Source of the DNA: Lacticigenium naphthae DSM 19658
GTDB lineage: Bacteria; Bacillota; Bacilli; Lactobacillales; Carnobacteriaceae_A
Reading direction: 5' to 3'
Length of the DNA: 52,472 nt
Assembly (NCBI RefSeq): GCF_000425865.1
Contig: NZ_KE384467.1
Coordinates: 1-52,472 of the forward strand
Under the pieces are notes generated by a model that had not been told where the DNA came from, did no database searches, and worked only from the letters and a program-made list of their open reading frames with translations. The position numbers and the translations under genes were made by a program. Each line of letters starts with the position of its first letter. Within the stretch, counting starts at the first letter, position 1. Below are positions 1 through 52,472 of this stretch, in pieces.

Positions 1-75
1 TTCACCGATTCTAGCGAATCTTGTTCTGCCCTGCTCCAGCCCCTCATTTCTTGACGCAAAGCTTCACTCTCTATT
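1..75 (-). repeat. 3'-flank repeat, copy 1 (matches 17536-17606)
   Basis: This stretch is nearly identical to 17536-17606. Both copies contain CACCGATTCT, GAATCTTGTTCTGCCCT, CTCCAGCCCCTCA and CACTCTCT. Each copy sits exactly at the 3' end of a minus-strand gene, here the GH65 gene. GATTC and GAATC flank four bases and can form a small hairpin. The window edge cuts the copy, so its full length is unknown. Confidence 0.7.
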
Positions 76-2365
76 TTTTGTGGTTGACTATGTGTCTGGG
101 TGCTCCGTTGTGGTATATGGTCAGGGGTTTTCCTTCGCGTAAGATGTAGCGGGTGTCTTTAGGTGTGATGGTCACGCCGATTTCCCGGTCTTTAAACTGG
201 ATCGTGAATGCGATGCGCTGCCATTGTTTAGGCAGTTGCGGCGTGAAATGCACTGTATCGTCATAGACGCGTAAGCCCGCAAATCCGTAGATCATGCTCA
301 TCCACGTTCCGCCCATGTTGGCTGCGTGGACACCATCTTTAGTGTTGGCTTGCATATCGGTGATGTCCATCAAGGCTGTATCCATAAAGTAACTGTACGC
401 TTTATCCAAATCACCAATGTCACTTGCCATCATGCCGAATACGGACCGGGACAAGGATGAGTCGTGTGTCGTAACGGCTTCATAGTAAGCATAGTCGCGC
501 GCTTTTTGATCCGTGGAGAATTCCCACGAGAACAAGAATTGTGCCAACACCGTGTCTGCCTGTTTGCAGACTTGGTGGCGATAAATGGTCAAGGGATGAT
601 AGTGCAGTAACAGCGGATACTTTTTTGCCGGTGTATTGTCGAAGTCCCAGACTTTTTTGTGGAAGAAACTGTCGTCCTGCATCGTCAACTTCGTTTTTTT
701 ATCATACGGCAAGAACATCTTTTCAGACGCCTCTGCCCATTGTTCCAGTTCTTCTTTTTCAAAACCGATTTCAGCCAAGACATCTAGTCCGCACTCTTTG
801 GCAATAGCTTTCATGACTGTCTCCAAGGCATAGTCCAGGTTGTGCTTGGCCATCAAATTGGTATAGAAGTTGTTATTCACGATAGCCGTATATTCATCCG
901 GTCCGGTGACCGTATTCAGAACGAAAGCTCCCTCGCGGCGTTCATCAAAGTGGCCATAGTTGACCCAGAAACGCGCAGTTTCAACCAATATTTCCAGCCC
1001 TTCGTTGTACGCGAATACTTCATCATCCGTTGCCTGGATATAGGCATACACCGCGTGGGCAATATCTGCATTGATATGCACTTGGGCAGTTCCAGCGGGG
1101 TAATACGCACTAGCTTCTTCCCCGTTGATCGTCCGCCAGGCGAACAAGGCACCTTTTTTGATCGCCATTTCCCGTGCCCGCTTGCGTGCTTGCGGCAAGA
1201 TGCTATGGCGGTACTGCAATAATTTCCTGGCCGTTTCCGGTTGTGTGTACAAGAAAAACGGCAGCATATACATTTCCGTATCCCAGAAATAATGGCCCTC
1301 GTAGCCTTCGCCCGACAAGCCTTTCGCCGACATATTCGTTTTCCCGTCGCGTCCGGCTGCCTGGTTCAAGTGGAAAATATTGAAACGCAACCCGACCTGC
1401 AAGGCCTCATCGCCATCGATCTCCACATCGCTCAACGCCCAGAATTTCTCCATCGTATACACATGTTTAGCGCGGACCTGATCGTAACCCAGTCCCTTGA
1501 TCACATCAAACAAGATTTCCATCGTTTCCACTTCTTGGGAAGCTTCTTCTTTTTTATGGAAAATGGGGCTGTAGCCGATAAACCGTTCCAACTCGACAGT
1601 TTGATCAGCTTTCGTTTGAAGAGCATACGTCTCGCTCGCATCCTTTTCAATCGATAGCGTCCATTCGTCGCCTGCGCAGGTCATCGCCCCGACTAGCGCG
1701 TGCAAACCAGTATTGTGCGTTGTAATATGCAACATTTTCCCCATGGAAGACTCCAGCTTTTGGGAATCAAAACGACGCGCTGTCAGCTGCTTGATACGGG
1801 GATCCACATCCGTTTCCCCCTTGGCTTCCCGTCCCATTTCAGCCAAATCATCCAGCACGAGTTTGACTGTTAATTCTTTGTTTGAAACGAGTGGTGTGAT
1901 CTGAATGCGCTGCGCCAGCAATTCAGGATAATCATACGAAACAAAGCGTTCGATCTCCACCTGCACGGCGTTTTCCCATGTAAACGAACGGGTCAACATT
2001 CCTTTTTTGAGATCCAATGTTCGCTTGTGATTCGTCGTTTCACCTGTCTCTAAATCAACTGTTTCTCCGTCCAGACTGATCTCGATTCGTTTGCCGTTGG
2101 GGAGTGGGATAACGGTTTGGTGATGGGTGGCGTAACCGTAGGCCCATTCTCCGTATGTGATCGGTTCGGTATCATAAAACCCGTTCATCAGCGTGCCTTC
2201 GCTGTAACTATAATCGGGCGTGCGACTGGCTTCCTCCAGACTTCCGCGTGTACCGATATGACCATTCGCCAGAGCAAACAGCGTTTCATTTTGCTTGATT
2301 TGTTCCTTGTCGGTTCCTGTTTCAGTCAATGACCAAGCAGAACCTTGTTGAATCAATGGATGCAT
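71..2365 (-). CDS. Glycoside hydrolase family 65 disaccharide phosphorylase
   Basis: Cytoplasmic GH65 enzymes split an alpha-linked glucose disaccharide with phosphate, giving beta-glucose 1-phosphate and glucose. The protein (764 aa) has the family's usual length. It shows the N-terminal NETLFALANG/GTRG block and the GPDEYT motif, whose Glu (residue 492 counted from the upstream GTG) aligns with the general acid. An ATG at 2365 lies eight bases from GAGGAG and is preferred over the GTG three bases upstream. The gene follows malL in the same direction, but the N-terminal block resembles the kojibiose/nigerose/trehalose phosphorylase group more than the lactobacillar maltose phosphorylases. 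Substrate is therefore open. No beta-phosphoglucomutase gene is nearby. Confidence 0.88.
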   Translation of the reverse strand: MHPLIQQGSAWSLTETGTDKEQIKQNETLFALANGHIGTRGSLEEASRTPDYSYSEGTLMNGFYDTEPITYGEWAYGYATHHQTVIPLPNGKRIEISLDGETVDLETGETTNHKRTLDLKKGMLTRSFTWENAVQVEIERFVSYDYPELLAQRIQITPLVSNKELTVKLVLDDLAEMGREAKGETDVDPRIKQLTARRFDSQKLESSMGKMLHITTHNTGLHALVGAMTCAGDEWTLSIEKDASETYALQTKADQTVELERFIGYSPIFHKKEEASQEVETMEILFDVIKGLGYDQVRAKHVYTMEKFWALSDVEIDGDEALQVGLRFNIFHLNQAAGRDGKTNMSAKGLSGEGYEGHYFWDTEMYMLPFFLYTQPETARKLLQYRHSILPQARKRAREMAIKKGALFAWRTINGEEASAYYPAGTAQVHINADIAHAVYAYIQATDDEVFAYNEGLEILVETARFWVNYGHFDERREGAFVLNTVTGPDEYTAIVNNNFYTNLMAKHNLDYALETVMKAIAKECGLDVLAEIGFEKEELEQWAEASEKMFLPYDKKTKLTMQDDSFFHKKVWDFDNTPAKKYPLLLHYHPLTIYRHQVCKQADTVLAQFLFSWEFSTDQKARDYAYYEAVTTHDSSLSRSVFGMMASDIGDLDKAYSYFMDTALMDITDMQANTKDGVHAANMGGTWMSMIYGFAGLRVYDDTVHFTPQLPKQWQRIAFTIQFKDREIGVTITPKDTRYILREGKPLTIYHNGAPRHIVNHKK

Positions 2366-2776
2366 CACTTACACTCCTCTCGTTGCTTGTTACTGTAAGT
2401 TTGACAATAGTTGGTGTTTTTAGCAACTAATATCTCTTAGCTGCTTCTCTTCTCTCAGAGCGCAGATCCAGCTACGCTCCAGTCCTTTTTTACGGAGTCA
2501 GAACGGGCAGAGAAACCTTTATTCGGGCTAGTTTCTTCTGCCCTGACCCGGCGTAAAAAAAGACCGCTCCTCCCCATTGCGCGAGCTGCTCATTCAGGGG
2601 GGAGCACCTATTTTTTACGGAGTCAGAACGGGCAGGCGAAACCTTTATTCGGGCTAGTTTCTCCTGCCCTGACCCGGCGTAAAAAAAGACCGCTCCTCCC
2701 CATTGCGCGGGCTGCTCATTCAGGGGAAAGCGCCTATTTTTTACGGAGTCAGAACGGGCAGGCGAAACCTTTATTT
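2366..2776. repeat. 126-bp direct repeats carrying terminator-like hairpins
   Basis: The block beginning TTTTTTACGGAGTCAGAACG occurs at 2485, 2611 and 2737, an exact 126-bp period. Each complete unit contains a large hairpin, at 2554-2616 and 2681-2742: an A-run, GCTCC(T)CCCC, a conserved inner segment (ATTGCGC...GCTGCTCATTC), GGGG, and a T-run. The second hairpin has changed bases in its distal arm. The array separates malL from the GH65 gene and could end or attenuate the malL transcript. Related hairpins lie at 9616 and 11801-11987. Confidence 0.8.
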
Positions 2777-4399
2777 TTATTTTATTTTGGCTGCGAAGGT
2801 TTCGTATGGGCGTAAAACGAGTTGGTTTAAGTCATACGTCTCTTTTTCATAGCTACTGATGATTGCTTTGATCTCCTTCGGTTCTTTCGTCAGTGCGAAC
2901 GGAATGGTTTCTTCACTCATGTTCGCAATGACTAGCCACTTTTCGTCTTCCCATTCACGCTTGTACGCAAAAATTGCCGGATGGTCAGGAAAACGGAGTG
3001 TAAAGGATCCTTTCACTATGATCGGATTATCTTTGCGCAGTTGGATCAATCGCTTGTAGGTGTAGAAAATAGATTCTTTATCTGCTAACGCTTTTTCCAC
3101 ATTGATTTCTTCTACGCGTGGATTCAAAGCCAACCACGGCTCGCCAGTTGTAAAGCCTCCATGTTTTTCATTGGTCCAGTGGATCGGACGGCGGGCATTA
3201 TCGCGTCCTTTCGCGTTGATGGAACGCAGGATTTCTTCTTTGCTGTATCCTTCTTCCAGCCGTTCGTTATAGAAATTGATGGTTTCGATATCATCGGCTT
3301 GAGAAATAGCGGTGATCGGTGTATTCACCATGCCGATTTCTTCCCCTTGATAAATATACGGTGTGCCTTTCATCAGATGCAGGAGAATGGCGAATGCTTT
3401 GGCACTTTGCACACGGTATTCCTGGTCATTTCCCCAGCGTGAAAGAATGCGGGGTGTATCGTGATTGTTCCAGAACAAACTGTTCCAGCTGTTTTCGCCG
3501 ATTTCTGTTTGCCATTTGTTGAAGACTTGTTTCAATTCGACGAGATCCATCTCTCTTAGATCCCATTTGGATTTTCCCGGTTGTTCATCTAGTCCGATGT
3601 GTTCAAACTGGAAGATCATTGATAATTCCTTGCGGTCGGGGTCTGAATACAGGGGTGCATTTTCTGGTGTTGCCCCCCATGTTTCGCCCACGGTCATCAC
3701 GTCGTAGTTGCCAAAGGTTGCCGCATTCATTTCTTGAATGTAGTCGTGTAATTTCGGTCCATTGACGACGATTTTCTCATCGGGGACTTTCCCGATATGA
3801 TCGATGACGTCCATCCGGAAGCCGCCAATTCCTTTGTCGAGCCAGAAGTTCATCATGTCATACACCTCTTGTCTCATTTTCGGATTCTCCCAGTTTAGAT
3901 CGGGCTGTTTCTTACTGAAAATGTGCAAGTAGTATTGACTGCTCTGCTCGTCGTATTCCCATGCGGGTCCACTGAAGGTAGAACGCAGATCGTTTGGCGC
4001 CGAACCATTCACCGGATCACGCCAGACATAGTAATCGCGGTAGGGATCATCTTTGCCTTTCAAGGCTTCCTGGAACCATTTGTGTTCGTCGGATGTGTGA
4101 TTGACGACCAGATCCATGACGATGCGGATACCGCGTGTCCGGGCCTCTGCGATGAGCTGGTCCATGTCTTCCATCGTGCCGAAATCGGGATGGATGGCTT
4201 GGTAATCACTGATATCGTAGCCGTTGTCGTCATTGGGGGATCGGTAGACGGGGCTGAGCCAGATGGCGTCGGCACCTAATTTTTCTATATGATCGAGTCG
4301 TTCAATGATCCCTTGGATATCGCCGATCCCGTCACCATTGGAATCTTGAAAACTTCGGGGATAAACTTGATAGACTACTGCATTTTGCCACCATTTCAT
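2777..4399 (-). CDS. malL: Oligo-1,6-glucosidase / alpha-glucosidase (GH13)
   Basis: Cytoplasmic alpha-glucosidase of the MalL/oligo-1,6-glucosidase type, which hydrolyses isomaltose, maltose or short isomalto-oligosaccharides to glucose. At 540 aa it has the usual length. The GH13 motifs are in order: DLVVNHTSDEH (region I), GFRMDVIDHIGK with the nucleophile Asp (region II), TVGETWG with the acid/base Glu (region III) and NNHDTPR (region IV). The N-terminus KWWQNAVVYQVYPRSF is typical. AAGGAG lies ten bases before the ATG. A cre-like site lies just upstream, which fits carbon catabolite control. The GH65 gene follows after 400 bp of repeats, so both enzymes may process the same imported disaccharide. 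No transporter is adjacent. Confidence 0.93.
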   Translation of the reverse strand: MKWWQNAVVYQVYPRSFQDSNGDGIGDIQGIIERLDHIEKLGADAIWLSPVYRSPNDDNGYDISDYQAIHPDFGTMEDMDQLIAEARTRGIRIVMDLVVNHTSDEHKWFQEALKGKDDPYRDYYVWRDPVNGSAPNDLRSTFSGPAWEYDEQSSQYYLHIFSKKQPDLNWENPKMRQEVYDMMNFWLDKGIGGFRMDVIDHIGKVPDEKIVVNGPKLHDYIQEMNAATFGNYDVMTVGETWGATPENAPLYSDPDRKELSMIFQFEHIGLDEQPGKSKWDLREMDLVELKQVFNKWQTEIGENSWNSLFWNNHDTPRILSRWGNDQEYRVQSAKAFAILLHLMKGTPYIYQGEEIGMVNTPITAISQADDIETINFYNERLEEGYSKEEILRSINAKGRDNARRPIHWTNEKHGGFTTGEPWLALNPRVEEINVEKALADKESIFYTYKRLIQLRKDNPIIVKGSFTLRFPDHPAIFAYKREWEDEKWLVIANMSEETIPFALTKEPKEIKAIISSYEKETYDLNQLVLRPYETFAAKIK

Positions 4400-4428
4400 T
4401 TGTCTGTCTCTCCTTCTTCATTTCAGTA

Positions 4429-4442
4429 TTTAAACGCTTACT
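4429..4442. promoter_or_regulatory. cre-like CcpA site upstream of malL
   Basis: TTTAAACGCTTACT differs from the cre consensus TGWAARCGNTWNCW at one position. It lies between a possible extended -10 (TGTTAGAAT on the minus strand) and the malL ribosome binding site, where CcpA binding would block transcription. No binding data; this is motif evidence only. Confidence 0.5.
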
Positions 4443-4527
4443 TCATTCTAACAAAGTTCGCGGCAAGGAAGTAGTCTAAAAGATGGAAGTCGTTCCTGCT
4501 TCAGGAAAAAGAGTGCCCGAAATAAAT

Positions 4528-4558
4528 AAAAACGAGTGAGAGGGCATCTCGCTCGTTT
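4528..4558 (-). terminator. Terminator after the diguanylate cyclase gene
   Basis: AAACGAGTGAGA and TCTCGCTCGTTT form a stem around a five-base loop. On the minus strand it is followed by TTTTTATTT, just past the stop codon at 4590. Confidence 0.75.
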
Positions 4559-4589
4559 CATGTTTACATTTTCTGATCGATCAAACTGG

Positions 4590-5930
4590 TTAAATGGGTT
4601 TTTGATCCACTACTTTATTGAATCGTTTGGACATATACATGTGTCGATCCGCTTTTTCAAAGAGCTCTTCAAAGCTTCTTTCTTTTTTGATCAGCGCATA
4701 GCCCATTTCAAAATCTATGTTAAACTCCTGATCTCTCAATTGAATGGGTGTAGAAAAGGCATCGTATACGTATTTCATTATATGTTTTACATCTAAAGCT
4801 GAATCGGCGTTTCTCAAGAACAACATAAATTCATCTCCGCCGATCCGCCCGATTTGATCTGTTGGGCGAAGGACATTTTTGATACGCGCAGAAACTTCTT
4901 TTAAAATCTGGTCACCGACTAAATGCCCGTGTTGGTCATTGACCTGCTTGAACTCATTCAAATCGATCAAGATTATGGCGCCTTTTGCAAAGGGGATCTG
5001 CAGTCGATTCCGCACCATATTTTCAAAAGTCTGCTTATTCAGCGTTTGCGTCAACAAATCCATTTGAGCTTGCTCCCGCTTTTCAAAAAAGCTCTGCGAA
5101 AACTTGTACATGAAGATAAAAATCAATAAAATCAGTGCGTAATAAAAAACCATTTCCCGTACAAAAAAGGTTTTGATTCCCGCCCAACCTTCCCGCGGAT
5201 AAATAGCCACGGTCCAACTTTCGTTCGGTAAAGAAATCGTTTCTTTGAGTGCGTCTTTGTCGAAAATATACGGGTAGCCCCAAATGACATTGGTCACATT
5301 ATCCGTTGCGTTTTCCTCAATTTTCAAGGCTAAATAATAATCACCTTGCTGCTTTTCAATGCCATTGCGTTCAAGTAAGTCATCAAAATCTAACGCGACG
5401 GTGGCTATGCCCCAAAACTTTTCTTCCTCTTCTCCAATATAGATGGGCTGGCGATTAAAAATCTTGTTTCCTCCAGCTTTGGAACGAACGGGTCCTTGGG
5501 CGACCGCCGTTCGTTCTTCAATTGCTTCCATTACCGCATCTCTTCGTGTTGGGTCGCTTAACAGATCCATCCCCAGGGCCGCTTCATTTCCTTGTAAGGG
5601 GTAGACAAAAGAAACCTCTCCGTTTTTTGCCAAAGATACCGAATCGATGGCATGATGATCATTTCTTAATAGCTGCGCTACTTTTACCAGTTCTGCTTGG
5701 GTGGGCTCTTGATTATTTTGAATAAACAACTCTAAGAATTCTGCATACTGTAAACTGGTATTCAAATCTAATTGAATCGCATCTTTTACAGAAATGAGTT
5801 CTTTGCGCGCCAGTTCTTTCTCAGTATATTCGGCATGTTTTTTGTGTTCCATACGCAATGAACGCACGGGCAATAATAAAAACACTGCGAGAAGTGTTGC
5901 AAGTAACAATGATAAGGCTTTGTATTTCAT
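4590..5930 (-). CDS. Membrane CHASE-GGDEF diguanylate cyclase
   Basis: Predicted to make cyclic di-GMP in response to an extracellular signal. A TM helix at the N-terminus (KALSLLLATLLAVFLLLP) is followed by an extracytoplasmic CHASE-like region with VSFVYPLQGNEAALG and WGIATVALDFDDLL. A second TM helix (MVFYYALILLIFIFMY) leads into a C-terminal GGDEF domain. The catalytic motif GRIGGDEF is intact. An RPTD inhibitory I-site lies five residues before GGDEF, so product feedback is expected. No EAL or HD-GYP domain is present. The chosen ATG at 5930 follows AAAGGA at a slightly long distance; an ATG at 5957 is possible but has no ribosome binding site. c-di-GMP enzymes are not universal in Lactobacillales. 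Confidence 0.85.
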   Translation of the reverse strand: MKYKALSLLLATLLAVFLLLPVRSLRMEHKKHAEYTEKELARKELISVKDAIQLDLNTSLQYAEFLELFIQNNQEPTQAELVKVAQLLRNDHHAIDSVSLAKNGEVSFVYPLQGNEAALGMDLLSDPTRRDAVMEAIEERTAVAQGPVRSKAGGNKIFNRQPIYIGEEEEKFWGIATVALDFDDLLERNGIEKQQGDYYLALKIEENATDNVTNVIWGYPYIFDKDALKETISLPNESWTVAIYPREGWAGIKTFFVREMVFYYALILLIFIFMYKFSQSFFEKREQAQMDLLTQTLNKQTFENMVRNRLQIPFAKGAIILIDLNEFKQVNDQHGHLVGDQILKEVSARIKNVLRPTDQIGRIGGDEFMLFLRNADSALDVKHIMKYVYDAFSTPIQLRDQEFNIDFEMGYALIKKERSFEELFEKADRHMYMSKRFNKVVDQKPI

Positions 5931-6076
5931 AAGTTTCACAGCGTCCTTTACTTTCATAATGGGTTTAACTTCTATGTATTGTATTTTCCTTATTCTACAC
6001 ACTATAGCATAAATTTCTCTAGTGAAATAATCGCGCACGAAAAGATTCACTAAACTTTCTTATTTTACTCAAATGA

Positions 6077-6790
6077 AGCTGAGTGGCGCAAGCGGGTGGT
6101 GTGCGCGCCACTGAGATGGTTTTTTATCTTTGACTGTCGCGATTCGACGCGGTATCGGACACTCAGACCGCTTGCCGATTTTCAGTGTCCTGATCACTCT
6201 GGATGCGCGACACTTTGTTATCTTCTGCCAGCTGAGTGGCGCGCAAAACCCTCCTTTCGGTCTTTACAGAGAGGATGACTAGCTGAGTGTCCAGATCCAG
6301 CTCCTTTGGGGACACTCAGCTCTCCGGCCTTGGATAAGTGGCGCGATCGGGTAGGGTGCGCGCCACTGAGATGGTTTTTTATCTTTGACTGTCGCGATTC
6401 GACGCGGTATCGGACACTCAGACCGCCTGCCGATTTTCAGTGTCCTGATCACTCTGGATGCGCGACACTTTGTTATCTTCTGCTAGCTGAATGGCGCGCA
6501 GATTTCTCCTTCCGGTCTTTACAGAGAGAATGGCTGGCTGAGTGTCCAGATTCAGCCGCTTTGGGGACACTCAGCCCTTCGGTTTTGTAGAAGTGACGCG
6601 ATCGGGTAGCTTGCACGACACTTCGATGGTTTTTGATCTTTGACTGTCCTGATTCGACGCGGTATCGGACACTCAGACCGCCTGCCGATTTTCAGTGTCC
6701 TGATCACTCTGGATGCGCGACACTTTGTTATCTTCTGCCAGCTGAGTGGCGCGCAAATCATTCCTTCCGGTCTTTCGCATAAAAAAATGC
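6077..6790. repeat. Tandem array A: three 255-bp units of GAGTGTC/GACACTC inverted repeats
   Basis: The 800 bp between the cyclase and esterase genes is a tandem array. The anchor CGCCACTGAG(ATGG) occurs at 6106 and 6361, and its diverged form CGACACTTCG at 6616, giving periods of exactly 255. Each unit contains CTGAGTGTCC facing GGACACTCAG and TGAGTGGCGCG facing CGCGCCACT, so several hairpins can form per unit. Open frames across the array are by-products of the repeat. The last part (about 6780-6858) is not repeated. Confidence 0.85.
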
Positions 6791-6858
6791 GTGCACGTAG
6801 ATTCACGCACACGCACCTTCCTGATTTTCAGAAAAGGCAGATGAAATTTTTCCTTCCG

Positions 6859-7641
6859 CTACTTTTTGACGAGCCATTCGATGGTTCCCGGCAAGATTTC
6901 ATTCCAGAAATCCCAGTTGTGACCACCGGGTGCTTCCACAAATTCATGGACGATCTCATTTTCAATGAGAAAATCATGCAAGCCACGATTTTCTTCAATC
7001 AAAAAGTCTTCACTCCCACACGCTACAAACAATTCGGGCATGTTGTCAGTGTGCAGCAATAGCCACTCCACATCCATCTCTTCCGGCATGCCTGCATAAC
7101 TCGAAGCGCCTAGAGCAGCTTTCAATCGTTTGTCGATTGCATTCTGTTCGTCCATCCTCTTTTTGTCCGTGCGTCTAAAGACCCGACTGGAAAACGCCGC
7201 GACTTTGCCGAATGTATCAGCATACTTCAAGCCATTGCGCAACGCTCCGTATCCACCCATTGACAACCCTGCTATCCATGTATCTTCTCTGCTTGTGGAT
7301 AACGGGAAAAGATGTCTCGATTCCGTGATCAATTCTTCTCCAATCAGTTGTCCATACGCATCACCATTGGGATGATCGATATAAAAACTGTTTTCCCCCG
7401 CCGGCATCACCACTGCGATCCCAAATTGATTGGCTAATTCCACGATACGCGTATTCTGGATCCAGTCTTCCTGGTTTCCGTCCCATCCATGCAACAAATA
7501 CAAGGTAGGAAACGGTCCAGTTTCTGACTCCTGCGTATCTTTTGGATCGTACAACGATTTTGTCCGCGTGGGAATGATCGCTGTAAACTGGACCTTACGA
7601 TAGAGCGAACGGGATTGAAATGTCACATTCACTGTAGCCAT
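6859..7641 (-). CDS. Alpha/beta-hydrolase esterase (EstA/esterase D-like)
   Basis: Serine esterase of the esterase D/acetylesterase group, like the short-chain ester hydrolases of lactic acid bacteria. The 260-aa protein has no signal peptide. It shows LYLLHGWDGN (oxyanion region), the nucleophile elbow GLSMGGYG, an acidic residue in CGSEDFLIEENR, and the catalytic His in PGGHNWDFWNE. It is followed 27 bp upstream by the osmC gene on the same strand, so the two may be co-transcribed. Array A lies directly downstream. The natural substrate cannot be deduced; S-formylglutathione hydrolase-like activity is less likely in this group of bacteria. Confidence 0.85.
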   Translation of the reverse strand: MATVNVTFQSRSLYRKVQFTAIIPTRTKSLYDPKDTQESETGPFPTLYLLHGWDGNQEDWIQNTRIVELANQFGIAVVMPAGENSFYIDHPNGDAYGQLIGEELITESRHLFPLSTSREDTWIAGLSMGGYGALRNGLKYADTFGKVAAFSSRVFRRTDKKRMDEQNAIDKRLKAALGASSYAGMPEEMDVEWLLLHTDNMPELFVACGSEDFLIEENRGLHDFLIENEIVHEFVEAPGGHNWDFWNEILPGTIEWLVKK

Positions 7642-7668
7642 GCTCTTGACCCCTTTGTAAAAATGAGT

Positions 7669-8100
7669 TTAATTTTTTTCAGGAACTTCTTCCCCGTTTA
7701 AGACTACTTTCAATGTCACATCTGATTTCATAGAATTACGCACGGAACAATATTTTTCCTCACTCATACGGAAAGCGCGCCAAACGCGGTCAGCCGGAAC
7801 GTCTCCGTTGATCACGCAAGTCATTTCGATGTCAGTAAAGTAATGTGGGTGTTCTTCGTTTTGTTTCGCTCTTGATTCAACTTTCATATCCGTTATTTTG
7901 CCATCTTCTACAAAACGACGCAACATAGCTACCATATCCATAGATGTACAGCCAGCTAATGCACCAAGTAAAGCTTCCATTGGAGAAACGCCGTCACCTA
8001 GACCACCAGAGGCTTCGACAGCATCCATTTTAAATGATTTACCCAGTTCGTTTTCTGTTACAAATCCCATTTTACCTTGCCATTTTGTCTCTACTCTCAT
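7669..8100 (-). CDS. OsmC/Ohr-family peroxide-reducing protein
   Basis: Small cytoplasmic OsmC-family protein (143 aa), thiol peroxidases acting on organic hydroperoxides. The two redox cysteines are in their expected places: one in ALAGCTSMDM and one in EEKYCSVRNSM. The glycine-rich segment before the first Cys (GGLGDGVSPMEALLGALAG) is typical of the YhfA-like OsmC branch rather than Ohr. It lies 27 bp upstream of the esterase gene and downstream of a thioredoxin-like gene on the same strand, which suits a small oxidative-stress group. The reductant is unknown. Confidence 0.9.
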   Translation of the reverse strand: MRVETKWQGKMGFVTENELGKSFKMDAVEASGGLGDGVSPMEALLGALAGCTSMDMVAMLRRFVEDGKITDMKVESRAKQNEEHPHYFTDIEMTCVINGDVPADRVWRAFRMSEEKYCSVRNSMKSDVTLKVVLNGEEVPEKN

Positions 8101-8262
8101 TTTCTTTACTCCATTTCATAGATTTGTCTCTAGTATACCGTATTATCAAAAAATTGAAAAATTTCCCAATCGGAGAAACGGTCAACTAGATTCCAGCAAC
8201 CGTTCCTGTTTCCCTTTGCCTGCAGTCCAGTGTACTGTTGGGTATCCAACAGATTTTTTTGA

Positions 8263-8598
8263 TTACACCGCAAAAGCCTCGGTGATTTTATCCAACTGTC
8301 TATCCAGCTTATCCATTTCCACGAAACGGGCAAACCGCATAACTTCGCGATTTTCTGCAAATAATAGCAATACCGGGATGGTAAAAATCGTGTATTCCCC
8401 CGAGATTTCAGGCATCTCTTCGATATTGGCTTGCATCGTTTTGATTTGCGGGTATTTTTCTAAAATCGGTTTGATTTGAGGCAACACTGCATGGCACACT
8501 GAGCAGTTTGTTCCATAGAAAAAGATGAAAGCCAGGTCGTTCTGGGCTGTAAATTCTTTTAATTCGTCGATCGATCGTGCCTCTTTAAATCCTTCCAC
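8263..8598 (-). CDS. Thioredoxin-like protein with CSVC active site
   Basis: A 111-aa thioredoxin fold protein. The motif FFYGTNCSVCHAVLP carries CxxC with Ser-Val between the cysteines, unlike CGPC of housekeeping thioredoxin. The cis-Pro region is FTIPVLLLF. No signal peptide or membrane segment. Such proteins are often annotated as thioredoxin-family or YtpP-like. It is encoded just upstream of osmC on the same strand and could reduce it, but this is inference from proximity only. AAGGAG precedes the ATG at good spacing. Confidence 0.85.
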   Translation of the reverse strand: MEGFKEARSIDELKEFTAQNDLAFIFFYGTNCSVCHAVLPQIKPILEKYPQIKTMQANIEEMPEISGEYTIFTIPVLLLFAENREVMRFARFVEMDKLDRQLDKITEAFAV

Positions 8599-8714
8599 TG
8601 ATCTAGCTCCTTTCTTATTTTTGTCTGAATCTATTATACCGTATGGGGCTTTAAATTGCTTGTTTGCGATTTAAGCTAGACTTTTGCACGGAATCATGAG
8701 AAAATGAAGGGTAC

Positions 8715-8788
8715 GGTCCTATAGCTCAGGTGGATAGAGCAAACGTTTCCTAAACGTTAGGTCGGGGGTTCGAATCCCTCTAGGATCA
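8715..8788 (+). tRNA. tRNA-Arg (anticodon CCT)
   Basis: A complete cloverleaf can be folded by eye. The acceptor stem is GGTCCTA with TAGGATC, the D-arm GCTC/GAGC, the anticodon stem AACGT/ACGTT with loop TTCCTAA, and the T-arm GGGGG/CCCTC around TTCGAAT. The loop gives anticodon CCT, reading AGG. CCA is not encoded. It is a single, isolated tRNA on the plus strand among minus-strand genes. Confidence 0.96.
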
Positions 8789-8829
8789 TTTTATTTGGGA
8801 TCACAGGTGATAATTGAGTCCGCGTTGAC

Positions 8830-8858
8830 GCATCTACTTCCATGTAGGTGCTTTTTTT
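8830..8858 (+). terminator. Terminator downstream of tRNA-Arg
   Basis: GCATCTAC and GTAGGTGC form a stem with one T-G pair, followed by seven Ts. It lies 41 bases after the tRNA on the same strand. Confidence 0.75.
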
Positions 8859-8922
8859 AAAAGGCTATGTTAAACGATTGTGTTGATATGTAAAGGAACA
8901 AAACCGGAAAAGTATCGGTGTA

Positions 8923-8957
8923 AAAAAAACAGCCCTATTTATCTAAGGGCTGTTTTA
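8923..8957. terminator. Bidirectional terminator
   Basis: AAAACAGCCCT and AGGGCTGTTTT form an 11-bp stem flanked by A and T runs. It can serve the broken lipoprotein gene on the minus strand and read-through from the tRNA on the plus strand. Confidence 0.75.
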
Positions 8958-9014
8958 ATTAGTTGCCTTCTTTAATTTGTGTTACTAAAGCTACCCATTA
9001 GCGTAACAATGAAG

Positions 9015-9478
9015 CTATTCAATAGTTAGAGAAAAGGCATAACTTGCAGTACCTTTTTCCCAATGTGCCAACACCTCGTAAATAATTTTTCCTTTACCAG
9101 ACAGAACAACCTTATTTGAGCTTTTTACAACTTTGTTATTGTTATCCCATATTCTCACGGTATAACTTTCTGGCTGTTTTTCGAAAACTAATTCAACATT
9201 CGTATCTGCTGTTACTTGCATTGAATTATTATCTTTAACCAGTTCTGGTGGTGCAAAAGAATCTGCCTCTATTGCATTCGCTGTCCCGTCCCCATTATCT
9301 ACACTCCAACTATATGTACCGAGTGATGGTCTAACAGTCTCTTCTCCAACATGAACGGTTAGACTTGGCGGCTTGGGAATGGCATCCTCCGAAGAACCGC
9401 CCACCTTAACTCCACTATCATTATCAGCTTTTTCACTTGTATCATTTAAGCAAAAAATGAAAATTTAAAATTCATCAT
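9015..9478 (-). pseudogene. Lipoprotein-like gene with broken signal-peptide region
   Basis: The readable body (up to 9404) encodes about 129 aa of a secreted, Ig-like beta protein with GTYSWSVDNGDG, SFAPPELV and ASYAFSLTIE, a pattern I associate with small Firmicutes lipoproteins of unknown role. Upstream, GGGGGAGG precedes ATGATG at 9478, which opens as MMNFKFSFFA and then meets TAA (9446-9448). Two bases out of frame, the sequence FCLNDTSEKADNDSG continues directly into the body. A lipoprotein start normally has a hydrophobic core and lipobox between such parts, so a short deletion with frameshift probably removed it. A GTG start at 9404 would give an unexported, probably useless protein. 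Confidence 0.6.
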
Positions 9479-9615
9479 TACCTCCCCCTTACTATTTAGA
9501 CGATAAATATATGTGAACGTTACAGCATACTTTAATTGGTATTAAACTCTACTCTTTGTTTTTTATTTATCTTCTTCCTACTATTCTACACCATATCCGA
9601 GATTTCTTTTCAAAT

Positions 9616-9676
9616 AAAATAGGACCCTTCCCCCATTGCGCAGGATGCTCATTCAGGGGTGGAGGTCCTATTTTTT
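9616..9676. repeat. Large hairpin repeat (family b), single copy
   Basis: AAAATAGGACC and GGTCCTATTTTTT form the outer arms. Inside are CCCC, the conserved segment ATTGCGCAGGATGCTCATTC, and GGGG. It is the same family as 2554-2742 and 11801-11987 but with a different, internally matched outer stem. It lies downstream of the EIIC gene, with a T-run on the minus strand too, so it may end that operon. Confidence 0.75.
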
Positions 9677-9711
9677 ACAGAGTCAGAGCAGGGTCGAAAA
9701 ACTTTTCTGTT

Positions 9712-10779
9712 TTAGTCTGTTATTTCTATTTCGAAGTCTTCATACATTGCTGGGTCTATGTCTTCTGCAGAGACGGGTTGTTTCAATGCGATTTGTGTTG
9801 TGACGGATATGGCAACTCCGACGCCGATCGCGAGTAAGAAGATGGGTAAGTTCGAGGCCATGGGCATTCCAAAAACTCCGGAAACGCCTGATGTTGATAC
9901 GCCAAATCCCATCATGATCGCTCCGCCAACTGCAGCCCCTATCACATTGGAGCCAATGACGCGAACTGGATCTTTGATGGCGTAAGGTAATGAGGGTTCT
10001 GTAATCCCTACGATCCCGGAAAGTATTGAACCGGGCGCCATCTGAATTTCTGCTTTTGTATATTTATGTTTGGCTAGCAATGCGGCAATTCCTACAGATA
10101 GGGAGGGAACCATGATTCCCGGGAACACAGCGGCATTGACTACAAAGCCAATTCCACTCGGATCGCTCCACACCGCAAAGACGAACGTGATCGCAATTTT
10201 GCCTATCGGACCACCCATGTCGATCGCGCACATGGCACTGAGGATGGCTCCGAGCAAGAATGCATATTCGGGCATTTCAGAGAGCTGAATGAGCGCGCGG
10301 ATGATCCACTCGTTCAGTACACCGACTGTCAATGAAATCGGGTACCCCATCACCCAATACAATGCCCAGCCCGTTAAAATAGGTATAAATAATGTCTTTT
10401 TGATGGGTTCTAAAAATTCGGGCAACTTGACTTTTTTCAGTTGCAATACCAAATACCCTGCGATGAGCCCCGCGACCAATCCGCCTAAAAATCCACTAGC
10501 GGCCGCACTTTCTGTGACTGGGTGAGACGCGATATAGCCACCGATGAATCCTGGCGCCAAGGCCATTTTATCTCCGATCGCATACGCAACGTAGGCTCCA
10601 AAAATAGCCGGGATCAGATCCATGATCGTCCAGGCAAATCCGTTCAACGCTGTGACCGCCGCTGTATCTGCCGATATATACTGTACGTACATCCCTGACA
10701 ATGCGATCGTCATCCCCGCAAACACGATAAACGGCAACATGTACGAAACACCCGTCATCAACGCTCGTCTGATTTTCAT
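9712..10779 (-). CDS. PTS fructose-family permease EIIC
   Basis: Integral membrane EIIC component of a fructose-type phosphotransferase system. At 355 aa it has the standard length and about nine or ten hydrophobic segments, starting with RRALMTGVSYMLPFIVFAGM. Family signatures include GFIGGYIASHP, FLGGLVAGLIAGY and the CAIDMGGPIGKIA segment. It is the last gene of a three-gene set with EIIB 12 bp upstream and EIIA before that. No 1-phosphofructokinase or mannosidase gene is adjacent, so the sugar could be fructose or one of the related substrates of this family (for example mannosylglycerate-type). AGGAG is nine bases before the ATG. Confidence 0.9.
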   Translation of the reverse strand: MKIRRALMTGVSYMLPFIVFAGMTIALSGMYVQYISADTAAVTALNGFAWTIMDLIPAIFGAYVAYAIGDKMALAPGFIGGYIASHPVTESAAASGFLGGLVAGLIAGYLVLQLKKVKLPEFLEPIKKTLFIPILTGWALYWVMGYPISLTVGVLNEWIIRALIQLSEMPEYAFLLGAILSAMCAIDMGGPIGKIAITFVFAVWSDPSGIGFVVNAAVFPGIMVPSLSVGIAALLAKHKYTKAEIQMAPGSILSGIVGITEPSLPYAIKDPVRVIGSNVIGAAVGGAIMMGFGVSTSGVSGVFGMPMASNLPIFLLAIGVGVAISVTTQIALKQPVSAEDIDPAMYEDFEIEITD

Positions 10780-10791
10780 CTACTTCCACTC

Positions 10792-11103
10792 CTACCCGTT
10801 TAGTTTTGCCGAAATTTTTTTCAATAAGGGCTCGGGACTTTTAATGGCCATGGTGACTGGAACTTCGACTTTCTTGATCGAATGAAAACGATGGCGTTTC
10901 GCTATTTCCACATCGACAGCCAGCACTAAGATGTCTGCCCATTCAATGTCTTCAGCCGTCAACTCGTTTTCGATGCCCGCAGCTCCTTGCGTTTCGATTT
11001 TAATTTCGTGCCCCAACTTTTTGGCTGCATCCTCTAAGCCTTTTTTAGCCATATACGTATGGGCAACACCTGTCGCACACGCTGTAATTGCTATGATTTT
11101 CAT
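10792..11103 (-). CDS. PTS fructose-family EIIB
   Basis: Cytoplasmic EIIB domain as a separate 103-aa protein. It receives phosphate from EIIA on Cys9 in the motif ITACATGVAHTYMA and passes it to the sugar during transport through the EIIC partner encoded 12 bp downstream. The body with GHEIKIETQGAAG is typical of fructose-type EIIB. In many genomes EIIB and EIIC of this family are one polypeptide; here all three domains are separate. The EIIA gene is 99 bp upstream on the same strand. Confidence 0.92.
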   Translation of the reverse strand: MKIIAITACATGVAHTYMAKKGLEDAAKKLGHEIKIETQGAAGIENELTAEDIEWADILVLAVDVEIAKRHRFHSIKKVEVPVTMAIKSPEPLLKKISAKLNG

Positions 11104-11202
11104 ACTGGTATCCCTTCCTCAGTCGTTGCCTACGCAATTTTTCCCTCGACTAGTTTTTAATAGACTATTCGCTGGTGTTGACCTCACTGATTTTCTAAAC
11201 AA

Positions 11203-11667
11203 TCATTCTGCCAATTTCGTCATTTCCATGATCAACTCACGCATTTTTTCTTTATCTTGTACCTCATTGATTTGGCGTTGATACTCCTTATCCATCAAAT
11301 TATAGGCCAACCGTGAAAGGAGTTTTAGGTGAATCGTACTGTCTCCTTCTTTTGGAACAAGGATGACAAAAATCTGATGGGCCGGATCATCATCCATCGA
11401 ATCCCATTCGACCGGATGAAGAAGTCGGAAGAAAAAGAGGTGTGCGGAGTCTAAATCCTCCACTTCCCCATGCGGAATTGCCAAACCGTTCCCAAAACCT
11501 GTCGTACTCATTGCTTCCCTTATTTTCATGGCTTCCATGATTTTTTCAGGCTTTACTCCCGTTCTGAAGCTGAGCTTTTTCACGATTTCCTCAAACAACG
11601 CTAACTTATTTCGACTATCATTAGCTAAATCCAACTCTACATGTAAATCAAACTCTTCATTAGGCAT
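11203..11667 (-). CDS. PTS EIIA, fructose/mannitol (EIIA-2) family
   Basis: Cytoplasmic EIIA protein of 154 aa that takes phosphate from HPr. The phosphorylated residue should be His66 in GNGLAIPHGEVEDLDSA, matching the family motif. The domain spans nearly the whole protein. First gene of the EIIA-EIIB-EIIC set. The ATG follows GGGAGGAGG. A plausible promoter, TTGTGT-18-TAAAAT, lies about 60 to 90 bases upstream. No PRD or DeoR regulator sits beside it; the nearest regulator, the GntR protein at 12382, is separated by 700 bp of repeats and more likely serves the next unit. Confidence 0.9.
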   Translation of the reverse strand: MPNEEFDLHVELDLANDSRNKLALFEEIVKKLSFRTGVKPEKIMEAMKIREAMSTTGFGNGLAIPHGEVEDLDSAHLFFFRLLHPVEWDSMDDDPAHQIFVILVPKEGDSTIHLKLLSRLAYNLMDKEYQRQINEVQDKEKMRELIMEMTKLAE

Positions 11668-11800
11668 GTGCCAGCCTCCTCCCTTACAATTGATACATTA
11701 CCCACTTCGCTTATCCTTATTTTACTCGATATCTCTTTCAATACACAAATTTTTACTCTTCAAAAAATAGGAAAGCTTTTTAAGCCGCTCTGTTTCCAGC

Positions 11801-11987
11801 AAAAATAGGACACTATCCCCTGAATGAGCATCCTGCGCAATGGGGAAGGGTATCTTTTTTGCACAGAAACAGGCTTAAAAAGCTAGACAAGAAAAAAAGC
11901 TTTTTGACCCTGATCTGACTCTGTAAAAAAAGATACCTCCACCCCCGAATGAGCATCCTGCGCAATGGGGTGGAGGTATCTTTTTTT
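11801..11987. repeat. Two large hairpin repeats (family b), one with a perfect 21-bp stem
   Basis: In the second copy 11925-11945 and 11967-11987 are perfect 21-base complements (A7, GATACCTCCACCCC and its complement, T7) around a 21-base loop. The first copy (11801-11860) has the same inner segment TGAATGAGCATCCTGCGCAA between CCCC and GGGG, but mismatched outer arms. Between them lies a linker ending GACTCTGTAAAAAA that matches the ACAGAGTCAG linker beside 9676. A partial third copy starts near 12053. Confidence 0.85.
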
Positions 11988-12075
11988 CCAAGAGTCAAGG
12001 GTCGAAAATCTAGACACGAAGGAAAGCTTTTTAAGCCGCTCTGTTTCCAGCAAAAATAGGACCTTTTCCCGGAAT

Positions 12076-12225
12076 GGGACAGTGCTAACGAACTTGATCA
12101 TACGATTGTGCATAGAATCTGAAGAAGTTTAAGTGAATATGGACGAAACTTCTTTAGATAACAGATAAACTGAAGGAGTTTAAGTGAAGATGGACAAAAC
12201 TCCTGCAGATAGACTCCCATTCTCT
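12076..12225 (-). repeat. Hairpin repeat (family c), reversed copy
   Basis: Read on the minus strand this holds two hairpins: GGAGTTTTGTCC...AAACTCC and GAAGTTTCGTCC...AAACTTC. The arms differ but each pair still matches, so the structure is kept. CTAACGAACTTGATCATACGATT at its far end resembles the hairpin at 22255-22292. Nothing else is visible in the remaining bases up to the terminator at 12336. Confidence 0.65.
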
Positions 12226-12335
12226 TCCATTTTAGTTTGAGTTGCCGTTCCTTTGAGAAACTTAGAACCCGCAGGACACGTTATTTCATTTTAACAGAAG
12301 TATACAAAGCATTACTGGACTACACTAACGCATAA

Positions 12336-12362
12336 AAAAAAAGGAGAGCGGACTCTCCTTTT
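12336..12362 (-). terminator. Terminator after the GntR-family gene
   Basis: AAAAGGAGAG and CTCTCCTTTT around a short loop, followed by a long T-run on the minus strand. Confidence 0.75.
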
Positions 12363-12381
12363 CACATCATTTGATTTGATT

Positions 12382-13101
12382 TTATTTTCCTTGAGAATTA
12401 ATGAAAGACATCTCCACCATATCGTAACGATGATGAACTACTGAGAACTCAAAAGGGGAGCCATTCTCCGTAAACATAATTTTTTCGACATGTAAAATGG
12501 GGTCCATTTCGGTACAATTCAAAAACTTCTTGTCCAAATCGGTCGGTCTTGCTGCTTTTATCGTTTGACGATTATCTCCGAATACGATCCCTGCTTCTTT
12601 ACGCAAATAATTGTACAAAGATTTGGCTAAAACTTCCGAAGACAATTTGGGTGCTACATACACAGGGATCATCGTGTATTCAATCGAATAAGGCTTCCCA
12701 TCTAAAATACGCAACCGGTGGATCTCATATAAAGGCGTTTCACTCGATATCAACAATCTTTCAGTTTCTTCCTCAGTAGGAAAGCGGACAGAAAAACTCA
12801 ACACCTTGCTTTCTAATTTCAAATTTTCACTTGCGGCAGTTGTCAGCCCCACATTTTGACCAATTTTTATACTTGAAGAGGATAGATTCAAAGCGTTCTT
12901 CTTTACATAAGTCCCTGATCCTTGGATAGAATAGACTAATCCAGCAGAAGTAAGTAAATCGATTGCTTTTTTAATCGTAACTCGGCTGACATTAAACTCG
13001 TCTACCAATTCATTCTGATTCGGCAAGCGTGTTTCGGGTATATACTTCCCCTGATTGATACGTTTGCGAATCTCATCAGCGATGACTTTGTATTTAACCA
13101 T
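12382..13101 (-). CDS. GntR/HutC-family regulator with UTRA domain
   Basis: Transcription factor of 239 aa. An N-terminal winged helix (residues 1-70; NQNELVDEFNVSRVTIKKAIDLL, then YSIQGSGTYV) binds DNA, and a UTRA ligand domain (about 90-235; PLYEIHRLRILDGKPYSIEYTMIP in two parts) senses a small molecule, often a sugar phosphate. It is encoded next to a GH1 6-phospho-beta-glucosidase and a CelB-type EIIC on the same strand, and so probably represses them until phosphorylated cellobiose accumulates. A TTGTAA-17-TATAAA promoter precedes it. The ATTTGT/ACAAAT palindrome upstream of celB is a candidate operator. Confidence 0.9.
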   Translation of the reverse strand: MVKYKVIADEIRKRINQGKYIPETRLPNQNELVDEFNVSRVTIKKAIDLLTSAGLVYSIQGSGTYVKKNALNLSSSSIKIGQNVGLTTAASENLKLESKVLSFSVRFPTEEETERLLISSETPLYEIHRLRILDGKPYSIEYTMIPVYVAPKLSSEVLAKSLYNYLRKEAGIVFGDNRQTIKAARPTDLDKKFLNCTEMDPILHVEKIMFTENGSPFEFSVVHHRYDMVEMSFINSQGK

Positions 13102-13128
13102 CTTCTCACTCCAATTTGTCTTGTCAAT

Positions 13129-13157
13129 TTTATATATGTATAGTTTAACATTTACAA
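13129..13157 (-). promoter_or_regulatory. Promoter of the GntR-family gene
   Basis: On the minus strand TTGTAA and TATAAA are separated by 17 bases. The spacing is ideal and both boxes match four or more consensus positions. The region is AT-rich and has ATTTGTAAATG, similar to half of the palindrome upstream of celB, so autoregulation is possible. Confidence 0.5.
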
Positions 13158-13180
13158 ATCAAAAAAAGCTACCTATTAAA

Positions 13181-13218
13181 AATAAAACACTCTCCTTCGG
13201 TTTCAAGAAGAGTGCTTT
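13181..13218 (-). terminator. Terminator after the 6-phospho-beta-glucosidase gene
   Basis: Arms AACACTCTCCTT and AAGAAGAGTGCTT fold around CGGTTTC with one mismatch; a T-rich stretch follows on the minus strand. Confidence 0.65.
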
Positions 13219-13225
13219 ATCCTTA

Positions 13226-14620
13226 TTATTTTAGTATTCTTTCTTGAATGATTTGCTTATACCACTCACCTGATTTTTTCAACGACCGTGTGCGTTCATC
13301 ATCCAACTCGATCCGAACTAGACCATAACGATTTTTGAATGCATTCATTGGGGATACACAGTCAGTGAATGCCCAGAGCATATAGCCTTCACAACTCGAT
13401 CCAGCTTCCACAGCTTTCAACAACTGGTTCAAATGCATGCGAATAAAGTCAATCCGATAATCGTCTTGTACCTGTCCATTGTCGTCCTGGAATCTCTCTT
13501 CTCCTTCAATTCCCATTCCATTCTCCGTAATCAACCACGGAATGTTGTGATATTCATCTTTTATACGCATAGCCATATCAAACATCAACTCTGGGTATAT
13601 TTCCCATCCTCTGGATTTATTCATTCTACGACCAGGAAGCTCAAAGTTTTCATAATACATTTCAGGATGGAAAGGAGTATCTTTGTTCCATTCATAACGA
13701 GGAGCCTTTAATCTTTTAGGGAAATAGAGATTAATGCCTAAAAAGTCAACTGGATTTTGTCTGATGATTTCTAGCTCTTCTTCCGTATGGTCAAACATGA
13801 TTTGATGGTGCTCAAGTAATTGAACCAGTTCAGAAGGATAACTTCCTTTGACCAATGGATCCAAATAAACCCGATTAAAGAACAAATCATATATTTCTGC
13901 TGCTTTTTTATCAGCTGGCGATGAAGAACGTGGATAGGTTACTTCCGGATTTAATACCACTCCGATTCGACCTTCGTACCCTCCTTCATGAAATACTTGG
14001 ACAACTTTAGCTGTCGCCAATACTTTATGGTGGTTCCACTGCATCCATTTTTTTGTGTTCTGTTCATGAGGCCAACGGATAGCATCTAGATAGACACGTG
14101 TTTGAATCACAATGGGTTCATTGAATGTAAACCACTGTTTCACACGATCTCCATAGCGGTCAAAGGCTATTTGAGCATAGTCCACGAATAATTCGACTAC
14201 TTTCTTAGATGCCCAACCACCATACTTGTCCATTAAGTAAGTTGGTACTTCGTAATGTTCCAGACACAGCATCGGTTCGATTCCTGCATTGAATAGTTCG
14301 TCAATAACCCTGTCAATATGGTCAGCATATTCTTCATCTACTATCCCTTTTTCATAATCAATGAAGAAACGTGACCAATTTATAGAAGTTCGGTAGTGTG
14401 TCAATCCTATTTCTTTCATGTGCGCAATATCCTCGGGATATTTTTCATAGAAATTTGTGGCCACGTCAGGTCCTCTTCCTTCATGCCAGACAAATGATTC
14501 ATTTTTGAACCAACTGTCTAAAAAAGAATCTTGTGTTTCTTTTTTTCCTACCCATCCTTCTGTCTGCCAAGCTGATGAAGCAGCTCCTAAAATGAAATCT
14601 TTTGGAATGTTTTGTACCAA
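13226..14620 (-). CDS. 6-phospho-beta-glucosidase (GH1)
   Basis: Cytoplasmic GH1 enzyme of 464 aa that hydrolyses beta-glucoside 6-phosphates delivered by a PTS. The acid/base Glu168 is in QWFTFNEP and the nucleophile Glu366 in LITENGMG. Near the C-terminus SPMNAFKNRYGLVR supplies the Ser-Lys-Tyr set that recognises the 6-phosphate, so a phospho-glycosidase is preferred over a plain beta-glucosidase. The start codon is TTG with AAGGAG eight bases before it. The EIIC gene lies 90 bp upstream on the same strand, which supports cellobiose or an aryl-beta-glucoside as substrate. Confidence 0.92.
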   Translation of the reverse strand: MVQNIPKDFILGAASSAWQTEGWVGKKETQDSFLDSWFKNESFVWHEGRGPDVATNFYEKYPEDIAHMKEIGLTHYRTSINWSRFFIDYEKGIVDEEYADHIDRVIDELFNAGIEPMLCLEHYEVPTYLMDKYGGWASKKVVELFVDYAQIAFDRYGDRVKQWFTFNEPIVIQTRVYLDAIRWPHEQNTKKWMQWNHHKVLATAKVVQVFHEGGYEGRIGVVLNPEVTYPRSSSPADKKAAEIYDLFFNRVYLDPLVKGSYPSELVQLLEHHQIMFDHTEEELEIIRQNPVDFLGINLYFPKRLKAPRYEWNKDTPFHPEMYYENFELPGRRMNKSRGWEIYPELMFDMAMRIKDEYHNIPWLITENGMGIEGEERFQDDNGQVQDDYRIDFIRMHLNQLLKAVEAGSSCEGYMLWAFTDCVSPMNAFKNRYGLVRIELDDERTRSLKKSGEWYKQIIQERILK

Positions 14621-14709
14621 GTTAAACTCTCCTTTTAAAGAGACGATCCAACCTTATTTGATCAATAAGATTGGATGTCTACTTTTATAATTTTCTGATT
14701 GTGTTCCTC

Positions 14710-16038
14710 TTATGCTTTTTGTTCAGCAACTTCTACAGAAGCTTCAACAGATTTTTCAACCCCACTGGCTTTAACAAATGGTAGGTAAATTAAAGTTGCA
14801 GCAACTATACAAATCAATTGGGTAGCGACGGCTCCTAAACTTCCTGCAGTTGCCAAATATCCACTCAACAGCGGAGGTGTGGTCCATGGAATCATAACCA
14901 CAGCCGGACCTGCAAAACCAATGACCGTTGCAAAGTATCCGATCGTTCCTGTAATTAATGGTGTAAGAATAAATGGAATAGCCATGATTGGATTCAACAT
15001 TACTGGAATTCCAAAAATAATTGGCTCGTTAATATTGAATAACCCTGGAGCTACGGATAATTTAGCAATCGCGCGGAAGTCTTTTCTGCGACTCACGATG
15101 AAGATGGCAATCAGCATTCCGATGGTTACTCCTGATCCTCCCATACTCATATAGATATCCCAGAAAGGCATACTGATGATATTTGGAATTTCTTCTCCTG
15201 CTTCAAATGCAGCAGTATTTTGAGCAATTGCAGCTAGTAAAATCGGTTCTCTAATTGGTTTGATCATTTGATTCCCATGAATACCGATCACCCAGAATAC
15301 TTGTGCGACAAACATTAATAATAGAATTCCAGGTAGTCCGGAAACAAGTTCTTCAAGTGGACCTTGTACTACTGTGTAAATGATTTCGTACACATGTTGA
15401 CCACTTACCCACAAAATCACATAACTCAAAGTAGCTAACAGCGTTACTGTTAAGACCGTTGGTATAAGAGCTGAAAAACTTCTCGCCACATTTGATGGAA
15501 CGGAATCTGGCATATGAATTTTTAAACTTTCTTTGTTTGATAACCAGGTAAATAATTCGACCGACAAAATGGCTACTGCCATTCCTAAGAATAAACCTCG
15601 TGAGCCTGTATAATCACTACTGATAACATTTCCGACTTCAGCCATTTCTTCCCCTATTAATACATTGATTGTTGTGGGAATAACAGCTATGTAACTGATA
15701 ACAGCCAGTAAGCCGGCAAAACCTGTGCTACCTAACTTATTTAACTTGGCCATTTCCAACCCAATAAGGAATACAGCTGCTAAAGCCATTAAATTCATCG
15801 TCGCATAGTTTATCGATTGGGAGACAGGTTTGAATATTTCTAAAAATGAAAGGGGACCAAACTGAGCTAACCCATTTGTACTATCAAATACCATGTTTGA
15901 AAACAACGTAGCGAAAGCACCGGTAATAATAATAGGCAACAAATTCGTAAAGGCATTTTTTATTGCAATGATATATTTGTAACTATTGATCTTATAAGCG
16001 ATAGCACTCATCTTTTCAACAAATTTACCGTTTTTCAT
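14710..16038 (-). CDS. celB: PTS lactose/cellobiose-family permease EIIC
   Basis: Integral membrane sugar channel (442 aa, about ten TM segments) of the lactose/N,N'-diacetylchitobiose/cellobiose class. Diagnostic segments are VIGIHGNQMIKPI, the MSMGGSGVTIGM loop and FNINEPIIFGIPVMLNP. The matching EIIA and EIIB genes are not in this window, so it must borrow them from elsewhere in the genome, which is common for this class. The gene is followed by the GH1 enzyme and then the GntR regulator. Its promoter, a cre-like site and an operator-like palindrome are visible upstream. GGAGGAG precedes the ATG. Confidence 0.92.
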   Translation of the reverse strand: MKNGKFVEKMSAIAYKINSYKYIIAIKNAFTNLLPIIITGAFATLFSNMVFDSTNGLAQFGPLSFLEIFKPVSQSINYATMNLMALAAVFLIGLEMAKLNKLGSTGFAGLLAVISYIAVIPTTINVLIGEEMAEVGNVISSDYTGSRGLFLGMAVAILSVELFTWLSNKESLKIHMPDSVPSNVARSFSALIPTVLTVTLLATLSYVILWVSGQHVYEIIYTVVQGPLEELVSGLPGILLLMFVAQVFWVIGIHGNQMIKPIREPILLAAIAQNTAAFEAGEEIPNIISMPFWDIYMSMGGSGVTIGMLIAIFIVSRRKDFRAIAKLSVAPGLFNINEPIIFGIPVMLNPIMAIPFILTPLITGTIGYFATVIGFAGPAVVMIPWTTPPLLSGYLATAGSLGAVATQLICIVAATLIYLPFVKASGVEKSVEASVEVAEQKA

Positions 16039-16102
16039 CTTTCTCCTCCTTTTTTTTTCCTCACTCCATTTTTATACTCCTTTCTCTCAATTTTTCATCT
16101 TC

Positions 16103-16131
16103 ATTGTAACCCCTTTCAATTTATTTGTAAA
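16103..16131 (-). promoter_or_regulatory. celB promoter with overlapping cre site
   Basis: Read on the minus strand, TTTACA (16126-16131) and TACAAT (16103-16108) are exactly 17 bases apart. TGAAAGGGGTTACA (16105-16118) matches the cre consensus at all but one position and covers the -10 box, so CcpA should block initiation directly. Confidence 0.7.
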
Positions 16132-16133
16132 GT

Positions 16134-16169
16134 CTTAATTTAAATTTGTTAATACAAATATTAATTAAG
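16134..16169. promoter_or_regulatory. Operator-like palindrome upstream of celB
   Basis: Two 15-base arms, CTTAATTTAAATTTG and CAAATATTAATTAAG, are complementary at 13 positions around six central bases. The inner ATTTGT-TAAT-ACAAAT fits the AT-rich spaced dyads bound by HutC-type GntR proteins. It lies immediately upstream of the -35 box. Candidate operator for the regulator at 12382. Confidence 0.55.
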
Positions 16170-16283
16170 ATTTTCTAAAGCTCTACTCTATCAGTTGACT
16201 TCTTTGTAGGAATGTTAAACAATAGAATTAAGATAAGCGTTTTCTTTGGTGACGGAAGGGAAAAGAAAGTGAGCTGAGTAATA

Positions 16284-16457
16284 ATGTTACGGACAGGAAT
16301 ATTTTTCTTTGCAATCGGATTTGTCACCCTTATCTTTGGGTTAGCTGGCGAAGATAATGAACGAATCTGGTTGCTGCTTATTTCGGGCGTCCTTATTCTT
16401 ATTGGTTACTTGTTGTACCATAAAGGTGAAAAAGAAGATAACCACAATCAGTTTTGA
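16284..16457 (+). CDS. Small two-helix membrane protein
   Basis: A 57-aa plus-strand ORF. Two hydrophobic stretches, TGIFFFAIGFVTLIFGLAG and IWLLLISGVLILIGYLLY, are separated by a charged turn (EDNER) and followed by a hydrophilic tail HKGEKEDNHN. The ribosome binding site is weak (GTGAG about ten bases before the ATG). A clear rho-independent terminator follows 20 bases after the stop, which supports a real transcription unit. No family recognised. It is divergent from celB. Confidence 0.55.
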   Translation: MLRTGIFFFAIGFVTLIFGLAGEDNERIWLLLISGVLILIGYLLYHKGEKEDNHNQF

Positions 16458-16475
16458 ATTGTTATGTATGTATAT

Positions 16476-16505
16476 AAAAGGCTGGGACTCTTGTCCCAGC
16501 CTTTA
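16476..16505 (+). terminator. Terminator after the small membrane protein gene
   Basis: AAAGGCTGGGAC and GTCCCAGCCTTT make a perfect 12-bp stem with a four-base loop. Confidence 0.8.
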
Positions 16506-16539
16506 GCTATTTCACGAACTTTTTTCTGATCTTTACAAG

Positions 16540-17440
16540 TAGAACGGCTGGCTGAGTGTCCAGATTCGACTTGATAGAGGACACTCTTAGAGAAAAAACA
16601 GGCTGAGTGTCGCGATCGAGCTGCTTTCTGGACACTCAGCTTCCAATACTGGATCAAGTGACCGGAATGGATGGTTTGCGCGCCACTGAGATGGCCTTTC
16701 TTCGTTGAGTGGCGCGATTCGATCCGGTACTGGACACTTGGAAGTGTCTGCCGGGCTTCACTGTCGCAATCGACCGCGATTCAAGACACTCGCTTATCTT
16801 CTGCTAGTTGAGTGTCCCGCAAATCCTTCCTTCCGGTCTTTATTTGGAAAACGGCTGGCTGAGTGTCCAGATTTGACTTGATAGAGGACACTCCTAGAGA
16901 AAAAATAGACTGAGTGTCGCGATCGAGCTGCTTTCTGGACACTCAGCTTTCAATACTTGTTTTAGTGACCAGATCGGGTAGTGTGCGCGCCACTGAGATG
17001 GTATTTCCTCGTTGAGTGGCGCGATTCGATTCGGTACTGGACACTTGGAGTGTCTGCCGGCTTTCACTGTCGCAATCGACCGCGATTCGAGACACTCCCT
17101 TATCTTCTGCTAGTTGAGTGTCCTGCAAATCCTTCCTTCCGGTCTTTATATGGAAAACGGCTGGCTGAGTGTCCAGATTTGGCTTGATAGAGGACACTCC
17201 TAGAGAAAAAACAGGCTGAGTGTCGCGATCGAGCTGCTTTCTGGACACTCAGCATCCAATACTGGTTTTAGTGACCGGAATGGGTAGTGTGCGCGCCACT
17301 GAGATAGTATTTCTTCGTTGAGTGGCGCGATTCGATCCGGTACTGGACACTTGGAAGTGTCTGCCGGCTTTCACTGTCGCAATCGACCGCGATTCGAGAC
17401 ACTCGCTTATCTTCTGCTAGTTGAGTGGCGCGCAAGTCTC
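16540..17440. repeat. Tandem array B: units of 306/307 bp related to array A
   Basis: CGCCACTGAGAT recurs at 16681, 16988 and 17294, giving periods of 307 and 306. Each unit contains GAGTGTCC facing GGACACTC (for example CTGAGTGTCC...AGAGGACACTC), CTGAGTGTCGCGATCGAG facing GGACACTCAG, and GAGTGGCGCG facing CGCGCCACT. The short motifs are shared with array A but the unit is 50 bp longer and the linkers differ. The open frames in this stretch look like repeat artefacts. Bases 17440-17535 hold part of a family (d) element. Confidence 0.85.
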
Positions 17441-17535
17441 TCCTTCTGCTCCAACCCCTCATTTCTGTGCGCAAAACTCCACTCTCTGGTTGAAACGAGT
17501 TGCGCTTTGCAGAAATGCGGTTGCTTCGTTGGGCT

Positions 17536-17606
17536 TCACCGATTCTGGTGAATCTTGTTCTGCCCTACTCCAGCCCCTCAGTTCTGAACGCAAAGCTCCA
17601 CTCTCT
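17536..17606 (-). repeat. 3'-flank repeat, copy 2 (matches 1-75)
   Basis: TTCACCGATTCT, GAATCTTGTTCTGCCCT, CTCCAGCCCCTCA and CACTCTCT match the copy at the window start. TTCACC and GGTGAA can pair. It abuts the stop codon of the CopB gene. A shorter partial version (CTCCAACCCCTCATTTCTG...CACTCTCT) lies at 17450-17487. Confidence 0.75.
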
Positions 17607-19744
17607 TATTTCGTCTGATCCTCCACTTTTAACAAGCGGGCGTTGACTGCCACAATGATGGTACTCAAGGACATGATGGCTGCACCGATCGCTGGCGTGA
17701 TCAAAATCCCTTGGTTGATCAACACACCTGCGGCTAATGGGATCGCAATGATATTGTAGCCGGCTGCCCAAATCAGGTTTTGAATATTCTTTTTGTGCGT
17801 CTCTCTAGATAAATTCAACACATTCAACACATCTCTCGGATCACTATCCACTAACACGACATCAGCCGTTTCGATTGCGACATCGGTCCCAGCCCCGATT
17901 GCTATGCCGATATCTGCTTCCGTTAAAGCCGGCGCATCATTGATCCCGTCTCCGACCATCGCAACTTTTTTCTTTCCATTCTCTTTTAATTGTTTAATGT
18001 GCCCAGATTTTTCATCCGGCAAGACTTCGGCTTCTACCCGGGTCAATCCAAGTTCTTTTCCGACGCTGGCCGCAACCTTTTCGTTGTCGCCCGTGATCAT
18101 GACCGTTTCGATCCCGAGTTCATTGAGTTCTCGTATCACCTGGTAAGCTGATTCGCGGATAATATCGCTCAAGGCGATCATGCCCTGTAGTTCATTTTCT
18201 TTCACGACAAAGACAACTGTTTTCCCTTCTTGGGAAAATTCTTCATAGCGTTTATAGTCAAAGTCGATATCTTTTTCTTTCATAGCGCCGGGACTGTAGA
18301 TGGCCACGGTCTCGCCGTTTACTTTGGCGGTCAGCCCCCGACCTGTCAAGTTTTCATAATCCGTTACTTCTTGCCTTGTGATCTCTTGTTTTTGTCCCTC
18401 ACGGACAATACCTTGCGCTATCGGATGATCGGACTGGCTTTCGACTGCATAAGCTAATCCAAGCAACTCTTTTTCTTCGACTCCCTCAGCAGGAATGAGT
18501 GCATCTACGCCAAATTCTCCTTCCGTCAGTGTTCCGGTCTTGTCAAACACGACCGTATCCACCAGACGAGCAGTTTCAAATTGCGTCCGGTTTCGGATCA
18601 ACAATCCTTCCCGAGCAGCAATCGAGGTCGAAACGGAACTGACTAATGGCATCGCCAGTCCCAATGCATGCGGGCAGGCGATGATCAAGACGGTCACCAT
18701 TCGTTCGAGCGCAAATTCAAAGTCAGCAGCAGCGATCCAATAACTGAATGTGAGAACGCCTGCCGTGACAGCGATATAAAACAACCATTTGGCGGCGGTA
18801 TCCGCAAACCCTTGGGCACGAGACTTTGTAGCTTGGGCATTGCGTACCAATTCAACGACTTGAGACAAATACGTCTCAGCTCCCACTTTTTCGACAGTAA
18901 CGGTCAGGACACCGTTGCCGTTCATCGATCCCCCAATTACTTTTTCACCCGGCTGTTTGTCGACGGGCACAGATTCGCCCGTGAGCATGGATTCGTCCAC
19001 GGAAGATTCGCCCTTGGTGATTTCACCATCTAAGGGAACTTTTTCGCCCGACTTGACCAAAATGCGATCACCGGGATGCAATTCTTCCACAGGAACAGTT
19101 GTAGTCTCCCCGTTCTCATCTAACTTGTGCGCATCGTTCGGCATCAGTTCAATAAGTTCTTCCAACGCTTTGGAGGCGCCCATTTGCGATTTCATTTCGA
19201 TCCAATGACCAAGTAGCATGATGTCGATCAATGTAGCCAGCTCGAAGTAAAAATCACTTCCTTCAATAATGAAAGTCGTCAGCGAACTATAGACATAGGA
19301 AGCCACAATAGCTAGCGAAATCAAGGTCATCATACCCGGTGTGTGCTCTTTTGTGATTTCTCGTCTGGCACCTGTCAAGAAGGGTTTGCCTCCATAAAAG
19401 AAGATGAAGGTTGCCAACGCGAAAAGAATGATGTCAGAACCAGGAAAACTAAATTCAAATCCAATCAGTTCCTGTATCATTGGAGCTAAAGCTGCGATCG
19501 GGATCGTAACGATCACTGAGATCCAAAAACGCTTTTTGAAGTCCTCCACCATATGGGCATGATGATCGTGATGACCTCCATGACCCCCGCCATGTTCATG
19601 CCCTTCGTGGCTCTCATGGGTTTCATGGTCTCCCTTTTTGTGGTTCGTAGCGTGCTGTTGAGTTTCCATTTCCTGCTCGCTGTGGTGTGGCTGTTCATGC
19701 GAACCGTGTTCTTTTTCTTGATGTAGATCTTTTTCGTGATTCAT
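17606..19744 (-). CDS. copB: Copper-exporting P-type ATPase (CopB type)
   Basis: Membrane P1B-type ATPase of 712 aa. The first 65 residues are a His-rich metal-binding tail with HEGHEHGGGHGGHHDHHAH, and the transmembrane metal site is CPH (C357) in IACPHALGLAMPLV. Together these mark the CopB branch (Cu+/Cu2+ or Ag+ export). TGES, the phosphorylated Asp401 in DKTGTLTEG, SDHPIAQ and GDGINDAP are intact. There is no CXXC domain. GGAGG lies eight bases before the ATG. A TTGACA-17-TATACT promoter and a perfect cop operator lie upstream, so induction by copper through a CopY-type repressor is expected, although copY, copA and copZ are not adjacent. Confidence 0.95.
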   Translation of the reverse strand: MNHEKDLHQEKEHGSHEQPHHSEQEMETQQHATNHKKGDHETHESHEGHEHGGGHGGHHDHHAHMVEDFKKRFWISVIVTIPIAALAPMIQELIGFEFSFPGSDIILFALATFIFFYGGKPFLTGARREITKEHTPGMMTLISLAIVASYVYSSLTTFIIEGSDFYFELATLIDIMLLGHWIEMKSQMGASKALEELIELMPNDAHKLDENGETTTVPVEELHPGDRILVKSGEKVPLDGEITKGESSVDESMLTGESVPVDKQPGEKVIGGSMNGNGVLTVTVEKVGAETYLSQVVELVRNAQATKSRAQGFADTAAKWLFYIAVTAGVLTFSYWIAAADFEFALERMVTVLIIACPHALGLAMPLVSSVSTSIAAREGLLIRNRTQFETARLVDTVVFDKTGTLTEGEFGVDALIPAEGVEEKELLGLAYAVESQSDHPIAQGIVREGQKQEITRQEVTDYENLTGRGLTAKVNGETVAIYSPGAMKEKDIDFDYKRYEEFSQEGKTVVFVVKENELQGMIALSDIIRESAYQVIRELNELGIETVMITGDNEKVAASVGKELGLTRVEAEVLPDEKSGHIKQLKENGKKKVAMVGDGINDAPALTEADIGIAIGAGTDVAIETADVVLVDSDPRDVLNVLNLSRETHKKNIQNLIWAAGYNIIAIPLAAGVLINQGILITPAIGAAIMSLSTIIVAVNARLLKVEDQTK

Positions 19745-19790
19745 CTGAAAGGCCTCCTCGTAAAGTCTGCTTACTTATTATCGTCCTATT

Positions 19791-19808
19791 CGTTTACAAC
19801 TGTAAACG
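19791..19808. promoter_or_regulatory. cop operator (CopY box)
   Basis: CGTTTACA-AC-TGTAAACG has perfect 8-base arms and contains the CopY core TACANNTGTA. It begins about nine bases after the predicted transcription start, so a bound repressor would block RNA polymerase. Confidence 0.85.
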
Positions 19809-19823
19809 CATCGTTTCATCATT

Positions 19824-19852
19824 AGTATAGGACTTCTCTTTTTGAATGTCAA
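19824..19852 (-). promoter_or_regulatory. copB promoter
   Basis: On the minus strand TTGACA (19847-19852) and TATACT (19824-19829) are separated by 17 bases, a near-consensus sigma-A promoter. Confidence 0.8.
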
Positions 19853-19884
19853 TCGATTTACTCTCGCTTTCAGCAAATAGAAAG

Positions 19885-19929
19885 TTAAAAAGGGTCGATC
19901 CCCATTTTATTGGAATCGACCCTTTTTAA
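19885..19929. terminator. Bidirectional terminator-like hairpin
   Basis: TTAAAAAGGGTCGAT and ATCGACCCTTTTTAA make a perfect 15-bp stem with a 15-base loop. Confidence 0.75.
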
Positions 19930-19943
19930 AGATACTTTATTTT

Positions 19944-20075
19944 TTATATAACCGGCCTTGTCTTTTTATGCAGATCTATAGCGAGCCACTCTACCGTTTC
20001 TTTGTTTAAAGGTCGCTCACCCATTTTCATTCTCTTATCCACATTCAAGGTAAATAGAGACAGACGATCCGGCAT
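19944..20075 (-). other. Short open frame, possible gene remnant
   Basis: A 43-aa minus-strand frame (MPDRLSLFTLNVDK at the start, NKETVEWLAIDLHKK near the end) has protein-like composition but no ribosome binding site, and a stop lies just before its ATG. It sits between the glycosyltransferase stop codon and a terminator. I see no family match; a remnant of a lost gene is more likely than a functional peptide. Confidence 0.25.
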
Positions 20076-20132
20076 GCGTCAACTTGCTGGGCATGCTTAG
20101 ACCGGCCAGTCCCGCTTTCAAAATTGTATTTT

Positions 20133-21248
20133 TTATTGATACTGTCTTCCTTTCCAACTATATCCTTTCTTGGTTACACTCTGAAGCATGGAATCGAGAC
20201 CGATACCGATCAAAAGCACTACACTAAGCGGCATCAGGAAACTGATCCATCCTGGTATCCCATGCATCCTATCAATACTGTATTTGACCAACACTCCTAG
20301 AGCGTAAGCAATGCCAACCAATAGAATGGGAACTTCCTTGATCAGCACTAACGGTAGAATGAACAACGTGAAATAATACAACAGTACTAAACTAAGGAGA
20401 GAACTTTTCCGATCGAGATTAGCGAAAAAATTTTTCTGGTAACCGAACCAAACCGAACGGAAGTCTTCGTACATCCGCATCTTTACAAGTGTATCGACAT
20501 TGAGTAAAGTCGCAGAATTATGTAGTTGTTTTTGCCGTTTGAACAAATCCATATCTTCGACCAAGGATTCTTTGACCGCTTCATGTCCCCCACTATTGTG
20601 GTACGCATTTCTTTCTATCGCAACGAAGCCGCCATGGGCTGCCGAAAAGAGGGGATCGTGACTCTTTTTAATATATTTTATCGGTAAATGCATCATTACT
20701 GCCACCAGCATCAGGGGCACGACCAATTTCTCCCCCCACGTTTTGACTATCTGCTGGGGAAATCCCGATATGATCCCCGGTTCCTCTGTTTCGATTACAG
20801 GGAGTAGTTTTTCGATTGCTTTTGGTTTCAATCGGGCATCTGCATCAATAAACAAATACCAGTCCCCCGTTGCTTCTTGAGCTAGTTGATGACAGGCAAA
20901 GGATTTCCCTACCCATCCCTCGGGCAATTCTTTTCCGCGGACAACACGGAGTTTAGTGAATTCCTTTTGTAATTTTTCAAGAATAGCCGGTGTCTGGTCA
21001 GTGGAATGATCATCCAGTACGAGCACTTCTTTCGGGACGACCGTTTGCTTCATTACCGCTTGGATGCAGGCTTCTATATTCTTTTCTTCATCCCGTGCAG
21101 GGATCAATATACTTATGGATGATCGTGTGGACTGCTGGGGATCTCTTTTGTAGTCACTGGGTTTTGGCAAATTGTAGTGATTCCACCACACGAATACTAA
21201 TTCACATACTAACGTTCCAATAATGGCAGAAATCAATACCGTACTCAT
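20133..21248 (-). CDS. Family 2 glycosyltransferase (CrtQ-like)
   Basis: Membrane-bound GT2 enzyme of 371 aa. An N-terminal TM helix (STVLISAIIGTLVCELVFVWW) is followed by a GT-A domain with SISILIPARDEEKNIEACI, VLDDHSTD, and the metal-binding FIDADARL. At least two TM helices close the C-terminus. Length and layout match CrtQ-type 4,4'-diaponeurosporenoate glycosyltransferases and related lipid glycosyltransferases. No carotenoid genes (crtM, crtN, crtP) are in the window, so the acceptor is uncertain. The ATG overlaps by ATGA the end of a decayed reading frame upstream, suggesting it was once the second gene of an operon. Confidence 0.8.
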   Translation of the reverse strand: MSTVLISAIIGTLVCELVFVWWNHYNLPKPSDYKRDPQQSTRSSISILIPARDEEKNIEACIQAVMKQTVVPKEVLVLDDHSTDQTPAILEKLQKEFTKLRVVRGKELPEGWVGKSFACHQLAQEATGDWYLFIDADARLKPKAIEKLLPVIETEEPGIISGFPQQIVKTWGEKLVVPLMLVAVMMHLPIKYIKKSHDPLFSAAHGGFVAIERNAYHNSGGHEAVKESLVEDMDLFKRQKQLHNSATLLNVDTLVKMRMYEDFRSVWFGYQKNFFANLDRKSSLLSLVLLYYFTLFILPLVLIKEVPILLVGIAYALGVLVKYSIDRMHGIPGWISFLMPLSVVLLIGIGLDSMLQSVTKKGYSWKGRQYQ

Positions 21249-21530
21249 TTAAACACCTTCTTTAGTTGATCTAACCAGTCACTCGTCGAGCGGTCGGGTT
21301 TATTGATTTGATACATGCAGTCGGATCCTGTAAATGGATGGCAGCGATCAAAATCTGTTCTGTGCTATCGATTGCTTGGTGAGCACACCTTCAACCAACG
21401 CTACCCATTCTTTTTGTGTATGATCCTTCGATTCGACAGCCTAGGCAACATTGATTGCTGCTATAGGACAGTGGACGCTCAGGGGAGCTGCAACTATCGT
21501 ACATTTATTCTAGCCTTTTTCAGCTTACTT
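21245..21530 (-). pseudogene. Decayed gene upstream of the glycosyltransferase
   Basis: On the minus strand the stretch ends RSTSDWLDQLKKVFK and stops in an ATGA overlap with the next gene. Going upstream, the frame continues as DFDRCHPFTGSDCMYQI, then must shift frame to read DHTQKEWVALVEGVLTKQS, and then meets TAG where Gln would fit (INVA-stop-AVESKD) and further stops. One frameshift and several nonsense codons show a dead gene. The family is not recognised. Confidence 0.5.
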
Positions 21531-21600
21531 GTCTATCGTGTATTCCGAGATCCCAGTCCGCTCATCTGGATGTTCTAGTCCATTCCACCTCTACCCTAGT

Positions 21601-22038
21601 TTATTTTCCCTCTTGCAGATACCATTTCTTGTGTGTGGGAATTTCTACATTCCGGATCAATTCCAGCTCGATAGCTATCAAATCCTCCGCCGTCTGGACA
21701 TAAATAGTTTGCGCGTGAAATCCTGTCACGATCCCCACAACATCCGCCTCATACTGACCGTTTACAATAAAATCCGTTTGAATCGCAACCGTTTTTCGCT
21801 GGGCATACGCTTGCTGTAACATGATGGCCATTTCCTCCAACTCTTGCTTTGGTTTCGCTTCTGCCACAAAAGCCTCTTTCTTATCATATTGTTGCTTCAT
21901 CTCCATGTGATCCGACAAAATGAACCCTTCCCATTTCTTCATCCCACGATCCTGGTACCCTTCTTTCGTCGGGTCGATGCGCGTGATTTTTTCGTCCACA
22001 TGATCCTCTTTTCGAAAATAGTAAGGATTCGTATCCAT
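21601..22038 (-). CDS. YolD-like protein under LexA control
   Basis: A 145-aa protein of the YolD-like family. The N-terminal part holds the family segment DRGMKKWEGFILSDHMEMK; the rest (about 80-140) is predicted beta-rich with QTDFIVNGQYEADVVGIV. YolD genes usually stand next to a Y-family DNA polymerase gene (umuC/uvrX type) in Firmicutes. None is visible here, so this is an orphan copy. The promoter contains a perfect LexA operator, so the gene should be induced by DNA damage. Its biochemical role is not established. A remnant or second copy acting with a distant polymerase is possible. Confidence 0.8.
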   Translation of the reverse strand: MDTNPYYFRKEDHVDEKITRIDPTKEGYQDRGMKKWEGFILSDHMEMKQQYDKKEAFVAEAKPKQELEEMAIMLQQAYAQRKTVAIQTDFIVNGQYEADVVGIVTGFHAQTIYVQTAEDLIAIELELIRNVEIPTHKKWYLQEGK

Positions 22039-22070
22039 AATTTTTTGCTCCTTTCGTTCGCCTTATCTAT

Positions 22071-22099
22071 AGTATACGAACATACGTTCGATTAGTAAA
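22071..22099 (-). promoter_or_regulatory. SOS promoter of yolD-like gene with LexA box
   Basis: On the minus strand TTTACT (22094-22099) and TATACT (22071-22076) are 17 bases apart. The spacer carries CGAACGTATGTTCG (22077-22090), a perfect Bacillus-type LexA box with inner GAAC-N4-GTTC. Confidence 0.85.
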
Positions 22100-22458
22100 G
22101 CAAAATAATGTGTGCCCTCCATTCTATTTTGTTTGCAACAATGGTAAAGCTGAACCCCTCCTCTTTCTTTATACTGCCAGAACTTTAGACCATTGAGCTT
22201 CGAGCGGCTGAGTGTTAAGGGAATCTACTGGCCTTTTTCTATACAAAATAAAAAATCGTATCAGCAAGTTCGTTAGAACTCACCGATACGATCGATCAGA
22301 GAATAAAATAAACTGAGATAAAAATCGTCTGGCAGCACGAAAAAACTGCTGACTTTTTACTCGATCTCACCTTTTCATGCTTAGGTCATGCGATTCCGCC
22401 TGCACCCTTGGCAGTAAAATCCTAATCTAGTCGTTCTGCATTTACACCCAACTGCTTA
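22100..22458. other. Intergenic region with one terminator-like hairpin
   Basis: No gene is visible. The notable element is 22255-22292: ATCGTATC and GATACGAT enclose a second stem AGTTC-GTTA-GAACT, with TTTTTT following on the minus strand. It probably ends the RidA transcript. The same AACGAACTTG...ATACGATT sequence occurs at 12083-12110, and a related AATCGTATCGAC...AGAACTCGC-CGAC-GCGAGTTCT at 24296-24346. Confidence 0.6.
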
Positions 22459-23730
22459 CTACGCTATTGGAGGTGTTCCTTCAGCGTTTGACACAACTGC
22501 ATCCATTTGGACTAAAGCATCTTGAGGTAGAGCAGATACGCCAACTATTGTCCGAGCGGGAACGCCATCTGGGAAGAAAGTTGTGTAGGCTTCGTTTACA
22601 GCATCACTATCCGCAATATTTTTAAGGTAGATGGTGACTTTGACAACATCCTCCATTACATGGTCGATACTTTCAATAATTGCTTGAATATGCTTCAAGC
22701 ATTGTGTAGCTTGCTCTTTGACATCAGCGGCGACTATTTTACCCGTTTTTGGATCCACAGGTAATTGAGCGGAAATATGATTGTAATGAGAAAAAGCGAC
22801 AGTTTGTGTAGATAGGGAACTTTTTGGTGCCTTTTCTGTATTGTTTGCTTCAATGATCAGGCCGTGTCTGTCTTCGACAAGTTGAGGAGGTGTACCGTCT
22901 CCGTGAGATACCACTGCATCGATTTGTACCAAAGCACCCATCGGTAAATCTGAAACAGCCACGACTGTCCGAGCAGGAACATAGGCTACGGCTCTAGCGA
23001 TAGCTGAGTCAGGGAAAAAGGTTGTGTACACTTCATTGACGGCTTCGCTATCAGAGAAGTTTTTTAGATAAATAGTGATTTTAACAATATCGTCAAATGG
23101 AACGTCAATACTTTCTAAAATAGCTTTGATATTTTTTAAAGATTGCGCTGTTTGAGCTTTTACATCCCCCTCTATCACTCTACCTGATTTTGGATCGATC
23201 GGTAATTGAGCCGATAGATTATTGTAATGAGAAAAAGCGACAGATTGAGTGGATAAAGAACTCAGTGGTGCATTAGCTGTATTATTTGTCAGTTTTATAA
23301 GGTCACCCGATTGTGGTGCATCCGGGATCGTGCCTTCTCCATGTGAAACGAGTGCATCGATTTGTACCAGAGCATCCATCGGTAAGGCCACAACGGCAAC
23401 TGCTGTCCGTGTAGGAGTATAAGTTGGGAAGAAGGTTTTATATACTTCATCGACTTTATCCACGTCTTTGATATTCTTGACAAACACAGTGATTTTGACA
23501 ACATCACTCATAACGTGATCGATACTTTCTACGATTGCCTTGATATTTTTAAAGCATTGTTCGGCCTGTGCCTTTACATCTCCCGCTACCAATTTACCCG
23601 ATTGTGGATCGATGGGTAATTGAGCCGATAGATTATTGTAATGAGAGTAAGCTACCATTTGTGAAAAGGGACCGCTATTTTGTGGAGCGTTTTTCGTGTT
23701 TCTTGGTGATACTGCGTTATAGTTGCTCAT
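22459..23730 (-). CDS. Triple-domain RidA (YjgF/YER057c/UK114) protein
   Basis: Three RidA domains lie in tandem in one 423-aa chain (about 1-130, 131-275, 276-423), while standard RidA is about 125 aa and forms trimers. RidA hydrolyses reactive 2-aminoacrylate imines to ketoacids. Each domain has SHYNxLSAQLPxDP, DVVKITxFxKN and an active-site-like Arg in (T/A)RTxVxVxxLP, followed by ALVQIDAVVSH. The middle domain carries a nine-residue insertion before the Arg (AIARAVAYVPART). The chain may fold as a pseudo-trimer. The ATG at 23730 follows AAGGAG; an upstream ATG at 23784 lacks one. The leader has two long hairpins and a cre-like core. Confidence 0.88.
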   Translation of the reverse strand: MSNYNAVSPRNTKNAPQNSGPFSQMVAYSHYNNLSAQLPIDPQSGKLVAGDVKAQAEQCFKNIKAIVESIDHVMSDVVKITVFVKNIKDVDKVDEVYKTFFPTYTPTRTAVAVVALPMDALVQIDALVSHGEGTIPDAPQSGDLIKLTNNTANAPLSSLSTQSVAFSHYNNLSAQLPIDPKSGRVIEGDVKAQTAQSLKNIKAILESIDVPFDDIVKITIYLKNFSDSEAVNEVYTTFFPDSAIARAVAYVPARTVVAVSDLPMGALVQIDAVVSHGDGTPPQLVEDRHGLIIEANNTEKAPKSSLSTQTVAFSHYNHISAQLPVDPKTGKIVAADVKEQATQCLKHIQAIIESIDHVMEDVVKVTIYLKNIADSDAVNEAYTTFFPDGVPARTIVGVSALPQDALVQMDAVVSNAEGTPPIA

Positions 23731-23767
23731 AATAAAACTCTCCTTTTGATTGATTTGTGTAACACAC

Positions 23768-23866
23768 GTTTCAGACCGGTCCAATCAGCTTTCCACTGCC
23801 TGTTCAACTGGTCTGAAACTTGATTTAGTAAGAAATAAAGCGCTTACTAAACACAAGAATTATTGT
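23768..23866 (-). promoter_or_regulatory. Structured leader of the triple RidA gene
   Basis: On the minus strand TTTAGTAAG-CGCTTTATTT-CTTACTAAA forms one hairpin, and GTTTCAGACC...GGTCTGAAAC (outer arms at 23768-23777 and 23810-23819) a second one of 52 bases with partial extension inside. GTAAGCGCTTTA in the first resembles a cre core with two mismatches. Function unknown; a stability or regulatory leader is possible. Confidence 0.45.
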
Positions 23867-23980
23867 ACCATGCTTTCTTCGTTTTGACTATATCTATTAT
23901 CGAAATCTAATTTAAGACGTCTAGTTTCAGATTTTTTGTTTCATCGTAGCCAGATTCAAAAAAGAAAAGGAAGACAGCAG

Positions 23981-24346
23981 TTTCTCTTGAGAAGTTAAGG
24001 GGGATTTGCCTACTTATTCCGCAAGAGAAATCACTTCTCATCAGAAGAGACAAGGAGCCTTGTCTCTTTCCCTGATTTTTTTGTTACCTGCAGGAGTTTT
24101 GTTCTTACCTCATTCAACTCCTGCAGATAAAGTATGAAACGGCAGGAGTTTTGTCCAAATCCTGTCAAACTCCTTCCGTTTCTCTATTATCTGCAGGAGT
24201 TTTGTCTGTATGCTGCTCAACTCCTGCAGATAAAGCACGAATCGGCAGAAGTTTTACCCAAATCCTGTCAAACTCCTGCCGTTTCTCTATTAAATCGTAT
24301 CGACACTTGTGTTAGAACTCGCCGACGCGAGTTCTTACATATAAAT
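23981..24346. repeat. Composite hairpin cassette (family c), four-unit array
   Basis: Four hairpins start at 24093, 24144, 24196 and 24248 (period 51-52): GGAGTTTTG or GAAGTTTTA facing CAACTCC or CAAACTCC. The outer arms alternate between CTGCAG and CGGCAG, and the matching arm changes with them (CTGCAG, then CTTCCG/CTGCCG). Upstream, 23982-23990 pairs with 24023-24031 (TTTCTCTTG/CAAGAGAAA), and AAGAGACAAGG-AG-CCTTGTCTCTT (24045-24068) forms a terminator-like stem. The end holds AGAACTCGC-CGAC-GCGAGTTCT. A diverged copy of the left part is at 29423-29550. Confidence 0.8.
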
Positions 24347-24373
24347 CTTTCTTTCAAGAGAAAGACGGTATAC

Positions 24374-24404
24374 AAAAAGGTCGAAACCAGCGTTTCGACC
24401 TTTT
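24374..24404 (-). terminator. Terminator after the Gfo/Idh/MocA gene
   Basis: AAAAGGTCGAAA and TTTCGACCTTTT form a perfect stem around CCAGCG, with a T-run on the minus strand. Confidence 0.85.
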
Positions 24405-24417
24405 CCTATTTCCTCTT

Positions 24418-25425
24418 TTATTTTTTATCTGATGGGAAAATGATATCGGCGTCTTGTCGCATATCATAGAGCATGCGCTGCACGATACCACTTAATCGTG
24501 TCCAGTCTTCATAATTTTTTATCTGTTCGGGATCTTCCGGATGCAATAACACTTGTGCAAAATCTGTTGCTTCTTCTTTCAATGTCATGACTGCATCTTT
24601 CTTAATGATCGTTTCGGTTTCTTTTGTACGGACATCGACTTTTTCAACTGAAGAAATCGTGGTCACACCATCTAAAACCAATGTATAGTCCTGCCCATAT
24701 ATTTCACTTGGAGCAACGGTTGTCACATTTTTCCCGCATTGAATCACTACGTCAAAATCAGTGTAACGCAACAACCCAATCCCATTTCCATCCACACCAG
24801 TTGCAATCTTCTGTGCCGTATATTCTACAGACACCGGCTCTCCAAACCAACTCGCGGCCACGTACAATGGATATACACCTAAGTCCATCAATGCACCGCC
24901 AGCAAATTGCAATGAAAAAATATTTGGCTCTTGTCCAGCCAACACTTGATCGTAGCGGGAAGAATATTTCATAAAGGACAACCGTGCCCCTTTGACCTCT
25001 CCAAGCGTTTCAATTTGCCTGGAAGCTATTTTAAAATTCTCCTCATGAATGTGCCGCGCCGCTTCAAATAACTTAACTCCATGCGCGTGCGCTTGTTTGA
25101 CAGCTTGTTCCCACTCATCCGGAGAAGTAAATGCCGGTTTTTCAACAATGACATGTTTTTTCGCTGCTAACAGTTCCATCGCTTGTTCAAAATGCAAGCT
25201 ATTGGGAGAGGCCACATAGACCACGTCGATCTCTGGTCGTTGTGCAAAAGCAGTCAAATCTGTTTCAAAAATCGTTGCGCCATATTTTTTGCCAAAATCT
25301 GCTGCCTTTTCTTTGGAACGGGAATACACCGCTTCAATCGTGTAGTGCCCCGACTCCAACGCACCTTTGGCAAATAAGTCACTGATCATACTTGTTCCGA
25401 TCATCCCTACTTTAATTTGTTCCAT
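24418..25425 (-). CDS. Gfo/Idh/MocA-family NAD(P)-dependent oxidoreductase
   Basis: Cytoplasmic sugar or polyol dehydrogenase-like protein of 335 aa. The Rossmann N-terminus reads IKVGMIGTSMISDLFA; the dinucleotide domain also has VYVASPNSLHFEQA, and VIVEKPAF supplies the EKP Lys common to the family. The C-terminal alpha/beta domain (GGALMDLGVYPLY) follows. The ATG at 25425 is used because GAAGGAGA lies just before it; an ATG 15 bases upstream overlaps that site. Substrate cannot be told from sequence. The gene stands alone, with a terminator behind and an Mga-like regulator upstream on the same strand. Confidence 0.88.
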   Translation of the reverse strand: MEQIKVGMIGTSMISDLFAKGALESGHYTIEAVYSRSKEKAADFGKKYGATIFETDLTAFAQRPEIDVVYVASPNSLHFEQAMELLAAKKHVIVEKPAFTSPDEWEQAVKQAHAHGVKLFEAARHIHEENFKIASRQIETLGEVKGARLSFMKYSSRYDQVLAGQEPNIFSLQFAGGALMDLGVYPLYVAASWFGEPVSVEYTAQKIATGVDGNGIGLLRYTDFDVVIQCGKNVTTVAPSEIYGQDYTLVLDGVTTISSVEKVDVRTKETETIIKKDAVMTLKEEATDFAQVLLHPEDPEQIKNYEDWTRLSGIVQRMLYDMRQDADIIFPSDKK

Positions 25426-25544
25426 TTGAATCTCCTTCATCGTTTGTATTTTTTTCTTCGTCTGTTTTTCCTTGATTCCTATCTTACACAGTTTCTAAGC
25501 AAATGCATTTTCCATTTCTATTCTAACATGTATTTAAACAGTCA

Positions 25545-26996
25545 TCAGTCCATTTTTATAAATTCTTCGATAAGCCACTGATTGATTTGTTTAGCTGTTT
25601 CATCTAATTGTCTATAATTTAAGCGAAAGACCGGTAAGTGTTTCAAGTCTGTTTTCGTGATCATTTCTAAAGCAGTATCCGTTATGACCAAATCGATCTC
25701 CGTTTCCAAAAAGAGTTGATTGGCGAATAGTCGGTAGCTGGCTTTATTTAATACCATCGAGTGAAAATAATCTCTTAAAATCCGCTCTTGATACAATCCT
25801 AATTCGCTGACCAGCAGGATGGTCTTTTGTCCTCTTTTTTCCGTCAGCTGTTTTGCCAGTCCATTCCAATGAATGACGATCCAATATGCATAACTATCTT
25901 CTAATCCTGCAATCGTTTTTTTTAAGATTGGAAATTGTTCCAATAAAGAGAGCGCAATGGTCGAAAATTCTTCATACCATTTCCCCATACCCTGCAATAT
26001 ATTATCGCGTTTCACTGCAAATGAAAAAGTCGAGTCCCCTTTGAAATACATACGGTAATAGCCCTGCAACACCATTCGCGCAAGTAAATTCTCCTCGTTC
26101 GGAAGGGTGACGGTCAATATGAGTCTTAACTCAGTGATGTATTCTTTCATCAAATCGTAAATCACGTGCAGTTCCGAGGAATCGATCACTAAAATTTTTT
26201 CCGGATGGGGTGCATAACGCAAGAAATACAAAGTAAGTAGCTGTTCTTCTTCCGTGGATAGGGTCAGCGAAAGTTCGTCAGTTAGCTGAGTCAGCTGTTT
26301 TCTAAATGCTGGATAAGTACTAACGGGGGCGTAAAAGGCTCCCATGGTCCGTCCTTTTCGGATATGGTCTAAAGAGATAGTCAAAAAGTAAACAGCCTCT
26401 CTTTCAACTGTAGCCGATAGCCAAAACTTTTGCTTCTTTTTTATTGTTTGAATGAACGCATAACTTTTCTGGGCCAACTCTCTATCGTATGCGTAAGGAT
26501 GACCAGGATTCAAGGTAGCGTAGTAGACACTGAAAAAATGGCGGACGGCTAACACGGATCCATTGATTCGGCAAGGATTCAAAGAAATAGTTAGTTGATA
26601 CGGTTCCAATACTGTGTTGATTTGCTGTACGCTCCTTCGTAAAGTAGAAGAACTTACATGCAGAAGGTCCTCACACTGCTCAGCAGATACTGCTTCATTT
26701 TCAAATAGCAGCTGGATACAGCGCACATTTGTGTTGTCGTTGTATATTTCTTGGATCAATGCACTAACGGTCTTTCCTGGTTTTTCTTCCAGCTTCAAAA
26801 TATTGTTTTTATTTGCTGAAAGGTTAAAATAATCTTTGTATTTCTCTTGAAAATAAGTAAGATCTGACTTGATCGTTCGAGTCGAACAAGCTAACTTCGC
26901 AGCCAAATTCTCAGCTGTTAAATCTTTTTTTACAGTCAATTCTTCCAGTAATCCAATATGTCGTTGTTCCGAAACGGATAGCAATCTCCTAAACAT
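25545..26996 (-). CDS. Mga/PRD-like transcriptional regulator
   Basis: A 483-aa regulator built like Mga/AtxA. There are two N-terminal helix-turn-helix regions (residues 10-60 with LAAKLACSTRTIKSDLTYF, and 105-160 with EDLLHVSSSTLRRSVQQIN). A central PRD-like helical region follows, with a C-terminal EIIB-like domain (about 395-480, TILLVSELGLYQERIL). Regulators of this class respond to PTS phosphorylation in the PRD and control surface or metabolic genes. Its target is unknown; the region upstream carries only a tiny ORF and a terminator. No adjacent PTS gene. Confidence 0.8.
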   Translation of the reverse strand: MFRRLLSVSEQRHIGLLEELTVKKDLTAENLAAKLACSTRTIKSDLTYFQEKYKDYFNLSANKNNILKLEEKPGKTVSALIQEIYNDNTNVRCIQLLFENEAVSAEQCEDLLHVSSSTLRRSVQQINTVLEPYQLTISLNPCRINGSVLAVRHFFSVYYATLNPGHPYAYDRELAQKSYAFIQTIKKKQKFWLSATVEREAVYFLTISLDHIRKGRTMGAFYAPVSTYPAFRKQLTQLTDELSLTLSTEEEQLLTLYFLRYAPHPEKILVIDSSELHVIYDLMKEYITELRLILTVTLPNEENLLARMVLQGYYRMYFKGDSTFSFAVKRDNILQGMGKWYEEFSTIALSLLEQFPILKKTIAGLEDSYAYWIVIHWNGLAKQLTEKRGQKTILLVSELGLYQERILRDYFHSMVLNKASYRLFANQLFLETEIDLVITDTALEMITKTDLKHLPVFRLNYRQLDETAKQINQWLIEEFIKMD

Positions 26997-27080
26997 ACTC
27001 TCCCCCCTCGTTCTGTATACTCTCTTGTCTACAGTTTAGCAAACAAAAGTGTAAAGCACGAATGATAAGAAAGAATGAAT

Positions 27081-27118
27081 AAGGAGGCCGTTTTCATAAT
27101 GAAAACAACCTCCTTTTT
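27081..27118. terminator. Bidirectional hairpin upstream of the Mga-like gene
   Basis: AAGGAGG and CCTCCTT enclose GTTTTCAT-A-ATGAAAAC, followed by a T-run on the plus strand. Confidence 0.6.
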
Positions 27119-27201
27119 ATTGGTCTGATTCTATTTATCTTTTTGCCTTTTTGGAGAGAAAAGACAGATGGATGGAGAAAGATAAGAGAGGAGGAAATAG
27201 A

Positions 27202-27318
27202 ATGTTACCAAATTCGCATATCTCTTACTCCAAAATAGACAGAGGATGTCAAGAGAATATGGAGAGGATATGTAAAAAAATGCACTTAACTACCTATTTA
27301 AGAACAGTTGTCATTTAA
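27202..27318 (+). CDS. Possible 38-aa peptide with strong ribosome binding site
   Basis: GAGAGGAGGAAATAGA leads straight into an ATG at ideal spacing. The peptide is 38 aa, basic, with two Cys nine residues apart (DRGCQENMERICKKMH). It lies divergent from the Mga-like regulator. There is no hydrophobic segment typical of a leader or toxin, and I recognise no family. Both a genuine small peptide and chance are possible; the ribosome binding site is the main argument. Confidence 0.35.
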   Translation: MLPNSHISYSKIDRGCQENMERICKKMHLTTYLRTVVI

Positions 27319-27552
27319 TTGCGTCCATTTCTCTCTCTTCTACCTTAAATATATAGTATCTCAAATAATGAGAAAATTCTAATCATCTTTTTCCTTGCAC
27401 CAGGAAAAGTGTGAAAACGTTGTCTATTCAACGTTTTATCTGTCTTTTACATATTGATTATAACAGGTTTTTCCTGTTTTTTTCTATTCTGGACACTTGA
27501 AAAATAAAAAGAAGGTGCAACTCATTGGAACGATTTTCAGGAAGATTGTCCG
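27319..27552. other. Intergenic stretch with hairpins and a cre-like motif
   Basis: AAAACGTTG-TCTATT-CAACGTTTT forms a hairpin near 27415-27440; TGAAAACGTTGTCT within it differs from the cre consensus at one position. ACAGG-TTTTT-CCTGT followed by T7 near 27464-27486 is terminator-like on the plus strand. No gene seen. Confidence 0.4.
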
Positions 27553-27601
27553 AAAAAAGGAGGAGCGTCCGGGATAAATCCCCCGTCGCTCCTCCTTTTT
27601 A
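27553..27601 (-). terminator. Terminator overlapping the aldo/keto reductase stop
   Basis: AAAAAAGGAGGAGCG and CGCTCCTCCTTTTT form a long stem. The stop codon of the reductase lies inside the distal arm. Confidence 0.8.
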
Positions 27602-28408
27602 TTCGTGATCCAATTTTTTGATGGCTTCCATTTCTTCATAAGCCAGTTCAAAATCAAACAAGTCTAAATTTTCATCGAGACGACCGATTTTAGATGTTTT
27701 GGGTATCGGAATGATTCCTCGTTGGAGGGACCATCTTAAGGCTACTTGTGCGGGAGTTTTCCCGTGACGTTTACCAATTCGTTCCAACAATTGAAAAGCT
27801 TCCAATTGTCCCCGATTTATCGGACTATAGGCCATTGACACAAGCCCTTGCTGGTCGCAAAAAAGTTTCAAGTCCTCTTGAGAAAAACTTGGATAGCTTT
27901 GGTATTGATTCACCATCGGCAACACTTCGGCTTCTTCCATTAAATACCGTATTTGTTTTTTATTGAAATTGGAGACTCCGATTGCTTTTACTTTACCTTT
28001 TTTGTACATTTTTTCTAACAATTTCCACGTATCTAAATTGACTTCATCGCTCTCATCAGGCCAATGGATCAACAGCAAATCGATGTAATCCAGTCCTAAG
28101 TGATTCAAACTTTTTTTCACCGAATCTTTTGCTTTATCGTATCCCATTTCTGTGCGCCAGATTTTTGTGACGACAAAAACATCTTCTCTCTTCACTACGC
28201 CGTCCCTTTCAGCTCGTTCAATAGCGGAGCCTACTTGTTCTTCATTGCCATACATTGAAGCGGTGTCCAACAAACGGTAACCTTTTTTTAAAGCAGAATA
28301 AATAATGCTTTCCCCTTCGTTGTCTTCCAGGTGAAATGTACCCAAACCAATTTGTGGTATCTTGACACCATTTCTCAACATATACGTATCCAACCGTGTG
28401 ATTGCCAT
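27599..28408 (-). CDS. Aldo/keto reductase
   Basis: NADPH-dependent carbonyl reductase of the AKR superfamily, 269 aa, (beta/alpha)8 barrel. The tetrad is present: Asp in RLLDTASMYGNE, Tyr in the same motif, Lys in FVVTKIW and His in LLLIHWPDES. The cofactor segment near the C-terminus reads GIIPIPKTSKIGRLDENL. The ATG at 28408 follows GAAGGGG; an upstream ATG at 28426 lies in front of that site and is less likely. The metallophosphoesterase gene ends 22 bp upstream, so they likely share a transcript. Substrate unknown (2,5-diketogluconate or methylglyoxal reductase-like). Confidence 0.92.
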   Translation of the reverse strand: MAITRLDTYMLRNGVKIPQIGLGTFHLEDNEGESIIYSALKKGYRLLDTASMYGNEEQVGSAIERAERDGVVKREDVFVVTKIWRTEMGYDKAKDSVKKSLNHLGLDYIDLLLIHWPDESDEVNLDTWKLLEKMYKKGKVKAIGVSNFNKKQIRYLMEEAEVLPMVNQYQSYPSFSQEDLKLFCDQQGLVSMAYSPINRGQLEAFQLLERIGKRHGKTPAQVALRWSLQRGIIPIPKTSKIGRLDENLDLFDFELAYEEMEAIKKLDHE

Positions 28409-28430
28409 GTTTACCCCTTCTTTCACTTAA

Positions 28431-29279
28431 TTATTCTAATGTGATCAAGCCAATTTCCGGGCGGTTGTTGATGCGGAATGGGAAGCCAGAATTTCCAAGA
28501 CCGCGGTTGATGATCAAGCGTTTCGATGGATTTTCCTTGCTGTGGAACAATCCGTAGTCGTAATACGGTAGTCTCCCTTGACCGGGAGCAAACAACCCGC
28601 CTACGAACGGCATCCGAATTTGACCGGCGTGCGTATGTCCAGATAGTGTTAAGTCTGGTGCCTTCGTTCTGTCGACTAAATATTCTTCGAAATATTCAGG
28701 ATGATGCGCCAATAATATTTTGGGCTGATCGACCATGCCTTCGGTCAATTGGATATTTTTCAATAGTGGGCGTGGTGTTGACGCCATCGTGTTTTTTTCA
28801 GCCAGACCCATTAAAACAAATCCTTCGTCGGCCTGTCCAAATGAGATCCATTCCGCTTTGTCTTCCAATAAAGTTACGTGGGAAGCCTGCATCATGATTT
28901 TAAATGACTCATAATCTCCCGATTTGATATCATGATTTCCTGTTACGACATAAACGGGTGCCATCTTACTCAATAGGATCCCAAAATCTTCAAATTGGAT
29001 TGCAGATAAATCCGGTAGCCCTGCGTGGACGATATCCCCCGTGATCACTATCAGATCCGGATCGAGCTCGCCTACTTTTTCCGCTAACTTCATTAAATTC
29101 GGCCCGTGTTTGGGTAAATGGAAATCCGATAGATGAACGATTTTTACACCTTTTACATTTTGAGCTAAATGTGGAATTCTCACTGTGTAAGAAGTCACTT
29201 CTGCTACTGTATTTTGAAAATACAAGTAGCTTGCCATACCGGCTAGTCCAATTGCACCAGCTCCCCATAATCCTACCAT
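28431..29279 (-). CDS. Membrane-anchored metallophosphoesterase (YkuE-like)
   Basis: Calcineurin-like phosphoesterase, 282 aa. An N-terminal hydrophobic helix (GLWGAGAIGLAGMASYLYF) anchors it. The dimetal-site motifs follow in order: HLSDFHLPKHG, VITGDIVHAG, VVTGNHDIK, LLAHHPEYF and LSGHTHAGQIRMP. The FAPGQGRLPYYDYGLF segment is typical of the YkuE/YaeI branch, some of which act on UDP-2,3-diacylglucosamine-like or lipid substrates. In Gram-positives the substrate is unsettled. It is followed 22 bp later by the aldo/keto reductase gene. Confidence 0.9.
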   Translation of the reverse strand: MVGLWGAGAIGLAGMASYLYFQNTVAEVTSYTVRIPHLAQNVKGVKIVHLSDFHLPKHGPNLMKLAEKVGELDPDLIVITGDIVHAGLPDLSAIQFEDFGILLSKMAPVYVVTGNHDIKSGDYESFKIMMQASHVTLLEDKAEWISFGQADEGFVLMGLAEKNTMASTPRPLLKNIQLTEGMVDQPKILLAHHPEYFEEYLVDRTKAPDLTLSGHTHAGQIRMPFVGGLFAPGQGRLPYYDYGLFHSKENPSKRLIINRGLGNSGFPFRINNRPEIGLITLE

Positions 29280-29422
29280 TCCTTTTCCTCCTACACTTTC
29301 GTTCTATCTGTATTTTAACAAATTCACACAAAAAATGCTCTTATTCTTTATTGTAACCTATTCTCATTGTTAACGATTGCATATAAGGAGGTTTCCTTAA
29401 GAAGTTATGTATGTATGTTTGC

Positions 29423-29555
29423 CTGCTCACTCCGCACGAAAAAGCCCTTATCTTCAGAAGAAGCCAGTATCCTTGTCTATACTTCTATCATTTTACTGTT
29501 TTCGTAAGGAGTACTGTCTCTATTTTGTTCAACTCCTGCCGTTCTTGACATTCAG
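29423..29555 (+). repeat. Diverged copy of the family (c) cassette
   Basis: TTTGCCTGCTCACTCCGCACGA...TCAGAAGAAG...CCTTGTCT aligns with TTTGCCTACTTATTCCGCAAGA...TCAGAAGAGA...CCTTGTCT at 24005-24065. The array behind has decayed to one hairpin (GGAGTACTGTC...CAACTCCTGCCG, 29508-29545). A 57-aa frame across it is not convincing. Confidence 0.6.
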
Positions 29556-29627
29556 TCTGGAAAACTGGCTACTCTTTTAGACCCTATCAACAGTATCTTA
29601 ACACCGATAGTCACTCATTTTGAAAAT

Positions 29628-29659
29628 AAAAAAGAACTCGCCAGCAGCCAGTTCTTTTT
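29628..29659 (-). terminator. Terminator after the 88-aa gene
   Basis: AAAAAGAACT and AGTTCTTTTT around 11 bases, with a T-run on the minus strand. Confidence 0.7.
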
Positions 29660-29671
29660 GTATTCATATTT

Positions 29672-29938
29672 TTACGATACATACGTCAAATGTTTAAAGG
29701 AAATCGAATGCACTCTGCGTCGTTGGCTACAATTTAACTCGTCTAATGAAACGGTGCTCACACCCATTCGAAATAAATCCTTGATTTCGAGGTGGTTTTT
29801 TCTTAAAACTCGATCCAAAGGGCAATCCAGTTCACCATCTGCGTTTGTCAGCACATCTTCCTCATCAACAGGCAACTCTTGGGTAGACGTTTCTGATTCC
29901 AAAGTATAAATGTATACCATCTTATTCTTTTCGCCCAT
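29672..29938 (-). CDS. Hypothetical protein, 88 aa
   Basis: Small acidic-to-basic protein with no recognised family. The N-terminal half is acidic (STQELPVDEEDVLTNADGE), the C-terminal half basic (SQRRRVHSISFKHL). AAAGGTGAT precedes the ATG, and a terminator follows 13 bases after the stop, which supports expression. No TM segment. The region upstream carries repeated GTGACA boxes that might be regulator sites. Confidence 0.5.
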   Translation of the reverse strand: MGEKNKMVYIYTLESETSTQELPVDEEDVLTNADGELDCPLDRVLRKNHLEIKDLFRMGVSTVSLDELNCSQRRRVHSISFKHLTYVS

Positions 29939-30011
29939 CTCATCACCTTTACTTTCCTAAATAATACAGTGCCTAAACTAAGTACATTGCTCACAAGGAT
30001 TTGACCAATTT

Positions 30012-30107
30012 GTGACAACCGTTATTTTTTCCTTTTGTTTAGTATACTGGATTTTTCCAGAAAGTGTGTGACAATTTTCCGACTAAATTCGTGACGTTTT
30101 TGTGAAT
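30012..30107. promoter_or_regulatory. Repeated GTGACA boxes
   Basis: TTTGTGACAA (30012), GTGTGACAATTT (30068), TTCGTGACGTTT (30091) and a partial TTTGTGAATTT (30102) lie in 95 bp between the 88-aa gene and the PfkB-like gene. Possible protein binding sites; no clear promoter accompanies them. Confidence 0.3.
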
Positions 30108-30114
30108 TTCCCCC

Positions 30115-31239
30115 TTATGTTTTCACCCCGTTTTTAGGGTAGCGTTTCAAATCTTTTTCCAGTGTCTGTTGAGTAAGATCTTGCCTGACAGTATACGAAT
30201 CTAAGCTCGTATAAAATGCATTCGCATAGGCAAAATCGAGCGATTCACCTAACTCTCTTTCGTTGTAGGTCCCATAAATCAAGCCGGCCAACAACGCCTC
30301 TCCAACACCCCAATTGTAGCGTTGTAAATCATGATGCGGATGTTTGATGATCTGTACTTCCCCATTGGTTTGCGTTGCATAGACCACTTGCTTATTCTCT
30401 TTTACAATGAAGACCGTTTTCGCACCTTTTTCAAGCCATTTCCGTGCGCCTTCTTTCACTTCTTCTTCGGTTTCCATTTTTATTCCAAAGTGATAGGCCG
30501 TTTCATCATATTTTGTCACGACACAATCGATGCCATCGATCGATTCCGGTAAATTTTCTGTTTTTAGGATCGAAGTTGTAATGAGATGCATGGGTATATG
30601 ATAGCGTGTAGCCATGCTTTTCAACATGCTCAATGTTTGTCCAGGGATATTGGTGTCGGCAACGATGTAAGAAGCTTTCTCAATATATTGTTGATACTGG
30701 CTCAACCATTCACGTGTCATATGGTTATATATATCCATCTCGGCTAAACCTAGGATCATTTTACCTTCTTCATTCACTATTTCTGTAAAGTTTCCAGTCG
30801 TATAATCTGCCAGGACGTCAACCATTTCCAGATTCATATATGGTTGGGACACGCGTTGGATGGTCCGCCAGCTTTCATCTTTCCCGACAATGGATAAGAG
30901 GGTCGTGGGCAATTCTAGTTTACCTAAATTTTCAGCAATATTCCGGGCAACTCCACCCGGGTGGCTGTGGGAAGAGACTTTGTTAGACGTATTGCGGATC
31001 AGGTCTCCATCGACATGATAAATACGGTCAATATTTGCTCCACCAACGCAGACGATGGGACGATTGTCATTGACGACATAAGCTCTCCCTACCAGATACC
31101 CTTTAGAGACCAAACCAGAAATCATATTGGCGACACTGGGCCTGGACAACCCAATAAAGTCACTCAGCTCTTTTTGAGAAATATAAGGATTCTCCCGGAT
31201 CTTCTGTAATATTTTTGCTTCGTTATTGTTTAATACCAT
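30115..31239 (-). CDS. Winged-helix PfkB-like protein with altered active site
   Basis: A 374-aa fusion. Residues 1-55 are a MarR/AsnC-like helix-turn-helix (ISQKELSDFIGLSRPSVANMISGL); from about 60 on comes a ribokinase fold (PIVCVGGANIDRIYHVDG, HPGGVARNIAENLGKL). This layout is known from PsuK-like carbohydrate kinases with a DNA-binding head. In the catalytic site the usual GAGD is GVGE (residues 311-314), replacing the essential Asp base with Glu, and the preceding TT/DT is NW. Catalysis is therefore doubtful, and the protein may have become a sugar- or nucleoside-sensing regulator. AcoABC-like and sugar genes are not nearby; its target is unknown. Confidence 0.8.
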   Translation of the reverse strand: MVLNNNEAKILQKIRENPYISQKELSDFIGLSRPSVANMISGLVSKGYLVGRAYVVNDNRPIVCVGGANIDRIYHVDGDLIRNTSNKVSSHSHPGGVARNIAENLGKLELPTTLLSIVGKDESWRTIQRVSQPYMNLEMVDVLADYTTGNFTEIVNEEGKMILGLAEMDIYNHMTREWLSQYQQYIEKASYIVADTNIPGQTLSMLKSMATRYHIPMHLITTSILKTENLPESIDGIDCVVTKYDETAYHFGIKMETEEEVKEGARKWLEKGAKTVFIVKENKQVVYATQTNGEVQIIKHPHHDLQRYNWGVGEALLAGLIYGTYNERELGESLDFAYANAFYTSLDSYTVRQDLTQQTLEKDLKRYPKNGVKT

Positions 31240-31550
31240 AGTCTTTCCGCCTTTTTTGTATCATTTCTTTACTAACAGTATGACAGAAAACCCTATAAAA
31301 AAACAGAGAGTTTTCATGAAATTTTATGTGTTTTTATTACAGATCGTCCGGTTTGTTACAGTTGGATAACAAGTCCATTTGCAGAACTTATACCCAGTTC
31401 AAAATCGACTATGGAATATTATACTGTGCTCGTGTATCTTTCTAGAAAAACAAAAAAAACTTCCTCACAGGATCCGCCCGTTTTTCAACTGCTGGCTTAT
31501 CCTGAAGAGGAAGTCTATTGAAGTGATGAAACCGTTCATTTAGAAAGTTC
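31240..31550. other. Intergenic region with the terminator of the next gene
   Basis: The minus-strand arms ACTTCCTC(TT)CAGGAT and ATCCTG(T)GAGGAAGT (31452-31514) followed by T8 make a strong terminator for the membrane protein gene at 31551. No gene seen in the rest. Confidence 0.65.
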
Positions 31551-32828
31551 TTATTTTTTCAAAGGATTTTCTTGTGGTTCATCATTCTTCAGTTTTTCTT
31601 TTTCCATTTTTGCATCTAATTTAGTTAATTGGTCTTTTGCAAAATCACGGCCACCGACACCGAAGGCAATACCGAAGGCTACAGCCAATCCTCCGAGTAC
31701 GATGATGAATGCCCAGTTGACAATGGTGGTAGCAAAGTTCAATTGGTCAAGTGTCATGAATAAGGCAAAGGCGATCAAGATATATTTAACGAGTTCTCCA
31801 GTAAATCTGCTTCCAGTTGCTTTGGTGATCACGCGTGCAAGCATTTGTCCGCCAACTAAACCTAAGGATATAATAACTAAGGCAAAGATGACATTTGGTA
31901 GGTAGCCAATGATGGCTGTTCCAATTGTGTTCAATACATCTAAGTTTAAAGCAGTGATGGCTTCAACGAAGAAGAACAAACCAATCAAAATGGCGACAAT
32001 ATTTCCGATGATGTTCGCAAAGTCTATATTCATGCTTCCTGATTTATTGATATAGTCAGAAAGTTTGTTGACGCCTGTTCCATTTAATAAGTCAGTGAGC
32101 AGGTCACCCACAAATTTAGCAATAGCGAAGCCAACACCTATCAAAATCACAGCTACTAAAATATTTGGAATAGCTGACATCAATGAGTTCAATACATTAA
32201 TGATCGGTTCTGAAATCGAGCGGATATTTAATGTTTCCAAAGCTACGGTAATGATCGGTACGAGGATCAATACATAGACAATGTTTGCTAATACCGTTGC
32301 AATCGAATCTTTTTTGCCAGCTTTTAGTTCTTTATCTGCATCCGTCGTAGTTGAAGATCCAGTCAATTTACCAACTGCTCCATCCAAATTCATTGAATAA
32401 GCCAGATTGTAAATCAAATTCTTAACAAAGCGTGCTGCGAATATGCCAATGGTCAAGATCACTGCAGCAGCAATGATATTAGGCAAATAATTCAAGGCTG
32501 TCGTCATCATATTTTCAAAAGGAGCTGCGACACCATCTAATCCAAATGCGCTAAAGATCCCTGGTAAGAATAATACCCATACTAAATAATAAAATGCTTT
32601 AGCGATCGCATCGATGGTTTCTTGTGCTCTTTCTTTGGTGTTTGCTACTCCCCAGCCTGTCAAACGATCATCAAAGTCGATTGCTCTGAGACCTTTACTG
32701 ATAGCCTGTTTGACTAAAGTTGCCACTAGCCATGCAACGACGATTAAAGCAATACCCAACAGTAACTGCGGTAAATAGTTGATGAAACTATTGACTCCGC
32801 GTGAAAATGAATCCGTTATATTATCCAT
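31551..32828 (-). CDS. Multi-repeat conserved-TM-helix membrane protein (CmpX/MscS-related)
   Basis: A 425-aa integral membrane protein. A unit with the pattern (Y/I)LPN(I/V)-x7-G-x-(A/V)-x6-L occurs four times: NYLPQLLLGIALIVVAW near residue 18, NYLPNIIAAAVILTIGIF near 113, SAIPNILVAVILIGVGF near 218 and GYLPNVIFALVIISLGL near 310. These match the conserved TM helix found in CmpX and in the pore region of small mechanosensitive channels. A soluble MscS beta domain is missing. The tail is highly charged (KLDAKMEKEKLKNDE). It may be a channel or a stress-related scaffold. A strong terminator follows. Confidence 0.8.
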   Translation of the reverse strand: MDNITDSFSRGVNSFINYLPQLLLGIALIVVAWLVATLVKQAISKGLRAIDFDDRLTGWGVANTKERAQETIDAIAKAFYYLVWVLFLPGIFSAFGLDGVAAPFENMMTTALNYLPNIIAAAVILTIGIFAARFVKNLIYNLAYSMNLDGAVGKLTGSSTTTDADKELKAGKKDSIATVLANIVYVLILVPIITVALETLNIRSISEPIINVLNSLMSAIPNILVAVILIGVGFAIAKFVGDLLTDLLNGTGVNKLSDYINKSGSMNIDFANIIGNIVAILIGLFFFVEAITALNLDVLNTIGTAIIGYLPNVIFALVIISLGLVGGQMLARVITKATGSRFTGELVKYILIAFALFMTLDQLNFATTIVNWAFIIVLGGLAVAFGIAFGVGGRDFAKDQLTKLDAKMEKEKLKNDEPQENPLKK

Positions 32829-33216
32829 TTTACATCTCTCCTTTTCGTTTTTAATTGCTTTCTACAACTCTAACTATAGCAAAGGAAAATTTAATTTGAA
32901 AATAAAACGCTCATATTATGACAAAATTGTGAATTTTTATCCAATGGGTCCATTCTTCTAAAAACCAGGCATTCTCTAGCATTTGTTCACTGTTTTTTTC
33001 GATTCGCGGCTGCTCGACACTGTCTGAAAAACTCAGTCCTGATTTGTCGAAATCCATTTCAACAGAAAAAAGCAGAACGAAAAAAAGCATTCAGACCCGA
33101 AAAAACTTCGCGCACTGTATCCAGAAGTCGCTGGATCCCCACCGGCTAGAGCCCTGTGAAACGGCTAGCAGGCCTGCCATTTCAGACCCCTTTTCAGAAA
33201 GCACCATTCTTGAAAC
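32829..33216. other. Intergenic region with dyads
   Basis: GGCTAGAGCCCTGTGAAACGGCTAG contains repeated GGCTAG-type arms, and GTATCCAGAAGTCGCTGGATCC can fold. CATTCAGACCCGAA with TATCCAGAAG is similar to CGTTCAGACTCGAA...TATCCTTAAG at 39985-40025, so a decayed copy of that hairpin element is likely. No gene seen. Confidence 0.4.
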
Positions 33217-33251
33217 AAAAAGAAGCTAGGATACAAGTCCCAGCCTCTTCT
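33217..33251 (-). terminator. Terminator after degV
   Basis: AGAAGCTAGGA and TCCCAGCCTCTTCT pair imperfectly, followed by TTTTTG on the minus strand, nine bases past the stop. Confidence 0.6.
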
Positions 33252-33259
33252 GCTCATTC

Positions 33260-34165
33260 CTATTCAACTATTACAGTGTCCGCTTCCATCACGGTCAGGG
33301 GATAATAGATTGCCGGTTTTTCATCGAAATAAAAAATCCCGCCACCGCCAATCCCCAAATGAGACCCCAATAAGGCTCCAACACGAAAAACATGCGTCGT
33401 TGCTTCTGGAAACCGTTCCTTGACACCTGCGACCAGTATTTCTGCCAGCGGTTCATCTCCACAATGAGTGACCACAAAACTTTGATCAGGAAAATCTTTT
33501 GCCGTTTCTTCCGCATCGTTTAAAATTTTCTTATGCACCCGTTTTTGCCCACGTACGATTTTTTTGATCGTGATGGCTTTGTCTTTTACTGTCAAGTAGG
33601 GTTTAATATTCAACGCTGTCCCCGCTTTTCCCGCAGCATTCGGCAAACGGCCACCTTTCACCAGCCAGTCTAAATCATCGAGTGTGAACGCATAGTGTAC
33701 ATGTTCACAATTCCATTTAGTCTGTGCCACGATCGTATCGTACTCGATCCCTTGTTTGGCCATTTCCATTGCCTGAGCCGCAATCAGCGCGCCTCCATCT
33801 GATCCGCCTCCCGTATCTATCACGGTAACGCGCATATCCGGATGCTCTGATTGGTACTCTGCAAAAACCTGATAGGCTAACTGATACGTCCCCGAAAACT
33901 TCGAAGACAAACTCAAATAAATCGCATCTTCCCCATCTTCGCGACAGCGATCCAATGCCTCTATGATCGATTTGACACTTGCCTGACTCGTCTTTGGCAT
34001 TTTCCCTTTTCGCATGAAGGCGTAGACTTCTTCCAACTGAATTTCCTCTTCATCCAAATAGGGCACATCATCCAATATCACACTTAACGGAATAAACTCA
34101 TACTTATAGGCATTCCGCATCGCCTCATTCTGATCAATTCCTGAATCAATTAAAATCCTCGTCAT
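33260..34165 (-). CDS. DegV-family fatty-acid-binding protein
   Basis: A 301-aa DegV protein. Family members bind a fatty acid between two domains and act as FakB-like partners of the fatty acid kinase FakA. Motifs: SGIDQNEA near the start, KTSQASVKSIIEALD (phosphate/lipid-head region), SLSSKFSGTYQLA, the VIDTGGGSDGG loop, and GSHLGIGGGGIFYF at the end. The N-terminus starts IRILIDSG-like (TRILIDSGID) as usual. The ATG at 34165 follows GGAG at nine bases; the longer frame to 34207 has no such site. fakA is not in the window. Confidence 0.9.
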   Translation of the reverse strand: MTRILIDSGIDQNEAMRNAYKYEFIPLSVILDDVPYLDEEEIQLEEVYAFMRKGKMPKTSQASVKSIIEALDRCREDGEDAIYLSLSSKFSGTYQLAYQVFAEYQSEHPDMRVTVIDTGGGSDGGALIAAQAMEMAKQGIEYDTIVAQTKWNCEHVHYAFTLDDLDWLVKGGRLPNAAGKAGTALNIKPYLTVKDKAITIKKIVRGQKRVHKKILNDAEETAKDFPDQSFVVTHCGDEPLAEILVAGVKERFPEATTHVFRVGALLGSHLGIGGGGIFYFDEKPAIYYPLTVMEADTVIVE

Positions 34166-34214
34166 CTCACATATCTCCCAGCTCAGTATATTTCCCACAA
34201 TTCCCACTTCATCA

Positions 34215-34760
34215 TTAAAGCAACCGCTCTACATCCGTCCTTGAAATTTCCGGTTCATAATAAGCATTCCACACGCGCGCTAACTGTCCCGCATTCACCC
34301 GACCAAAAATTTGTCGCTGCGTTGCGCCCCACTCCCTTACTAAAGAAAAAACATCTTCTTTGGGGGAATGGCTCGCAGTCGATTGGTCCAGACGCTCTTT
34401 TCTTAACTCAGTCGGGACCACCCCGACCGTTTCGCCTTCCAACCGGTTTAAAAACACCAATCCTTTGTGAGTCAAAGAAGCCAACAACGCCTCAGCCTCC
34501 ACTTCAAACGGTTGGCTCCGTCTACTCACCTCTAAAAATAATCGGCTTTCTTTTTTCGTTAACCCCTGTTGGATCCTTTCCTGCTCTTCTAGAAGCGTTT
34601 CTTTGATCGCTTCCGCTATTTGCAATTTGGTCCATGATTTGGGTAGAGCGAGTTCGTGGACTGCAGCTATGTTTTGCAATTCCTTTTTCTTCAACTGGAC
34701 TAGATTTTCCATCCACCCGTCGACTGGTTTTTTCAAACTTTTAAATGCTGCTTCACTCAT
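34215..34760 (-). CDS. Hypothetical protein with SAP/Rho-N-like segment
   Basis: A 181-aa protein of unrecognised family. Residues 20-55 (LKKKELQNIAAVHELALP followed by SWTKLQIAEAI) resemble the helix-extended-helix SAP or Rho N-terminal fold, often used for nucleic acid binding. The rest seems helical with a possible winged-helix-like block (LLASLTHKGLVFLNR). AGAGG lies eight bases before the ATG at 34760; the open frame upstream to 35012 overlaps the SDR gene and is unlikely to be used. It sits 50 bp before degV on the same strand. Confidence 0.6.
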   Translation of the reverse strand: MSEAAFKSLKKPVDGWMENLVQLKKKELQNIAAVHELALPKSWTKLQIAEAIKETLLEEQERIQQGLTKKESRLFLEVSRRSQPFEVEAEALLASLTHKGLVFLNRLEGETVGVVPTELRKERLDQSTASHSPKEDVFSLVREWGATQRQIFGRVNAGQLARVWNAYYEPEISRTDVERLL

Positions 34761-34968
34761 ATTTAACGCCTCTTTCTCTTCTGTGTATCGATAGAATACT
34801 TGGTTCTGACCAACATTGCCATTCAAGGCGCCGGTCTCCAATCTTCTATTACTCTCTATAGAATACCGCATTTTCTTATCCAGATTCAATCGTTTTTGAA
34901 ATGAATACCGTTCTTTTCTGATTTCATTTGCATCTTGGGAGGACTCGAGCAGCCCCCCACACAACTGT

Positions 34969-35754
34969 TTACCTTTCTTGTTGCTGGTAGCTCCAGCCCT
35001 CATCATCAGCATAAATCATTTGTTTGCTCATGCCGCCATCAACAAACAGTTCGGCTCCATTGACAAAACTATTTTTGGGATCGCACAGGAAGAAAGCTGC
35101 CTCCACAATGTCTTCTGGTTTCCCGACACGCTCAGAAGGGTGTTGGCCGCTATCTGCTCTGGTATAATCTGGCTTATAGTCTTTATCATAGGTTTCCCCA
35201 GTATCGATCCACCCGGGAAAGATCGCGTTCACACGGGCTTTTCCTTTCAAACTCATCATTAAGCTATGCGACAAAGCAGTAATGCCACCTTTAGCAGCCG
35301 AATAACTTTCGGTATCTTGTTGCGACTGATAGGCTCGCGAGGAAGAAATATTCACAATGACGGCATCCTGATCCAGATAAGGTAAAACTAGCCGTGTGAG
35401 TTCATATGGAGCCGCGACGCCGATTTTAAACGATTCGACAAACTCTTCATAGGAACAGTCTGATAAAATCCCGTGGTTGCTTTTCATGGTATTGTTGAGC
35501 ACAAAGGATACTTTTCCAAAACGCTCCACTATCTTCTCCACAAATTTTTTCAAGACTTCCGGCCGGCTGATATCTCCTTGATGGAAATAAACAGTTTTTC
35601 CTTCTGCTTCCAGTTCGTGCTTCAATTTTTCCCCAGCGGCTTGATCTTGATCGATAAACGCTACCGCACTTTTTTGGGCGGCAAATCCTTTGACGAGAGC
35701 CTGGCCGATCCCGTTGGCTCCTCCGGTGATCACTGTCACTGTCTCTTCGAACAT
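34969..35754 (-). CDS. Short-chain dehydrogenase/reductase
   Basis: Classical SDR enzyme of 261 aa, NAD(P)-dependent. TGGANGIG (cofactor loop), the NNT in FVLNNTMKSN in place of NNAG, ISSS with the catalytic Ser, and YSAAK with Tyr and Lys are all visible, as is the C-terminal FVNGAELFVDGGMSKQ. An acidic residue after beta-2 (FIDQDQAAG) suggests NAD(H) preference. AGGAGG lies seven bases before the ATG at 35754. Between GNAT (upstream) and a hypothetical gene (downstream) on the same strand; substrate unknown. Confidence 0.92.
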   Translation of the reverse strand: MFEETVTVITGGANGIGQALVKGFAAQKSAVAFIDQDQAAGEKLKHELEAEGKTVYFHQGDISRPEVLKKFVEKIVERFGKVSFVLNNTMKSNHGILSDCSYEEFVESFKIGVAAPYELTRLVLPYLDQDAVIVNISSSRAYQSQQDTESYSAAKGGITALSHSLMMSLKGKARVNAIFPGWIDTGETYDKDYKPDYTRADSGQHPSERVGKPEDIVEAAFFLCDPKNSFVNGAELFVDGGMSKQMIYADDEGWSYQQQER

Positions 35755-35779
35755 CGTTAGTCCTCCTCTGGCATGATTT

Positions 35780-36346
35780 TTAGTCGTTTCGTTGGGCAAA
35801 GTATTCATCTTTTAAAATGCTGTAGTAGACATCATTGGCCCATTCGCCTTGTTTCCATTTCTCGACGTGACGCATGACTCCTTCGTGCTGCATCCCTATG
35901 CGTTCCAACACTTTTTTAGAGGGTTCGTTTCGATCATCGAACATGGCGTAAATCCTTTCTAATCCGAATTCTTCAAACCCAACGCGCACGATTGCAGCCG
36001 CCGCTTCCGTGACGTACCCTTTTCTTTGGTATCCCGGGTTCATGACATACCCGAGCTCTCCACGATGGTGTTTGCCTTTTAATCGGATTTCGATGGTCCC
36101 GATCAGTTTGTTTTCTGATTTCAATTCAATTCCATATTTACCCAAAGGATGTTGCATGAAATGGTGTGCAATCGCATCCTTTGTGTCAGCAAGCGTACCG
36201 TGTTTCTCAAACACATAATACGCTGTTTCTTCATCCGAAGCATATTCAAACATCGCTTCCGCATCTTCCATCGTGACCGGTCGAAGGAGCAATCTTTCTG
36301 TTTCAATATGTGTGTTTTCTGCTAGTCGTGTCCATTTGCTTGTCAT
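35780..36346 (-). CDS. GNAT-family N-acetyltransferase (RimJ/RimL-like)
   Basis: A 188-aa acetyltransferase. It opens with ETERLLLRPVTMEDAEAMFEYASDEE, typical in layout of the RimJ/RimL group (first 20 residues quoted loosely). The acetyl-CoA site is GYVMNPGYQRKGYVTEAA, with the pattern Q/RxxGxV. The C-terminal part NEPSKKVLERIGMQHEGVMR is also typical. It may acetylate a ribosomal protein N-terminus or a small amine. The ATG at 36346 follows AGGGG at nine bases. It ends 26 bp before the SDR gene. Confidence 0.88.
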   Translation of the reverse strand: MTSKWTRLAENTHIETERLLLRPVTMEDAEAMFEYASDEETAYYVFEKHGTLADTKDAIAHHFMQHPLGKYGIELKSENKLIGTIEIRLKGKHHRGELGYVMNPGYQRKGYVTEAAAAIVRVGFEEFGLERIYAMFDDRNEPSKKVLERIGMQHEGVMRHVEKWKQGEWANDVYYSILKDEYFAQRND

Positions 36347-36387
36347 TTGACTCAACCCCTTTTTTGAGTGACTCGTGCTTAATGTTT

Positions 36388-36669
36388 TTAATAATCCAAC
36401 CATTCAGTATCCAATACTTCTACCGGATAATTTCCTTCTATAAAAGTGAGAACGTCGTGCAGGACTTTTTGGCACTGCCCACGGTCATTGCCAACGATAC
36501 CAAAGCCCACAATGGACTTGTTGTGCAGTTCCAAGTCCCCCACTTCAGCAGAGGAAATATGAAATTGATTTTGTGTTTTCCGGATCATGCTTTTGACTAC
36601 ACTACGTTTTTCTTTCAGAGAATACGCATCCGGTATCAATATGGTAACTTCTATCCCCATTAATATCAT
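36388..36669 (-). CDS. DUF503 (YlxP-like) protein
   Basis: A 93-aa protein of the DUF503 family, which in B. subtilis includes YlxP of the nusA-infB region. The diagnostic block AYSLKEKRSVVKSMIRKT lies near residue 15, and SIVGFGIVGND in the middle. Here the gene is outside that operon, lying seven bases after the stop of the YeeE-like transporter gene and probably translated with it. Role unknown; ribosome-related function has been suggested. GGAGG lies ten bases before the ATG. Confidence 0.8.
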   Translation of the reverse strand: MILMGIEVTILIPDAYSLKEKRSVVKSMIRKTQNQFHISSAEVGDLELHNKSIVGFGIVGNDRGQCQKVLHDVLTFIEGNYPVEVLDTEWLDY

Positions 36670-36675
36670 GAGATT

Positions 36676-37956
36676 TCATCCTCCCTTTTGAATCGTATGA
36701 ACTTTTCCGTTAAAAACAGACATACTAACGAATGCACCTGTGAATGCACAAACGAGTGCTACCCATCCAGAAAGAGAAAAATTGACGATCCCTGAATAAA
36801 CAGCGCCTACGTTGCATCCATTGGCCAAGACTGCTCCAAATCCCATTAATAAGCCACTGACAATAAAATAAGGTGCTTCTTTTCCGGACAAATTCATACG
36901 CCATATAAACGTCCCGGAAAGCATTGAATAAATGAACGCTCCCAGAAGTATCCCCAACAAGAAAACAACATCTGGATTCGCGAACAATCCTTGATTCATT
37001 TCCTCTAACGGCATTTGAAATGCTGCAGTTTCAGTAAATAGTCCACTCGATTGCAAGAGATACAGGGCCGGCTTTTTGACTGTCGCAGTCAATGTAAAGG
37101 TCTGCTTTGTGATGGTCAATTGGAATACGAGCACCAATGCAAATATAAAAGCTCCGGCCGAGCGACTCCAATCTTTCTGGAAAAGAACATATAGATTCCT
37201 TCTCTCGAAGAAATTGAACGGCTGCTTCGGATCATTTATTTCTGCCGGTCCGACTTGTTCCACTTCTTTAAACGTCCCATTTCTTTTCCGGTCATTCTCG
37301 TACAGACGTCCAATCAAAAAAAGGAGACCGATACCAGCTAAACTCACGATCATTGTGGGTATGTAGCCGATTTTTTCTGGCAAATAGATTGGATCGAATA
37401 GATGTCCCACTTGATTTTTTTGAAAAACAGTCTGGATCCATTGTCCCGGGATCGTTCCCACTAACATAAAGAAGAGTGTAAACAGATACCGGCCATTTCC
37501 TTGACCAATATTAGCCAATGTCGCTGATCCGCACCCTCTGTTGATGACCATTCCGACACCAAACAGAAAAGATCCTAACAGCAAATTTAAATCGATCGGT
37601 GCCACGGTCTGCGTTCCCGGAATGAATTGTGTCGAAGAAGCAGTTAGATAAGCCGGCAAAGCCCCACCTGCAAAAGCTGCATAATGGATGCCCACTGTAG
37701 CAAATATCCCCGCGGCGAATAACATCAATAAACTATTGTATTGATAGCTATTACCCGCATTAAAAAATTCTACGATCCCCGCTGAAAAATCTACATTCGC
37801 GCGCAAGATCAAATAACCAAAAGCAATGCCTGTCCACAATTGAACGGCACTGGTCAAGGGAACAGACTGATACAGCTGGAAGATATAGATCAGTAAAATA
37901 AGGAGTAAACTACCAGCGATGTTGCTTACGCTAACTTTGGGTAAACTCTTCTCCAT
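36676..37956 (-). CDS. YeeE/YedE-family sulfur-compound transporter
   Basis: Membrane protein of 426 aa with about ten to twelve TM segments, in two homologous halves. The first half has NRGCGSATLANIGQGNGRY and the second ANGCNVGAVYSGIVNFS, the Cys-containing signatures of the YeeE/YedE (TsuA) family that imports thiosulfate or related sulfur compounds. The N-terminal half of the two-domain arrangement is complete. No TusA/TsuB sulfur carrier gene is next to it, although it normally accompanies this family; DUF503 follows instead. GAGGAG precedes the ATG at 37956; a longer frame to 38034 has no good site. Confidence 0.85.
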   Translation of the reverse strand: MEKSLPKVSVSNIAGSLLLILLIYIFQLYQSVPLTSAVQLWTGIAFGYLILRANVDFSAGIVEFFNAGNSYQYNSLLMLFAAGIFATVGIHYAAFAGGALPAYLTASSTQFIPGTQTVAPIDLNLLLGSFLFGVGMVINRGCGSATLANIGQGNGRYLFTLFFMLVGTIPGQWIQTVFQKNQVGHLFDPIYLPEKIGYIPTMIVSLAGIGLLFLIGRLYENDRKRNGTFKEVEQVGPAEINDPKQPFNFFERRNLYVLFQKDWSRSAGAFIFALVLVFQLTITKQTFTLTATVKKPALYLLQSSGLFTETAAFQMPLEEMNQGLFANPDVVFLLGILLGAFIYSMLSGTFIWRMNLSGKEAPYFIVSGLLMGFGAVLANGCNVGAVYSGIVNFSLSGWVALVCAFTGAFVSMSVFNGKVHTIQKGG

Positions 37957-38079
37957 TATCTCCTCTCCTCTGGTCTGGTCTCTTTCAAATATACTCGTTT
38001 TTTTAACTGTAGCACGCCCTCGTTTTAACCGCAAAGAAAAAGGAAAAGAAATGAAAAGGAAATATTAAGGATTCTTAAC

Positions 38080-38108
38080 TTGCGGTTCTGATTTTAGTTC
38101 GCTATCAT
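38080..38108 (+). promoter_or_regulatory. Possible promoter of the DUF368 gene
   Basis: TTGCGG (38080-38085) and TATCAT (38103-38108) are 17 bases apart, about 120 bases before the start codon. Confidence 0.4.
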
Positions 38109-38228
38109 AAATAAGGTATCTGGATAAAAGTGAACAGTACGAGAGCGTCGTGCTTTTTCAGGTATACTTTTAAGAATGATCAACTAAATTGTTCGGCTAA
38201 ATAGATAAGAGAGAAGGAGATCAACACA

Positions 38229-39137
38229 ATGTTTTATATATGGATGGTCGTGAAAGGGATCTTTATGGGTGTGGCCAACATCATTCCCGGTGTCAGCGGG
38301 GGAACAATGGCTGTGTCTTTAGGGATATATGATGACCTTATATACTCTATTACACATATCACAAAAGACTGGAAAAAAAGCGTGCAAATCCTGCTCCCCA
38401 TAATAGGTGGATTAGGAATCGGCGTTATTGGATTCTCTTACTTAATTGAATTGCTGCTGAGCAACTATACTTTGCCTACAGCCCTAGCCTTTATCGGTTT
38501 GATCTTGGGGGGGATCCCGATTTTAATGCGTTCTTTCCTCTTGTCGCTTAAACAAATGAAACAAAGACTCTCCTACGTCCATGTGCTTGTCTTTCTAACA
38601 TTTTTTGCACTGGTCGTCGCTATGGCCATGATACAAGGGGAAGAATCCGGTGTGAACGGATTGACTCTATCTGTCGGCTCCGTGATTGCTCTGTTTTTCG
38701 TAGGGATGGTGACTTCTGCTACCATGGTCGTTCCAGGGATCAGTGGTTCGCTGATTTTAATGGTCCTAGGCTATTACTACGGTATTCTGAATTCCATTAC
38801 ACAATTCTTCGATGCCTTACGCGCCATGGATATGGATAACATCCTGCATTACTTTGGGATCCTTTTCCCGTTTGGAGTCGGCGTGATACTCGGTGTATTC
38901 TTGATCAGTAAAGTGATCGAATATTTATTTAAAAATAAACCTTCCTTTACGTACAGCGGAATTTTGGGTTTAGTTGTCGCCTCTCCGATCGCTATTTTGA
39001 TCAATACACAAGCCTTCAATGATTTAGCGAAACCCAATGCTCCTCTATTTCTACTAGTCGGCGTCGTCTTAGCGTTGATCAGCTTTGCAGTAACTTATTA
39101 CCTAGGAAGAAAAGACCCAGAATTGGAGCAAGAATAA
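38229..39137 (+). CDS. DUF368 polyprenyl-phosphate transporter
   Basis: Integral membrane protein of 302 aa with about eight TM helices, one of the few plus-strand genes. It has the two repeated motifs of DUF368: GVANIIPGVSGGTMAVSLG near the start and TMVVPGISGSLILMVLGYY in the second half. Members of this family (with DedA proteins) have been linked to recycling undecaprenyl phosphate across the membrane for cell wall synthesis. AAGGAG lies nine bases before the ATG. A terminator follows at once. It is divergent from the YeeE gene and convergent with the macro-domain gene. Confidence 0.9.
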   Translation: MFYIWMVVKGIFMGVANIIPGVSGGTMAVSLGIYDDLIYSITHITKDWKKSVQILLPIIGGLGIGVIGFSYLIELLLSNYTLPTALAFIGLILGGIPILMRSFLLSLKQMKQRLSYVHVLVFLTFFALVVAMAMIQGEESGVNGLTLSVGSVIALFFVGMVTSATMVVPGISGSLILMVLGYYYGILNSITQFFDALRAMDMDNILHYFGILFPFGVGVILGVFLISKVIEYLFKNKPSFTYSGILGLVVASPIAILINTQAFNDLAKPNAPLFLLVGVVLALISFAVTYYLGRKDPELEQE

Positions 39138-39147
39138 GATACAGTAC

Positions 39148-39183
39148 AAAAAAGCAGTTGGCTAGATGCCAACTGCTTTTTTT
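39148..39183. terminator. Shared terminator of DUF368 and macro-domain genes
   Basis: AAAAAGCAGTTGGC-TAGAT-GCCAACTGCTTTTTTT works on both strands between two convergent genes. Confidence 0.9.
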
Positions 39184-39661
39184 ATGGGAATTGAACTAAA
39201 TAAATTTTTTCAAGTTTATTTTCATCGTATTTTTCCAGCTTTTCTCTAATAGTTTCTATGGCGATTCTTTCTGCTTCTTCATAAGGGTAGCCGTATGCTC
39301 CAGTAGATATCAATGGAAATGCTAGTGTTTTGATCTTGTTTTTTACAGCCAGTTCGATGGAATTTTCATAACAGCGTTTCAATAATTCTGCTTCATTCTG
39401 TTCTCCTCCATACCACACCGGTCCGACGGTATGAATCACATGATCGGCTGGTAGTTTGTAGCCTTTTGTCAATTTTGCTTCCCCTGTTTCTGCCCCGTTC
39501 AGTTGCCGCGTCTCCTCTAAGAGTTCTGGACCAGCTGCTCGATGAATCGCTCCATCTACCCCTCCGCCTCCAAGCAGAGATTTGTTTGCCGCATTCACGA
39601 TAGCCTCCACTGCAACTTTGGTAATGTCTCCGTGTATGATCTCAAATCTTTCGCTTGCCAT
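39182..39661 (-). CDS. Macro-domain ADP-ribose-binding protein
   Basis: Single macro domain, 159 aa, of the YmdB/MacroD type that removes acetyl from O-acetyl-ADP-ribose or ADP-ribose from acidic residues. Key segments: [34 protein letters not shown] (ADP-ribose loop), [13 protein letters not shown], and [15 protein letters not shown] (second loop). The Asn and Asp/His residues used by MacroD enzymes are in place. No sirtuin or ADP-ribosyltransferase gene is adjacent, so it stands alone here. Confidence 0.92.
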
Positions 39662-39960
39662 TTCTTGATCTCCTTTCTATTCTGGCATTGATTTCCTTCA
39701 TGGATTTTGGACCGATGAATCAGAATAAAGTATACAGTAACTCCTCGTTTATAGCGTCATCTTGATTCCATAAAAACAGACTTCAGGTCTTAGTTGTATA
39801 ATACTATTCTATCGATCACTTGTCTTTTCGAAACGACTATAAGTATGCACACAAATCATTTGCTTTTACTGCAAATATTTTTTTACCAAGAAAGAGGAAG
39901 AAGTTTTCATTCAAAATTTAAGTAAATATACCTGCCCATTCCATAAGAAAATATCATTTT
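39662..39960. other. Intergenic region, nothing identified
   Basis: AT-rich stretch upstream of the macro-domain gene. It must hold that gene's promoter, but no clear boxes stand out. No gene or repeat recognised. Confidence 0.4.
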
Positions 39961-39969
39961 TTCAGAAGA

Positions 39970-40079
39970 GAGTGGGACAAAAAACGTTCAGACTCGAATA
40001 GAGATCCGCATACGCTATCCTTAAGCCACTAAAGTGTCAACGGATAGAGCAACTGGAGCGGATGTCGGGTCTGTTTTTT
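39970..40079 (+). repeat. Long hairpin element with T-run
   Basis: Three nested stems are visible: CAGACTCGA with TCGGGTCTG (39989-39997, 40065-40073), ATCCGC with GCGGAT (40004-40009, 40058-40063), and GCTATCC with GGATAGAGC (40014-40020, 40042-40050). TTTTTT follows. It starts with GAGTGGGACAAAAAA. It could be a terminator or a small structured RNA. A degraded relative may lie at 33080-33150. Confidence 0.6.
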
Positions 40080-40164
40080 GGAGCACGTTTTAGAAAGTAA
40101 CGTTTGGAAAATGATTAGAGGCCGGGAATTTTTTTCTTGTCTACTCCCTTTATATTTCTCTAGT

Positions 40165-40207
40165 ATCTTAAGGAGTTTTGTCACTATTCTGTGCAACTCC
40201 TTTAGAT
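40165..40207 (+). repeat. Single hairpin of family (c)
   Basis: TAAGGAGTTTTGTCACTATT... and GTGCAACTCCTTTAGA pair as AAGGAGTT/AACTCCTT. It matches the units at 24088-24283. Confidence 0.55.
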
Positions 40208-40253
40208 CATCTCTGCTGAATGGTTTCAACACGGCTTAGTATAATAGAAACGA

Positions 40254-40284
40254 AAAAAAGGACCGAGACAATTGTCTCGGTCCT
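40254..40284 (-). terminator. Terminator after the LysW-like gene
   Basis: GGACCGAGACAA and TTGTCTCGGTCC form a perfect 24-base palindrome, with a T-run on the minus strand. Confidence 0.8.
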
Positions 40285-40393
40285 GAACTCTTTAATAAAT
40301 AGTGTTTTTTGAAAGCTTCTTCAAGAGGCATTCGTGAATGAAGTGTGTGGATTTATTTGAATCTAACACTTTTTCGTATCCTCTTTGTTTTAT

Positions 40394-42121
40394 TTAATTG
40401 ACCTCCGCTACATCATGAGGATCATCGGTCGTATCTGTTCTTTTCCCAAAGATGAATACAGTTGCCACAACGGCAAGCGCCGAAACGGGAAGGGTGATCC
40501 AGATGCTCACACCGAATGCGCTAGGTAAGTAACCAAAGACGACAGAAATAATTGCGACCGTCACAGCATACGGGATTTGTGTCCGTACATGATCGATATG
40601 ATTACTTCCGGCTCCCATCGATGAAAGGATCGTCGTATCTGAAATAGGCGATGCGTGGTCACCGAAAATCGCTCCGGTCAACACAGCTCCTGCAGACATG
40701 ACAGCAAATTGCGGATCAGTTGGTGCCATAGCTACAGCCAATGGAATGGCCAAAGGCATCAAGATCCCCATTGTCCCGTAAGAAGTTCCGGTTGCAAAAG
40801 AAATAATGGCCCCTAGTATGAAAATGGCTGTCGGCAACAGAATTGGAGGCATCGAATCACCTAATAACGAAACGAGATAAGATGCTGTACCCAATTCTCC
40901 CATTACACCGCTTAAAGACCAAGCGAGCAATAAGATCACTCCGGTAATAATAAGTGATTTCATTCCGTTTACCCAATGTTCTAATCCATCTGAAACATTA
41001 AAGAGTTTTTCAGATACACCCATGACTAGTGCGATGATACTGGCTACTAAAGCCGCTTGGAATAACACGATACTGGCATCCGAAGCACCAAAGGCTTCAC
41101 GGAAAGCTGCAAACGAGAATGGTGAAGATTCAAGTAATTGAATCAACGCGTTATCTTCACCTGCTAAGATAACGTCGCGACCGTTTGTATAAAATCCAAC
41201 GAGAGAAAAAGTGATCAGTGAACCGATCGGAACGATCGCATTCCATATAGAAGGATTTTTCTTCGCTTCTGGAAGGATCTCGTCATCTTCCTGAGTGGCC
41301 ACAGTCGATCCTTCGGCAATCAGTTTCCCTTTGTCGCGGGCACGAATTTGTGCATCACGCATGGAGCCAAATTCACGCAATGTTAAAGAAGTAACAACTA
41401 CGAATAATAGCATTAAAATATTGTAGAATCTGTACGGGATGGTATCTAAAAACACACCATAGGCGTTGACTTCTTGGCCAATCGATGCGTACGCATCTTT
41501 GATCAAGCCGATTTCATACCCTACCCATGTTGAAATCAAAGCAATACCCGCAACCGGAGCTGCAGTAGCATCAATAACAAAGGCTAACCGTTCTCTGGAA
41601 ATACTTAAGCGGTCAGACAAGGGACGCATGATCGGTCCGATAATCAAAGCGTTGGCATAATCATCGAAGAATATAAGCAGTCCAAGGAACCAGGTGATCA
41701 TTTGCGCGCTCACAGGACCTTTAGCATACTTGGATAACGACTCGGCTACCGCACGTGCCCCACCCATTTTTGTCATCAGTCCAATCAGTCCACCGATTGT
41801 TAGTACTTGTAAAATAATTCCGGCATTCCATGGATCAGCCAGTGAATTGAGGAGCAACTGGACGATGTCCGAAAAACCATCCATAAAGGCGAGTATAAGA
41901 TTGGCCCCACCCGCTAACTGTAGTATAAGTGTGCCTGAAAAAATACCAATAAATAATGAAACGATTACGTTTTTTGTAATAAAAGCTAGAACAATGGCAA
42001 TAGCAGGTGGGATCAGGGTGATCCATCCCAATCTAGTAGTAATATCCGCTTCTGCAGCGAAAACCGTGGTGGGAACAAAAAATAATACTGTAGCAACGAG
42101 CAAGCTTATCTGTTTGATCAT
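40394..42121 (-). CDS. lysW: NhaC-family transporter, probable lysine transporter LysW
   Basis: Membrane protein of 575 aa with about eleven to thirteen TM helices and an N-terminal hydrophobic leader (TVLFFVPTTVFAAEA). By sequence it belongs to the NhaC Na+/H+ antiporter superfamily (ISFATGTSYGTMGILMPLA, GAIFGDHASPISDTT). A lysine riboswitch occupies its 5' leader. NhaC-like proteins behind this riboswitch were named LysW and predicted to move lysine, so that role is preferred to Na+/H+ exchange. GGAG lies nine bases before the ATG at 42121; the longer frame to 42229 runs into the riboswitch and is not used. Confidence 0.82.
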   Translation of the reverse strand: MIKQISLLVATVLFFVPTTVFAAEADITTRLGWITLIPPAIAIVLAFITKNVIVSLFIGIFSGTLILQLAGGANLILAFMDGFSDIVQLLLNSLADPWNAGIILQVLTIGGLIGLMTKMGGARAVAESLSKYAKGPVSAQMITWFLGLLIFFDDYANALIIGPIMRPLSDRLSISRERLAFVIDATAAPVAGIALISTWVGYEIGLIKDAYASIGQEVNAYGVFLDTIPYRFYNILMLLFVVVTSLTLREFGSMRDAQIRARDKGKLIAEGSTVATQEDDEILPEAKKNPSIWNAIVPIGSLITFSLVGFYTNGRDVILAGEDNALIQLLESSPFSFAAFREAFGASDASIVLFQAALVASIIALVMGVSEKLFNVSDGLEHWVNGMKSLIITGVILLLAWSLSGVMGELGTASYLVSLLGDSMPPILLPTAIFILGAIISFATGTSYGTMGILMPLAIPLAVAMAPTDPQFAVMSAGAVLTGAIFGDHASPISDTTILSSMGAGSNHIDHVRTQIPYAVTVAIISVVFGYLPSAFGVSIWITLPVSALAVVATVFIFGKRTDTTDDPHDVAEVN

Positions 42122-42145
42122 TTTATCTCTCTCCTCTTTTTGGGT

Positions 42146-42185
42146 AAAGAAAAAACACCAAGAGTCTATATATCGGCTCAAGGTG
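42146..42185 (-). terminator. Probable riboswitch terminator
   Basis: On the minus strand CACC-TT-GAG and CTC-TT-GGTG pair and are followed by TTTTTT. GTGCA...TGCAC just upstream overlaps its 5' arm and could be the competing antiterminator. This suggests lysine-dependent premature termination. Confidence 0.5.
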
Positions 42186-42215
42186 CATAAATCGTACATG
42201 TGCACTTGTTTTGCT

Positions 42216-42378
42216 CGATAGTACTCCATAGCCTAGACTATGACAGTAATGCACATATTTTGTGCATTACCAAGTATAAATCATTGACGAGATTTATGCT
42301 TTCGGCAGTGTCTCCTTTCCTTTTCTTCGTTGGTGTCACCCTCCAAAAAGTACTCTTATTCACCGCGCCTCTATCCGA
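42216..42378 (-). ncRNA. Lysine riboswitch aptamer
   Basis: Read on the minus strand, the leader contains the aptamer landmarks in order: GATAGAGGCGCGG, AAGAGTA, GGAGGGTGAC, AAAGGAGACACTGCCGAAGC, the P3 arm, then TTGGTAATGCAC...GTGCATTACTGTC, and the closing GGAGTACTATCG that pairs with the 5' end. The sequence and spacing closely follow the lysC-type L-box of Bacillus. Confidence 0.88.
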
Positions 42379-42669
42379 ATGTTTCTTTCCCATTAATTTG
42401 TTCTGTTAACTTTACTATACCTCTAGCACAATTTCAAGGAAAGATACCCAAAACATTCAAAAAATGGAATAAAAACGCTTCCATATGAATCGTTTATGAA
42501 TAAAGGGTTTGCATTGAGAGGCCAACCCAAAGAAAGAGAGCGAGACACAAAGAATTTACAGCATCATGAAGTGGATCGTGGAACAGTTTTTTTGGAGCAT
42601 ATTTCAAAAAAACGCGTTCGTGAAACAAGTAGAGACCGAGCCAAAGACCCAGTCTCTTTCTTACTTATT
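42379..42669. other. Upstream region of lysW and downstream flank of the biotin gene
   Basis: TATAGT at about 42415-42420 (minus strand) may be the -10 box of the lysine riboswitch transcript. ATGGAATAAAAACGCTTCCAT near 42460 has a cre-like core. TTTTTTTGGAGCATATTTC near 42586 resembles TTTTTTGGAGCACGTTTTAG at 40074. AGAGACCGAG...AGTCTCTTTCTT near 42632-42662 may terminate the biotin-carrier gene. Confidence 0.35.
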
Positions 42670-44514
42670 TCATTTCATAAATACGATTGGAGCACCGGCT
42701 TCCACACTTTGATTTTCTTTGACGGCGACTTGAACGATCGTACCATCAGAGTCGGCTACAATTTCATTCTCCATTTTCATTGCTTCCATCACACACAATA
42801 CATCTCCTACATGAACTTCTTGACCTACAGAAACTTTCACTTTCATGATCGTTCCAGGCATAGGAGCTTTGACTACTTTATCTCCTGAACCAACTCTCAC
42901 TGGTGTGGGTTGGTTTTCTGTTTTCATTTCAGGGGAAGCCGTGGCAACAGCCGTTTTCGGAATCCGGTTTGTTTCACTTGAACTCTCTCTGCTTTCTCCT
43001 TCTTTGATTTCTTCCAAAGTTACATGGTAAACTTCCTGATCGATTGTGATTTCATAGTTTTTCAAGCGGGAAGTACCTGCTTGATCCTCTTCAACTATCG
43101 GTTCATCTGCTGCTTGTATATGTGCTGTTTCTTCTTTTTTATCTGTTGGGATTTTTGCAGTTGGTTCTGTCTTGTATTTCTTCTCCAAGAATGCTTTTCC
43201 AACTTGTGGGAAAAGCGCATAAGTCAAGACATCTTCATCTGAATGAGCGAGTTCGCCCAATTCATTTTTCAACTGTTCAAATTCTGCTCCTAAATGATTA
43301 GCTGGTCGATCGGTAATGACTTCTTCATCTCCAATAATGGAGCGTCTAAAGTCGTCCGTCACTGGCACTGGAGTTCTTCCATACTTTCCGTGTAAATAAT
43401 CTTTCACTTCTTTAGGTACCATTTTATAGCGTTCACCAGATAAGACGTTAAAGACTGCCTGCGTTCCCACCATTTGACTCATAGGGGTGACTAAGGGTGG
43501 ATAGCCTAAATCCGCACGTACTTTCGGCACTTCTTTCAATACCTCATCATAGCGATCCAATGCATTGGCTTGCTTCAATTGTGACAATAAGTTCGACAAC
43601 ATCCCACCTGGTACTTGATATATCAGTGCTCGAGGATCCGCTGTCAACACTTTGGCTGTCATGATTTCCTGTTTTAAATATTTTTCACGGATCGGTGTGA
43701 AATAGTCTGCAATTTCTTCGAGCTTCTCGACAGCTAACTTTGTTGGTCGATCCCCTTCTGCTAAAGCCAATGCCATCGTTTCTGTCGGCGGTTGACTTGT
43801 TCCACCCGAAAAGGGACTGATGGCTGTATCAATGATATCGATTCCCGCTTCCACAGCTTTCAAATAAGTCATGTGAGCTGTTCCACTCGTCGCATGGGTA
43901 TGCAAATTGATCGGAATAGTAATTACACTGCGCATATTTTTAATGAGTTCCTGTGCACGGTAAGGTGTGAGGATCCCTGCCATATCTTTCAAACAAATAG
44001 AGTCGGCTCCCATATCCTGCAGTTCTTGTGCTAACGCAACGTAATACTCGTTTGTATGTACTTCACTGGTAGTATAACAAATGGTTAGCTGAGCATGGGC
44101 GTCGTATTTTTTAACTGCCTTCAAAGAAGCTTCCATATTTCTTGTGTCATTTAGAGCATCAAAGATCCTAAAAATATCGATACCATTTTCAGCTGCTTTT
44201 TTAACAAAGACATCCACTACATCATCGGCATAATGACGATATCCGATCAAGTTCTGCCCTCTTAAAAGCATTTGTAGCTTCGTGTTTTTTGTCCGTTTGC
44301 GGATCTCCCGTAATCTTTCCCACGGGTCTTCATTCAAAAATCGGATAGCAGCATCATACGTAGCGCCGCCCCACATTTCTAAGGCATAATAACCAGCATT
44401 ATCTAATTTTTCAATGATCGGTAACATATCATCTGTGGACATGCGAGTAGCCATTAAACTTTGATGGGCATCACGCAGGACTGTTTCTACAATTTCGACA
44501 GGTTTTTGATTCAT
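42670..44514 (-). CDS. oadA: Biotin-containing carboxyltransferase (OadA / pyruvate carboxylase subunit B)
   Basis: A 614-aa protein. The N-terminal TIM-barrel carboxyltransferase domain has ETVLRDAHQSLMATRM, the metal-binding LHTHATSG and FSGGTSQPPTE. A conserved PYC/OADA middle domain follows, then a charged linker of about 60 residues. A C-terminal biotinyl domain carries the biotinylated Lys580 in VMEAMKMENE. The whole matches the oxaloacetate decarboxylase alpha subunit. No beta or gamma membrane subunit, biotin carboxylase or citrate genes are next to it, so it could instead be a soluble decarboxylase or act with a separate biotin carboxylase. AAGGAGGGG precedes the ATG. A cre-like site lies upstream. 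Confidence 0.9.
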   Translation of the reverse strand: MNQKPVEIVETVLRDAHQSLMATRMSTDDMLPIIEKLDNAGYYALEMWGGATYDAAIRFLNEDPWERLREIRKRTKNTKLQMLLRGQNLIGYRHYADDVVDVFVKKAAENGIDIFRIFDALNDTRNMEASLKAVKKYDAHAQLTICYTTSEVHTNEYYVALAQELQDMGADSICLKDMAGILTPYRAQELIKNMRSVITIPINLHTHATSGTAHMTYLKAVEAGIDIIDTAISPFSGGTSQPPTETMALALAEGDRPTKLAVEKLEEIADYFTPIREKYLKQEIMTAKVLTADPRALIYQVPGGMLSNLLSQLKQANALDRYDEVLKEVPKVRADLGYPPLVTPMSQMVGTQAVFNVLSGERYKMVPKEVKDYLHGKYGRTPVPVTDDFRRSIIGDEEVITDRPANHLGAEFEQLKNELGELAHSDEDVLTYALFPQVGKAFLEKKYKTEPTAKIPTDKKEETAHIQAADEPIVEEDQAGTSRLKNYEITIDQEVYHVTLEEIKEGESRESSSETNRIPKTAVATASPEMKTENQPTPVRVGSGDKVVKAPMPGTIMKVKVSVGQEVHVGDVLCVMEAMKMENEIVADSDGTIVQVAVKENQSVEAGAPIVFMK

Positions 44515-44571
44515 TTTTTCCCCTCCTTGAATAAGTTCTTTTGCTTATATCATACCCTTTTTCAATAAATT

Positions 44572-44585
44572 TGCAAGCGTTTCCA
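44572..44585. promoter_or_regulatory. cre-like site upstream of oadA
   Basis: On the minus strand TGGAAACGCTTGCA matches the cre consensus with one mismatch. It lies about 60 bases before the start codon. Confidence 0.55.
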
Positions 44586-44865
44586 TTATTTTGGATTTTC
44601 GGTTAGCCTGGCTGCTCGAGTCAGGCGTTCAGAATTTGATCGGGGAAATTCGAAAGTAGATTGTCTGTCAGCCAGCTGGTGGATCATTCAAAGTGTTTAC
44701 GAGGATAACGATGGGAGGGAAGGAAGATGTTGGATCTCTGAGTCGGGGCGATTTGCAGTTTTCCTTCGTTGCGACCGGTGCGAGTCCTAAAGGCATATAA
44801 TAGTTATCTGGCTAGATAAGTGCTAAACTATTGTCAGAAGTAGTGAAACGAAAGGGAGTGGATAC
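44586..44865. other. Intergenic region between divergent genes
   Basis: Nothing gene-like found. AATAGTT...AACTATT (about 44808-44837) is an inverted repeat just before the kinase gene and may be an operator or part of its promoter region. Confidence 0.35.
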
Positions 44866-45789
44866 ATGTTCTACACCATTACATTAAATCCAACCGTTGA
44901 CCGGCTATTGTTTCTTGAAGGAAACCTTGTAAAAGGAAAAAATAATCGTCTGCGAAAAGTTGCTTATGATATCGGTGGTAAAGGCCATCACGGTTCCTAT
45001 GCGATGAATCAGCTTGGTGTTCAGAACCAAGCACTCGGCTTTTGTGGGACGACCAATGAGAGCAAATTGGCAGCGATCCTTTCTGATAAAGGAATCGACT
45101 ATGATTTTGTAGAAGTTCAGGGGAAGGCTACGCGGGAAAGTTACGTTATTTTAGAGGAAAATGTTGGTGGTAGTATTTTGATCACCGAAAAAGGTTTTCC
45201 TGTTACGAATGATGCTATTGAACTGCTCCATGAAAAAATAGGTTCTAAAGTCCTGGCCACAGATAGAGTGCTGATAGCTGGTTCATTGCCTCCCGGTTTT
45301 GAACTGCACCATCTAGAAGATTTATTGACGCAATTGAAGGAAATCGGTTGTTTTATTGCTTGCGACCTCTCGGGAGGAGCTTTAAAAAAAGCGGCCGAAA
45401 TGGGTGTAGATTTTATCAAACCGAACCGTTTTGAAATCCAAGAATTGATCCCTTCTGACGATCATTTTTTGGATCATGTCAAAGATTTATCTAAACAAAT
45501 CGATTATATAGTTGTTTCTCTCGGAAAAGATGGCAGTATCTGTAGCCATGCAGGTGAATTGTACGAAGTCAAGACGCCAACTGTTCAGATCGTCAATGAT
45601 ACCGGGGCTGGAGACTGCTTTGTTGGCACCTTTTTAGCCGGTCTTTCGCTCCATAAATCGTTGGAGGAGAACTTGTCTTTTGCCTCTGGCTGTGCGGCCA
45701 GTCAGGTTCAACACAACGATAGTACGACCTTCAGCATTAAAGATGCACAAGAACTGCAAAAGGAAGTTACCGTTACAAAGTTAGCTTGA
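44866..45789 (+). CDS. PfkB-family sugar-phosphate kinase (1-phosphofructokinase-like)
   Basis: A 307-aa ribokinase-fold kinase. The start FYTITLNPTVDRLLFL and the sub-family motif VNDTGAGDCFVGTFLAG with catalytic Asp250 place it with 1-phosphofructokinase/tagatose-6-phosphate kinase. The substrate loop is GGKGHHGSYAMNQLG, where typical members have GGKGxNV; the Asn that contacts the sugar is His here, so substrate may differ. No PTS or aldolase gene is next to it. A fructose-family PTS lacking a kinase is in the same window but 33 kb away. GGGAG precedes the ATG. A long terminator follows. Confidence 0.85.
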   Translation: MFYTITLNPTVDRLLFLEGNLVKGKNNRLRKVAYDIGGKGHHGSYAMNQLGVQNQALGFCGTTNESKLAAILSDKGIDYDFVEVQGKATRESYVILEENVGGSILITEKGFPVTNDAIELLHEKIGSKVLATDRVLIAGSLPPGFELHHLEDLLTQLKEIGCFIACDLSGGALKKAAEMGVDFIKPNRFEIQELIPSDDHFLDHVKDLSKQIDYIVVSLGKDGSICSHAGELYEVKTPTVQIVNDTGAGDCFVGTFLAGLSLHKSLEENLSFASGCAASQVQHNDSTTFSIKDAQELQKEVTVTKLA

Positions 45790-45831
45790 TCAGTTCGATG
45801 TCAACTAATGTAGATTGAAAAATAAGCCGAT

Positions 45832-45894
45832 AAAAAACTGCGCAAATTTGGAGAGGGAGAATAACTTCCCCCCTCCATTTTTGCACAGTTTTTT
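45832..45894 (+). terminator. Long terminator after the PfkB-family gene
   Basis: AAAAAACTG(C)GCAAA...GGAG(A)GGG and CCC(CC)CTCC...TTTGC(A)CAGTTTTTT fold into a long interrupted stem. Confidence 0.8.
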
Positions 45895-45965
45895 ATTCCA
45901 TTGTTATTTAGATCATTATTTTTGCTTCTGTTAAAAAGTCATCCATTCATTCAATTCAAAAAAAC

Positions 45966-46014
45966 AAAAAGCAAGCTTGAATTTAGTTGACCACCAAATC
46001 CAAGCTTGTAAAAA
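45966..46014 (-). terminator. Terminator after the E2 gene
   Basis: CAAGCTTG and CAAGCTTG (self-complementary) with matching ATTT/AAAT inside, followed by TTTTTG on the minus strand. Confidence 0.7.
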
Positions 46015-46058
46015 CCATTTTCACACTTGCCTTGTATTGTATTTACGCTGACCTTTGA

Positions 46059-47465
46059 TCAGGACTTTGCTAGTAGCAAGCTAGGGTTCGCCAGGCTGTT
46101 TTTTAGCTCGTTTAGAGCTTCCTGTGCAAGAATACCATCGATCAAACGGTGATCATAACTCAACGAAAGAGCCATCATCGGTTTTATTGCAATAGCTTCC
46201 CCTATAACGACTGTTTTCTTCTCAATTCGTCCGATCCCTAGTATGACTGCTTGAGGAGGATTTATTATGGGTGTAAAGAAAGAACCTCTTGCAGATCCTA
46301 CGTTTGAAATAGTTGCAGTGCCACCTGACATTTCGTCTGCGGTCACTGTTCCTTCTCTTGCTTTAGCAGCTAGTTCCTGAATTTCTTTCGCGATTTGAAA
46401 CAATGATTTTTGATCAGCATGTTTGATCACCGGCACAAGTAAACCTTCTTCAGTATTCACTGCTATAGAGATGTGATGATCTTTATTGAGTATCATTTGT
46501 TCATTTTCTTCATCAAACGATCCATTCAAATAAGGATATTTTTGCAGTGTTTTTACCATTGCCTTCACTACAAAAGCCAGATAAGTCAATTTCACATTTT
46601 CTTCTTCAAAGCTGCCCTTTAATTCTTCACGCATGGTGACCATTTTCTCTGCATTTGCTTCTTCAAAATGCGTCACGTGGGGAATAGTCGAAATGGAGCG
46701 CTTCATACTTCTAGCTATGACCTTTCGAATACTGGTGAGAGGGACAATTTCTTGCCTGCTGTCGTCAGCCTGTTCGGCCATCTTCGTAGCGCCTTTGACT
46801 TTATCCGCCGACTCTAATGTACGCTCAGCAATGAATGCCTCGACATCTTCTTTGGAAATTTTCTTTGAAGAACCTGCTGAAGCAACCTCTTCTAGCTGGA
46901 CATTCTTTTCTCTAGCAAATTTCCGCACAGAAGGTGTTGCTAAAATTTCACTTTCCTCTGCGCTCGCCTTATCTTTAACAATTGAACCAGAAGAAATATC
47001 TTCCTTTGGAGTTCCCTTCGCTTCTTTTGCAAACAGTTTAACATCCTGGGCTGTAAGAGTATCCCCCTCACTAGGTGGGATTGTCTTCCAGTCGACTCCA
47101 AGTTCTTTTGCTAACTTCTTCACTTTTGGAGTTGCCTTAGGTTCCCTTGCTGCTTCATCATCTGTTTCAGTTTGTTCTTCAAAACGAAGAGCTTCTTTCG
47201 ACTCAGAACTATCTTCTTGCGTTTCTCTGGTTTCTGAAATCAGCGCTAAAACATCTCCAGCTTTTGCTGTTTCTGATCTTTCTTTCATTATTTTTGTAAC
47301 AAAACCTGCTTTTGTTGCTTCAACCTCAGATACAGCTTTTTCTGTTTGTACTTCAACTAGCGGATCCCCTTTTTCTACTTTGTCCCCTTCTTGAACATGC
47401 CAAAAGGTGATCAAACTTTCATCTACTTTTTCTGATTGTCGTGGAAGCACCACTTCAAAACTCAC
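46059..47465 (-). CDS. acoC: Dihydrolipoyl acyltransferase E2 (AcoC/PdhC-like) with two E3-binding domains
   Basis: E2 core of a 2-oxoacid or acetoin dehydrogenase complex, 468 aa from the chosen start. Numbered from the upstream ATG, the lipoyl domain (about 9-85) carries Lys51 in VEVQTEKAVSEVEA. Two peripheral-subunit-binding domains follow (117-153, ATPKVKKLAKELGVDW; 181-219, ATPSVRKFAREKNVQL), where one is usual. The acyltransferase domain (about 245-476) has the catalytic SLSYDHRLIDG. The GTG at 47465 has AAAGGGG at eight bases; an ATG at 47489 overlaps the E1beta stop (ATGA) and could also be used by coupling. E1 genes precede it; no E3 follows. Confidence 0.85.
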   Translation of the reverse strand: MSFEVVLPRQSEKVDESLITFWHVQEGDKVEKGDPLVEVQTEKAVSEVEATKAGFVTKIMKERSETAKAGDVLALISETRETQEDSSESKEALRFEEQTETDDEAAREPKATPKVKKLAKELGVDWKTIPPSEGDTLTAQDVKLFAKEAKGTPKEDISSGSIVKDKASAEESEILATPSVRKFAREKNVQLEEVASAGSSKKISKEDVEAFIAERTLESADKVKGATKMAEQADDSRQEIVPLTSIRKVIARSMKRSISTIPHVTHFEEANAEKMVTMREELKGSFEEENVKLTYLAFVVKAMVKTLQKYPYLNGSFDEENEQMILNKDHHISIAVNTEEGLLVPVIKHADQKSLFQIAKEIQELAAKAREGTVTADEMSGGTATISNVGSARGSFFTPIINPPQAVILGIGRIEKKTVVIGEAIAIKPMMALSLSYDHRLIDGILAQEALNELKNSLANPSLLLAKS

Positions 47466-47485
47466 ACTTTTCACCCCTTTTTGAT

Positions 47486-48505
47486 TCATTCATTAGCTAA
47501 TTCGGTAGCTGCTTGAACGATTTTTTCTGCATTTGGCAAGATATATTGTTCTAATGGTCGGCTATATGGAATAGGTACATCTGGAATGGCCAATCTTTTG
47601 ATTGGTGCTTCTAAATCATATAACCCTTCCTCCGCAACGATTGCGGCAATTTCTGCTGAAATACCAAACGATTTATAATCTTCATCCACAATTAGTAGCC
47701 GTCCTGTTTTTTTGACCGATCGAAGGATCGTTTCTTTGTCTAACGGTACAATCGATCGCAAATCGATCAGTTCCGCATTGATCCCATTTTCTTCTAATTC
47801 TTTGACAGCGTGCATTCCAAAATGTGTTGTCATTTGCAGTCCAACAATGGTAACATCTGTTCCTTCTTTTATAACTTTTGCCTTGCCCAGAGGAACACTA
47901 TAGGTTTCTTCCGGCACTTGACCAATGGATGTGTCAAGCTGATCCATCCACCCTAGTCCTTGAAGGGTCTTATGGAACATAAAAACAACAGGGTTATCAT
48001 CACGAATAGCAGAAATCATCATGCCTTTTAAATCATAGGGTGTAGTTGGAGCGACTACTTTCATTCCAGGTAGATGAGCAAAAGTAGCATACAGTGTTTG
48101 AGAATGTTGTGCGGCGTCATTGTACCCTCCACCGACTGCAGTCATCAACACCATCGGCAGTTTCACATTTCCCCCTGACATATAAGGAATTTTTGCCATA
48201 TGGTTATAAATTTGATCCATCGTTACTCCAAAGAAATCGACAAACATCAATTCAGCGATCGGCCTCATCCCTTCAGATGCTGCACCGATCGCAGCTCCGA
48301 TAAATCCGGTTTCTGAAATGGGGGTATCCATGATCCTTTCTGGACCAAACTGTTTTATCAACCCCTCAGTTGAGCCGAATATCCCTCCATATTCACCTAT
48401 ATCTTCTCCTAAAACAAAAACATTTTCATCTCTTTCCATTTCTGATCGGATGGCCTCTGACATTGCTTTATTTCCTGTTAAACTACGTTTTTTCTCTGTT
48501 TCCAT
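47486..48505 (-). CDS. acoB: TPP-dependent dehydrogenase E1 beta (AcoB/PdhB-like)
   Basis: Beta subunit of the heterotetrameric E1, 339 aa. It begins LTGNKAMSEAIRSEMERDE and has VLGEDIGEYGGIFG, MDTPISETGFIGAAIGA, and the C-terminal IVDEDYKSFG segment, all typical of acetoin or pyruvate dehydrogenase E1beta. The ATG at 48505 follows AGGAGG at nine bases; an ATG 24 bases upstream lies in front of that site. The stop overlaps the upstream E2 ATG. The E1alpha gene ends 27 bp before it. The strong similarity of order and motifs to acoAB favours acetoin cleavage, but pyruvate dehydrogenase cannot be excluded. Confidence 0.88.
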   Translation of the reverse strand: METEKKRSLTGNKAMSEAIRSEMERDENVFVLGEDIGEYGGIFGSTEGLIKQFGPERIMDTPISETGFIGAAIGAASEGMRPIAELMFVDFFGVTMDQIYNHMAKIPYMSGGNVKLPMVLMTAVGGGYNDAAQHSQTLYATFAHLPGMKVVAPTTPYDLKGMMISAIRDDNPVVFMFHKTLQGLGWMDQLDTSIGQVPEETYSVPLGKAKVIKEGTDVTIVGLQMTTHFGMHAVKELEENGINAELIDLRSIVPLDKETILRSVKKTGRLLIVDEDYKSFGISAEIAAIVAEEGLYDLEAPIKRLAIPDVPIPYSRPLEQYILPNAEKIVQAATELANE

Positions 48506-48532
48506 TATTGTTTTCCTCCTTTCTCTCATTCA

Positions 48533-49525
48533 TTAGATAAAGACGTTGTCGAGTGCTTCTTCAAGATCCGGATAATCACTTTCTCTTGCGAAAGCATAAG
48601 CCTCATCGACTTCACCTTTTGCTTTTTCTTCTAATGAAACAAGCTCATCTTCCTTGAAGCTATGATCTTTCATTAACAAATCACGAAATAGAGGGATTGG
48701 ATCTTTTTCTCGCAATTCTTCAACTTCCCCTTCAGGACGATACCCTTCTGCATCTCCTTGGAAGTGACCAAGGAAACGATACGTTTCAATTTCAATGATA
48801 GAAGGTCCCTCGCCTTTTCGTGCTCTTTCCACTGCTTCCTTGGAAGCATGATACATGGCAATCGGATCATTATCTTTTACGTAGTAACCTTTCACATTAT
48901 CTCCATAAGCGCTTGCTCTTAAATCATTTGATGCAACCGATGTAGAAGCGGATTTTGGTACTGAAATTCCATAGCTATTATTTTCAACAACAACAATATA
49001 GGGTAAATTCCAGAGAGAGGCTAAATTCAATGATTCGTGAAAAGAACCCGTGTTTGCTGCACCTTCACCAATATATGCGACTGCCACAGAGTCTTTATTC
49101 TTTTTCTTTGCTGCCAAGGCTGCTCCAGCTGCCTGTGGCAATCCTGCACCAACGATTCCACTGCAAGAGAAATGAACAGCTGGATCAAACAGATGCATGT
49201 GACCCCCTTTACCCTTGCTTAAACCTGTCTTTTTACCAAAAATTTCTGCTGTCATACGTTTTAAATCAACGCCTTTTGCAATTGCATGATGATGTGGGCG
49301 ATGTGGAGAAGCAACAATGTCATCTTTTCTAAGGTGAACACTTATCCCTATAGCTGCAGGTTCTTGGCCAGTTGATAAATGCATCTCGCCAGGTACTGTA
49401 CCTGAACCGATATTGAAAACGGGAGTCTTCCCTTCTGTATAAGTTTTCTCCATTTCGTCTTCGTAATACCGACTCTTGTACATAGTCTCGTACATCCAAC
49501 TTAGTTCTTTCCTAGAAATTGTCAT
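48533..49525 (-). CDS. acoA: TPP-dependent dehydrogenase E1 alpha (AcoA/PdhA-like)
   Basis: Alpha subunit of E1, 330 aa. It binds thiamine diphosphate and Mg2+ with the motif GEGAANTGSFHESLNLASLW and ENNSYGIS at its end. The segment FGKKTGLSKGKGGHMHLFD is characteristic of acetoin dehydrogenase alpha (AcoA) and related branched E1s. First gene of an alpha-beta-E2 operon. AAGGAGG precedes the ATG, and a cre-like site lies further upstream, in line with acetoin being used after preferred sugars are gone. The E3 gene (dihydrolipoamide dehydrogenase) is absent, so it must come from another locus. Confidence 0.9.
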   Translation of the reverse strand: MTISRKELSWMYETMYKSRYYEDEMEKTYTEGKTPVFNIGSGTVPGEMHLSTGQEPAAIGISVHLRKDDIVASPHRPHHHAIAKGVDLKRMTAEIFGKKTGLSKGKGGHMHLFDPAVHFSCSGIVGAGLPQAAGAALAAKKKNKDSVAVAYIGEGAANTGSFHESLNLASLWNLPYIVVVENNSYGISVPKSASTSVASNDLRASAYGDNVKGYYVKDNDPIAMYHASKEAVERARKGEGPSIIEIETYRFLGHFQGDAEGYRPEGEVEELREKDPIPLFRDLLMKDHSFKEDELVSLEEKAKGEVDEAYAFARESDYPDLEEALDNVFI

Positions 49526-49548
49526 TCCTGTAACCTCCTTTTTTTATA

Positions 49549-49562
49549 TAAAAACGCTTACA
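49549..49562. promoter_or_regulatory. cre-like site upstream of acoA
   Basis: TGTAAGCGTTTTTA (minus strand) matches the cre consensus with one mismatch. It lies about 25 bases before the start codon, where binding would block transcription. Confidence 0.55.
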
Positions 49563-49707
49563 AAGCCATTGTAACACTCCCTTTTTTTTGGTCAAATTTA
49601 TGCTCTCGCTACTTTAGGGTGGTCAGGTTCTTATTGTTTACTCTCGAAATGGGCGATTTCCAAAAGCCTTTATCTTTTCTATCGGCTTGCTTTCATTAGC
49701 AAAAAAC

Positions 49708-49748
49708 AAAAAAAGGAACGCTCTATCCTTAGATAAAGCGTTCCTTTT
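49708..49748 (-). terminator. Terminator after the metal ATPase gene
   Basis: AAAAGGAACGCT and AGCGTTCCTTTT with an inner TATC/GATA stem, followed by a T-run on the minus strand. Confidence 0.85.
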
Positions 49749-49758
49749 AAATTGATTT

Positions 49759-51663
49759 TTATACGGCTTTTGCTGTTTCAACTTGTCTGCTTTCTTTTTT
49801 TGGATTTTTTCTGCCTTTCAGTTTGAACTTCATCAGTCTCATTGCATTAAAGATAACAACTAGGATACTACCTTCGTGGACCAACATTCCAATAGACATA
49901 TTCATCCATTCGCTGAAGAAGACGCTGATCAACAAGACCAAGACCACACCTATTGCAATAAATATATTTTGTTTCATGTTTCGTGCGGTTGCCTTAGTCA
50001 ATCCTACTGCATGAGGCAAATGTCCAAAGTCCGAGTTCATTAAAACTACGTCGGATGTCTCAATTGCTACATCTGTTCCGCTGCCCATCGCAATACCGAT
50101 ATCTGCTAAAGCTAATGACGGACTGTCGTTGACACCATCACCGACAAAAGCCACGATTTGATTTTCTTTTTGTAGTTTTGCGATGTAAGCCGATTTATCT
50201 TCTGGTAGCATGTGTCCATGTGCTTCTGTCAAACCGAGTTCACGTGCAACGACATCAACTGTTCCTTGATTGTCTCCCGAAAGAACGACCAGATTTTTCA
50301 CACCTAGATCTTTCAATTCTTGCAAGTTTTCTTTTACTCCGCGTCGAACCTGATCACGAATACCCATCAGAACTTTTAATTCGCCATCGACTGCGGTCAG
50401 GACCAATGAGTTTCCTTCTTGTTCAAACCGTTTCGCATCTTCTTGAGCTTGCATATTCAGTTTGATGTTCTCTTTTTCCATCAATGCGACATTCCCGACT
50501 GCGACTCGATGACCATTCACACTGGCCACGATACCGCCGCCTTTGACGACTTCTGTTTCTCTGACAGTTGTTAAATCTACTTCCCCCACTTGATGGAGAA
50601 CAGCTTTTGCCAGAGGATGATCGGATTCACGTTCCACACTTGCCAAGTAGCCAAGTGTTTCAGCTGAGTTCTCTTCATAAAATTCTGTCTCTGCAACTGT
50701 TGGATTTCCAGCTGTCAACGTACCTGTTTTATCAAATACGATCGTATCTACTTTACTAAAGTCATGGATCACTTCACTGCCTTTTAGAAGGACACCATTA
50801 CGGGCACCATTTCCAATTCCAGCGACATTTGAAACGGGAACACCAATGACCAATGCTCCTGGACAACCAAGCACTAAGATAGTAATGGCTAATTCGATGT
50901 CTTGACTAAATACCCACACAACAAAAGCCAGACCCAAAACAGCAGGTGTATAATACTTGGAGAAATTGTCAATGAATCGCTCTGCTTCTGATTTAGAATC
51001 TTGTGCTTCTTCCACTAGTTCAATGATTTTACCAAAGGTGGTATCCTCGCCTACTCGATCTGCTCGGATTTGAATCGTTCCATTTTCTAAAATCGTTCCT
51101 GCAAAAACCTCAGAATCTGTTGCTTTATTTACTGGAACGGCTTCACCTGTAATACTAGCTTCATTGATATGACCTTCACCCGTGATAACAGTTCCATCTA
51201 CAGGAACTTTGGCACCCGTTTTAACTAGGAGGGTGTCTCCTTCGTCTACATCATCCACTTCTACTTCTTCAAATTCACCATTTTCCATTTGGCGTAGAGC
51301 GCTCTCAGGTGCCATTTCGGTCAATCCTTTGATAGCAGAACGCGTTTGATTCAATGTACGTTGTTCCAAGTAGTGACCAAATAAGAATAAAAAGGTAACG
51401 ATTGCAGATTCTTCATAGTTTTGAATCAATAGTGCTCCAGTTGCTGCAATGGTGATCAACAAATCGATACTGATGATTTTTACTTTTACCGCTTGATACG
51501 CTTGAATCGCGATCGGCGTGATCCCTAAGATAGATGCGATGATCAATGGCCACACAGAAAGTAGCTCATTTTCTAAAACGAAGTGACTAAAAAATCCTAG
51601 TACGATCAAAGATCCACTGATCAATGTGATCTGATTTTTCTTACTCAATATATACCGTTGCAT
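49759..51663 (-). CDS. Heavy-metal P-type ATPase with CPG motif
   Basis: P1B-type ATPase of 634 aa lacking any N-terminal metal-binding domain or His tail. The transmembrane metal motif is CPG (C267 in LGCPGALVIGVPVSN) instead of the common CPC, CPH or SPC. TGEA in place of TGES, Asp311 in FDKTGTLTAG, ESDHPLAKA and GDGVNDSPS follow in order. The last TM helices carry LVHEGSILVVIFNAMRL, a His-Glu motif also seen in Zn/Co-type pumps. Metal identity is uncertain: Zn2+, Cd2+, Co2+ or Fe2+ are all possible. A MerR, ArsR or CopY regulator is not adjacent. A terminator follows. Confidence 0.9.
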   Translation of the reverse strand: MQRYILSKKNQITLISGSLIVLGFFSHFVLENELLSVWPLIIASILGITPIAIQAYQAVKVKIISIDLLITIAATGALLIQNYEESAIVTFLFLFGHYLEQRTLNQTRSAIKGLTEMAPESALRQMENGEFEEVEVDDVDEGDTLLVKTGAKVPVDGTVITGEGHINEASITGEAVPVNKATDSEVFAGTILENGTIQIRADRVGEDTTFGKIIELVEEAQDSKSEAERFIDNFSKYYTPAVLGLAFVVWVFSQDIELAITILVLGCPGALVIGVPVSNVAGIGNGARNGVLLKGSEVIHDFSKVDTIVFDKTGTLTAGNPTVAETEFYEENSAETLGYLASVERESDHPLAKAVLHQVGEVDLTTVRETEVVKGGGIVASVNGHRVAVGNVALMEKENIKLNMQAQEDAKRFEQEGNSLVLTAVDGELKVLMGIRDQVRRGVKENLQELKDLGVKNLVVLSGDNQGTVDVVARELGLTEAHGHMLPEDKSAYIAKLQKENQIVAFVGDGVNDSPSLALADIGIAMGSGTDVAIETSDVVLMNSDFGHLPHAVGLTKATARNMKQNIFIAIGVVLVLLISVFFSEWMNMSIGMLVHEGSILVVIFNAMRLMKFKLKGRKNPKKESRQVETAKAV

Positions 51664-52012
51664 GATTCATTCCTCCAATATTTTTTCCTTGATAAACGTT
51701 TATACCATTCAACTATCGATTGTATTCAAGTTGGGATAGCCATTCTCAATAGTCTTTTGTCTTTCAACTGATCGCCCGGCTATTCTCTTCTTTATTTTCC
51801 ATTCATCCTTTACCCATCCACATGGATCTTTCCTACTTGATACCGCCTCTTTCTCTTTACAATTACAACTATAAGCTATTACTGACCAATAAAAATTGAC
51901 TGCCATCAAGTTTGATTGAATTGGATCCACTTTTTTAGATATGTAATCAGTACAGGTGTATCAGTGATCGAAGATCACACTATTCAGCACTTTTTTTTAA
52001 TTACATTGAACA
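51664..52012. other. Intergenic region upstream of the metal ATPase
   Basis: TTGAAT and TATAAA (about 51700-51730, minus strand, roughly 19 bases apart) may be the ATPase promoter. GTGATCGAAGATCAC near 51964-51978 is a short dyad. A 73-aa frame at 51709-51930 has no convincing features. Nothing else recognised. Confidence 0.35.
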
Positions 52013-52054
52013 AAAAATGATCCTAGCAAGAACAATCTCTTCTTTCTAGGATCG
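52013..52054 (-). terminator. Terminator after the 101-aa gene
   Basis: TGATCCTAG and CTAGGATCG pair across a 19-base loop, followed by TTTTTTG on the minus strand. Confidence 0.7.
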
Positions 52055-52072
52055 TATTCTGTTCACAGTTTT

Positions 52073-52378
52073 TTACGAAACAGCATCTATCTGATAAGCT
52101 TTGTCTGTTTCAGAAAGCATGTTATACACTGCTTCATAAGCGCCACAGGCATCTTCAGGAATTGCATAGTTTTCTGTTACTTCACGTAACTGAGTGAACT
52201 CCCTGTCCAGATCTGGCCTAGCTGAACCGGCCTTTTTTGTTTTTTTATTGATTTGATTAAATAATTCACGGACTTCAAACGTTTCAGGATGATTTTTCCC
52301 ATGTGCACGAGTTATTGCTAAGGTAAATAATTTCAACTTAGGAAAATACTTGTTTTTAACTTCATTAAATGCCGTCAT
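52073..52378 (-). CDS. Small protein resembling part of ScdA/YtfE iron-sulfur repair proteins
   Basis: A 101-aa soluble helical protein. The segment LREVTENYAIPEDACGAYEAVY resembles the LRxxTxxYxxPxDACxxY pattern of the di-iron ScdA/YtfE/RIC repair family, and HPETFEVRELFNQI resembles the helix before it. The full proteins are 220-240 aa and carry several more His and Glu ligands; only two His are present here. It is either a shortened relative or a domain with another role. It has good composition and a terminator, so it is probably a real gene. No start-site problem seen. Confidence 0.55.
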   Translation of the reverse strand: MTAFNEVKNKYFPKLKLFTLAITRAHGKNHPETFEVRELFNQINKKTKKAGSARPDLDREFTQLREVTENYAIPEDACGAYEAVYNMLSETDKAYQIDAVS

Positions 52379-52472
52379 GAATCAGCCCTTCTTCCTTGAT
52401 TGGATCCTTTGCACTTACTTTACGCAGGTCAAACAACTTTTACTTTTGTTTTCAATACGGGATACCCTACGT

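Follow-up and report, generated by a model that had tools for sequence, protein, structure and literature searches.

RAYT transposases, HUH/Y1 enzymes of the IS200/IS605 type, are thought to spread REPs. In the account of Nunvar (2010; PMC2817692), the RAYT gene is flanked by co-varying palindromes, and gene presence tracks palindrome number. The system described here resembles RAYT/REP, REPIN and BIME in having a nuclease gene flanked by its own palindromes in alternating orientation that co-vary with it, and in having scattered gene-less copies and a repeat whose presence tracks that of the gene. It differs in the enzyme, here a PD-(D/E)xK protein of the NERD family with a zinc ribbon and a predicted winged helix, and in the arrangement of the repeats, which lie on 51–53-bp lattices and, in distant Bacilli, mostly downstream of the gene. 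No HUH/Y1 transposase was recognized in the protein, for which NERD is the only Pfam family, the conserved residues are those of PD-(D/E)xK enzymes and the best fold matches include such nucleases; because the enzyme is unrelated to RAYT, the system is not a member of the RAYT family, but it may work alike.

Enterococcus faecalis, which is in the same order as the bacterium studied here, carries EFAR, palindromic modular repeats of 42–650 bp for which we know of no partner nuclease. EFAR is like the repeat units described below in being palindromic and modular, a likeness by description only, and could be a member of the NERD-array superfamily; it is named among enterococcal MITEs in PMC3733652. 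The BOX elements of Streptococcus pneumoniae, also compared by description, share modularity, hairpin formation and tandem units of variable number (boxB), and differ in that the passages of PMC3049150 examined show no NERD link and contain no word beginning with "nuclease". NERD-domain proteins (PF08378), which share their domain with the array nuclease, are mentioned in other settings in PMC10910872, PMC4057527 and PMC6563490, and among the papers on NERD found in one open-access library no title or opening of an abstract links them to repeats.

The array from which the comparison starts lies at 24084–24285 of the window, meaning the whole 52,472-nt stretch of DNA analysed, and consists of four palindromic units of 51–52 bp. 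The array, its surroundings, its relatives in the window and the nuclease gene to which we relate it are as follows.

24084–24130, plus strand: unit 1, 15-bp arms, centre 24107, 13 of 15 positions paired; covariance-model E 4.7e-12 (training row)
24136–24182, plus strand: unit 2, centre 24159, 14 of 15 paired; training row of the model
24187–24233, plus strand: unit 3, centre 24210, 14 of 15 paired; training row
24239–24285, plus strand: unit 4, centre 24262, 13 of 15 paired, with an uncompensated inner G-to-A change; training row
23981–24030, no strand: upstream palindrome TTTCTCTTG/CAAGAGAAA, centre 24005.5, 9 of 9 paired, with other arms on the same lattice of about 51 bp
24045–24068, no strand: upstream palindrome AAGAGACAAGG/CCTTGTCTCTT, centre 24056.5, 11 of 11 paired, same lattice
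24311–24338, no strand: downstream palindrome, 62.5 bp past unit 4, 11 of 12 paired
12116–12211, minus strand: two reversed units of the array's family, 13 of 15 and 12 of 15 paired; training rows
29500–29544, plus strand: single decayed unit, 8 of 15 paired; covariance-model E 1.2e-9 (training row)
40164–40208, plus strand: single unit, 12 of 15 paired
6082–6775, no strand: sister array with GAGTGTC/GACACTC-type arms, period 255 (= 5 x 51), of the same family as 16543–17446 (73% over 240 bases)
16543–17446, no strand: sister array of the GAGTGTC arm type, period 306 (= 6 x 51)
C4:29790–30692, in the same genome outside the window: NERD-domain nuclease gene, 301 aa, flanked by the unit family of the 24-kb array

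The reversed pair and the two single units to which the first-pass annotation had pointed are all present, the one at 29500 with only 8 of 15 positions paired. Its statement that every unit folds as a hairpin with matched arms is borne out by the pairing counts of the four units and is too strong in the word "each", because the change in unit 4 (GAAG against CTCC) is uncompensated. The alternation it described between CTGCAG and CGGCAG outer arms is there, with the opposite arm mostly matching, but the four units are not four independent events because a duplicated 103-bp stretch makes unit 3 the counterpart of unit 1 and unit 4 that of unit 2 (Tandem Repeats Finder: period 103, 2.0 copies). 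The two perfect palindromes 5' of the four units, which the first-pass annotation had overlooked, continue the lattice at 50.5–52 bp with different arms, successive centre distances from 24005.5 to 24262 being 51.0, 50.5, 52, 51 and 52 bp; by eye, a stretch resembling 23981–24030 is also found upstream of the array on contig C6 and of the 29.5-kb copy. Chains of palindromes spaced 50–54 bp numbered 11 in the window, where 10 block shuffles averaged 0.4; two of the 11 represent the array's family, six lie in the 16543–17446 array and three others are possibly due to chance. With a stricter detector that also required alike arms, the 24-kb array and the reversed pair were the two chains found, against 0.0 in 10 shuffles. 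About 250 bp separate the array from the start of a minus-strand gene (22459–23730), upstream of which it lies and whose single protein holds three tandem Ribonuc_L-PSP (RidA-like) stretches.

We built a covariance model, R1, from 18 units. At E <= 0.05, R1 matched the bacterium's own 2.13-Mb genome in 34 distinct places, only those beyond the training set being independent because the 18 training units are among the 34. The places group into 13 loci spread over contigs C4, C6, C8, C9 and C14, and two of these loci flank the NERD gene on C4. Across 60 genomes, searched with stricter filters that lose weak matches and including the own genome and no second genome of its genus, R1 matched nine at E <= 1e-4: the own genome, seven Alkalibacterium and G030, which belongs to another family. 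A pattern scan returned 10 stretches, eight in Alkalibacterium and the other two in MAGs labelled Heimdallarchaeota and Alphaproteobacteria. When 12 Alkalibacterium genomes were grouped by NERD status, a grouping chosen after the data had been seen, the unit family (E <= 1e-4) was present in six of six with an intact NERD 56–77% identical to the C4 NERD, present in G022, whose NERD is a broken copy with 47% identity to C4, and found in none of the remaining five. As with RAYT/REPIN, the repeats occur mainly in gene-bearing genomes (7/7 v 0/5 in Alkalibacterium, one of the seven with the broken gene), with G030 as the exception. In G030 (L128, 7377–7574), an orphan array combines units of this family with a P1 palindrome (defined below), in a genome that gives no NERD match at E 1e-5.

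The 301-aa gene sits between two arrays both in its own C4 locus (L110) and in the Alkalibacterium loci L117 and L121. The three array proteins scanned match Pfam NERD (PF08378, nuclease-related domain) at E 9.7e-18, 1.2e-14 and 3.3e-17, as the sole Pfam family above cut-off, with membership of PF08378 placed at 65.1 bits against a gathering score of 22.1; in the three elements inspected, NERD is the only long ORF between the arrays. L121 runs from P1 through three units, NERD and three further units to P2, where P1 is the palindrome ATTTTGTCAG-n-CTGACAAAAT and P2 is TTTTTCGC-n-GCGAAAAA. L117 and L110 have a similar layout with extra tandem copies, and L110 has its P2 after the gene but ahead of the downstream units. 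The L117 contig also has gene-less arrays with P1 or P2 and, as judged by eye, one with both. Judged by its position, the window palindrome at 24311–24338 is possibly a right-end palindrome like P2 of the Alkalibacterium elements. In addition, three near-identical tandem 247-bp blocks, each of three units plus P1, adjoin the own C4 NERD gene (L110, 2741–3435); broken NERD copies adjoin arrays at L117 1543–2441 and L120 13984–14517; and a different NERD protein of 231 aa directly adjoins the NERD-array element of L121 (2375–3070).

Linkage of palindrome arrays to NERD genes is general in Bacilli, and we are close to certain both of this linkage and of the co-variation of the arms with the NERD. 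A first set comprised 64 NERD genes that tblastn aligned with the own C4 protein over 230 aa or more (L110, L121 and L160–L219; families f1, f2 and f5), around which we scored, by distance bin, arrays of at least two palindromes with alike arms at a spacing of 49.5–54.5 bp. The fractions describe a non-random sample because some loci had been chosen for array proximity or strongest matches, and the distance bins serve as the control: downstream, arrays were found in 34/59 at 0–400 bp, 4/58 at 400–800, 3/58 at 800–1200, 0/59 at 1200–1600 and 0/48 at 1600–2000; upstream, the same successive bins gave 14/62, 7/62, 1/62, 1/63 and 3/51; and shuffled flanks gave 0 arrays in all bins. A stricter pairing threshold left 20/59 downstream and 9/62 upstream in the nearest bins. 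An array was detected within 400 bp of 39 of the 64 genes, so not all NERDs have a detected array, and arrays occur in four f1 genera and in f2.

For more distant relatives, we used a profile (A3) built from 40 NERDs, which matched 55 of 299 genomes from class Bacilli at E <= 1e-15. Among 32 A3-matched genes with strong matches, from families f22, f34, f40, f47 and f50 (further matches exist), arrays lay downstream in 22/31 at 0–400 bp, 11/31 at 400–800 and 0/29 at 800–1200, and upstream in 1/31, 0/31 and 0/31, with 0 in shuffled flanks; 23 of the 32 genes had an array within 800 bp. The spacing is nearly constant: with limits widened to 30–125 bp, spacings of 50–53 or 102–107 bp drew 67 of the 68 flank votes of the first set and 12 of the 14 cast by 13 distant loci. 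Weaker NERD matches (L240–L254) had an array in one of 15 cases, a single weak pair. Of 20 regions scanned, L160, L161, L162, L163, L175, L178 and L179 had no chain at the first threshold, and arrays appeared in L161, L162 and L163 at a looser one. On a tree of 110 NERDs, 66 have arrays, including 15 of 16 in the clade of the own C4 protein and none of eight in one divergent clade.

As for RAYT/REPIN, cognate palindromes flank the gene and vary together with it. Divergent NERDs go with different arm types, such as AGRAGTTT (window array), ACTTGTTCACAG (L173), GTGGAATC (L231) and TGTCCGATAGA (L300). For the 40 of 62 NERDs that have arrays, the likeness of the arms correlated with NERD identity (Mantel r 0.424, reached in 0/2000 permutations; permuted maximum 0.188), a value uncorrected for kinship through shared genomes and genera. 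Mean best arm similarity, out of 11, fell from 9.0 above 70% identity (6 pairs) to 8.1 at 55–70% (29), 6.8 at 45–55% (59) and 6.0 below 45% (686), and the fraction of pairs with arms alike at >= 9/11 fell over these classes from 0.50 to 0.38, 0.03 and at most 0.01; since even above 55% identity only 0.38–0.50 of pairs share arms, the arms change fast. NERDs 46–52% identical to C4 (G003, G004, G027) already have arms of another type.

The own genome by itself holds three NERD genes with three arm types. The C4 NERD has the AGRAGTTT type, as in the window array. The C28 NERD has GTGTCGC/GACACT arms at 51-bp spacing, which resemble the window arrays 6082–6775 and 16543–17446; the former gave no BLAST match to the C28 NERD flanks at E 1e-3 and is therefore tied to that gene by arm type and spacing only, and the latter gave one weak BLAST match to a C28 NERD flank (E 2.7e-4) and 36 own-genome matches at E 1e-5, none of them on C28. 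For the C23 NERD (L160), inspection by eye shows GAAGTTGCC arms repeating at about 102 bp, and the 51-bp detectors returned no match.

The protein keeps the residues of a nuclease site. Across 62 NERDs with open frames, conservation is 100% for E42, D74 and E87 and 97% for K89, with the spacing of a PD-(D/E)xK site, and the zinc-ribbon cysteines C217, C220, C234 and C237 are invariant. An AlphaFold2 model (mean pLDDT 93.4, pTM 0.85) was compared with known structures, and its residues 3–178 aligned best with Can2 (7bdv; Z 8.4, rmsd 5.9, 141 aligned), VC1899 (1xmx; Z 8.4, rmsd 3.1, 120 aligned) and McrBC (6hz4; Z 7.5, rmsd 3.3, 121 aligned), which we take to be PD-(D/E)xK proteins. The best Z, 8.4, represents a modest fold match; a Z below 8 may reflect a common arrangement only, and matches of middling Z (XisH 6.1, and others) were set aside. 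Foldseek alone gave no match at E <= 0.001 (best E 2.9e-3). The model also predicts a C-terminal winged helix, residues 242–301 matching structures that are presumably winged helices at Z about 6 (rmsd 1.8–3.1 over 56–59 residues). A search of 72,556 plasmid and 50,697 phage records returned no match and no related NERD gene.

We favour, by some way short of conviction, the reading that the 24-kb array is one of the scattered copies, without the gene, of a DNA repeat belonging to the C4 NERD nuclease gene and that the nuclease spreads its cognate arrays; for the movement of arrays in particular to be driven by the NERD nuclease, our preference is slighter. On this reading, the nuclease would bind, as a dimer or oligomer, the arms of palindromes of its own family, the winged helix or the zinc ribbon possibly being the arm-binding part. 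The almost invariable distance of about five helical turns points to binding along a single face of the DNA. The bound NERD would then nick or cut at the arms, and repair or strand switching would copy units within and between arrays, so that arrays would expand, contract, spread and at times be replaced. Such an element would be a nuclease-driven, non-autonomous repeat that works like RAYT/REP with an unrelated enzyme, and the pairing looks like a previously unreported way of repeat spread. If so, a PD-(D/E)xK nuclease has independently taken on the job of RAYT, keeping a cognate palindrome population in the genome, and an uncharacterized branch of the NERD family would gain a function. It would also account for the repeat arrays that lie between genes in many Bacilli and may be miscalled by CRISPR finders, and would offer, in dozens of enzyme-array pairs with differing arms, a set for studying the evolution of DNA specificity, in which "this NERD binds this arm" is a prediction testable pair by pair.

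Comparison of related genomes bears on whether arrays move. Downstream (3') of a gene recognized by eye as pdxT-like, three units lie in G024, about one, decayed, in G025 and none in G018, with gain and loss indistinguishable. Between G302 and G149, two species of one genus, orthologous arrays have 7 v 2, 9 v 7, 4 v 4 and 8 v 4 units; a further site, L259/L268, where just one of the flanks could be matched, has 15 v 4. All counts were made with a loose motif and are possibly off by one, and the pair L271/L256, which is not orthologous, was left out of them. The intergenic site that L257 (G302) and L282 (G149:C8) share as orthologues has 10 units of the GGTCACATAGAA type in G302 and 5 units of the AGACATTT/AAATGTCT type, 52 bp apart, in G149, and the latter arm pattern was absent from the seven G149 NERD loci searched. 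Most of the G302 and G149 arrays compared lie at shared sites, and spread would therefore be slow or old. Neither a duplicated target site nor a clean edge of insertion was found; a stretch of 832 bp that G024 has and G025 lacks looks like an insertion but contains no array.

These data also fit, in part, arrays that are fixed NERD binding sites, used in autoregulation, transcription insulation or chromosome organization, the gene-less arrays being host-maintained operators that the nuclease does not move. We consider this unlikely, yet it is the alternative to be taken most seriously: the position of the array mostly just 3' of the gene, the near-constant phasing of about 52 bp, the winged-helix-like C-terminus and the orthologous arrays mostly at shared sites are what it would lead one to expect. 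Fixed operators sit less well with catalytic residues that are invariant or nearly so in 62 proteins, with arms that differ among paralogues, and with unit numbers that vary and an array type that has once switched at one site. Beyond the reading of nuclease-spread cognate arrays lies a bolder one, which we put forward tentatively and think somewhat doubtful, of a class-wide and so far unrecognized kind of selfish repeat in which NERDs cut at a ~52-bp lattice of their own palindromes, copy arrays to new intergenic sites and overwrite the arrays of rival NERD families in place, with arm specificity diversified by an arms race among paralogues within a genome.

The weak match of array NERDs to the BREX protein PglW, the variation of loops between units in some arrays and the listing of NERD among putative CRISPR auxiliary genes in a figure legend (PMC10910872) could point to a defence module in which the array is a CRISPR-like sensor or guide. 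We regard this as very unlikely, since the loops are short, measuring about 15–18 nt in the unit family studied here, and other arrays have loops that are nearly the same, and since gene-less arrays are scattered. Set against a CRISPR array, with conserved repeats and unique spacers of CRISPR length, the arrays here have arms that vary and loops of ~16 nt that are near-identical in several arrays.

The first-pass annotation had taken the matched changes in opposite arms as a sign of selection on RNA structure or, alternatively, on a cruciform. We examined covariation with the inner core as the only anchor and with 500 shuffles. In the own genome, the variable inner pair was Watson-Crick in 20 of 23 distinct units (shuffled 12.2 +/- 2.2, max 18), and the seven outer pairs matched in 106/161 cases (94.5 +/- 6.1), a count that shuffles could exceed, with 114 at most; in 38 Alkalibacterium units, the outer pairs matched in 181/266 (161.3 +/- 5.5, max 177), and the inner pair was not significant (15/38 against 10.8 +/- 2.7, max 19). 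The covariation claimed for the arms therefore stands for the inner pair in the own genome and for the outer pairs in Alkalibacterium, is weaker for the own-genome outer pairs and fails for the Alkalibacterium inner pair. Even with no selection, an imperfect palindrome could retain matching arms through repair of one from the other.

RNA pairing on the gene-sense strand favours G-T mismatches, and transcription of the opposite strand favours A-C. In 305 palindromes oriented in the NERD sense (77 upstream and 228 downstream, including those between units), G-T and T-G together numbered 121 and A-C and C-A 126; as neither is in excess, the symmetry is at the DNA level, and it is probably DNA rather than RNA that is recognized in the arms. 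The cruciform suggested alongside RNA may apply. Selection on RNA structure, as originally proposed, finds no support in these counts, and it is highly improbable that the units are an RNA structural element: arm covariation would suit one, but in addition to the mismatch counts the array has no Rfam match and the loops vary among the units of Alkalibacterium 3-unit arrays. The Rfam scan of the window left the array without a match at the gathering score, in keeping with the earlier view that no named family has this motif, a view that missed the partner, the NERD-domain nuclease genes with which the arrays go. The scan found only a lysine riboswitch (42211–42381, minus strand) and a tRNA-Arg(cct) (8715–8788).

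An ordinary MITE of a conventional transposase with the NERD gene as passenger, which the P1-units-P2 layout with distinct end palindromes at several loci might suggest, seems very improbable, given that linkage to NERD and co-variation recur across class Bacilli and that the stretches flanked by arrays in the three elements inspected hold no long ORF other than NERD. P1 and P2 are different palindromes and form no TIR pair, and no duplication was seen.

Other repeats share the window with the nuclease-linked arrays. Tandem long-hairpin arrays at 11769–12056 and 2486–2775 have periods of 125–127 bp and lie off the 51-bp lattice. A widespread repeat, GAGGCTGGGAC(TTTT/AAAA)GTCCCAGCCTC, occurs at about 39975–40130 of the window and in L005–L031, with GGACTTTTGTCC at 21 places, 18 of which were inspected. 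The upstream module of the unit at 40164 is apparently interrupted by a GGCYGGGA repeat unrelated to the units, a copy that appears related to the widespread repeat having been inserted there.
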